From Treponema sp. (lineage in GTDB: Bacteria; Spirochaetota; Spirochaetia; Treponematales; Breznakiellaceae), in the NCBI GenBank assembly GCA_031279635.1, contig JAITIC010000094.1, positions 1 through 35,228 of the forward strand: 35,228 bases of DNA, written 5' to 3'. Below the pieces are notes generated by a model, which was not told where the DNA came from, did no database searches, and was given only the letters and a program-made list of their open reading frames with translations. Of this stretch, positions 1 to 35,228 are shown in pieces (position 1 is the stretch's first letter; every line of letters starts with the position of its first letter). The position numbers and the translations under genes are program-made.

Positions 1-132
1 AACTTCAGTTTTGGGAAAGCAACCTTGAAATTCGCAGTTTTGCAAGGCTGAAAGCCTGAAAAACTGCACGGGCCTGTCCTAAAACCGTGCCCCCGGCTAT
101 GCCGGGAACGTGAGCGCACAGTTGGGACAGGC
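1..132 (+). repeat. Modular intergenic hairpin repeat, copy A
   Basis: This is one of four related copies in the window. It starts inside an AACTTCAGTTTT motif, probably cut by the window edge. Module 1 is a hairpin with GCAGTTTT (34-41) pairing AAAACTGC (60-67) and an inner AGGCT/AGCCT stem (45-49/53-57). Module 2 is GCCTGTCC (72-79) pairing GGACAGGC (125-132) around CCCGGC-TAT-GCCGGG (92-106). The same text appears reverse-complemented at 15957-16118 and in part at 12305-12376 and 22433-22482. The ORF-track start at 110 lies inside this element, so that extension is not coding. Bases 133-328 hold only the inverted repeat at 215-255 and nothing else I recognise. Confidence 0.8.
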
Positions 133-214
133 TCATATTATAACCGGATACGTATCCATTCGACACTTGACTATGTTGCGCCTGATGTGTTTAACTCAGG
201 GCAAGTCGCTTAAC

Positions 215-255
215 AGTGTCTGTCCGCAAAGTAACCGACTTTGTGGACAGACACT
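215..255. repeat. Long inverted repeat, 17-bp arms with 7-nt loop
   Basis: AGTGTCTGTCCGCAAAG (215-231) faces CTTTGTGGACAGACACT (239-255) across a 7-base loop. The single mismatch would be a G-U pair in RNA. No T-run follows, so it does not look like a classic terminator. It could be a remnant of two abutted insertion-sequence ends or a small palindromic mobile element; neither can be decided here. Confidence 0.7.
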
Positions 256-328
256 ACCTAATGGGGTAAAGTCCACTATTGCCTGTGGCAGAAAGAATGG
301 TGAAGACTATTTAAAGCCAGGGGAAATG

Positions 329-1129
329 ATGAATCAGGATCAGGTAAAAGAAAAGCTGCTTGCCGTAACGGACGCGCCTATGGAGTTTTCCCTCATTTAT
401 TCGGGGAAAAAAAGCGGCAAGGTAAACGGCCTGTATAAACCGGAGACGCGGGAAATTATTATTCATAACCGCAATTTCGAGGCGGGGGCCGCCGGGGACA
501 ATCTGCTGCTGTACACGGCGATACACGAATACGCGCATCATCTGCACGCCTGTTCCAGGGGCGGCAGGCTTTCAGCCCGCGCCCATACTTCCGAATTCTG
601 GGCGATTTTTCACGCGCTGCTGGAAAAGGCGGAGGCCAAAAAAATCTACCGCGACGTATTCGCCGGCCAGCCGGAGCTTGCTGAGCTTACCGAAACCATA
701 CGGAAAAAATTTCTCCATGGAAACGGCAGTCTGGTAAAAGAAATGGGGAAGTATCTGCTCAAGGCCCACGATCTGTGCGCCGCCATCGGGGTGCGCTTTG
801 AGGATTATGTTGACCGGGTTTTGCGGATTCCCCGCGCGGCGGCCAATGTGGCGATCAGGGCCTTTGAGTACGATTTGAACCCCGAAGTGGGCGCGGACAA
901 TATGCGCTTTCTGGCGGGCCTCCGTGACAGCGATGATCGTAAAGCCGCCGAAACCGCGCTGATCAAGGGCAAAAGCCCCGATACGGTGAAAATGGCGGTG
1001 CGGGGAAAAAACGCGGAAGAAGATCCTGCGCTACGGCTGGAAAAAGAAAAACTCAGACTTGAGCGGACTATCGAGACTCTCAGGAAACGGCTTGAGGAAG
1101 TGAAGAAAGAACTCGCGGAAAACAGGTGA
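329..1129 (+). CDS. SprT-like HExxH zinc-metallopeptidase-fold protein
   Basis: The protein has 266 residues from the ATG at 329, which follows AGGGG at 5-base spacing. The track start at 110 runs through the intergenic repeat and inverted repeat and is rejected. Seen: HEYAH at residues 66-70, followed by a further His in AHTSEFW near residue 86. This is the spacing and context of SprT-type zincins (HExxH plus a downstream H near an aromatic pair). The C-terminal 40 residues are strongly charged and predicted to be coiled coil (LRLEKEKLRLERTIETLRKR). No signal peptide is visible, so it is probably cytoplasmic. thpR starts 12 bases downstream, so the two are likely co-transcribed. Family knowledge: SprT-like proteins are putative metalloproteases, with Spartan in eukaryotes cleaving DNA-protein crosslinks. 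Activity and substrate here are inference. Confidence 0.75.
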   Translation: MNQDQVKEKLLAVTDAPMEFSLIYSGKKSGKVNGLYKPETREIIIHNRNFEAGAAGDNLLLYTAIHEYAHHLHACSRGGRLSARAHTSEFWAIFHALLEKAEAKKIYRDVFAGQPELAELTETIRKKFLHGNGSLVKEMGKYLLKAHDLCAAIGVRFEDYVDRVLRIPRAAANVAIRAFEYDLNPEVGADNMRFLAGLRDSDDRKAAETALIKGKSPDTVKMAVRGKNAEEDPALRLEKEKLRLERTIETLRKRLEEVKKELAENR

Positions 1130-1141
1130 AGTTGAAATACT

Positions 1142-1708
1142 ATGCGGCTCTTCATTGCGGTAAATTTTGATGAAGCAATAAAAAGCCGCCTCGTTCAAAT
1201 TCGGGACCGGATCAGCGCGCAGGCTCTCAGGGGGAATTTTTCCCGGCCTGAAAATCTGCATCTGACGCTTGTATTTTTGGGTGAGACGCCGGCCGGTAAG
1301 GTTCCGGCGATCTGTTCGATAATGACCGATACGCAGCGGACGCTTTTCCTTCACGAATTCACCCTGGACTTTACGCATACCGGCTGTTTCAGGCACAGTA
1401 ACAGGGAACTCTGGTGGATAGCGGCGGAAAAGACCGATCCGGCTCTTGGAGTCCTTGCGGAACTGCGACGCCGGTTAACCGGCGGACTGCTTGCGGAGGG
1501 CATCGCTTTTGACAACCGGCCCTTCAACGCCCACATCACCCTTGGCCGGGAAATTAAACACACGTCTCCAATCGTACTGCCCGGCGAAAAAATAACGGCG
1601 CCCATAAACCGGATATGCTTGATGAAGTCGGAACATATCGGCGGCGTACTGGTTTACACAGAGATTTTTGCGGTGGATTTGAAGCGGGAAGCAATCAATG
1701 TCCCGTAG
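1142..1708 (+). CDS. thpR: RNA 2',3'-cyclic phosphodiesterase (LigT/ThpR, 2H family)
   Basis: This 188-residue protein is normal in length for ThpR. The two catalytic HxTx motifs of the 2H phosphoesterase superfamily are visible: HLTL at residues 40-43 and HITL at residues 131-134. The first is followed by the family-typical VFLGE. The N-terminus MRLFIAVNFDE is also characteristic. Known role of the family: opening of 2',3'-cyclic phosphates on RNA ends to 2'-phosphate, with a reversible 2'-5' RNA ligase activity in vitro. It is cytoplasmic. It follows the SprT-like gene by 12 bases with only a weak ribosome-binding site (GTGAAG), so expression probably depends on that operon. The next gene, efp, has its own promoter. 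Confidence 0.93.
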   Translation: MRLFIAVNFDEAIKSRLVQIRDRISAQALRGNFSRPENLHLTLVFLGETPAGKVPAICSIMTDTQRTLFLHEFTLDFTHTGCFRHSNRELWWIAAEKTDPALGVLAELRRRLTGGLLAEGIAFDNRPFNAHITLGREIKHTSPIVLPGEKITAPINRICLMKSEHIGGVLVYTEIFAVDLKREAINVP

Positions 1709-1721
1709 GGGAGGCGTTTAC

Positions 1722-1750
1722 TTGGCAAAAGCCCGCTAAGTCAGTATATT
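1722..1750 (+). promoter_or_regulatory. Sigma70-like promoter for efp
   Basis: TTGGCA (1722-1727), a 17-base spacer and TATATT (1745-1750). The transcript would start near 1757 and leave a short leader carrying GAGGA before the efp ATG at 1781. Confidence 0.7.
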
Positions 1751-1780
1751 TATACCAGCCAAAACCAAGCGAGGAATATA

Positions 1781-2344
1781 ATGATTCGAGGCGGAGATAT
1801 AGTCAAAGGGACCTGTCTGTTGCAGAAAGGGCAGCCCTACCTGGTGGTGGAGCGGGAATTTCACAATCCCGGAAAAGGAACCGCCATTGCCCGGATAAAA
1901 ATGAAGAGCATCAAGGGCGGCGCGGTGCTGACGCTGACCATTCCCACCCAGCAGGAAGTTGAGGACGCCCAGGTAGATGTACACACCTGCCAGTACCAGT
2001 ACGCCGATCAGGATAGTTATCATTTTATGGACAACGAGTCCTATGAACAGCATGAAGTGCCCATCGCCGAAAACGAGGATAAAAAGTTCTACCTCAAGGA
2101 AGGGGAGCCTTACGAGCTGACCATCTGGGAGGGGAGGGTTATTGATATCAAGATACCCTACAAGGTGGTTTTTACCGTTGCCGAAAGCGAGAATTACGTG
2201 AAAGGCGATACCGTTTCGGGCGCGACCAAGCCGGTTACCACCGAAACGGGCCTGACCGTGCGGGTACCGCTGTTTATCAAACAGGGTGAAAAGATACTCG
2301 TGAACACTGAAACCAACGAATACGTGGAGCGGGTGAATTCTTAA
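1781..2344 (+). CDS. efp: Translation elongation factor P
   Basis: This 187-residue protein is the standard EF-P size. The three-domain pattern is visible: the KOW-like N-domain (MIRGGDIVKG onward), the OB domain (KFYLKEGEPYELTIWEG) and the C-terminal OB domain ending in GEKILVNTETNEYVERV. The tip loop reads NPGKGTA with Lys32, equivalent to the Lys34 that is beta-lysylated or otherwise modified in other bacteria. No modification enzyme (EpmA, EarP, YmfI type) is in the window. Family role: it enters the ribosomal E site and relieves stalling at polyproline. The start is supported by GAGGA upstream and by the dedicated promoter at 1722-1750. Notably, the PPDK tail encoded nearby is Pro-rich but lacks consecutive prolines. 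Confidence 0.97.
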   Translation: MIRGGDIVKGTCLLQKGQPYLVVEREFHNPGKGTAIARIKMKSIKGGAVLTLTIPTQQEVEDAQVDVHTCQYQYADQDSYHFMDNESYEQHEVPIAENEDKKFYLKEGEPYELTIWEGRVIDIKIPYKVVFTVAESENYVKGDTVSGATKPVTTETGLTVRVPLFIKQGEKILVNTETNEYVERVNS

Positions 2345-2382
2345 ATGAGGCTCCCCACCGCGGTCCCGGCGGGAAAGTTACA

Positions 2383-3804
2383 TTGCCGAAAATCAGTTAT
2401 ATAACCAAAGAAGTTCCCTTTACATTCAGGGGAAGGGATTTTCGCTTTGCCCTTTCCCAGGGGCTGTTCAGTTCCGCGGATATTGATTCCGGCACGCGGC
2501 TTTTGTTGAAGGTTTTCTCCCGCGTGCTGGATGAGGACATGGCGTCGGGAAAACAGGCGCCCTGTTATGTGCTTGACTCCGGCTGCGGCGTCGGCGTTAT
2601 AGGGATATGCGCCGCCGCCGCGATTATGGCCGCGCGTCAGGCAGGCGGCGCGCTGCTGGTCCGCTCGCAGGATCGGGACGAACTGGCGTGCCTTTTAACG
2701 ATGTACAACGCCGAAAAAAACGGCATTCCGCCTTCGTTCCTGCAGGCCCGCACCGGGCCGCTTCTTGCCGGGGAAGATAACGCCCGCTGGGATCTCATTC
2801 TGAGCAATATTCCCGCCAAGGCGGGAGAACCGGTACTGAAAGATTTTGTCCGCCGCTCAGCGGGTCTGCTCAGGCCCGGCGGCAGGGTCATTATGGTGGC
2901 GGTATATACCCTGGCGGATTTTTTCCGGGAAGAGATAAGGAGCGCGGGACTGGAACTGCTGCGGGAAGAAAAAAGCGCCCGGAAACAGGACGCAAGGCGC
3001 GGGGCCTTTTCCGGCGCAAAAGGCGGCGCGCCTGCCCAGGTCAATGTTCCGGTGAGCGGAAACTCCGCGGACGATTCCGGGTACAGTGTGTTTGTGTTCG
3101 GCGGGAAAAGCGCGGCGGATACGGCGCTCAGGGCCGGGCCGGGCTTTCTCGTACGTTATCCCTTTTATGTAAGATGTTCCTCCGATTACCAACTTGAAGA
3201 CATTCCCCTGCACCTTGAAACGGTCCACGGCGCTTCCGGTTTTGACGATCCCGGCGGCGCGGTTCGAGCGGCGGCGAAACTGATACGCCGCTTCGGGCCG
3301 GAAAAACTATTCCCGGACGGCGCGCCGGCGCTTATCCACGAACCGGGGCAGGGTTTTTTCCCCCAATGGCTGCTTGAATTTTCGCGCCGCGGGGCTCACC
3401 TGAAAGCGCCCCCGCTTGTCCTGTCAGGCAGGAACATACTTGCCCTGGAAGCGGCCCGGCACAATACCGCGGCAGCGGCAGTCGATGCCGCGCTTACGGT
3501 TGTACCCGCCGTGGACCTGGCCCTGGGCGCGGAGGTCCTGCTTGCGGCCGCCGGAGGGCCGTATCGTTTTATAGCCGCCTTCCCCGAACTGTTGGCCCAA
3601 AGCGCGGTCCCCAAAGAGACAGACCAGCTTGCCTCCCTCTGGGATGCTCTCGCGTCCCTTTTGACCGGCGGCTGCGTGTTCGTCGCCGCCTTTAGCTCGA
3701 CGGAGGCGGAGCGCTTCGACCGGAAAAAACCGGCCGGTTTCACGCGGCTGGGTGACATAAAACGAAAAGGCTTCCGCGCCCTGGCCTATGAGCGGCGGCG
3801 TTAA
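2383..3804 (+). CDS. RsmC-like class I SAM-dependent methyltransferase, with a second degenerate methyltransferase-like half
   Basis: The protein has 473 residues from a TTG start at 2383, preceded by GGGAAAG; no ATG fits. The N-terminal half carries the 'small methyltransferase' signature: RFALSQGLFSSADIDSGTRL, then motif I VLDSGCGVGVIG at 63-74. The motif IV segment is DLILSNIPAKAG, where RsmC/RlmG enzymes usually show NPPF. Family knowledge: such enzymes methylate guanine N2 in rRNA; the exact target here is unknown. The C-terminal half (about 255-473) again looks Rossmann-like (LIHEPGQGFFPQWL, then LSGRNILALEAARHN) but lacks a clean GxGxG, suggesting a degenerate second domain. It follows efp by 38 bases and shares its stop region (TTAA, 3801-3804) with the convergent radical-SAM gene. 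Confidence 0.75.
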   Translation: MPKISYITKEVPFTFRGRDFRFALSQGLFSSADIDSGTRLLLKVFSRVLDEDMASGKQAPCYVLDSGCGVGVIGICAAAAIMAARQAGGALLVRSQDRDELACLLTMYNAEKNGIPPSFLQARTGPLLAGEDNARWDLILSNIPAKAGEPVLKDFVRRSAGLLRPGGRVIMVAVYTLADFFREEIRSAGLELLREEKSARKQDARRGAFSGAKGGAPAQVNVPVSGNSADDSGYSVFVFGGKSAADTALRAGPGFLVRYPFYVRCSSDYQLEDIPLHLETVHGASGFDDPGGAVRAAAKLIRRFGPEKLFPDGAPALIHEPGQGFFPQWLLEFSRRGAHLKAPPLVLSGRNILALEAARHNTAAAAVDAALTVVPAVDLALGAEVLLAAAGGPYRFIAAFPELLAQSAVPKETDQLASLWDALASLLTGGCVFVAAFSSTEAERFDRKKPAGFTRLGDIKRKGFRALAYERRR

Positions 3805-5084
3805 AATTCAAACAATGGGAGCTGCATCCCCGCGCCGTCAATATCCGAGAGAATGCGGCGAATCCGGCGCGGGTCATCGGGCCGCTCGATAAAGGAGCCG
3901 CCGCAGGTGATGAAGTAGCGGGCGCGTTTGAGTACCGCCCCCATGCGGCGGAGGCCGTCGAAACTGAGGCTGCGGGAGCGGCGGGTTTCAAGGACGCGGC
4001 GGGCGGTTTTCGCGCCGATGCCCGGAACCCGCAGCAGGGTTTCATAATCGGCGCGGTTTATTTCCACCGGGAAAAAATCCAGGTGCCGCAAAGCCCAGGC
4101 GGTTTTGGGATCAATGTGAGAATCCAGAAACGGCTCGTTGTTTTCGAGGATCTCATCCGCGGCAAAATGGTAGAAGCGCAGCAGCCAATCGGCCTGGTAG
4201 AGGCGGTGTTCCCGCACCAGGGGCGGGCCGGGAATGTCCGGCAGCCGGAGATCGCCGGCACTGCCCCGCGCGGAGCCGCCGGGATGGATAAAGGCGGAAT
4301 AATACACCCGCCTGAGGGAAAACTTGCGGTACAGCGCGCTTGAAAGGTTGATGATCTGCCGGTCGTCTTCGGCGCTGGCCCCCACAATAAGTTGGGTACT
4401 CTGCCCCGCCGGGGCAAAGACCGGGGCGGCGCTTTTACCCTGGGGCAAAAACCGCGTTTTCCGCCGGTCTTCCTCAAAAGCGGCGCTCAAGCCCGAAAAA
4501 TCCCCCATCGCCCCCAGAATCACCTGTCCCGATTTTTGGGGGGCCAGCGTTTGCAGGCTCTTGTCCGTTGGAAGCTCGATATTGACGCTGAGCCGGTCCG
4601 CCCAGACGCCGGCCTCGCGGATCGATTTTTCTCCCGCACCGGGAATTATTTTGAGATGAATGTAGCCGCCGTAGCCGGACTCCCTGCGGAGCGTTTTGGC
4701 GGTTTCGATGAGCTTTTCCATTACAATATCGGGGTCTGCGAAAATCCCCGACGACAGAAAAAGCCCTTCGATATAATTGCGCCGGTAGAACTCGCAGGTT
4801 AATTCCACCAGTTCCTGTACGGTAAAGCTGCCCCGCTTAAGATCCGCCGAAGCGCGGTTCACGCAATAGGCGCAGTCGAAACGGCAGGAATTGGAGAACA
4901 GCACCTTGAGCAGGCTTACGCAACGGCCGTCCTCAGTCCAGCTGTGGCAAACCCCGGCGGGTACGCTCGCGCCAAACCCGCACTTGCCCCTGCTGCCTGA
5001 GTCCGCGCCGCTCCCCGAAGAGGCGCAGGACGCGTCATATTTCGCCGCCGCCGCCAAAAGCGAAATTTTCTCTTCCAGGTCCAT
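3801..5084 (-). CDS. Putative DNA modification/repair radical SAM protein with C-terminal helix-hairpin-helix
   Basis: The protein has 427 residues. It has a canonical CX3CX2C iron-sulphur motif (C67, C71, C74 in SNSCRFDCAYCVNR), preceded by AGVCHSWTEDGRCVSLLK. It continues with FYRRNYIEGLFLSSGIF and DRLSVNIELPT. This text matches my memory of the family annotated as putative DNA modification/repair radical SAM (TIGR03916). Near the C-terminus LLRVPGIGAKTARRVLETRR is a helix-hairpin-helix DNA-binding motif. The family is usually encoded next to a uracil-DNA-glycosylase-like partner; none is seen here. The ATG at 5084 is preceded on the minus strand by GAGG and a promoter at 5107-5135. The reaction is unknown; a DNA-linked role is inference from the HhH motif. 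Confidence 0.85.
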   Translation of the reverse strand: MDLEEKISLLAAAAKYDASCASSGSGADSGSRGKCGFGASVPAGVCHSWTEDGRCVSLLKVLFSNSCRFDCAYCVNRASADLKRGSFTVQELVELTCEFYRRNYIEGLFLSSGIFADPDIVMEKLIETAKTLRRESGYGGYIHLKIIPGAGEKSIREAGVWADRLSVNIELPTDKSLQTLAPQKSGQVILGAMGDFSGLSAAFEEDRRKTRFLPQGKSAAPVFAPAGQSTQLIVGASAEDDRQIINLSSALYRKFSLRRVYYSAFIHPGGSARGSAGDLRLPDIPGPPLVREHRLYQADWLLRFYHFAADEILENNEPFLDSHIDPKTAWALRHLDFFPVEINRADYETLLRVPGIGAKTARRVLETRRSRSLSFDGLRRMGAVLKRARYFITCGGSFIERPDDPRRIRRILSDIDGAGMQLPLFEF

Positions 5085-5106
5085 ACCCGCGCCTCACTTC
5101 AAATAT

Positions 5107-5135
5107 ACTATACATAAGTAAAGAAGAAAACGCAA
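5107..5135 (-). promoter_or_regulatory. Sigma70-like promoter for the radical SAM gene
   Basis: On the minus strand TTGCGT (5135-5130), a 17-base spacer and TATAGT (5112-5107) precede the ATG at 5084 by about 22 bases, with GAGG between. Confidence 0.65.
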
Positions 5136-5151
5136 GCGGGTGCGTTGCCCA

Positions 5152-5302
5152 GCAGTTTGCTGCGCTTCGCGCATTATAATCCCCAAAAATCGCCTTCAGG
5201 CGATTTTTTACCCTGCAAACTGCAAGCAGCCCTTTATATTGAGGATTTTTTTGTGTTTTTCCTGAAAGATTGCAAAAAAATCCTCAAGTGCAACAGGCTG
5301 CT
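5152..5302. repeat. Nested palindromic element (four interlocked inverted repeats)
   Basis: This lies in the gene-free stretch 5136-5591. GCAGTTTGC (5152-5160) faces GCAAACTGC (5215-5223) around a 10-bp hairpin AAAAATCGCC/GGCGATTTTT (5185-5208). AGCAGCC (5225-5231) faces GGCTGCT (5296-5302) around a perfect 15-bp inverted repeat TTGAGGATTTTTTTG/CAAAAAAATCCTCAA (5239-5253/5273-5287). The short ORF at 5145-5333 covers the same bases but looks like no protein I know. The element could be a structured RNA, a palindromic mobile element or a terminator cluster. Confidence 0.75.
5185..5209. terminator. Bidirectional intrinsic terminator-like hairpin
   Basis: AAAAATCGCC, a TTCA loop and GGCGATTTTT form a 10-bp stem with a T-run at the 3' side on both strands. 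On the minus strand it lies upstream of the radical-SAM promoter and so could stop read-through from ppdK. Confidence 0.6.
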
Positions 5303-5449
5303 AGCATTCTGTCCAAGACGAATACCAATATAGCAGACAAAAGAGCAAGAACATGATACAGCGGATACATGAAAAGTTTAGCGCCCAACTTAGCGCCGGA
5401 AGACAAAATAATCATGGAAAAATTATTCAAAAGTTTGGTTTAATCCTTT

Positions 5450-5576
5450 GGGGGTTTAATTCCCCGCCCCTTGGGGCGGTTAAAACCTGGGGGTGCGGGG
5501 GATTCATTCCCCCGCATACGCAAATCTTTCAAGGAGAAATCTTCAATACTCCGCCGCTCTGCGGCGGGGATTTTTT
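5450..5576 (+). terminator. Hairpin cluster downstream of ppdK, last one terminator-like on the plus strand
   Basis: Three GC-rich hairpins lie in a row: CCGCCCC/GGGGCGG (5464-5470/5473-5479), TGCGGGGG/CCCCCGCA (5494-5501/5509-5516) and CCGCCGC/GCGGCGG (5551-5557/5561-5567). The last is followed by GGA and six T (5571-5576), the form of an intrinsic terminator for plus-strand transcripts. For ppdK, which is read on the minus strand, the stems come just after the stop codon without a T-run. Bases 5303-5449 show nothing I recognise. Confidence 0.55.
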
Positions 5577-5591
5577 AATACCCGGACGCTG

Positions 5592-8500
5592 TTACTTTGC
5601 GGCGGGCTTCTTTACCGCGGTTTTTTTCGCCGCCGGTTTCTTGGCAGCGGCACTCTTAGCCGCGGTTTTTTTCACGGCAGGTTTTTTTGCCGCGGCAGTT
5701 TTCACGGCGGTTTTTTTCGCCGCCGGTTTTTTGGCAGCGGTACTCTTAGCCGCCGGTTTTTTTACCGCAGGCTTTTTTGCGGCGGCAGTTTTTGCGGCGG
5801 TTTTTTTCGCCGCCGGTTTTTGGGCAACGGCACTCTTAGCCGCCGGTTTTTTTACCGCCGGTTTTTTTGCGCTTGTTGCTGCTGCCATTCTTTTGTCGCT
5901 TCTTACAGGTTTTTTACCGTCTTTCACCTTGACAGCAGCGGGTTTATCGGCTTTTGCCGACTCTTTTCCCTTTATAATCTTTCCGGAATTATTTATAACC
6001 GCCTGTGCGCCGGCAAGTCGCGCCAGTGGTACCCGGAATGGTGAACATGATACATAGCTTAATCCCGCCCTATAACAAAAGTCAATCGTCGCGGGATCTC
6101 CGCCGTGCTCTCCGCATATTCCAATCTTGAGATCCGGTTTAACCTCTCTCCCCGCGCTTATGCCGAAGCGCATCAAGCCCCCGACGCCGTCCTCGTCAAT
6201 TGAATTGAAAGGATCCACATCAAGCACATTTTTCTGCAGATACACCGGAAGGAACGAAGCGATGTCGTCACGGCTGAAGGCGAAAGTCATCTGCGTAAGA
6301 TCGTTGGTGCCGAAGCTGAAGAAGTCCGCATATTTGGCAATGTGGCCGGCGCGTATCGCGGCGCGGGGCACTTCGATCATCGTACCGATCTTCACATCCA
6401 TTTTAATGCCCGCGGCATCGAAAACTTTTGCAATTATTTTTTCGGCGTTGGGCCGCAGGAGCTTTAACTCCCGCGCGGTAACGACAATGGGGATCATGAT
6501 CTCAGGCTGCACGAGGATATTTGCCAAAACACATTCAACTGCGGCTAGGGCGATTGCCTCCACCTGCATATCGTAGATCTCGGGATATGTTACCGCAAGG
6601 CGGCAGCCGCGGTGCCCCAGCATGGGGTTGGCTTCAACAAGCCGGTCGATCTTGGGCTGTAGCGCATCGTGACTCACATTGAGATGGGCGGCAAGCTCGT
6701 CCACTTCTTCTTTCGTGTGGGGAACGAATTCGTGAAGCGGCGGGTCAAGGAGCCTGATGGTAACGGGCCGTCCTTCCATTGCCTTGAATATGCCGAAGAA
6801 ATCTTTCTGCTGGAGGGGCAGTATCTCCTGCAGATGCTTTTCCCGCTCTTCTTTGGTGTCGGCGACGATCATGGCCCGGAAATGGATCAGTTTCTCTTTG
6901 TCAAAGAACATGTGTTCGGTACGGCAGAGGCCCACGCCCTGCGCGCCGAAATCAAAAGCCCGTATGGCGTCTTCCGGCTGATCCGCGTTGGTTCTTACAT
7001 CAAAGCCTTTGATGGGGCCCCGCACGGCGCGGGCGCGTACCTGGTCGCACCACTTGAGGAATATGTTCATGTCTTTGGAGATGTTCGGAATCACCAAAGG
7101 CAGGCGGCCCTCATACACCTCGCCGGTCGAACCGTCAATGGTGAGCCACTCCCCTTCCTGGTAGGTCTTGCCGCCGATAACGGCGGTGTTGTGCTGCACT
7201 GAAACGCCTTTCGCGCCGGCCACGCAGGGGGTTCCCATGCCGCGGGCAACTACTGCCGCGTGGCTGGTCATGCCGCCGGTGGAGGTAAGCACGCCCTGGG
7301 AAACCACCATGCCGCCAATGTCCTCCGGGCTGGTGTCTTTGCGCACCAGCAGCACTTTTTCACCCCTTTCGTGCCATGTTTCGGCGTCTTTGGCGGTAAA
7401 AACGATGCGCCCCGCGGCGGCGCCGGGGGAGGCGTTAAGACCTTCGGTAATGGGTTTTGCTTCCTTGTTGGCCGCCGGATCGATCATCGGGTGGAGCAGC
7501 TGATCCAAATGCGCCGGCGTTACCCGCATAATCGCGGTCTCTTTATCGATCAAGCCCTCGGCAACCATGTCCACCGCGCACTTTATCGCGGCGGTTCCCG
7601 CCCGCTTGCCGTTGCGGGTCTGGAGCAGGAAAAGTTCACCCTGCTGTACGGTGAATTCCATATCCTGCATATCTTTGAAATGTTTTTCCAGCTTGTTTTT
7701 GATGCCCACGAGTTGTTTGTAAATAACCGGATTCCGTTTCGCCAGCGTGGCGATCTTTTCAGGCGTCCTGATACCGGCCACCACGTCCTCACCCTGGGCG
7801 TTCATCAGGTATTCACCGTAAAACTCGTTGATGCCGGTGGAGGGGTCGCGGCTGAAGCACACGCCTGTGCCGGAGTCTTCGCCGAAATTGCCGAACACCA
7901 TAGACTGCACATTCACCGCGGTCCCTTTGAGATTGCGGATGCCGTTGAGCTGCCGGTATTTGATGGCCCGCTCGTTCATCCACGAGCCGAAAACAGCGTT
8001 GACCGCGCCCCAAAGCTGATCCAGCGGGTTCTGGGGAAAGTCCCTGCCGGTGCTTTTCTTAATGATTTTTTTGTATTCGTCAACGAGAGCCTCAAGGTCT
8101 TTGGCGTTAAGCTGTGTGTCAAGCTCGACATTTTTCGATTTTTTAATGCCGCTGATGGCTCCCTCAAACAGCTCGTGTTCCACGCCCATGACCACGTCGC
8201 CGTACATCTGGACGAAACGCCGGTACGCATCCCAGGCGAAACGGGGATTGCCGGTTCTAAGGGAAAGGCCCTGCACTGCCTTGTCGTTCATTCCCAGGTT
8301 GAGAATCGTGTCCATCATGCCGGGCATGGAAACCGCCGCGCCGGAACGAACCGAAACCAGCAGGGGATCGTCGGGATCGCCGAGCTTTTTCCCCATTATC
8401 TTTTCAAGTCTTTTGAGGTTTGCCTCTACTTCCCCTTTAACGCCCGCAGGATATTTTTGCTTGTTCTCATAATATGCGGCGCAGACCACGGTAGAGATCG

Positions 8501-8639
8501 TAAAGCCCGGCGGAACCGGAATCCCCATGTTGGTCATCTCCGCGAGGTTGGCGCCTTTGCCGCCCAGCACATCTTTCATCTTCGCGTCCCCTTCGGCCTT
8601 GCCTTCGCCGAAGAAGTACACTTCTTTTCGTTTAGCCAT
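5592..8639 (-). CDS. ppdK: Pyruvate,phosphate dikinase with histone H1-like Lys/Ala/Pro C-terminal tail
   Basis: The protein has 1015 residues, against about 880-900 for the usual enzyme. It interconverts pyruvate, ATP and phosphate with PEP, AMP and pyrophosphate, in the cytoplasm. Seen: N-terminal ATP-grasp (KMKDVLGGKGANLAEMT); the swivelling phosphohistidine domain with GGMTSHAAVVARGMGTPC, catalytic His460; and the C-terminal PEP/pyruvate TIM barrel with GICGEHGGDP, active-site Cys842. The core ends near AGAQAVI at about residue 882. It continues with 133 extra residues that become a lysine-rich, low-complexity array (units such as AKKPAVKKPAAKS), resembling eukaryotic H1 and bacterial H1-like tails. 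The ATG at 8639 follows GGAGG. glgP is divergent. The catalytic assignment is secure; the role of the tail is unknown. Confidence 0.97.
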   Translation of the reverse strand: MAKRKEVYFFGEGKAEGDAKMKDVLGGKGANLAEMTNMGIPVPPGFTISTVVCAAYYENKQKYPAGVKGEVEANLKRLEKIMGKKLGDPDDPLLVSVRSGAAVSMPGMMDTILNLGMNDKAVQGLSLRTGNPRFAWDAYRRFVQMYGDVVMGVEHELFEGAISGIKKSKNVELDTQLNAKDLEALVDEYKKIIKKSTGRDFPQNPLDQLWGAVNAVFGSWMNERAIKYRQLNGIRNLKGTAVNVQSMVFGNFGEDSGTGVCFSRDPSTGINEFYGEYLMNAQGEDVVAGIRTPEKIATLAKRNPVIYKQLVGIKNKLEKHFKDMQDMEFTVQQGELFLLQTRNGKRAGTAAIKCAVDMVAEGLIDKETAIMRVTPAHLDQLLHPMIDPAANKEAKPITEGLNASPGAAAGRIVFTAKDAETWHERGEKVLLVRKDTSPEDIGGMVVSQGVLTSTGGMTSHAAVVARGMGTPCVAGAKGVSVQHNTAVIGGKTYQEGEWLTIDGSTGEVYEGRLPLVIPNISKDMNIFLKWCDQVRARAVRGPIKGFDVRTNADQPEDAIRAFDFGAQGVGLCRTEHMFFDKEKLIHFRAMIVADTKEEREKHLQEILPLQQKDFFGIFKAMEGRPVTIRLLDPPLHEFVPHTKEEVDELAAHLNVSHDALQPKIDRLVEANPMLGHRGCRLAVTYPEIYDMQVEAIALAAVECVLANILVQPEIMIPIVVTARELKLLRPNAEKIIAKVFDAAGIKMDVKIGTMIEVPRAAIRAGHIAKYADFFSFGTNDLTQMTFAFSRDDIASFLPVYLQKNVLDVDPFNSIDEDGVGGLMRFGISAGREVKPDLKIGICGEHGGDPATIDFCYRAGLSYVSCSPFRVPLARLAGAQAVINNSGKIIKGKESAKADKPAAVKVKDGKKPVRSDKRMAAATSAKKPAVKKPAAKSAVAQKPAAKKTAAKTAAAKKPAVKKPAAKSTAAKKPAAKKTAVKTAAAKKPAVKKTAAKSAAAKKPAAKKTAVKKPAAK
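5598..5870 (-). repeat. 90-bp tandem repeat encoding the PPDK tail (about 3 units)
   Basis: The tail falls into three consecutive 30-residue units, each beginning AKKPAVKK and containing AAKKTA near its end; the third is slightly short. The DNA repeats with the same 90-bp period and contains several 7-8 base T-runs on the plus strand. Such arrays change length readily by slippage or recombination. Confidence 0.85.
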
Positions 8640-8662
8640 TAACTGCCTCCGTACTTTCTCTT

Positions 8663-8690
8663 ATCATAACATGATCGGCAAAAATGTGAA
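8663..8690 (-). promoter_or_regulatory. Candidate promoter for ppdK
   Basis: On the minus strand TTCACA (8690-8685), a 16-base spacer and TATGAT (8668-8663) lie about 24 bases before the ATG at 8639, with GGAGG between. Confidence 0.55.
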
Positions 8691-8764
8691 GTACCCTGAG
8701 CGGTATCGCGCGGTTTATGACGATAAAGGAAAAACGGAAATTCCTGGGACAGGCTATTCATTCG

Positions 8765-8793
8765 TTGACACAAACCTTTTCAAAGCCTAAAAT
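8765..8793 (+). promoter_or_regulatory. Strong sigma70-like promoter for glgP, placing the start of transcription at the ATG
   Basis: TTGACA (8765-8770) is a perfect -35. A 17-base spacer and TAAAAT (8788-8793) follow. Only seven bases (CTATATT) separate the -10 from the ATG at 8801, so the transcript would begin at or next to the start codon. No ribosome-binding site is visible before 8801. The promoter lies inside the N-terminal extension of the ORF-track call (8717), which argues against that longer start. Confidence 0.7.
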
Positions 8794-8800
8794 CTATATT

Positions 8801-11341
8801 ATGAATATATCTACTTATACAGTAAAGCCGAAACTCCTCGCACCACTAAAGCCGCTGGAAGAGATTGCCCGCAATCTTTGGCTGTCGTGGAATTATGACG
8901 CAATTCAGCTTTTTATCAGGCTGGATTATGACGTATGGCTCCAGTCCCAGCAGAGTCCGGTACGGACCCTGGGTATGGTCAGCCAGGAGCGGCTTGCCCA
9001 GACGGCCAAAGACGATTCCTATCTTGCCGCGCTCAAAGAAGTATACGACCGGTTCCGGCGCTACAAAAAGGGTGAAACCTGGTACCGGGGCAGCCATAAG
9101 GATGTGGTGGCCTATTTCTCCATGGAATACGGCATGGACACTTCCCTTCCTATTTATTCAGGGGGCTTGGGCATCCTCTCCGGGGACCACATGAAAACAT
9201 CCTCGGATATGGGCCTGCCCCTGGTGGGGATCGGCTTTTTGTACCGGCAGGGATATTTCAAACAGATGTTGAACGCCGACGGCTACCAGCAGGAAAGCTA
9301 TCCGGAAAACGACTGGTACAATATGCCGGTGGAACGGAAAACCGGTAAAGACGGGCAGCCCGTCAAGATTACCGTGGATTTGGCAGGCCGCCAGGCTGTC
9401 GCCCAGATATGGGAAGTGAAGGTCGGCCGCTCTTCCCTGTACCTGCTGGATACCAATATCGAAGAGAACGCCCCGGATATCCGCAACATCACCGCGACCC
9501 TGTACGGCGGCGACAAGGAAACCCGGATACAGCAGGAAATTCTCCTGGGCATCGGCGGCATCCGCGCACTGCGGGCTTTGGGCATTAACCCCGCCGCCAC
9601 GCACATGAACGAAGGCCATGCGGCTTTTTTGGGCCTTGAACGGATCCGGGAAATCATGGTCGAACGGAATTTTACTTTTGAAGAGGCGAGAGAGGCGGTG
9701 TGGCCCACCAATATCTTTACCACCCACACCCCGGTTCCCGCGGGGAACGAGCGCTTTGACATTGCCCTGCTGGAAAAATATTTCCGCAACTGGCCTGAAG
9801 TGCTGGGCATTTCCTGGAGAGACTTTGTCGGCCTCGGCCGGATATATCCGGGCGACGAGCATGAAACGTTCTGCATGACCGTACTGGCCCTGAAACTTGC
9901 GGCCTATGCAAACGGCGTGGCGAAACTCCACGGCGTGGTTTCCCGTGAGATGTGGAAGGGCCTGTGGCCCGGCCTCCCCCTGGACGAGGTGCCCATCGCC
10001 CATGTGACCAACGGCGTCCATTCCCGCACCTGGGTTTCCAGCGGCATGATAGAGCTTTTGGACCGCTATTTCGGCCCGCATTTTGAAAACAAACCCACGG
10101 ATTTGGCGATCTGGGAACGCATGGAGCGGATATCCGACGAAGAGTTGTGGCGTACCCACGAGCGCCGCAGGGAGCGCCTGGTGGCCTTTGTCCGCGACCG
10201 TATCCGCGATCAGTACAAGCGCATCGGCGCGGTGGAGCACCGTATCCGCCAGGTTGAGGATGCCCTCTCCCCCTACGCCCTGACGCTCTGCTTTGCCCGG
10301 CGTTTCGCCACCTACAAGCGGGGCAACCTGCTGTTGCGCGACCCCGAGCGGCTGCTGCGCCTGGTAAAAGACAACGACCGGCCGGTCCAGTTGATCTTCG
10401 CCGGCAAGGCCCATCCCCACGACATGCCCGGCAAAGAGCTGATCCGCGAGATCATCCACTTTGCCGAAAAGTACGATGTCACGAGCCGCATCGTTTTTGT
10501 CGAGAACTACGACATGACCGTCGCCAAGTACCTGACATCGGGCGGCGATGTGTGGCTCAACACCCCCAGGCGGCCCATGGAAGCCTCGGGTACCAGCGGC
10601 ATGAAAGCCGCCATGAACGGCGTGCTCAACTGCTCCATCATGGACGGCTGGTGGGACGAAGCCTATCAGCCCGAAATCGGCTGGGCCATCGGCCACGGCG
10701 AGCAGTACGAAGACGAAAGCCTACAGGACGATGTGGAAAGCAAGGCCCTGTACGACCTGCTTGAGCGGGACATTATCCCCATGTTCTATCAGCGGGGCCG
10801 CGACGGTCTGCCGAGAGAGTGGATCAGAAGGATGAAGGATTGTATGCGGATAATCGGCCAGTCCATGTCCTGCCACCGTATGCTGATGGACTACTCGAAC
10901 ATGTTCTACTTTCCCGCGCTCAAGAACTACCGCCGCCTGGTCAATGACGACTACGTTGAGGCGAAATCCCTGGCGGCTTATTTTGCCAAGCTGCGGCAGT
11001 CATGGGACAGCCTGAAAATCGTCAAGCTCGAATCCAATGCCAAGCCGGTGATGCAGCGGGGTGACAAGCTTACCGTCAGCGCCTACCTGGATATGGGCCA
11101 GATGCTGCCTGAAGAGCTGCAGGTGGAACTCTACCACGGTACGGTGTCGAATCAGAGCAATGAGATCACTAACGCCTGCCGGAAGGAGATGCGGTGGGTA
11201 AGTACCGAGAACGGCTTAAGCCTGTACGAGGTACGGATCGAGTGCGCCGATACCGGCCAGCAGGGCCACACGGTGCGGATTTTGCCCAAGCACAGCGCGC
11301 TGATCCATCCCTACCGTTCCGGTTTTATCAAGTGGGCCTGA
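8801..11341 (+). CDS. glgP: Glycogen/alpha-glucan phosphorylase
   Basis: The protein has 846 residues from ATG 8801 (MNISTYTVKPKLLAPLKPLEE). It is typical of the bacterial alpha-glucan phosphorylase branch that starts with a DUF3417-type N-terminal region (LEEIARNLWLSWN). It releases glucose-1-phosphate from alpha-1,4-glucans in the cytoplasm. Seen: VAYFSMEYG and LPIYSGGLGILSGDH near the N-terminus; TNIFTTHTPVPAGNE; and EASGTSGMKAAMNG, where Lys602 should bind pyridoxal phosphate. The start at 8717 in the track is less likely because the extension is not family-like and carries the promoter. With no Shine-Dalgarno before 8801 the mRNA may be leaderless. The gene is divergent from ppdK, so both may respond to carbon state; that link is inference. 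Confidence 0.95.
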   Translation: MNISTYTVKPKLLAPLKPLEEIARNLWLSWNYDAIQLFIRLDYDVWLQSQQSPVRTLGMVSQERLAQTAKDDSYLAALKEVYDRFRRYKKGETWYRGSHKDVVAYFSMEYGMDTSLPIYSGGLGILSGDHMKTSSDMGLPLVGIGFLYRQGYFKQMLNADGYQQESYPENDWYNMPVERKTGKDGQPVKITVDLAGRQAVAQIWEVKVGRSSLYLLDTNIEENAPDIRNITATLYGGDKETRIQQEILLGIGGIRALRALGINPAATHMNEGHAAFLGLERIREIMVERNFTFEEAREAVWPTNIFTTHTPVPAGNERFDIALLEKYFRNWPEVLGISWRDFVGLGRIYPGDEHETFCMTVLALKLAAYANGVAKLHGVVSREMWKGLWPGLPLDEVPIAHVTNGVHSRTWVSSGMIELLDRYFGPHFENKPTDLAIWERMERISDEELWRTHERRRERLVAFVRDRIRDQYKRIGAVEHRIRQVEDALSPYALTLCFARRFATYKRGNLLLRDPERLLRLVKDNDRPVQLIFAGKAHPHDMPGKELIREIIHFAEKYDVTSRIVFVENYDMTVAKYLTSGGDVWLNTPRRPMEASGTSGMKAAMNGVLNCSIMDGWWDEAYQPEIGWAIGHGEQYEDESLQDDVESKALYDLLERDIIPMFYQRGRDGLPREWIRRMKDCMRIIGQSMSCHRMLMDYSNMFYFPALKNYRRLVNDDYVEAKSLAAYFAKLRQSWDSLKIVKLESNAKPVMQRGDKLTVSAYLDMGQMLPEELQVELYHGTVSNQSNEITNACRKEMRWVSTENGLSLYEVRIECADTGQQGHTVRILPKHSALIHPYRSGFIKWA

Positions 11342-11367
11342 ACCGCGTTTCGCAGGAGAATAAAAGA

Positions 11368-11446
11368 AACCACGGACTTCACGGATAATTCGGACTTTTG
11401 GTTCAAAGCCTGCGCTTTTGTCCGTCCCGTCCGTGTGGTCGGTGGT
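11368..11446. repeat. Imperfect inverted repeat between glgP and yhhQ
   Basis: ACCACGGACTTCACGG near 11370 is roughly complementary to the CCGTCCGTGTGGT stretch near 11420-11440, with an inner CGGAC/GTCCG pairing (11391/11419). A related stretch beginning CGGACTTTTGG recurs at 34650. It would form a hairpin after glgP and could slow or stop transcription, but there is no clean T-run. No preQ1 riboswitch pattern was recognised. Confidence 0.4.
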
Positions 11447-11475
11447 TCTTCCTTCTCTTCAAGAAAGGAATTGCT

Positions 11476-12225
11476 ATGCTATCCCCTTTTTGCGGCGGGG
11501 CCGTGCCCCCGCAGGAGAACCCCGGTTCTCAGTCATTTAAGTACCTCGACATTGTCATGGCTTTTTTTGTCGCCGTTCTCATCGTGAGCAACATCGCCTC
11601 GTCGGCGAAAATTGTGGACCTGGGCTTTTCCCTGTTCACGATCCCCATGGCCTTTGACGGCGGCACTTTGCTCTTTCCCCTGTCCTATGTGTTTGGGGAC
11701 GTGCTCACCGAAGTCTACGGCTTCCGCGCTTCCCGGCGGGTTATCCGTACCGGTTTTGCCGCCCTGGCCCTTTCCTCCCTGGTTTTCTTTTTGCTCCGTC
11801 TGCTGCCCGCCGAAAGCACCTGGGAAGGCTATGCGGGAAGCGCCGCGTACGACGCGATCCTCGGCGGCATAAGCGGCGGCGGCATTGCCCTCGCAAGCCT
11901 TTTGGGCTATTGGGCGGGGGAGTTTTCCAACTCGGTGGTACTTTCAAGGATCAAGGTGCTGATGAAAGGGCGCCTGCTCTGGGTCAGGACCATCGGCTCC
12001 ACCCTGGTGGGCGAACTCCTTGACAGCCTGATCTTTGTAACGGTGGCAAGCCTTGCCGGGGTTTTCGGCTGGGAACTGTTCTGGAGCCTGGTGCTGACCA
12101 ACTACCTCCTGAAATGCCTTATCGAGGCTCTGATGACCCCCGTAACCTACGGCGCGGCCTACCTCCTGAAGAAAGGCGAAGGGGCGGATGTGTACGACAC
12201 GAATGTGAAATACAGCCTGGTGTAG
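11476..12225 (+). CDS. yhhQ: Queuosine precursor transporter (YhhQ/VUT family)
   Basis: The protein has 249 residues from ATG 11476, which follows AAAGGAA; the track start at 11398 runs through the intergenic inverted repeat and is rejected. About six membrane spans are visible, beginning with YLDIVMAFFVAVLIVSNIASS. The family-typical DGGTLLFPLSYVFGDVLTEVYG follows, then SRIKVLMKGRLLWVRTIGSTLVGELLDSLIF. Family knowledge: YhhQ (TIGR00697) imports queuosine precursors (preQ0/preQ1) through the inner membrane. queA at 22507 supplies a later step of queuosine synthesis, which supports the call, though the genes are not adjacent. Confidence 0.9.
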   Translation: MLSPFCGGAVPPQENPGSQSFKYLDIVMAFFVAVLIVSNIASSAKIVDLGFSLFTIPMAFDGGTLLFPLSYVFGDVLTEVYGFRASRRVIRTGFAALALSSLVFFLLRLLPAESTWEGYAGSAAYDAILGGISGGGIALASLLGYWAGEFSNSVVLSRIKVLMKGRLLWVRTIGSTLVGELLDSLIFVTVASLAGVFGWELFWSLVLTNYLLKCLIEALMTPVTYGAAYLLKKGEGADVYDTNVKYSLV

Positions 12226-12304
12226 CCAATGGGGAATGTACAATGGCGCGACACGAAGCCGCTTGAATAGCCCTAAGAGAGGTTCATTTTAGTTCATGGT
12301 CGTG

Positions 12305-12376
12305 AACCGGCTTTCAGCCTTGCAAAACTGTGAATTGCAGGGCTGTTTTTCCAAAACTGAAGTTTTGGAAAAACCT
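12305..12376 (-). repeat. Modular intergenic hairpin repeat, copy B (minus orientation)
   Basis: This contains CTTTCAGCCTTGCAAAACTG, the reverse complement of module 1 of copy A. A strong hairpin TTTTTCCAAAACT/AGTTTTGGAAAAA (12346-12358/12361-12373) follows. Module 2 is absent. It lies between the convergent yhhQ and membrane-protein genes, where the hairpin may also end transcription. A separate small stem GGTTCA/TGAACC (12281-12286/12303-12308) precedes it. Confidence 0.75.
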
Positions 12377-12397
12377 CATTAGACAATTCATTTGCGC

Positions 12398-13180
12398 TTA
12401 ATCTTTCCAGGGAAAAATAAAACTCTTCAGTGAGCGCGTCCCGGTCTTTTCCCGCTCCTCAATAAGAATCGCATCCCAGGGAATTGCGCGGCGCTTTGAT
12501 TGGGGAGACGCCTCCGGGTTGGCCTCAAGCCAGTCGTATTTCAAAAGCCGCAGCCGCAGGGCTTCGTCAAGGTACAGGAGGATACCGGCGGGGCCGGGAA
12601 AGAGAAAGGCCAGCAGCGCGGAAATGACCAGGATGACGGCGTTGTGGAGCAGGGAAAAAACGGCGAGGCCGGGGTTGTCGAAAAAAATAACAAAGCATTT
12701 CTTGAAAACTTTGACGAGCTTAAAGTCAAGGCGGGATCTCACCGCGAAGAAAAATTGCAGTGAGAGCAGGGCCAGGACCAGCGTCCAGAAAATCACCGCG
12801 GCGAGGAGCAGGCCGATCATGGAATTGATGCTCAGGTAAAAGGGGATGATGATCGAAACCATGGCCCAGAGGATGAGGGCTACAATGCCCATACAAAGGC
12901 CGGCTGGCCAGCCCTCCCTGAGGTTCCTTACAAAATCGCCGAAGCCGAAAGAGCCGTAGTCGGACACGGCCCTGAGCGAGAGGGCCGCCGCCGCGAGGTA
13001 CACGGAACACCAGAGCGTCCCGATGAGCAGGGCGGCAAAGAAAAGCGCCGGACTGGAAAAAAGACCGGGCAGAAACACGGGGACGGCAAGGGAAGCGATA
13101 AAGCCCAGGTTAAGCAGGGCGACGCGGAACAGATTGTCCCAAAGATCGAAAAAGGTCTTTTTTATGAGAAAGCCAATCAT
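12398..13180 (-). CDS. Polytopic membrane protein of unknown function (weakly YesL/DUF624-like)
   Basis: The protein has 260 residues if ATG 13180 (MIGFLIKKTFFDLWDNLFRV) is used. An in-frame ATG at 13216 would add 12 residues; neither has a clear ribosome-binding site. Five hydrophobic segments are visible, roughly LLNLGFIASLAVPVFLPGLF, FFAALLIGTLWCSVYLAAAA, MGIVALILWAMVSIIIPFYL, LLAAVIFWTLVLALLSLQFF and LHNAVILVISALLAFLFPG. A positively charged KLVKVFKKCFVIFFDNPG loop precedes the last. This layout resembles DUF624/YesL membrane proteins that sit near carbohydrate transporters, but the similarity is from memory and weak. The cytoplasmic C-terminus is Arg/Glu-rich. The gene is divergent from the DUF4062 gene and convergent with yhhQ. 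Confidence 0.7.
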   Translation of the reverse strand: MIGFLIKKTFFDLWDNLFRVALLNLGFIASLAVPVFLPGLFSSPALFFAALLIGTLWCSVYLAAAALSLRAVSDYGSFGFGDFVRNLREGWPAGLCMGIVALILWAMVSIIIPFYLSINSMIGLLLAAVIFWTLVLALLSLQFFFAVRSRLDFKLVKVFKKCFVIFFDNPGLAVFSLLHNAVILVISALLAFLFPGPAGILLYLDEALRLRLLKYDWLEANPEASPQSKRRAIPWDAILIEEREKTGTRSLKSFIFPWKD

Positions 13181-13215
13181 GCGGTAATGATAAGGTATAA
13201 TCCCGCGCTCGTCCA

Positions 13216-13244
13216 TTGCCCCGGCCTGGGAATACCGGTATAAT
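13216..13244 (+). promoter_or_regulatory. Promoter for the DUF4062 gene with perfect -10 next to the ATG
   Basis: TTGCCC (13216-13221), a 17-base spacer and a perfect TATAAT (13239-13244). The ATG follows after six bases (GGGGAT) at 13251, so transcription should begin at or just around the start codon. GGGGA is too close to the ATG to be a normal ribosome-binding site. Confidence 0.65.
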
Positions 13245-13250
13245 GGGGAT

Positions 13251-14225
13251 ATGAAGTATCACATTTTCGTCGGTTCGACTTTGGATGATCTGAAGAACGA
13301 GCGCCGGGAGCTGTTCCGGATCATCATGGAGTTTGGGCACATTCCGGTTACGGCGGAATATATCGACCCGCAGGTGAAGGACTCATGCCGGCTTTTGCAA
13401 AAGACCGTCGAGGAATGTGATTACTTTATTGCCCTCAGCGCCTATAGATACTGCCCGGAGACGGAATACGCCATAGCGGTCAAAAAGGGAATCCCCGTCA
13501 TTGCCCTCATTATTGATGAAAAGGCCCGCTGGAAGGCTTCCAAAAAAGAAGCGGACGCGGCGCTGATAAAAAATCTGGAAGAATACAAGCAGAAGCTCCG
13601 CGGGGGTGCGCATGAGACCTGGCTCAGTACGGCGGATCTGTGCCAGAAAGCCCAGAGCGCTTTAATTCGGGAAATGAACCTCAACCCGCGGGACGGCTGG
13701 GTCAGAGGGGAGCAGGCGGTCAAGCCGCTGATGGCCAACGAGCTTGCCCGGCTCAGCGGTGAAAACGATATCCTCAGGCGGCAGATAAAAATCGGGAGCG
13801 GCGAAATGGTGGCCAGGCTGCGGGAACAGATGAAAAAAGCCCTGAAAATGCTGGCCCTGAACAAAGTGTCTTTAAGTTTTTACTATGCACCCGGGGACAA
13901 CTGGGAAAACACCCGGCAGTTCCGCTGTCTGCGGATATTCAAACTGTTGACGCCGGAACTGGCGCTGGGCAAGACCACCAGCGAGGTATCCCGCTTTCTG
14001 GGGACGGTGCTCAACCCCGATCTGGAAAAGACCGTCCGCAAGGATTATCCCACTCCGTCGAACACCATCAAAAAAATCATGGCCGATTTTGAGCTGTTGA
14101 GGCTGGTTAAATGCGCCAACGGCGGGAATGATGCCGGCGATGAAATTTGGGAAATAACCGAATACGGGAAAGAACTTTATTCCGCCTACCGGATGCGCCA
14201 GCTTGAGAAAGCTCTCAAGCGCTAA
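13251..14225 (+). CDS. DUF4062-domain protein with C-terminal winged-helix-like region
   Basis: The protein has 324 residues. The N-terminal 110 residues match the DUF4062 pattern: KYHIFVGSTLDDLKNERREL at residues 2-21, then ECDYFIALSAYRYC, then TEYAIAVKKGIPVIALI. This is an alpha/beta fold often placed at the N-terminus of bacterial NTPase or TPR proteins, some of them linked to defence. The middle (about 160-210) is helical and charged. The C-terminal part (about 240-320) looks like a winged helix, with IKKIMADFELLRLV followed by IWEITEYGKELYSAYR. No nuclease or NTPase motif is seen. The gene stands alone between a divergent membrane-protein gene and a convergent phosphoesterase gene. Function unknown; a sensor or regulatory role is inference. 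Confidence 0.8.
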   Translation: MKYHIFVGSTLDDLKNERRELFRIIMEFGHIPVTAEYIDPQVKDSCRLLQKTVEECDYFIALSAYRYCPETEYAIAVKKGIPVIALIIDEKARWKASKKEADAALIKNLEEYKQKLRGGAHETWLSTADLCQKAQSALIREMNLNPRDGWVRGEQAVKPLMANELARLSGENDILRRQIKIGSGEMVARLREQMKKALKMLALNKVSLSFYYAPGDNWENTRQFRCLRIFKLLTPELALGKTTSEVSRFLGTVLNPDLEKTVRKDYPTPSNTIKKIMADFELLRLVKCANGGNDAGDEIWEITEYGKELYSAYRMRQLEKALKR

Positions 14226-14244
14226 CGGGCTTTAGTGGCCGTCT

Positions 14245-14261
14245 CCTGTAGACAATACAGG
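14245..14261. terminator. Small hairpin between convergent genes
   Basis: CCTGTA (14245-14250) and TACAGG (14256-14261) flank a five-base loop in the 37 bases between the two stop codons. No T-run follows, so terminator function is only possible. Confidence 0.35.
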
Positions 14262-14262
14262 T

Positions 14263-14940
14263 TCAGAAGGCCGCCGCGTCCATGCCGGTACTCTCCGTAT
14301 CAATAACATGATGGCCGTAGGCGTTAATGACCAGGGTCTGCCCGCAGCGGGTCGTGCGGATATCGGACAGATCGTAGAGGTGGATATGGCCGTGTACAAG
14401 ATAGCGGGGCTTGAAGGCCCTCATAAACCAGAGAAAGGCCTTAAAGCCCTGATGGCATTTATCTTCCTTGTCGTGGATTCCCTCCGGCGGCGCGTGGGTG
14501 AGGAGTATGTCCACATAGCGGCCGTGAACGGCGCGGTTCCACAACAGGCGGGGGATGAGTTTCGCAATCTCGCAGTACATCTCGAAATTGGTGAACTGAT
14601 TTTTCCCCCGGTTGTGACGCATTGAGCCGCCCAGTCCGGCGATAATCAGCCCCTCTTCAATGGTGATTTTTGATCCCATATGAGTCGCGCCGGAGCTGCG
14701 GAATGTTTCGTCTTCGTCACTGCAGAGATTCGGCGTTCCCTGAAAATAGCGCATCTCCTCAACATGGTGGTTGCCGAACACAAAAAGCAGGGGTTTGTTG
14801 AGGCTTGAGACAATGAAATCAAGGTAATCCAGGGGAAGGTCTCCGGCGCAGAGCACAAGGTCGACGCCGGCGAACCGCTCCTTGATGGCGGCGGAATACA
14901 CCAGGGGATCGATCTGGTCGGAAACGCAGAGGATCTTCAT
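14263..14940 (-). CDS. Calcineurin-like metallophosphoesterase
   Basis: The protein has 225 residues. The metal-binding blocks are visible: SDQID at 7-11, CAGDLP at 31-36, GNHHVEE at 56-62, LLTHAPPEG near 147-155 and HGHIH at 183-187. The first block lacks the usual His of the DxH motif (D8-Q9-I10), so one metal site may be altered. Enzymes of this fold hydrolyse phosphomono- or diesters; the substrate is unknown. No signal peptide, so cytoplasmic. It starts 5 bases after the stop of the upstream TPR gene and is probably translated from the same mRNA. A tether or scaffold relation to that TPR protein is possible but unproven. Confidence 0.88.
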   Translation of the reverse strand: MKILCVSDQIDPLVYSAAIKERFAGVDLVLCAGDLPLDYLDFIVSSLNKPLLFVFGNHHVEEMRYFQGTPNLCSDEDETFRSSGATHMGSKITIEEGLIIAGLGGSMRHNRGKNQFTNFEMYCEIAKLIPRLLWNRAVHGRYVDILLTHAPPEGIHDKEDKCHQGFKAFLWFMRAFKPRYLVHGHIHLYDLSDIRTTRCGQTLVINAYGHHVIDTESTGMDAAAF

Positions 14941-14945
14941 GCTCG

Positions 14946-15935
14946 CTACACCAGAGGGGCGTTCCGGTACTGCTGGTATCTGACGAGCTTTTCACCTACA
15001 TCTTTGAAGTTCTTCTTTTTGGCGTAGACCTTGTCCCACTGGGCAATGGCCTTGTCCAGCTCCTCCTTGCTTTCATAACAATTGCCGAGGAAATAGCGGG
15101 CATACAGGCTTTCCTGGCTGGATTCATCGGTGATGGCCTGTACCGCCTGCTCAAGGTCGGCGATGGCCCGGTCCGCCGTCCCCTGCGCCAGGTAGCAGCC
15201 GCCTTTTTCCACCAGAGCCCTGACTTTGAACTCGCCGCTGCGGGCGGCCTTTTCAAAAGACTCGGCGGCGGCGGCGTACTCTTTGGCGTCTTTTCGGATT
15301 TTTCCAAGGTAATAGTGCGCCCGCCCCTGGTTATCGCTTAAATATTTGAGAGCGACGTTCAGGACCGCCTTCGCCTCCTGGGCCTTCTTTTCCTTGTACA
15401 GCATGATCCCCAACTCGCAGTGGATATTGCCGTCCCTGGGGTTGAGTTCCGCGGCCTTGCTGAGGTAGCCGGCCGCCATATTGGTCTTGTTCCGCTCGTT
15501 AAAGAGCTTGCCCGCCCGGTAGTAGTAGTCCGCGTGGGTGGGTATGAGCTTTATGAGCAGGAGGTATTCCTTCAGCGCCTCTTCCCCCTCATTCTGCGCG
15601 GCGTACAGGCCGGCCAAAAGTTCGCGGAATTCCACTTCGGGTATATTTCTTTCCTTGATGCCCAGGTTCAAAACCGTTTTCAGTTCGGCCAGCGCCAGTT
15701 CTTCCCGTTTTTCCTTGTGATACGCCAGGCCCAGATAGTAGTGAGCCTCGGCGTTACGGGGATTTTGGGCGATGATACGCTTTGCCGTCCTGATTGCCGC
15801 CTGGGTTCTTCCCGTTTTTATCAGCTTGGGCAGCGCTTCGGCATACTGGGGAAACAACACGGATTTGACGATAAAGAAGATAAGGGCACCGGCGCCGGCC
15901 GCAAGGATGATAATGAGAGGTAGGGCTCTGGACAT
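14946..15935 (-). CDS. Membrane-anchored TPR-repeat protein
   Basis: The protein has 329 residues. Residues 6-28 (PLIIILAAGAGALIFFIVKSVLF) form a single N-terminal membrane span. The rest carries about seven TPR-like units, for example NAEAHYYLGLAYHKEKREEL and ADYYYRAGKLFNERNKTNMA. The start at 15935 follows AAGGAAAAG. It is the first gene of a two-gene unit with the metallophosphoesterase. Upstream on the minus strand lies repeat copy C and the divergent TPR gene at 16169. The orientation of the TPR domain (cytoplasm or periplasm) cannot be settled from the sequence alone. A role as protein-protein scaffold is family knowledge; the partner is unknown. Confidence 0.85.
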   Translation of the reverse strand: MSRALPLIIILAAGAGALIFFIVKSVLFPQYAEALPKLIKTGRTQAAIRTAKRIIAQNPRNAEAHYYLGLAYHKEKREELALAELKTVLNLGIKERNIPEVEFRELLAGLYAAQNEGEEALKEYLLLIKLIPTHADYYYRAGKLFNERNKTNMAAGYLSKAAELNPRDGNIHCELGIMLYKEKKAQEAKAVLNVALKYLSDNQGRAHYYLGKIRKDAKEYAAAAESFEKAARSGEFKVRALVEKGGCYLAQGTADRAIADLEQAVQAITDESSQESLYARYFLGNCYESKEELDKAIAQWDKVYAKKKNFKDVGEKLVRYQQYRNAPLV

Positions 15936-15956
15936 GACTTTTCCTTTTTCCTTAGA

Positions 15957-16118
15957 GCTTGTCCCAAAACTAATTGATCGCGCGCTAACGTTCCCGGCAT
16001 AGCCGGGGACACGGTTTTGGGACAGTCTTGAGCCACAGGCTCTTGCAGCTTTTCAGGCTTTCAGCCTTGCAAAACTGCGAATTGTAAGGTGGCTTTCCTA
16101 AAACTGAAGTTTTGGGGA
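15957..16118 (-). repeat. Modular intergenic hairpin repeat, copy C (minus orientation, complete)
   Basis: This is the most complete copy. Reverse-complemented, it reads AAAACTTCAGTTTT, then module 1 (GCAGTTTTGCAAGGCTGAAA) and module 2 (CCCCGGCTATGCCGGG within a CTGTCCCAAAAC/GTTTTGGGACA pair), in the same order as copy A. It fills most of the space between two divergent TPR genes. Its right end supplies TTGGGG, a possible -35 for the gene at 16169. Confidence 0.85.
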
Positions 16119-16140
16119 AGCCGCTTTATATTACTATATT
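16112..16140 (+). promoter_or_regulatory. Candidate promoter partly built from repeat copy C
   Basis: TTGGGG (16112-16117), a 17-base spacer and TATATT (16135-16140) precede the gene at 16169, with GGAGG at the ribosome-binding position. The -35 is weak and lies in the repeat. Confidence 0.45.
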
Positions 16141-16168
16141 ATCGGTTATTAGTGAATACGGAGGGAGT

Positions 16169-16903
16169 ATGGAAAAAAATTGTCCCGCTAAGTACTGCGG
16201 AGCCGTGGTTTTGTGGTTTGCCGCGGCGGTTTTTGGTTTTGGGCAGACCAATTTTACCAAAGGCGAGGCGCTGTTCATGCAGAACAAGCCCGAAGAGGCC
16301 GCACCCTACCTTGAAAATTCCATCGCCGATGATCCCGCCCATGTAATGGCCTGTCTGTACCTGGGCATGGTGTATGAGCAGTTGGAAAGGAACGACGAGG
16401 CCATTGCCGCCTACCGGAAGATCCTCGACCGGGCCGGGGATTTGAGCGCCAATGTGGCGAATAATCTGGGGAACGCCTATTTCAAAAAAGGGGACGCCGC
16501 CGGGGCGGAGCGCTTCTACACCCAGGCCCTGGACGCGGATCCCGACTACGCCTCCGCGCGCCTGGGCAGGGCCAACGCCCGCCTGAAAGCCGGTTCGATG
16601 CGGGCGGCGCTTGGCGATTATGAGCTATATTTGTCGCTGGAACCGCGCTCTCCCAAACGGCCCCAGATAGAACGGCTTATCGCCCTTATCCACTCCGAGT
16701 CCGCCGCCGAGGAACGGCGGAAGCTCCTCGCCGAAGAAACGGCCAGGGTCAGGGAAGAGGCGGCCAAAGCCGAGGCGGAACGGCGGCAGCGCCTGCTGGA
16801 CGAAGTTTCGGCCTCTCTTCAGTCCGCGGCCAACTCAAGCCAAGGCCTTTCCAGCGGGGCCGAGGACGTGGAAGAGTACAAGAGCGAATTCGAGCTTGAG
16901 TGA
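16169..16903 (+). CDS. Exported or anchored TPR-repeat protein with charged coiled-coil tail
   Basis: The protein has 244 residues from ATG 16169, which follows GGAGGG; the track start at 16112 begins inside repeat copy C and is rejected. The N-terminus (MEKNCPAKYCGAVVLWFAAAVFGFGQ) looks like a signal peptide with possible cleavage after FGFG, or a membrane anchor. Residues about 25-165 hold four TPR units (PAHVMACLYLGMVYEQLERN, ANNLGNAYFKKGDAAGAERF). The last 70 residues are Glu/Arg/Ala-rich coiled coil (EERRKLLAEETARVREEAAK). It is the first of two plus-strand TPR genes, separated from the second by a broken nitroreductase gene. Function unknown; probably envelope-associated. Confidence 0.82.
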   Translation: MEKNCPAKYCGAVVLWFAAAVFGFGQTNFTKGEALFMQNKPEEAAPYLENSIADDPAHVMACLYLGMVYEQLERNDEAIAAYRKILDRAGDLSANVANNLGNAYFKKGDAAGAERFYTQALDADPDYASARLGRANARLKAGSMRAALGDYELYLSLEPRSPKRPQIERLIALIHSESAAEERRKLLAEETARVREEAAKAEAERRQRLLDEVSASLQSAANSSQGLSSGAEDVEEYKSEFELE

Positions 16904-17421
16904 CGGCTTGAGGGAGCTGCCGCCCCCAGACTCCATAATGAACCTTTTCCGGATCAAAGCGGTCCTTCCTTGACGGGATTTTCGCGGGATACCCCAGGGC
17001 AACCAGTGAAAAGGGGATAATATGGCCGGGGATGCCGAAGCGGGAGGCAAAGGCCTTGACCCGCCCCTCGTCGGGATACCAGCCGAGCCATACCCCGCCG
17101 AGTCCTTCATCCACGATTTGGAGCAGGATGTTTTCCGTGGCCGCCGAAAGGTCTTGAACCCACCAGGTGTCACTTGGATCGGAACTTCCCCCCTGTTTCA
17201 GATTGGCGCAGGCGGCAATTACCGCGCCCGCGCCGGCGCACATTTTCGCGTAGGGACTCATATCCGCAATGGCTTTGAGGTCTTCCCTTTCGGTAACAAT
17301 CAAAAATTCCCAGGGCCGCCGGTGCTTCAAAACCCGCCCGAAGGATGCGTTCAACTTTCTCAGCTTCCACGGGCTTCGGCAAAAAATTACGGACAGAACG
17401 GCGTTCAAAAATCACTTGCAT
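16749..17421 (-). pseudogene. Nitroreductase-family pseudogene (frameshift and lost stop)
   Basis: The reading begins at ATG 17421 (MQVIFERRSVRNFLPKPVEA, FMN-binding RRSxR) after AGGAGA. It continues in one frame to GFEAP, then jumps to another frame at RRPWEFLIVTEREDLKAIAD. The switch lies near 17311-17324, where only one base separates the EAP and RPWEF codons. The family normally has four or five residues there, so a short deletion of 3n+2 bases is the simplest explanation. The downstream frame runs through DPEKVHYGVW (about 16933), where family members normally end, and finds no stop until 16749, antisense to the TPR gene. Intact enzymes are FMN-dependent oxidoreductases. A sequencing error at the junction is the alternative. 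Confidence 0.8.
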
Positions 17422-17494
17422 GGAGTCTCCTCTGTATCTGAGTATCACCATATCATAAAAAGTTAAAAAAGTTAAAGCGGTGCAGATTCCACTG

Positions 17495-17522
17495 TTGTAC
17501 CGGTCCTGCTTTGCGGTATACT
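17495..17522 (+). promoter_or_regulatory. Candidate promoter for the TPR/PerM operon
   Basis: TTGTAC (17495-17500), a 16-base spacer and TATACT (17517-17522), followed by about 75 bases of leader with a GGCGC/GCGCC hairpin. A TATAAT at 17595-17600 overlaps the ATG itself and would start transcription after it, so it is less likely to serve this gene. Confidence 0.45.
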
Positions 17523-17598
17523 ATGGAGCATAGGGAGGGCGCGGTTGCGCCGTGTCCAAAGGTTAATTTTTTGAGTTGCAAATACCGAAAAGTTTATA

Positions 17599-19596
17599 AT
17601 GATGGATAGACATAAATTGACAGCCATAATCGCCGGAGGCGCGCTGCTTTTGGCGGCGGGCGTGTTTATATGTATCAAGTGGGGCGCGCCGGCAATGTCC
17701 GGCGGGGCTTCGGCGCGGACGCGGGAATTGGCGAGGCAGGAAAACACGCTGAAGCTGGCGGAGGATTATCTTGCCGCCGGTGAGTATGGGCGGGCCTTGG
17801 ACCTGCTGGAACGCCTGCTGATAGAGGCCCCCGATAATGCCGCGGCCAGGGAACTGCACGAACGGGCTTTAAGGGAACAGCGGAGCGTGAGCGAGTCAGA
17901 GGAGATGGACCGCCTGCTTGAAGCGCTGTCCAGGCTCGCGCCGGATCAGAACCTGGCGTTGCAGTCGGCCGAGCAGCTCGCCCGGCTTGCGGCGGAAACG
18001 GAAGAACGGCCGGCGGCGCAGCGCACGGCCCAGCGTCAGGCCGAGGAGGAGCGGCTGGCGGCGCATCAGAGGGAGGCTGAGGAGGAGCGGCTGCGCCTGG
18101 CGGCGGAGGCGGCCCGGCGCAAAGCCGAGGAAGAGGAGCTTGCCAAAGCCTCCCGTGCTCTGCAAGAGCAAATGCGGGCGGTGAACGACCTCGTTTCCAG
18201 GGGCGAGGCCCAGCTTGACAGCAATGATCTTGCCGGCGCGAACGAGACCTTTGGGGAAGTCCGCGCCAAAATGCCGCCGGAGGAAAGCCGCTTTGAGGCT
18301 CAGAAACTGGCGGACATGGCCGACGCTTACTACGAGTTTTTTGTCCGCCACTCTGACAGCGGGGACGGGGCCGACGCGGCCAAACGGTCGGCGGACTTGG
18401 CGTCCGAAGCGGCGGCCAAGGATCCCCGGCAGGCGCTGCCCCGTTATACCCTGGGAAAACTCAGCCGGGATCTCCGCCAGACCGACAAGGCTGTCGCCGA
18501 GTTCAAGGAAGCGGTGCGGCTTGAGCCGGCGAATCATCTGTATTCCTATGAGCTGGGACGGACGAGTTTTACCGCCCGGCGTTATACCGAGGCGAGGGAG
18601 GCCTTTGAGACCGTGGTCCGGCTCAACTCCAGGTTTGAGCCGGGCTGGTACAATCTGGGGGGAACCCTGCGGGCACTAAACCGGCAGGACGAGGCCCTGA
18701 ACGCCTACCGGGAGGCCATCGCGGTCAAGGCGGATTACGCGCTGGCCCACCGTGAAGTGGGGCGGATTCTCTTTGCCGGGGGCGATGCCAAAGGGGCCAT
18801 AGACGCCTTTAACACGGCCCTGAAGTACAACTCAGGCGATCTCTCTTCGCTCAGGGAACTGGGGGCGGCCCAGAACGCCGCCGGGGACTATGCCGCAGCG
18901 GAGGCTTCTTTTGCCCGCGCCCTGCAGGCGGCCCCTTCGGACGCCCAGACCAATTACAACATGGCCGTGGTAAAACTGTCCATGCACAAAAATACCGAGG
19001 CCCTTGACTTTGCCAGGCGCGCCGTGGAAAAGAATCCTTCCAGCGCGGTATACGCCTATACGCTGGGCCTTGCCGCCGAATCCTTAGGCGGAACCGATGC
19101 CGCCATCAGCGCGTACCGGAACGCCGCGTCGCTTGACCCAAAGTACCTGCGGCCCCGCATCAACCTGGGAAGCCTGTACCTTTCCAGAGATATGCCCGAA
19201 GATGCCCTCCACTATCTGAACGAGGCGTTCAGAATAGGGCCGGCCAATTTTGAGGTGAACAACAACATGGGCGCGGTCTACGCCAAGCTGGAAAACTGGA
19301 CTTCGAGCGTGGACCACTATGAGCGGGCCTTAGCGGCGGAGGCCAGCCATCCTACGCTGCATCTGAATTTGGCCAGGGCCTACGCCGGCGCGGGCGAGCT
19401 TGCCAAAGCCCAGAACGCTTACCAGGCGGTGCTGCGCCTTGCCCCCGACAACTGGGACGCCCTGTTTGAACTGGGAAAAACCTGCGTAAGCCTTGGGAGG
19501 CCCGATGAGGCGAAAAAGTATTTGCAGGACCTCTTAATGCGCAACGCCTCCTATACCGGCAAAGTGGACGCGGAGCGGATATTGTCGAGTTTATGA
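17599..19596 (+). CDS. Large membrane-anchored TPR protein
   Basis: The protein has 665 residues. An N-terminal membrane span (AIIAGGALLLAAGVFICIKW) is followed by a short TPR-like unit. A long charged coiled coil (about 130-200, rich in EEERLAAHQREAEEERLRLA) comes next, then at least nine TPR units through the C-terminus (for example WYNLGGTLRALNRQDEALNAY and NNNMGAVYAKLENWTSSVDH). Starts at 17599 or 17602 (adjacent ATGs) cannot be told apart; the ribosome-binding site is weak. The stop overlaps the start of the PerM gene as ATGA, so the two are translationally coupled. The function is unknown; assembly or scaffolding at the cell envelope is the usual role of such proteins. Confidence 0.87.
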   Translation: MMDRHKLTAIIAGGALLLAAGVFICIKWGAPAMSGGASARTRELARQENTLKLAEDYLAAGEYGRALDLLERLLIEAPDNAAARELHERALREQRSVSESEEMDRLLEALSRLAPDQNLALQSAEQLARLAAETEERPAAQRTAQRQAEEERLAAHQREAEEERLRLAAEAARRKAEEEELAKASRALQEQMRAVNDLVSRGEAQLDSNDLAGANETFGEVRAKMPPEESRFEAQKLADMADAYYEFFVRHSDSGDGADAAKRSADLASEAAAKDPRQALPRYTLGKLSRDLRQTDKAVAEFKEAVRLEPANHLYSYELGRTSFTARRYTEAREAFETVVRLNSRFEPGWYNLGGTLRALNRQDEALNAYREAIAVKADYALAHREVGRILFAGGDAKGAIDAFNTALKYNSGDLSSLRELGAAQNAAGDYAAAEASFARALQAAPSDAQTNYNMAVVKLSMHKNTEALDFARRAVEKNPSSAVYAYTLGLAAESLGGTDAAISAYRNAASLDPKYLRPRINLGSLYLSRDMPEDALHYLNEAFRIGPANFEVNNNMGAVYAKLENWTSSVDHYERALAAEASHPTLHLNLARAYAGAGELAKAQNAYQAVLRLAPDNWDALFELGKTCVSLGRPDEAKKYLQDLLMRNASYTGKVDAERILSSL

Positions 19597-20684
19597 GCAG
19601 GTACGATTCCCTTCCTTCCAGGCGGGTGCAGAGCTATGTGTTCGCGGCGCTCCTCATCGTGCTTTTTCTTCTGGTGTGCAGGCTTGTCGCCCCCTTTTTT
19701 ACGGCCCTCCTCTGGGCGACCCTGCTCTATATACTGCTCAGTCCCCTGCACAAGCGCGCGATCCGCCGCCTTGATTTCAACACCCACGGGGGGAGGGCGC
19801 TGAAAACCATCTGGGCCGCGGTCTTCACCCTGGGCGCAACGGTGATTATCCTGCTGCCCCTTTCCTTTACGGCGGCGGTGTTTTTCCGGCAGATTATGGA
19901 ACTGGTACGCCATATCCGCGAGACGATCGACGGGAAGCCTGAGATCATCCAGGGGCTGTTTGAAAGAACATCGGCCTTTCTTGGGGAAATGAGCGCCGGT
20001 CATATACTCATCAGCGCGGATGATATACAGGGACGGCTCATGGTTTTTCTTTCGGCGAGGATTGAGCGCCTGGTGCCGCTGAGCGGCGATATTGCGCGTA
20101 CTGTCGGGGTCTTTTTATTCACCATGTTCCTGATAGTGTTTTCAATGTTTTTCTTTTTTGTTGACGGGCCGTATCTTTCCCGCCTGGTGCTCCGCTCCAT
20201 CCCCATTAAAAAAGAATATATCAGTACCCTGACCGGCAAATTCATGGACATTACACGAAACCTCTTCTTCGGGTACATCATGGTAGCCCTGATTCAGACG
20301 GTGATGGCTTATATCATTTTCAGCGTTTTTCAGATCAAAGGATCGCTGGTATTGGCGGCGCTTACGTTTATCTGCGTGTTTATTCCCATGTTCGGGGGAG
20401 GGCTGGTATGGCTGCCGATCAGTGTCAGCATGTTTTTGGCCGGCGATACGGTAAAGGGAATGGTGTTTGTGATAGTGTCGGGGTTTTTTATCTCCACGCT
20501 GGATAATCTCATTCGTCCGCTGTTCCTGAAGGATCGGATACGCCTTCATCCGCTGATCATATTTTTTGCCATACTCGGCGGCATAGAGCTGTTCGGTTTT
20601 AACGGCCTCGTGCTGGGCCCCATAGTGGTCATTTTATTCCTCACCGTGCTGGACATGTTTTTTATCGAACATAAACTCGAATAA
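19593..20684 (+). CDS. AI-2E transporter/PerM-family membrane protein
   Basis: The protein has 363 residues, the normal size. The N-terminal hydrophobic pair (YVFAALLIVLFLLVCRLVAP, FFTALLWATLLYILLSPLHK) is followed by a central amphipathic part and a C-terminal bundle. The family-typical segments are FVDGPYLSRL, NLFFGYIMVALIQTVMAYI, FIPMFGGGLVWLPIS, DNLIRPLFLKDRIRLHPLIIFFAILGG and GLVLGPIVV. About eight spans in total. Members include TqsA (autoinducer-2 export) and sodium/proton antiporters, so the substrate cannot be named. It overlaps the upstream TPR gene by 4 bases and is followed by a strong hairpin at 20690-20740 that may end the operon. Confidence 0.9.
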   Translation: MSRYDSLPSRRVQSYVFAALLIVLFLLVCRLVAPFFTALLWATLLYILLSPLHKRAIRRLDFNTHGGRALKTIWAAVFTLGATVIILLPLSFTAAVFFRQIMELVRHIRETIDGKPEIIQGLFERTSAFLGEMSAGHILISADDIQGRLMVFLSARIERLVPLSGDIARTVGVFLFTMFLIVFSMFFFFVDGPYLSRLVLRSIPIKKEYISTLTGKFMDITRNLFFGYIMVALIQTVMAYIIFSVFQIKGSLVLAALTFICVFIPMFGGGLVWLPISVSMFLAGDTVKGMVFVIVSGFFISTLDNLIRPLFLKDRIRLHPLIIFFAILGGIELFGFNGLVLGPIVVILFLTVLDMFFIEHKLE

Positions 20685-20689
20685 CAGAC

Positions 20690-20740
20690 TTGTTGGAAAC
20701 CTGTTTAACAGCGGGCTTTAGCCCGCAGGTTTCCGAACAA
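20690..20740. terminator. Long stem-loop after the PerM gene
   Basis: TGTTGGAAACCT (20691-20702) pairs AGGTTTCC-G-AACA (20727-20739) around a perfect inner hairpin GCGGGC-TTTA-GCCCGC (20711-20726). There is no T-run. It is either a factor-dependent terminator or another palindromic repeat of the kind seen elsewhere in the window. Confidence 0.6.
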
Positions 20741-20761
20741 CTCTAATATACAGGAGATACT

Positions 20762-21031
20762 ATGAACGCGATTATTACCGTGGTGGGCACCGATCAGGTT
20801 GGGATTATCGCCAGGGTCAGCGCCTTTTTGGCGGAACGGAACATCAATATCGAAGACATCAGCCAGACCATTCTGAGCGGCAGTTTCGTGATGATGATGA
20901 TGGTAAACCTTTCTTCCAGCGTAAAGGCGCTTGAGGATGTGAAGCGGGAACTTGCCGAGTTAGGCGAAACCATGAACGTTTCTATCAGCCTGATGCACGA
21001 AAAAGTGTTCAGCGCCATGCACCGCATTTAG
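20762..21031 (+). CDS. ACT-domain protein (UPF0237)
   Basis: The protein has 89 residues, a single ACT domain: MNAIITVVGTDQVGIIARVSAFLAERNINIEDISQT, then FVMMMMVNLS and a helix ending in FSAMHRI. It follows AGGAG. ACT domains bind small ligands, usually amino acids, and act as allosteric modules. This stand-alone form is regularly encoded directly before the UPF0210 gene, as here (9-base gap), so it is likely the regulatory partner of that protein. The ligand is unknown. Confidence 0.93.
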   Translation: MNAIITVVGTDQVGIIARVSAFLAERNINIEDISQTILSGSFVMMMMVNLSSSVKALEDVKRELAELGETMNVSISLMHEKVFSAMHRI

Positions 21032-21040
21032 GAATGGGCC

Positions 21041-22402
21041 ATGCTGTTTACGCCTTTTGAGATTAAAGAAACCGTGGACATGTTTCTGCGGTACAAGCTG
21101 GATATCCGCGCCATTACCCTGGGAGTATCCCTGCTGGACTGCGCCTGTGCTTTCGGAAAGGAAACCCGCAGGAAGATCCGCGAGAAGCTGCTGCGCATCG
21201 CCGGTCCGCTGGTGCAGACCGGCAGGGACATTGAGATCGAATACGGCATTCCCATTATCAACAAACGTATCGCGGTAACGCCCATTGCCCTGGCCGCCGC
21301 TTCCTGCGAGGAGGAGGACTTTACCCCCTTTGCCCGTACGCTGGACGAAGTCGCCGCCGAACTGGGCGTTGATTTTGTGGGGGGCTTTTCAGCGCTGGTA
21401 CAAAAAGGTTTTACCGGCGGTGACGAGCGCCTCATCAATTCTCTGCCGGATGCCCTCTCCTCAACGGAGCAGGTCTGCGCCTCGGTGAATGTGGCGTCCA
21501 GCAAGAGCGGCATCAACATGGACGCGGTGCGGCGCATGGGCGAAATTATCCGCGCCGTTGCGGAAAAAAGCGCCGCCCGCAGCGGCATCGGCTGCGCCAA
21601 GCTCGTGGTGTTTTGCAACGCGCCGGAAGACAACCCCTTTATGGCCGGCGCTTTTCACGGGACGGGGGAGGCGGAGAGCTGCCTCAACGTGGGGGTCTCA
21701 GGCCCCGGCGTGATCAGAGCCGCGCTGGAAAGCCGCCGTGATGCAAGTTTTGACGAGTTAGCCGACGCCATAAAAAAAACCGCCTTCAAGATAACCCGCA
21801 TGGGCCAACTCGTGGGAATGGAAGCGGCCCGCCGCCTCGCCGTTCCTTTCGGAATCCTTGACCTTTCCCTCGCCCCCACTCCGGCCGTGGGCGATTCGGT
21901 GGCCCGCATTCTTGAGGAGATGGGTCTTGAAAGCGCCGGCGCGCACGGCACGACCGCCGCGCTGGCCATGTTAACCGACATGGTAAAGAAAGGCGGCGTC
22001 ATGGCCTCCACCCACGTGGGCGGTTTTTCCGGGGCCTTCATCCCCGTCTCCGAAGACGAAGGCATGGTGGACGCCGTCAGAAAGGGCGCCATAAGTCTTG
22101 ACAAACTGGAGGCCATGACTTCGGTGTGTTCGGTGGGCCTTGACATGATCGCCCTTCCCGGTGACACCAGCGCCGCCGCCATTTCGGCGATCATTGCCGA
22201 TGAAATGGCCATCGGCATGGTGAACAACAAAACCACCGCCGTGCGGGTCATTCCCGCGCCCGGCAAAAAAGCCGGCGACTGGGTTGAGTTCGGCGGTCTC
22301 CTCGGCGGCGCGCCCGTCATGGCGGTAAACCCCGCGAAAAGCGACGCCTTTATCAGCCGCGGCGGAAGGATACCCGCGCCCATACACAGTTTCAGGAATT
22401 AG
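21041..22402 (+). CDS. UPF0210/DUF711 (PFL-like) protein
   Basis: The protein has 453 residues, the usual length. Family text is visible along the protein: [25 protein letters not shown] at the start, [69 protein letters not shown] and [15 protein letters not shown]. The known structure of the family resembles the formate-lyase-like fold, but no reaction is established, and I see no glycyl-radical motif. The ACT-domain gene immediately upstream is its conserved neighbour, so the two probably form a ligand-regulated unit. It is cytoplasmic. Repeat copy D follows the gene. Confidence 0.93.
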
Positions 22403-22432
22403 CGTTTTATTTTTCGCGATTGGTTTTACAGG

Positions 22433-22482
22433 AGGCTTTCCCAAAACCGCGCCCCCGGCTATGCCGGGAACGTGAGCGCTTG
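22433..22482 (+). repeat. Modular intergenic hairpin repeat, copy D (module 2 only)
   Basis: This carries CCAAAACCGCGCCCCCGGCT and GGGAACGTGAGCGCTTGGGA, nearly identical to module 2 of copy A, with the CCCGGC-TAT-GCCGGG stem. It lies just upstream of queA and inside the ORF-track extension of that gene, which is therefore not coding. Confidence 0.8.
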
Positions 22483-22506
22483 GGACAGGCCCACAGGGTA
22501 CGGGAA

Positions 22507-23556
22507 ATGAAAACCGGCGATTTTTTCTTTGAGCTTCCTCCCCATCTTATCGCCCAGTATCCGGGCGGACAGCGGGGGCAGAGCCGCCTTATGACTCTGG
22601 ACCGGAAAACGGGAAGGCGGGGACATTGCGTGGTCGCGGACCTTCCCCGCCTCCTTGCGCCGGGGGACCTGCTGGTGTTTAACGACTCCAGGGTCCGCAA
22701 AGCGAGGATTATCGGCGTATCGGAAACAAGCGGCGCGAAAGCGGAATTCCTGCTCTTAAGCCCCTGCCCCTCTGGGCGCGCCGGCGGCAGCGCGTGGAAG
22801 GCCCTTGCGCGGCGCTCAAGGCGGCGCAAAAGCGGCAGCCGCTGCGTGTTTTACGGCAAAGAGGGAAAGGAAATTGCCCGCGCCGAAATCAGCGGCGGGG
22901 AAGGGGAGTACCGGATCCTTGAGTTTGACCGGCGTGTTGACGACGAGTGGCTTGACCGTTACGGGCACATCCCCCTTCCCCCCTACATCAGGCGCGAGGA
23001 CACCCCCGCCGACGCGGAACGCTACCAGACCGTATACGCCGCGGCATACGGCTCCGCCGCCGCCCCCACCGCGGGCCTGCACTTTACCGGCGAGCTTCTG
23101 GACCGCCTCGAAAAGGCCGGCGTGGAAAGCGCCTTTATCACCCTCCATGTGGGCCTGGGAACCTTTCTGCCCGTGCGCAGCGAAAACATTGAAGACCACG
23201 TAATGCACGAGGAAACGTTCAGCATTGACGGGGAAAACGCCGCCAAAATTGAGCGGGCGAAAGCAGCCGGCCGCCGCTTGGTTGCCGTGGGCACCACGAG
23301 CGTCCGCACGCTGGAAAGCGCCTGGGGCGCGGGCGGCTTACGGCGGGGGCAGGGGGCCACTTCAATTTTTATCCGTCCCGGCTATTGCTTCAAAGTGGTG
23401 GACGCCCTGTTCACGAACTTCCACACCCCCGAATCCACTCTGCTGATGCTCGCCGCCGCCTTTGCCGGCAGGGAGCTGATCCTTGAAAGCTACGCCGAGG
23501 CCGTCCGCGAAAACTACCGTTTTTTCAGCTACGGCGACGCCATGCTCATTGAATGA
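22507..23556 (+). CDS. queA: tRNA preQ1(34) S-adenosylmethionine ribosyltransferase-isomerase
   Basis: The protein has 349 residues from ATG 22507 (MKTGDFFFELPPHLIAQYPG), preceded by GGGAA; the track start at 22420 reads through repeat copy D and is rejected. The enzyme moves the ribosyl group of S-adenosylmethionine to 7-aminomethyl-7-deazaguanine in tRNA, making epoxyqueuosine. Seen: LLVFNDSRVRKARI; GHIPLPPYIRREDTPADAERYQTVYA; PTAGLHFT; ITLHVGLGTFLPVRSENIEDHVMHEE; VGTTSVRTLES; and TNFHTPESTLLML near the C-terminus. It works in the same modification pathway as the YhhQ transporter at 11476. It is convergent with the cobalamin operon. Confidence 0.97.
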   Translation: MKTGDFFFELPPHLIAQYPGGQRGQSRLMTLDRKTGRRGHCVVADLPRLLAPGDLLVFNDSRVRKARIIGVSETSGAKAEFLLLSPCPSGRAGGSAWKALARRSRRRKSGSRCVFYGKEGKEIARAEISGGEGEYRILEFDRRVDDEWLDRYGHIPLPPYIRREDTPADAERYQTVYAAAYGSAAAPTAGLHFTGELLDRLEKAGVESAFITLHVGLGTFLPVRSENIEDHVMHEETFSIDGENAAKIERAKAAGRRLVAVGTTSVRTLESAWGAGGLRRGQGATSIFIRPGYCFKVVDALFTNFHTPESTLLMLAAAFAGRELILESYAEAVRENYRFFSYGDAMLIE

Positions 23557-23671
23557 GCGGCGTCCCGGTAATTCCAAACTATCATGCCATTAAGACACGG
23601 CATCAATATTATTTTCATTCTGGATTTATTTGAAAAATGATTTGTTCCCGCCGAATAGAAAAGAGCGCCGT

Positions 23672-24691
23672 CTATTTTGCAAAACTCAGGGAAACTTCCG
23701 CCGCCGCGGCCGACGTTGTAACGCCGGCGCCGCAAAACTTGGGGAACAAAATCTTCCCGCATTGGGAGGCGAGATACGCCGCCCGTTCGCATACATTATC
23801 GACGCCTGCCTTTGAGTAGACAAAGGCCGAAGCGGTAAACCCTTTCCCGGCGGCCTGCAGCTCTTCGGCGGTAAAGAAAGAAAGGGGCCATTGCTGTTGT
23901 TCGCAAAAACGGATCAGCGCCGGTTCGTTTTTTTTTATGTGTATGGTTCCCGCCGCCTTAACACTGCGGATATCTATACCGTGTTGATCCAACGCCTGCC
24001 TGACGGTGTTCTCTATGGCTTCCAAAGCCGCGCCTTTTCTGCATCCTATCCCCAGGTACACGCACCGGGGAATTAGATGCAGCGAATCATCCGCTTCCCT
24101 GCCCCGGTAGACCGATACGCGGATTTCCGGTCCGGCGGTTTCCGTTGTTGAGTCCACAACCCTTAGCCCCCGCGGAACCGTTCCCGCAATGGGGTATTCG
24201 CTTTCCAGCGTAATTTCCTCCCCCCGAAGGAGGCGCATGGAGATTTCCCTGGCTTTTTTCATGCTGCCGATGACAAGGCCGTTAGCCCCGGCCCAGAGGT
24301 CCACCGCAAAAACACCGTTTATATCGGTCGCGGTGGTAATAACCGGCCGGGATCCCAGGGATTCCGCAATTTCCATTGTCAGCGCGTTGGCGCCGCCGAG
24401 GTGTCCCGAAAGGAGGGCAATGGTCCACGTTCCCTTTTCATCAATAACCACCACCGCCGGATCTTCGGCCTTGGAACGCAAGAGCGGCCCTACCGCCCGA
24501 ACCGCTATTCCCGCGGCGCCTATGAAGACCAGGGCGTTCCCCCGGAGAAAGGCCCTCGCCGTCCGTTCCGCCAGGGGAAGTTCCCCGGCTTCTTCCGGCA
24601 GGATTTGGTGGCCCTTTTCCTTCAGAAGTTTTGAGAGACGCTCCCGCAGTTCTTTCCCCGCGGGGGTAAACGCAAAAAGGGTGATGATCAT
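23672..24691 (-). CDS. cbiG: Cobalt-precorrin-5A hydrolase
   Basis: The protein has 339 residues and is the last gene of the cbi operon. It opens the lactone ring of cobalt-precorrin-5A and releases the two-carbon fragment as acetaldehyde, a step particular to the anaerobic cobalamin route. Seen: VFIGAAGIAVRAVGPLLRSK; LLSGHLGGANALTMEIAE at 93-110; a central region; and the C-terminal domain beginning YLGIGCRKGA (213-222) with GVDNVCERAAYLAS near the end. Both halves of the usual CbiG are present. The start overlaps the cbiF stop by ATGA. About 115 bases separate its stop from that of the convergent queA. Confidence 0.95.
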   Translation of the reverse strand: MIITLFAFTPAGKELRERLSKLLKEKGHQILPEEAGELPLAERTARAFLRGNALVFIGAAGIAVRAVGPLLRSKAEDPAVVVIDEKGTWTIALLSGHLGGANALTMEIAESLGSRPVITTATDINGVFAVDLWAGANGLVIGSMKKAREISMRLLRGEEITLESEYPIAGTVPRGLRVVDSTTETAGPEIRVSVYRGREADDSLHLIPRCVYLGIGCRKGAALEAIENTVRQALDQHGIDIRSVKAAGTIHIKKNEPALIRFCEQQQWPLSFFTAEELQAAGKGFTASAFVYSKAGVDNVCERAAYLASQCGKILFPKFCGAGVTTSAAAAEVSLSFAK

Positions 24692-25443
24692 GCTTCGCCC
24701 TTTCTGAAGCCGTGGGTAAATTGGGGATCGTAGAGTTTGGAACGCTCATAGTCCCCGCCGAGAAATCCGCCCACCAGAATGAGCGCCGTTTTGGTGATTC
24801 CCGCTTTGGTCCCCATCGCGGGGAGATCCTCAACGGTTCCGCGGATAATTTGTTCCTCCGGCCAACTGGCTTTATATACAATCGCCGCCGGCGTCTCCCG
24901 CGGGCAGCCTCCTTCCAAAAGCTGCCGCCGCAGGTCTTCCAAAAGGCCGGCGCTTAAAAAAATGGCCATGCTGGCGCGGTGAGCGGCAAGGGATGCAAGA
25001 TCTTCCCCGGCGGGTATTCCGGTTCTGCCGGCAACGCGGGTTATGATCAGCGTTTGGGAAACGCCGGGGAGGGTATACTCGGTTTTAAGGGACGCCGCCG
25101 CCGCGCAAAAAGAACTGACTCCGGGGATCACTTCGTAATTAAATCCCAGCTCTTCCAGTGTATCCATCTGTTCCCGGATGGCGCCGTAGATGCCGGGGTC
25201 GCCCGTGTGGAGCCGCACCGTGGTCCGCTTATGCTTCTCCCCTTCGATAAAACACCCGGTCACCGCTTCCAGTGTCATGGAGGCGCTGTCATACAAAAGA
25301 CATTCCGGCTTTGCCCAATCAAGCAGGGCCGGATTTACCAGGGAGCCCGCGTAGATTATCTGATCCGCCGTTTCCAGCAGTTTTTTCCCCCGCAGCGTTA
25401 TCAGGTCCGGCGCGCCCGGACCGGCGCCCACAAAATAGATCAT
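24688..25443 (-). CDS. cbiF: Cobalt-precorrin-4 C11-methyltransferase
   Basis: This 251-residue protein is of the normal size and adds the C11 methyl group from S-adenosylmethionine. Seen: the tetrapyrrole-methyltransferase start IYFVGAGPGAPDLITLRG (GxGPG at 6-10), HTGDPGIYG at 79-87, PGVSSFCAAAASLKTEYTLP from 107, and a C-terminal region ending in GGFLGGDYERSKLYDP, typical of CbiF/CobM. It lies 13 bases after cbiD and overlaps cbiG by 4 bases. Confidence 0.95.
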   Translation of the reverse strand: MIYFVGAGPGAPDLITLRGKKLLETADQIIYAGSLVNPALLDWAKPECLLYDSASMTLEAVTGCFIEGEKHKRTTVRLHTGDPGIYGAIREQMDTLEELGFNYEVIPGVSSFCAAAASLKTEYTLPGVSQTLIITRVAGRTGIPAGEDLASLAAHRASMAIFLSAGLLEDLRRQLLEGGCPRETPAAIVYKASWPEEQIIRGTVEDLPAMGTKAGITKTALILVGGFLGGDYERSKLYDPQFTHGFRKGEA

Positions 25444-25456
25444 ACCCGCGCTTCCC

Positions 25457-26608
25457 TCATTGCAGGTCCGCCCACCGGGACAGGAGATCCTGTCCCCGGA
25501 CAGTGCAGCCCAGAAAACCCCGTTGGGAAGAGAACAAAACCGCTCCGGCGCTTAGCTGCTCTCCGCAGCGGCGGTCCAACTGTTTTTGTATAGCCCTGAG
25601 CATGCGGTTTTGTACGTCTTCCCATAATGTTTCCTCCGTTAAAAGATCGACGGCGGATTCGGTGGCAGCACATTCCATGAGGCGCTCAAGAATATTGCTT
25701 CCCGCTCCGGCGAGGCCCGCGTAGGCAGTGAATATTTCCATCCGGGGATCTCCGTATTTTGAGTGGGTATTAAAATTACCGGTAACCAGTTTTATCAGTT
25801 TTCCGATATGGCCTGCCAAAAGCAGGTACTTAAAGTCCATGTCGGCGGCCAAATCCAGGGCGTCGCCGATATAATTACCGCATTTGACCGGGCTGCTGTT
25901 TAGCTCCCCGTAGCGGGCAAGAAAATCCTTTCCGTAGTTTCCCGGAGTGATAAGCGCCTTACGCGCTCCGCCGGCCCGCAGCACCCGCAGTTCAGAGCGT
26001 ATCGTTCCGGTGTAAGCGTCGTCGCTCATGGGTTCTACAATGCCGCTCGTACCGAGAATCGAAAGACCCCCTACAATTCCCAGATTAGGGTTAAAGGTCC
26101 GCCGGGCAAGTTTTTCCCCTTCGGGAATGGTGATGGTTACCTTCAGCCCGCCGGTATACCTGTATCGTTTAGCGATGCTTTCCACATTTTCCCGTATCAT
26201 CCGCAGGGGCGTTTTATTGATCGCCGCCGCTCCCGGCGGCGCGTCGAGTCCCGCCTTTGTAACGCGGCCGACTCCCCGGCCGCCTTCGATGGTGATTCCC
26301 GGCACGGTGTTTTTCTCTACCCGGGCATATATCAGGATGCCGTTGGTAATATCCGGGTCGTCCCCCGCGTCTTTGCGTATCCCGCAGGAAGCCGCCGCCC
26401 CTTCCAAAACCACGTCTTCGGGGCGCAGACAAAACAGCCGGCCCGACGGAACGCGTATCTCCACCGAGCGCTTTTCTTCCGGTTCCCCGCTGCTGTCCAG
26501 AAGCAGAGCGGCGGCCGCCCTGGCCGCGGCGGCGGCGCAGACGCCGGTGGTGTATCCACAGCGCAGCCTTTTTCCGTTGACCAATGTATAATCCTGTTCA
26601 TCCGCCAT
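25457..26608 (-). CDS. cbiD: Cobalt-precorrin-5B C1-methyltransferase
   Basis: The protein has 383 residues from ATG 26608 (MADEQDYTLVNGKRLRCGYT). The track start at 26695 adds 29 residues inside the cbiA coding region and is less likely. Seen: RCGYTTGVCAAAAARAA near the N-terminus, EGGRGVGRVTKAGLDAPPGAAAIN, GGLSILGTSGIVEPMSDDAY, the ALITPGNYGKDF segment and HIGKLIKLVTGNFNTHS. CbiD adds the C1 methyl in the anaerobic pathway and is not related to the usual tetrapyrrole methyltransferases. It overlaps the end of cbiA by 11 bases, consistent with coupled translation. Confidence 0.95.
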   Translation of the reverse strand: MADEQDYTLVNGKRLRCGYTTGVCAAAAARAAAALLLDSSGEPEEKRSVEIRVPSGRLFCLRPEDVVLEGAAASCGIRKDAGDDPDITNGILIYARVEKNTVPGITIEGGRGVGRVTKAGLDAPPGAAAINKTPLRMIRENVESIAKRYRYTGGLKVTITIPEGEKLARRTFNPNLGIVGGLSILGTSGIVEPMSDDAYTGTIRSELRVLRAGGARKALITPGNYGKDFLARYGELNSSPVKCGNYIGDALDLAADMDFKYLLLAGHIGKLIKLVTGNFNTHSKYGDPRMEIFTAYAGLAGAGSNILERLMECAATESAVDLLTEETLWEDVQNRMLRAIQKQLDRRCGEQLSAGAVLFSSQRGFLGCTVRGQDLLSRWADLQ

Positions 26609-28022
26609 AGGCTTCGCACCTCGCAAGAAACCGCTTTGCCATGTCGGGATTCGTATAAAAATGAAAATGGGGAAAACCGGCGCAGAGATTTTCATTAGCC
26701 CTTATACAGGACCATTCCCCTCCCGAAAGCGGTTTGACCGCCCGGAAACTGTCTCCGGGGCAGTCGCTGTCCCAGTAGTGAAATTCATGCCCCCGGATCG
26801 TTTCACCGGCGGCGCAGAGCAGCGTGTCGGATTTTGCGGTATAAGCGGCATAGCCGAAACGGACGAGCCCCGCCTGCATGCGGCAGATACCGGGGATAAA
26901 ATCCGCCATGACATGCTCATTTCCCTTCCGGTCAACCAGAATACGGTGGAGGTACATAAAACCGCCGCATTCGGCGATACAGGGCATTCCGGATACGAGC
27001 GCCCTGCGTACATCCCGCAGCATGGAAGTGTTTTTTGAAAGGGTCTCTCCGTAGAGTTCAGGGTATCCTCCCCCAAGATAAAGTCCCTTGAGACCTTCGG
27101 GCAGACGGGTATCCTCAAGCGGGCTAAAAAAAACCAGTTCCGCCCCCATTTTTCGAAGGAGTGTAAAGTTGTCCTCATAGTAAAAACAGAAAGAGCGATC
27201 CCGGGCAACGCCGATACGGATCGGCCTTTCCGGCTTTGCTTCCTTTTGCGGGCGGATATCCCGAACCTCAAGGGGCGGCGCCGATTGAGCCAGGCGGATA
27301 ATACCGGGGACGTCCGCTGTTTTTTCAAGCTGTTCGGCCAGACGGCGCATCTTATCCCCCAGGTCTTTTATTTCCGCCGCGGTTACCAATCCCAGATGGC
27401 GGCTTTCGATGGCGCAGTCCTTCATGCGGGGCAGATACCCCAGTACCGTCAATCCCGTTTCAGCCTCAACAGCGGTTTTAAGTTCCCCATAGAACCTTTC
27501 GCTTGCTTCATTCAGAATCACAGCCCGGATAAAACTGGGGTTCCTGAATTGCAGCAGTCCCCGGATCCGGGCCGCTATGGTAAGGGACGCGCCGCCGCAG
27601 TTTGCGATGAGGATCACCGGCGTTTTCGTAACCCTGGCCAGATCATAGGTGGAGGCGTCGGTAGCGCCGCCCCTTAATCCGTCGTAATAGCCCATTACCC
27701 CTTCTATTACCGCCAGATCCTTATACCGGGAATTCTCCCTGAGCAGATATTGCACCGTTTCTTCATTAAAAAAGTAGAGATCAAGATTGGAAGAATGTGC
27801 GTCCGTAACTTCCCGGTGAAAGAGGGGATCGATGTAATCAGGCCCGCACTTAAAAGCGGCGGGTTTTAGCCCCCGGTTTTTAAGAGCCGTGAGCATAGCG
27901 CAGGTAAGAGTGGTTTTTCCGGAACCGCTTGAATCCGCCCCTATACAGATCCGGGGGAGGGTGAAGTCCTGTACAGGCCCCTTAGCGGGCATCGAGCCGC
28001 CCCCTGCCTGCCGCCGCTTCAT
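26598..28022 (-). CDS. cbiA: Cobyrinic acid a,c-diamide synthase
   Basis: The protein has 474 residues from ATG 28022; an alternative start at 27992 (MPAKGPVQDF) also has a good ribosome-binding site. It amidates the a and c side chains of cob(II)yrinate using glutamine and ATP. Seen: the ATP-binding loop ADSSGSGKTTLT (29-40), KCGPDYIDPLFH, VIEGVMGYYDG, LGGGYPELYGE, and the class I amidotransferase nucleophile in IAECGGFMYLH (Cys352) with HFHFYTNP near the C-terminus. It overlaps cbiET upstream and cbiD downstream. Confidence 0.95.
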   Translation of the reverse strand: MKRRQAGGGSMPAKGPVQDFTLPRICIGADSSGSGKTTLTCAMLTALKNRGLKPAAFKCGPDYIDPLFHREVTDAHSSNLDLYFFNEETVQYLLRENSRYKDLAVIEGVMGYYDGLRGGATDASTYDLARVTKTPVILIANCGGASLTIAARIRGLLQFRNPSFIRAVILNEASERFYGELKTAVEAETGLTVLGYLPRMKDCAIESRHLGLVTAAEIKDLGDKMRRLAEQLEKTADVPGIIRLAQSAPPLEVRDIRPQKEAKPERPIRIGVARDRSFCFYYEDNFTLLRKMGAELVFFSPLEDTRLPEGLKGLYLGGGYPELYGETLSKNTSMLRDVRRALVSGMPCIAECGGFMYLHRILVDRKGNEHVMADFIPGICRMQAGLVRFGYAAYTAKSDTLLCAAGETIRGHEFHYWDSDCPGDSFRAVKPLSGGEWSCIRANENLCAGFPHFHFYTNPDMAKRFLARCEAYGG

Positions 28023-29277
28023 TGCGTTTCCCGCCGGCGTCAGGGGTTTCCTGTTCGCCCGCGCTGCCGCTGAAAATATACACCGGATTGTATCCTTTCA
28101 TAAGATGACATGAACCGGTTTGTTCCGCCCTGGCCGCCGATACCTGGACTATCTCCACTCCGTAAAATTGCCGGTCCCGTAACAGTGCCGTCATCCGGCC
28201 CAGGGTTTCCAGCGTGACGGCGGTGATTACGAGCCTCACCCGGGGATTCTTTTCCAGTATGATCCGTATGATCGCTTCAAACTCTCTCCCGGCGCCTCCG
28301 ATAAAAACCTGATCCGGTTTTGGCAGCGCCTGCAACGCTCCGGGGGCGGCGCCGGAAACAATCTCTATGTTATGAAGGCCGAACTGTTGTTTGTTTTTCT
28401 CCAGCAGCGCCAGGGCTTCGGGATCTTTTTCAACCGCGTAGACTCTGCCGTAACGGACCCGCAGGGCTATTTCGCAGGAAACCGAACCGGTACCCGCGCC
28501 AATATCCCAGACCGTGCTGTTGTTCTCCACCATAAGTTTTGAAACGGAAACGGCCCGTACCGCCTCCTTGGTCATGGGGACGCCGGCGCGGATAAACAGA
28601 TCGTCGCTGATGCCGTAATTACCCGCGGAAAGCGACAACGGATTCGGATTTTCTACCAACAGCACCGAGAGGGGATCAAAGGTTTTATTCGCGAGTTCCC
28701 TGGCGCTGCCTGAGGTGATCCGCTCATCGTCATAGGAAAGCCGCTCGCCGACGCTCACTGCAAGGCCGCCCAGGCCGTCCCGGTCAAGGATGGTACAGAT
28801 AGCCGCGGGATTCATTTCATTATCCGTAAGAAAAAAAGTTTCGCGGTTATACAGGACATGGCCGGTGATACTGAGCCGCCTCCCGTGGAGGCTGACCGTC
28901 CGTACATTTTCCCAGGGGCGTCCCAGACGGCCGGCGAAGTACGAGAGGGAGCTGACTCCGCTGATCACCGTAAAAGAGTATCTCTCCTGCCGCAGCAGGG
29001 GAATAAGCGGCCCCGCGCCACTGTAAAAACCGGCGTCTCCTGAAAACAGCACCCCCAGAACAGGATCGCCGCCGGTTGTAATAAAATGAAATATATCCTC
29101 CGTCCGGATCAGCGCCATCCGGGGTTTGCCGGTAATGAGATCCCCTATATTGGCGAGCAGCCTTTCGGACCCTATGATACAGCGGCATTCGAGAATCGCT
29201 TTGCGGGCTTCATCGGTAAGCAGATCCCTGCTCCCGGTCCCCGTACCGATGAGGTAGATTTTTGGTTTGTTTTTCAT
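27982..29277 (-). CDS. cbiET: Precorrin-6Y C5,15-methyltransferase (decarboxylating), CbiE-CbiT fusion
   Basis: The protein has 431 residues joining two enzymes that are separate in many bacteria. The CbiE part (about 1-215) has YLIGTGTGSRDLLT, FSGDAGFYSGAG and VISGVSSLSYFAGRLG. The CbiT part (about 230-400) starts at AGVPMTKEAVRAVSVSKL and has motif I WDIGAGTGSVSCEIA (257-271). CbiT methylates C15 and decarboxylates the C12 acetate; CbiE methylates C5. The fusion matches the CobL arrangement of the aerobic pathway, but the neighbours (cbiD, cbiG) place it in the anaerobic one. The start overlaps the cbiHJ stop by ATGA. Confidence 0.95.
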   Translation of the reverse strand: MKNKPKIYLIGTGTGSRDLLTDEARKAILECRCIIGSERLLANIGDLITGKPRMALIRTEDIFHFITTGGDPVLGVLFSGDAGFYSGAGPLIPLLRQERYSFTVISGVSSLSYFAGRLGRPWENVRTVSLHGRRLSITGHVLYNRETFFLTDNEMNPAAICTILDRDGLGGLAVSVGERLSYDDERITSGSARELANKTFDPLSVLLVENPNPLSLSAGNYGISDDLFIRAGVPMTKEAVRAVSVSKLMVENNSTVWDIGAGTGSVSCEIALRVRYGRVYAVEKDPEALALLEKNKQQFGLHNIEIVSGAAPGALQALPKPDQVFIGGAGREFEAIIRIILEKNPRVRLVITAVTLETLGRMTALLRDRQFYGVEIVQVSAARAEQTGSCHLMKGYNPVYIFSGSAGEQETPDAGGKRNEAAAGRGRLDAR

Positions 29278-30902
29278 GGGTTTCTCCCGGCGGCGTCAGG
29301 GATACCGGGCGGCCCATTCGGGCCTCCGGGGGAATCTTGCAGCAGGCGGGATAAAACTTCTTCCATGGTCAAGCCCGGTTCACCGGAAGGCTCATCCCAG
29401 GGACGGCGCAGCAAAATAATTCCCGCCCCTTCTTTTTGAGCGGCCTGTATCTTTGCTGAAAAACCGCCTTCGTCCCCCGAATCCTTGGTTACCATCCATG
29501 AAGCGCCGGTTTCCCGCAGCAATGCCCGGTTAAAATCCTCCGAGAAAGGCCCCTGCATACAGAGTATGTTTTTCACCGGAATCCCCAGGGCGCGGCATTT
29601 GCGGATACTTTCCTCCATAGGCAGCACCCGTGGGAAGACACGGTTCCGCAGATCCTCTGCCCCAAAGGGATCAAGACACCTGGTTCCCGTGGTAAGGAGT
29701 ATGTTCCCCTGCCGCCCCCGCAAGAATTCGGCGGCTTCCTCTGCGGTATCCACCGCCTTACTATCCGCCGGCACGGGGCTTGCTTTTCGCTGTAATCTGA
29801 GGCGCCTGCAGCCTGCCTTATCGCAGGCCGCCTTGATATTCCGGGTAGCCTCCGCCGCATAGGGATGGGTACAATCAATAACATAAGAAGGCTTGAGACG
29901 GATTATTTCACTGTACATTTCAGCGGCGTTCAGCCTGCCAGAACAGAGATGGATTACGCCGTCCCCGTTATGGCCGGCTGAAGACGGCTCGAAGACCGTT
30001 TTCCCGTATTCGGTGGCGGTGAAAATCCACATGGAAAAAGGTTTCCGCATTCTGTTCCGGAAATGTTCGATGAATAATCTACCTTCGACAGCGCCCGCAA
30101 AAACAAAAAGCCGGAGTTCTTCCCGCGCTTTGGAATGCTCCCGCGGGACCGGCGGGGCCGAAAAGTCTCTGGGTGTTTCCCGCGGATAGCCCCGGGGCGT
30201 CACCATTTTTCCGTTAATGCCGGTCGTTTTTGAATTCCCGATGAACAGGGTCGTAAACATATCCGCTTCATAAGTCTTCAGTTTTTCAAGAGTCGTAAGA
30301 AACACCCGCTCGCCTGCTCTGCCTATATTCCGGGTTATGCCGCAAATAGTATCGCCTTTACGGTACTCAAGGAGAATATCACAGGCTTTTGCGAGCTGTT
30401 TCCTTCGTTTTTTACTTGCGGGATTGTAGATGCAGAGGGCAAAATCACCTTGGGCGGCGGCCCTAAGCCGCGTTTCGATTGTCGCGGGCGGGGTAAGCAG
30501 ATCGCTCAGGCTGATTACCGCGAAATCATTGGTAAGGGGAGAACCCAGCAGCGCCGCGCCTGAAACGGCGGCGGTTATTCCGGGGATGATACGGATATCC
30601 ACCGGCGGATACTCATGGGCCAGTTCAAACACCAAAGAGGCCATGCCGTATACGCCGGCATCCCCCCCGCACACCAGGGCGGTATGGTGTCCTTCCGCGG
30701 TTTTGCGCAGCGCCAGCCTGCAGCGTTCCGTTTCGGCCCGCATGGGAGTGGAATAACGCTCCTTCCCTTCGATTAGACGCTCTATAAGATCAAGGTACAG
30801 GGGATAACCGATAACCACATTACAGGAATGCAGGGCTTCACGCGCTTCGCCCGTGATCAATTGTTCGCTTCCCGGCCCGATACCAATCACAGATAGTTTC
30901 AT
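29274..30902 (-). CDS. cbiHJ: CbiH-CbiJ fusion: cobalt-factor III C17-methyltransferase and precorrin-6A reductase
   Basis: The protein has 542 residues from ATG 30902 (MKLSVIGIGPGSEQL). The track start at 30929 lies upstream of the predicted transcription start and is unlikely. CbiH part (1-243): CGGDAGVYGM at 78-87, PGITAAVSGAALLGSPLTND at 107-126, YNPASKKR at 159-166. It makes the ring contraction and C17 methylation. A linker (about 244-262) leads to CbiJ (263-542), with FVFAGAVEGRLF, VIDCTHPYAAEATRNIKAAC, LLTTGTRCLDPF and VTKDSGDEGGFSAKIQAA. CbiJ reduces the corrin ring with NAD(P)H. It is the first gene of the operon. The promoter ends 8 bases before the ATG, so the message is probably leaderless. 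Confidence 0.93.
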   Translation of the reverse strand: MKLSVIGIGPGSEQLITGEAREALHSCNVVIGYPLYLDLIERLIEGKERYSTPMRAETERCRLALRKTAEGHHTALVCGGDAGVYGMASLVFELAHEYPPVDIRIIPGITAAVSGAALLGSPLTNDFAVISLSDLLTPPATIETRLRAAAQGDFALCIYNPASKKRRKQLAKACDILLEYRKGDTICGITRNIGRAGERVFLTTLEKLKTYEADMFTTLFIGNSKTTGINGKMVTPRGYPRETPRDFSAPPVPREHSKAREELRLFVFAGAVEGRLFIEHFRNRMRKPFSMWIFTATEYGKTVFEPSSAGHNGDGVIHLCSGRLNAAEMYSEIIRLKPSYVIDCTHPYAAEATRNIKAACDKAGCRRLRLQRKASPVPADSKAVDTAEEAAEFLRGRQGNILLTTGTRCLDPFGAEDLRNRVFPRVLPMEESIRKCRALGIPVKNILCMQGPFSEDFNRALLRETGASWMVTKDSGDEGGFSAKIQAAQKEGAGIILLRRPWDEPSGEPGLTMEEVLSRLLQDSPGGPNGPPGIPDAAGRNP

Positions 30903-30910
30903 TGCGTATA

Positions 30911-30939
30911 GATATAATACGTCCGCCATTAACTGTCAA
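30911..30939 (-). promoter_or_regulatory. Promoter of the cbi operon, predicted near-leaderless
   Basis: On the minus strand TTGACA (30939-30934, perfect), a 17-base spacer and TATATC (30916-30911). Eight bases (TATACGCA) remain before the ATG at 30902, which leaves no room for a ribosome-binding site. Confidence 0.6.
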
Positions 30940-30971
30940 CAATGCTTTTAGTTCCCTGTTGCCAAAGGCGC

Positions 30972-31011
30972 TTGACAAAAAAATCACGATGCGGCATACT
31001 GTTGACGTCAA
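30972..31011 (+). promoter_or_regulatory. Promoter for the cobalt/nickel importer operon with palindrome at the start site
   Basis: TTGACA (30972-30977), a 17-base spacer and CATACT (30995-31000). Directly after the -10 comes TTGACGTCAA (31002-31011), a perfect 10-bp palindrome covering the expected transcription start. It is an operator-like position. The -35 elements of this promoter and of the divergent cbi promoter are 32 bases apart. The leader to the ATG at 31237 is about 230 bases. Confidence 0.5.
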
Positions 31012-31047
31012 GGTTGCAGTCCTGATCCTTTCCCGTACGCGTTCTGA

Positions 31048-31221
31048 AGAACGACGAGGAGCTTCCCGGCCGTACAAATAGTACATTTGGCGGCTGCCGC
31101 TTTGTTTGCTGAAGCAGGCAAGAAAATCAACGTCATCATTAAGCGCTATGCGCTCATTCTCAAGGAGTATGCCAGGGGAAATCCCGGCTTCCGGTTTTCG
31201 TTAGCCGCTCACGCGGCTTAG
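31048..31221 (+). other. Long leader with an orphan open frame and a hairpin, no recognised riboswitch
   Basis: A frame without a clear start is open from 31048 to a stop at 31219-31221. It reads protein-like text (LAAAALFAEAGKKINVIIKR, then YALILKEYARGNPGF) but I recognise no family. It ends in the stem AGCCGC-TCAC-GCGGCT (31203-31218), just before the AAGGAG of the next gene. It may be a decayed gene or a leader peptide. I looked for the B12-box and core helices of a cobalamin riboswitch and did not see them, but pattern reading by eye is not decisive. Confidence 0.3.
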
Positions 31222-31236
31222 AGTAAGGAGTAAGTT

Positions 31237-32052
31237 ATGAAGAGAGTTTTTTGTCTGCTTAGTATCAGCCTCGTTTTCGCCGGTTTTGCTTTTGCGCACG
31301 AGACTACCATTATCCCCAGTGACAACTTAAAGGATTACAAATCGGGGGACACCGTTACGTTGTTTGGCATTTCGTCTCACTACAATTTGGTCGGCGAAGA
31401 GCTTGAGGGCCTTGACGCGGTCGAAATGTATGTGTACAAAAACAGCGTCAAGGGCGCGAACCTCCCTCTGAGGGAGGACAAGGACCGCCTGTGGTATGAA
31501 GGGAAGTACACCCTCACGGACAACAATCTCGCCATCGCGGTTTTCAGGAGTATCGGCGGCTATACGACCACGTTTTCGGACGGGAGCCGGGTGAGCATGA
31601 ATAAACGCCAGGCGGCGGCGGCAAATCCCGGAAAAACCATTACCCGGACGAACTACTTTTCAAAATGGGGAAAATATTACATTAACCCAGGCAAGGCCGA
31701 CCGGACATTCAGCACGCCTCTTGGCCATGACATTGAAATCATCCCGCTTGATAATCCCGCCGACATGAGCAGGAATTCGACGATGAGGCTTAGAGTGCTT
31801 TACCGGGGCAGACCGCTTCCAAACGCGGAAGTCAAAGCGAGTTATGATTACTATGATTACCGGACCATGGACGCGTGGGCTTCTACCGGAAGAAAGACCG
31901 ACAATAACGGCGAGATTTCTTTCAGGCTGGACCACCCCAACATAGGGAAACCGGTGGTGTGGTTTTTCCGTGTACGGGAGGTACAGAAAGTAAATACCCC
32001 GGAAACCGATGAGGAAAACCCGGCGGCGACGTTGCTCTTTACGGTAAAGTAA
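31237..32052 (+). CDS. Periplasmic DUF4198 (NikK-like) component of a cobalt/nickel uptake system
   Basis: The protein has 271 residues after an AAGGAG site. The signal peptide MKRVFCLLSISLVFAGFAFA ends at residue 20, and the mature protein would begin with His (HETTIIPS). This matches DUF4198 proteins, which start with an exposed His and carry a C-terminal Ig-like beta domain (here about 160-271, RLRVLYRGRPLPNAEVKASY, then TDNNGEISFRLD). Family knowledge: such NikK proteins are encoded with NikL and the CbiM/NikM, CbiQ and CbiO parts of nickel or cobalt ECF-type importers, as here. The metal role is inference from context. No cysteine lipobox is present, so it should be soluble in the periplasm. 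Confidence 0.8.
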   Translation: MKRVFCLLSISLVFAGFAFAHETTIIPSDNLKDYKSGDTVTLFGISSHYNLVGEELEGLDAVEMYVYKNSVKGANLPLREDKDRLWYEGKYTLTDNNLAIAVFRSIGGYTTTFSDGSRVSMNKRQAAAANPGKTITRTNYFSKWGKYYINPGKADRTFSTPLGHDIEIIPLDNPADMSRNSTMRLRVLYRGRPLPNAEVKASYDYYDYRTMDAWASTGRKTDNNGEISFRLDHPNIGKPVVWFFRVREVQKVNTPETDEENPAATLLFTVK

Positions 32053-32080
32053 ACGGCAGCGGCCCAAAACAGGGGTTGGC

Positions 32081-32596
32081 ATGAAACGTCTTTTTGTTTG
32101 TTCGCTTTTGACGGTTTCTCTTTTGCTCCCGGCCGTCGCTTTTGCCCACGGCGTGGATGTTTCCGATGTGACCGGCCAGGCCGGTGTCAGGACGGTCCGC
32201 TTTGGCTATACAGACGGCGAGTTCATGCTCTTTGCAAAAGTCAAGGTCTACCCGCCTTCCACACCGGACGCTACCGTGCAGGAAAGCATGACCGACCGTG
32301 ACGGGTATTTCAGCTTTGTCCCCTTCGAGAACGGCGACTGGCGGCTGACGGCGGAAGACGGCATGGGGCACATGGGAGAAATAGTTGTCACCGTGGCTGA
32401 CGGGACGGCGCGGGAAGCGGCGCCTCAGGCGGAAAATGCGGCCCCTTCCAACAGACTGCCAAGGCTAATTGCAATCGCGCTGGGCCTGAGCGTCATTTTC
32501 AACGTGTTTGCGTTTTGGTATCTAATAGGACGGAAACTCAAAAAAAAGGGGAAGCCCGCCGATGGTTCTCCTCCGGGAGCCGCCCATGCACATTAG
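32081..32596 (+). CDS. NikL-like membrane-anchored component of the cobalt/nickel importer
   Basis: The protein has 171 residues. The signal peptide MKRLFVCSLLTVSLLLPAVAFA is followed by a mature N-terminal His (HGVDVSD). A short beta domain (FGYTDGEFMLFAKVKVYPPS, DRDGYFSFVPFENGDWRLTAEDG) comes next. A C-terminal membrane span (about 128-146, LIAIALGLSVIFNVFAFWYL) leads to a basic tail ending in AAHAH. The layout of an N-terminal signal, a small periplasmic domain and a C-terminal anchor fits NikL, which replaces the small subunit CbiN in some systems. It overlaps cbiM by 11 bases, so the two are produced together. His residues at both ends may handle metal; this is inference. Confidence 0.75.
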   Translation: MKRLFVCSLLTVSLLLPAVAFAHGVDVSDVTGQAGVRTVRFGYTDGEFMLFAKVKVYPPSTPDATVQESMTDRDGYFSFVPFENGDWRLTAEDGMGHMGEIVVTVADGTAREAAPQAENAAPSNRLPRLIAIALGLSVIFNVFAFWYLIGRKLKKKGKPADGSPPGAAHAH

Positions 32597-33179
32597 CGAA
32601 GGCGTGCTCTCGCCGCCGGTTCTCGCCGCGGGCTGGACGCTGGCGGCGGGCGCTCTGGCCGTGGGCTTGAAAAAAACGCCGGTGGAAAAACTGCCGGAAA
32701 CCGCCCTTGTGTCCGCTGCGCTCTTTTTGGCGTCTCTGGTTCACGTCCCGCTGGGGCCTTCGAGCATCCACCTGACCCTGCTGGGGCTTGCGGGGATGCT
32801 CCTTGGTTGGAGCGTCTTTCCCGCCCTGTTTATCGCGCTGTTTTTGCAGGGCCTTCTGTTCCAGTTCGGCGGCCTCCTTTCCCTTGGCGTCAACACGGCG
32901 GTGATGGGAACTGCGGCGCTGGCCGGTTACTATGTTTTCCGCGTTTTCCGGGCCGCTCCGGGCAGGCCGCAATTTGTCGCGGCGTTTTGCGCGGGCTTTG
33001 CCGCGGTCATCACCGGTACCGTTCTGGTTTGCGGCGCGTTGTTTTTTTCCGACATGGAATTAAAAGCGACCGCCACGCTGCTCTTTGCCGCCAATCTGCC
33101 GCTTGCCGCGGTGGAGGGGATCGTCTCGGCGTTTATCACCGCTTTTCTCGCAAGAATAATGCCGCGCTATGTATCTTGA
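32586..33179 (+). CDS. cbiM: Substrate-binding membrane component of cobalt/nickel ECF transporter
   Basis: The protein has 197 residues from ATG 32586. This start is decisive: the family needs an exact N-terminal MHI-EG sequence (MHISEGVLSP here), because the N-terminal amine, the second-residue His and an internal His bind the metal. The track start at 32562 would bury this end. His2, His53 (VHVPLGPSS) and His62 (SIHLTLLG) are present, as is GGLLSLGVNTAVMG near residue 95. About six or seven membrane spans. It forms the S-component with CbiQ and CbiO. Whether cobalt or nickel is carried cannot be read from sequence alone; the cobalamin genes opposite favour cobalt. Confidence 0.93.
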   Translation: MHISEGVLSPPVLAAGWTLAAGALAVGLKKTPVEKLPETALVSAALFLASLVHVPLGPSSIHLTLLGLAGMLLGWSVFPALFIALFLQGLLFQFGGLLSLGVNTAVMGTAALAGYYVFRVFRAAPGRPQFVAAFCAGFAAVITGTVLVCGALFFSDMELKATATLLFAANLPLAAVEGIVSAFITAFLARIMPRYVS

Positions 33180-33858
33180 CCGGCTCGAATATAAACACGA
33201 TTTGCTTGTTTCTATAGACGGACGCTGCCGCTTTCTTTCGGCGGCGTTTTTCATTGCCTCAGTGGTTTATTCAACAAAAACACTCACCCTGTCACTCGTT
33301 ATTGTGGCGTGCCTGATTGTATTATCACGTGGATTGCGTGTAACACTATTACGTTTAATCCCGGTCAATATGATGACAGCGGCGGTATGGATTCCCGTGC
33401 TGTTTGGTTTTAATGCCGCAGGCGCGCTGCTTTACACACTGCGCATCAACGCCGCCGCGTTATTGTATATGTGTTTTATAATACCGATGAATATCAGCGC
33501 CCTTTCCTCATCAATGACAAAACTGTACATACCGGAAAAACTGGTCGCGCTTTTTATACTGACCTACCGTTATATTTTTTTGATGTATCAGGGATTATCT
33601 ACCGCCCTGGTATCAATGCGCCTGCGGAGCGTTCGTAACAGTACGGTGTACCGGTGGCGTTCCCTTGCGGCGGTATTCGCCACAACACTGACAGGCGCCG
33701 TCTTTCGCGCGGGCAGGGTATCCCGCGCCATGACGGCGCGGGGTTTTGACGGCGCTTTTCCGGTAACGGCCGCCTTCAAATGGAAATTACGCGACAGCGT
33801 GTTACTTGTCCTCTGCGTTTTTACCGCGTTATGTATCGGGGTATTATGGAACAATTAA
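33169..33858 (+). CDS. cbiQ: Transmembrane (T) component of cobalt/nickel ECF transporter
   Basis: The protein has 229 residues. An N-terminal pair of spans (FLSAAFFIASVVYSTKTLTL, LVIVACLIVLSRGL) is followed by LIPVNMMTAAVWIPVLFGFN. The two coupling segments are visible: SMRLRSVRN near 148-156 and SRAMTARGFDG near 188-198. The Ala-Arg-Gly type motifs in these segments contact the ATPase in this family. It overlaps cbiM by 11 bases and cbiO by 13, so production of the subunits is coupled. It couples ATP hydrolysis by CbiO to metal release from CbiM. Confidence 0.9.
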   Translation: MYLDRLEYKHDLLVSIDGRCRFLSAAFFIASVVYSTKTLTLSLVIVACLIVLSRGLRVTLLRLIPVNMMTAAVWIPVLFGFNAAGALLYTLRINAAALLYMCFIIPMNISALSSSMTKLYIPEKLVALFILTYRYIFLMYQGLSTALVSMRLRSVRNSTVYRWRSLAAVFATTLTGAVFRAGRVSRAMTARGFDGAFPVTAAFKWKLRDSVLLVLCVFTALCIGVLWNN

Positions 33859-34577
33859 TTGTACAAAATATATCCTGTGTTTACGATAAATCAATTGTTT
33901 CGCTTGACGCTGTCAGCTTTACTGTCGGACGCAATGAATGTATTTGTATCGCGGGGGCGAACGGTTCCGGCAAATCGACCCTGCTGCAAATCATAGCGGG
34001 CTGTATAAAGAGCGCGTCCGGCAGCGTCATTATTAACGGTGTACCGCAAAAGGCCAACGCGCAAAACAAAGCGTGCGGTATTGTTTTTCAGAACCCGGAG
34101 GATCAGCTTTTTATGCCGGCAGTCTGGGAAGACGTCGCTTTCGGCATAATGAAAAAAGGCGTGAAAAGTGAGGAAGCGAGAGCGCTTGCCCTTGCCGCGC
34201 TTAAATCGGTGGAAGCCGAAGAGCTTGCGGATCGGCCTCCGTATAAACTTTCCGGCGGCGAAAAACAGCGGGCCGCGCTTGCCGGCGCGCTCATTATGGA
34301 GCCGGATATTCTTTTGCTTGATGAACCGACCGCCTCCCTTGACCCCCGCGCGAGAAAAAACATAATCGGTTTGCTAAAAAAGATATGCTGTACAAAGATT
34401 ATAGCGACCCATGACCTTGACATGGCGCTGGAACTGGCGCGGCGGGTTGTTTTTTTGCATAAGGGCAGAATCGCCGCCGATTGCCCCGCGCCCGGCCTTT
34501 TGCTGGATGAAGGTTTTTTACAGGGCATCGGCCTGGAACTGCCGCTGGGGCTCATTCCCCGCTCCGGTATTTTTTGA
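33846..34577 (+). CDS. cbiO: ATPase component of cobalt/nickel ECF transporter
   Basis: The protein has 243 residues from ATG 33846 (MEQLIVQNIS); the track start at 33780 lies inside cbiQ and is rejected. ABC motifs: Walker A GANGSGKST (37-45), Q-loop FQNPEDQLF (Gln82), signature LSGGEKQ (135-141), Walker B ILLLDE (155-160) and the H-loop His189 in IIATHD. FQNPEDQLF is characteristic of CbiO/EcfA ATPases. It is shorter than many relatives (about 270-280) because the C-terminal extension is reduced. Only one ATPase is encoded, so it presumably works as a homodimer. Confidence 0.95.
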   Translation: MEQLIVQNISCVYDKSIVSLDAVSFTVGRNECICIAGANGSGKSTLLQIIAGCIKSASGSVIINGVPQKANAQNKACGIVFQNPEDQLFMPAVWEDVAFGIMKKGVKSEEARALALAALKSVEAEELADRPPYKLSGGEKQRAALAGALIMEPDILLLDEPTASLDPRARKNIIGLLKKICCTKIIATHDLDMALELARRVVFLHKGRIAADCPAPGLLLDEGFLQGIGLELPLGLIPRSGIF

Positions 34578-34649
34578 AGATGATCATTCCGGTAGGACAA
34601 ATAAGGGAAAGGTGCAAAAATTCTCCCGTCCTTACCGCGCGCAAAGCGC

Positions 34650-34708
34650 CGGACTTTTGGCTTGAAATCGTCTTGTTTGTCCGTGTTTGCCGGTGCGGTT
34701 CGTGGAAT
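34650..34708 (+). repeat. Diverged second copy of a CGGACTTTTGG stretch
   Basis: CGGACTTTTGG followed by TTTGTCCGTG and GTGCGGTTCGTGG resembles 11391-11446 in order and spacing, at roughly two-thirds identity by eye. The region 34578-34737 holds nothing else I can name. Confidence 0.3.
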
Positions 34709-34737
34709 TTTTTCCCCTGCGTAACATGAGATAACAG

Positions 34738-34766
34738 TTGAAATTTCATACAGAAGGCGCTATAAT
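34738..34766 (+). promoter_or_regulatory. Strong sigma70-like promoter for the small unknown protein and lipoprotein genes
   Basis: TTGAAA (34738-34743), a 17-base spacer and a perfect TATAAT (34761-34766). The ATG of the next gene is at 34825 and GAGGTGA lies in between. Confidence 0.75.
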
Positions 34767-34824
34767 TACAGCGGATACAGGCAGCCGGCAGCGGCAACAG
34801 TATAGAATAGTGAGGTGAACGGCC

Positions 34825-35127
34825 ATGGAAACTCAATTCCCGCATAACGGCGATTCCGCGCCCTTGCGGTTTTTCCGTTGTCAATCCCCCCCTGTGTTTT
34901 CCGGCAAAGAATTTCCCGCAGTGAACCGAAGGTTCGGTAGCGGCGCGCTTGAACGGATCCAAAACAACTATGACTCTTCCCCGCTGTGCGCCGTCCGAAT
35001 ATCAGGGAGAGAATGTGTGGGCAGTTCCACCATACTGGTACGGCCGCTGACGCGCCTCACTTTGACGGAGATCAGCGCCACACAAGGCGCGGAGCGGGTC
35101 ACCATAGGCCTGGATTTGCAATTCTAA
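34825..35127 (+). CDS. Small hypothetical protein
   Basis: The protein has 100 residues. I recognise no family. The N-terminal third is Pro/Phe/Arg-rich (SAPLRFFRCQSPPVFSGKEF) and the C-terminal half is beta-like (STILVRPLTRLTLTEISATQ). There are three cysteines and no signal peptide or membrane segment. It is supported as a real gene by a strong promoter at 34738-34766, a GAGGTGA site with proper spacing, and a second gene 12 bases downstream. It probably forms an operon with that lipoprotein gene. Confidence 0.55.
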   Translation: METQFPHNGDSAPLRFFRCQSPPVFSGKEFPAVNRRFGSGALERIQNNYDSSPLCAVRISGRECVGSSTILVRPLTRLTLTEISATQGAERVTIGLDLQF

Positions 35128-35139
35128 AGGGAGAATGAC

Positions 35140-35228
35140 ATGAAGAACGCGCGAGGGTATACCAGAATCATCGGCGTGATTCTGTGCGGATTAAGCTGCC
35201 TGCTGGCCGGCTGCGAAGGCGCGGTGGG
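35140..35228 (+). CDS. N-terminal fragment of a lipoprotein (cut by window end)
   Basis: The ATG at 35140 follows AAGGGAGAA. The 29 complete codons read a lipoprotein signal peptide: MKNARGYTRIIGVILCGLSC, then LLAGC with the lipobox cysteine at residue 25. After processing the protein would be lipid-anchored. The function is outside the window. It is too short for the ORF track. Confidence 0.75.
   Translation, partial: MKNARGYTRIIGVILCGLSCLLAGCEGAV

What the first reader, a model, noticed from the sequence alone, without database searches (positions are those of the whole stretch)
5592..8639. Pyruvate,phosphate dikinase carrying a histone H1-like Lys/Ala/Pro tail
The catalytic core is complete (His460, Cys842) and ends near residue 882. 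A further 133 residues follow, mostly AKKPA/AAKKTA repeats as in histone H1 and bacterial H1-like proteins. A strongly basic tail on a central metabolic enzyme is unusual. It could bind nucleic acid or polyphosphate, tether the enzyme to the nucleoid or to polyanionic storage bodies, or respond to lysine acetylation. The enzyme makes and uses pyrophosphate and AMP, which makes a polyanion link attractive but unproven.
Basis: partly seen in the sequence, partly recalled or inferred. Interest (0 to 1): 0.8.

Follow-up and report, generated by a model that had tools for sequence, protein, structure and literature searches.

The report
Enzyme gene with nested histone-like protein
In a group of Treponema-type spirochaetes the gene for the metabolic enzyme pyruvate,phosphate dikinase ends in a histone-H1-like, probably DNA-binding tail, and in about 40 related species the join carries a conserved ribosome-binding site and start codon that should also make the tail as a separate small protein; in the species of this window that inner start looks switched off.

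Summary
Window 5592-8639, minus strand, encodes a complete pyruvate,phosphate dikinase (PPDK; TIGR01828 1313 bits, His460, Cys842) plus a ~130-residue Lys/Ala/Pro tail (net +38; Pfam HC2, histone-H1-like, above cut-off). It is no artefact: the AAKKPA repeats differ only at third codon positions, and dozens of independent genomes carry such tails. Sister lineages have AT-hook tails (KKRGRPAK) instead, which points to DNA binding.

The new result is in the join. In one 40-sequence clade the ~100-nt linker carries a Shine-Dalgarno sequence and in-frame start that open the tail (34/40 in the clade, 1/66 tailed PPDKs outside). Duplex strength matches real starts, synonymous codons are frozen (0.81 identical vs 0.51 in the core; 0 of 689 core windows as high), and a hairpin with compensatory changes lies upstream. 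In one genome (G023) the same linker is the untranslated leader of a separate H1-like gene directly behind ppdK. So this is a dual gene: tailed enzyme plus free H1-like protein. The window's species has lost the inner Shine-Dalgarno and its ATG lies in a predicted stem; it probably makes only the tailed enzyme. DNA binding, free-protein production and regulation are inferred, untested.

The parts
5592..8639 (-). ppdK ORF, 1015 aa: PPDK core plus basic tail
5988..8639 (-). PPDK catalytic core, residues 1-884 (His460, Cys842)
   Evidence: TIGR01828 1313 bits; solved PPDKs align here
5877..5996 (-). Linker, homologous to the conserved leader of relatives
   Evidence: covariance model R1, 114 bits
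5961..5973 (-). Degenerate copy of the conserved AAAGGGAGGGGAG box (here AAAGGGAAAAGAG)
   Evidence: alignment A1
5917..5935 (-). Leader hairpin CTGTC-AAGGTGAAA-GACGG (relatives CTGCC/GGCAG); one compensatory U-A pair here
5897..5904 (-). Destroyed inner Shine-Dalgarno (AAGAAGCG; relatives AAAGGGGGA)
   Evidence: duplex -0.9 kcal/mol against about -10 in relatives
5886..5888 (-). Inner in-frame ATG (residue 918), homologous to the inner start of relatives; predicted closed in a 10-bp stem (5930-5939 with 5878-5887)
5592..5888 (-). H1-like Lys/Ala/Pro tail; nested ORF of 98 codons
   Evidence: PF07382 hit; codon-position differences 0,0,22 in AAKKPA repeats

Best explanation
A dual-product gene. 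(1) Read from its own start it makes PPDK with a long, presumably disordered, strongly basic C-terminal tail of H1/AlgP type, which most likely tethers the enzyme to the nucleoid or another polyanion. (2) In the lineage to which this gene belongs (about 40 species sampled), a conserved leader at the core-tail junction (GGGAGGGG box, hairpin, AAAGGGGGA Shine-Dalgarno, in-frame ATG or rarely GTG) lets ribosomes start inside the ORF and make the tail alone as a free H1-like protein. In the window's species the inner Shine-Dalgarno is destroyed and the ATG lies in a predicted stem, so here probably only the tailed enzyme is made. SHOWN by sequence: tail, its coding constraint, its spread, the constrained leader, the restriction of the inner start to one clade, and one genome where leader and tail form a separate gene. 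INFERRED: that the free protein is translated, that the tail binds DNA, and any regulation.
For: Core and tail. Tail under protein selection: third-position-only differences in AAKKPA repeats. Tails in dozens of genomes, and AT-hook tails (PF02178 E 1.8e-13 and 4.2e-8) in sisters. Inner Shine-Dalgarno plus in-frame start in 34 of 40 clade members against 1 of 66 tailed PPDKs outside it; energies like native starts and at the 1st-2nd percentile of core Met codons; Gly of the motif GGG in 23/23 against 945/6476 in cores. Synonymous constraint 0.81 vs 0.51, 0 of 689 core windows as high. Hairpin paired in 95.7% of cells with double changes in 3 of 6 pairs. Separate H1-like gene behind the same leader in G023, with a net 2-nt loss that breaks the frame. 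KPAA domains of AlgP and PhaF bind or are thought to bind DNA and position granules (PMC9239181).
Against: No expression, binding or localisation data. The window's own inner start is inactive by sequence (-0.9 kcal/mol). The separated form is known from one genome. No tail-less PPDK with an adjacent free H1-like gene was found, so the origin by fusion is not shown. Clade members are related, so counts are not independent events; the tree is a quick one with SH-aLRT support only. Lysine-rich tails could bind RNA or polyphosphate rather than DNA.
Confidence: 0.68

Rival explanations
1. Only the fused enzyme matters: the tail is a polyanion tether for PPDK, and the Shine-Dalgarno plus start in relatives is a relic of an old fusion between ppdK and a downstream H1-like gene.
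For: The window and L010 keep the tail without a working inner start; tails without any inner start are the rule elsewhere in the phylum.
Against: A relic would decay; instead the leader shows the strongest synonymous constraint of the stretch examined, compensatory changes, and the same AAAGGGGGA where the encoded residues differ.
Confidence: 0.15
2. The nested H1-like protein is the selected product and the fusion to PPDK is incidental read-through without effect on the enzyme.
For: Inner start conserved in 34 of 40; separate gene in G023.
Against: G023 kept a basic tail on PPDK as well as the separate gene; basic or AT-hook tails occur on many PPDKs with no inner start; the window keeps its tail with the inner start gone.
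Confidence: 0.1
3. The tail is a neutral expansion of a GC-rich triplet repeat with no function.
For: Tail length varies from about 30 to over 400 residues, and 52 of 158 PPDKs in the tree have none.
Against: Third-position-only differences in AAKKPA repeats, basic charge kept while the motif type changes to AT-hooks, constrained leader.
Confidence: 0.05
4. The tail serves polyphosphate or pyrophosphate handling, or lysine acetylation, rather than nucleic-acid tethering.
For: AlgP, with a like tail, associates with polyphosphate granules (PMC9239181); the genomes have PPi-dependent phosphofructokinase and mostly lack family I pyrophosphatase.
Against: AT-hook versions in sisters point to DNA; the window's genome has a DHHA2 protein, possibly a family II pyrophosphatase, so no PPi-sink necessity follows.
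Confidence: 0.12

Closest known systems
AlgP and PhaF of Pseudomonas (KPAA-repeat C-terminal domains; PMC9239181)
   Same: Disordered Lys/Pro/Ala repeat tail on an unrelated N-terminal part; tethering of that part to the nucleoid is the proposed role.
   Different: N-terminal part here is a complete metabolic enzyme; relatives carry an inner start. Common descent of the tails is not shown.
Histone H1-like HC2 family (PF07382)
   Same: Tail matches the profile over its cut-off; the G023 separate protein scores 48 bits.
   Different: Low-complexity match, so similarity of composition rather than proof of descent; here fused to PPDK.
Solved pyruvate,phosphate dikinases such as 1kbl, 1dik, 5jvj, 1vbg, 2x0s
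   Same: Full-length core homology.
   Different: Their matches end at query residues 881-893; none carries such a tail.
AT-hook proteins (PF02178)
   Same: Sister-lineage PPDK tails have four to five AT hooks.
   Different: The window's own tail has none.
Genes with in-frame internal start sites (such as Cas11b, PMC11899642; N-terminal proteoforms, PMC11005335)
   Same: Shine-Dalgarno and start inside an ORF predict a shorter product.
   Different: Here the inner product is an H1-like protein within a metabolic enzyme gene, with a conserved leader; production not yet shown. In the window the inner start is lost.

Membership tests
Pyruvate,phosphate dikinase (TIGR01828) | Full-length match over the equivalog cut-off | tested here: met
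   1313.3 bits, cut-off 843.45, residues 5-882
Pyruvate,phosphate dikinase (TIGR01828) | Catalytic His and Cys in their motifs | tested here: met
   GMTSH His460, CGEHGG Cys842
Pyruvate,phosphate dikinase (TIGR01828) | Enzyme activity | not testable with these tools
   no assay
Histone H1-like HC2 (PF07382) | Profile score over the curated cut-off | tested here: met
   43.4 bits in the protein, 55.7 in the genome search; cut-off 40; low-complexity match
Histone H1-like HC2 (PF07382) | DNA binding or compaction | not testable with these tools
   no assay; composition and charge only
AlgP/PhaF-type KPAA-tailed tether | Long C-terminal Lys/Pro/Ala repeat tail | tested here: met
AlgP/PhaF-type KPAA-tailed tether | Granule-associated (phasin-like or AlgP) N-terminal domain | tested here: not met
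   N-terminal part is PPDK
AT-hook protein (PF02178) | GRP-type hooks | tested here: not met
   no AT_hook hit in the window's protein; present in sisters L115 and L204
Gene with internal in-frame start | Shine-Dalgarno plus in-frame start inside the ORF, in relatives | tested here: met
   34 of 40 clade members; constraint
Gene with internal in-frame start | Working Shine-Dalgarno in the window's own gene | tested here: not met
   AAGAAGCG, -0.9 kcal/mol; ATG in predicted stem
Gene with internal in-frame start | Shorter product observed | not testable with these tools
   no proteome or ribosome data at hand
Known structured RNA leader (Rfam) | Match at the gathering score | tested here: not met
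   eight loci scanned including L001 and L173; best hits far below gathering scores

The most novel reading that the evidence does not exclude
The leader is a translational switch: its CTGCC arm pairs either with the nearby GGCAG (start open) or with TGGCAGT over the AUG (start closed), so that some signal sets the ratio of nucleoid-tethered PPDK to free H1-like protein and ties energy and pyrophosphate metabolism to chromosome packing through one gene.
Probability: 0.2. Interest if true: 0.9.

Novelty: new variant of a known kind. Interest (0 to 1): 0.74.

Why it matters
H1-like Lys/Ala/Pro tails on bacterial proteins and in-frame internal starts are each known. A central metabolic enzyme whose gene also holds a nested, separately startable histone-like protein, behind a leader conserved at nucleotide level inside coding sequence, was not found in the library searched. 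If true it links carbon and pyrophosphate metabolism to the nucleoid both physically and genetically, and nature supplies the contrasts needed to test it: fused with inner start, fused without, separated, AT-hook version, no tail. It also means that annotation as one long PPDK hides a likely second protein in about 40 genomes.

Tried and rejected
Assembly artefact: rejected; many independent records share the tail. Chance Shine-Dalgarno from Lys/Gly codons: rejected by GGG 23/23, core Met controls and synonymous constraint. Ancestral unfused state (short PPDK followed by a separate H1-like gene): looked for among the short-tail loci, none; only G023, which has its own PPDK tail. Leader elsewhere in the genomes: model R1 finds it at the ppdK 3' end wherever it could be placed; a weak hit in G448 and a contig-end fragment in G006 could not be placed. 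Known RNA family: none. GTG 'starts' in L010/L038 and L094: judged false (Val codon in repeat context, or weak). Pyrophosphate-sink necessity: weakened by a DHHA2 protein in the genome. Start-covering helix: 94.7% paired but weak covariation, and leader fold z-scores are modest (-1.0, -1.8, -2.7) except in the window's own (-4.8), so a switch is kept only as the novel case. Literature searches found no precedent for a PPDK-H1 fusion. No structure prediction was run; disorder of the tail is inferred from composition.

Full report
WHAT WAS CHECKED. The ORF lies on the minus strand, 8639 to 5592, 1015 codons. It is a full-length PPDK: TIGR01828 1313 bits against a cut-off of 843 over residues 5-882, three Pfam PEP-utiliser domains, His460 and Cys842 in their motifs. 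Solved PPDKs align to the core only. What follows is a Lys/Ala/Pro tail: from residue 888 net +38 and pI 11, where the core has net -5 and pI 6.4. Pfam HC2, the histone H1-like profile, matches it above its cut-off. The four AAKKPA repeats differ at 0, 0 and 22 first, second and third codon positions, so the amino-acid sequence is selected. The window lies in a 3.1-Mb, 276-contig draft genome; close named relatives are recorded as Treponema sp. MAGs and some Spirochaetia records. That they come from termite guts is my inference.

HOW WIDESPREAD. The relatives of the same genus whose gene is intact at the 3' end all have such a tail. Tails of other sequence but like charge occur in other genera of the family, other families of the order, and one more distant family of the phylum (L224-L226), while many other PPDKs end within about ten residues of the core. 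On a tree of 158 PPDK cores the fewest changes between tail and no tail number 8. Several sister lineages have AT-hook repeats instead (KKRGRPAK; PF02178 E 1.8e-13 with five hooks in L115, 4.2e-8 with four in L204). Two unlike sequence types that share basic charge and a link with DNA binding, in the same place on the same enzyme, favour a nucleic-acid-binding role. This is inference, not an assay.

THE JUNCTION. In most close relatives the residues between core and tail run NNSGKNIKGGESAKTGKPATAKVKGSKKPVKGDKK-MAVTS-AKKPAAKK or alike. At DNA level the Met is preceded by CTGTAAAGGGGGACAAGAAG or alike: a Shine-Dalgarno sequence before an in-frame start. Anti-Shine-Dalgarno duplex energies are about -10 kcal/mol, like the native PPDK starts (median -9.5) and unlike Met codons inside the cores (median -3.2; 1st percentile -10.4). 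The Gly of the motif is GGG in 23 of 23 genes against 945 of 6476 core glycines. Over 25 fused genes, codons for the same residue are identical in 0.81 of comparisons in the linker and 0.51 in the core; none of 689 core windows of 15 codons reaches any linker window. At the same time the fused rows change length in threes and stay open, so the linker is read as protein too. The sequences are related, so counts are not independent events, but the within-gene control shares the same relatedness.

THE LEADER. The alignment shows a GGGAGGGG box, a variable hairpin, then CTGCC-AAGGTGAAA-GGCAG, then AAAGGGGGA and ATG. The CTGCC/GGCAG helix is paired in 95.7% of cells, with changes on both sides in 3 of 6 pairs; sliding the partners destroys this. 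The same arm can also pair with TGGCAGT at the start codon (94.7% of cells, weak covariation), which would close the start; this is only a possibility. No Rfam family fits. A covariance model finds the leader in 30 of 60 relatives and 40 of 200 family genomes, as a rule once per genome, and at the ppdK 3' end wherever it could be placed; two related genera (g150, g158) have it too, fused, with AAAGGGGGA kept although the residues encoded around it change.

A NATURAL SEPARATION. In G023 (L173; L032 and L093 hold the same sequence) ppdK has an ~81-residue Lys/Ala/Pro tail of its own and a stop codon. About 50 nt later the homologous leader begins, now untranslated and with a net 2-nt loss against its relatives, followed by ATG and a 139-codon H1-like ORF. 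On the core tree this gene sits inside the fused clade, so separation is most simply derived from the fused state. The lineage has both a basic tail on the enzyme and the separate H1-like ORF, which suggests that both products matter. It is one genome.

PHYLOGENY OF THE INNER START. Of the 40 clade members, 34 have Shine-Dalgarno plus start (ATG, or GTG in L013) by a fixed criterion; of 66 tailed PPDKs outside the clade, one does. L030 has the motif but falls just short (-8.4), L032 is the separated case, and L001, L010, L033 and L051 lack it. Part of the clade (L046, L049, L050, L070, L077, L079, L086) uses AAGGAGGC or AAGGGAGG before ATG instead.

THE WINDOW'S OWN GENE. It keeps the linker (114 bits) and the ATG at 5886-5888, but the Shine-Dalgarno reads AAGAAGCG (-0.9 kcal/mol), and GCTGCTGTCA is predicted to pair with TGGCAGCAGC over the start (z -4.8). 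Its sister L010 has lost most of the leader. So in this small lineage the free protein is probably no longer made while the enzyme's tail is retained; this is the best argument that the tail serves the enzyme itself.

MECHANISM, STEPS MARKED. Shown: tail, constraint, spread, leader, start signals, separated form. Inferred from established biology: a polycationic tail binds DNA or other polyanions, as reported for the KPAA tails of AlgP and PhaF (PMC9239181). Inferred: PPDK is held near the nucleoid; the free H1-like protein acts as a nucleoid protein in leader-bearing species. Speculative: that nearness to sites of pyrophosphate and AMP release is the benefit. The genomes are PPi-oriented (PPi-dependent phosphofructokinase; no family I pyrophosphatase in 39 of 40; membrane pyrophosphatase in 29 of 40 but not found in the window's own draft genome), but the window's genome has a DHHA2 protein, so no necessity follows.

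COMPARISON WITH THE KNOWN. It is a PPDK by every feature testable here. Its tail resembles HC2, AlgP and PhaF in composition, without evidence of common descent. In-frame internal starts are a known kind (PMC11005335 and PMC11899642, found). The combination of enzyme, H1-like tail and constrained inner leader was not found in the paper library searched. I therefore file it as a new variant of known kinds.

Noticed in passing
L174, L181, L184, L185, L188, L189, L191, L193 (relatives); own-genome counterpart in L002 (G000:C22): A protein with an N-terminal MATIKKPAAKK-type H1-like stretch and a ~160-residue domain (NVKFRNLFDAFAQGKLPF...) without a Pfam match lies within about 3 kb of the second, more distant PPDK-like gene in about a dozen genomes of the genus; in the window's own genome the counterpart lacks the basic stretch.
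   Followed up: partly
G000:C256, locus L125: An M20-family hydrolase in the window's genome ends in a ~35-residue Lys/Ala/Pro tail, next to a carbamoyltransferase-like ORF: a second metabolic enzyme with such a tail.
   Followed up: partly
L110, L112, L100: PPDK tails of up to 418 residues made of KRGRGRPP repeats separated by acidic/Pro-rich spacers, that is multi-AT-hook tails of low net charge.
   Followed up: no
L170 (G012:C58): A ~195-codon stand-alone H1-like ORF (MEKKPAAKKPAVKK...) away from ppdK in a genome whose ppdK also has tail and inner start.
   Followed up: no
L175 (G009:C143): A large protein of unknown kind that ends in a mixed-charge EEKPAVKK/DKKPAVKK repeat tail, unlike the purely basic ones.
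   Followed up: no
window 8717-11341: A glycogen/alpha-glucan phosphorylase-like ORF (by eye, not searched) runs divergently from ppdK with about 80 bases between the starts.
   Followed up: no
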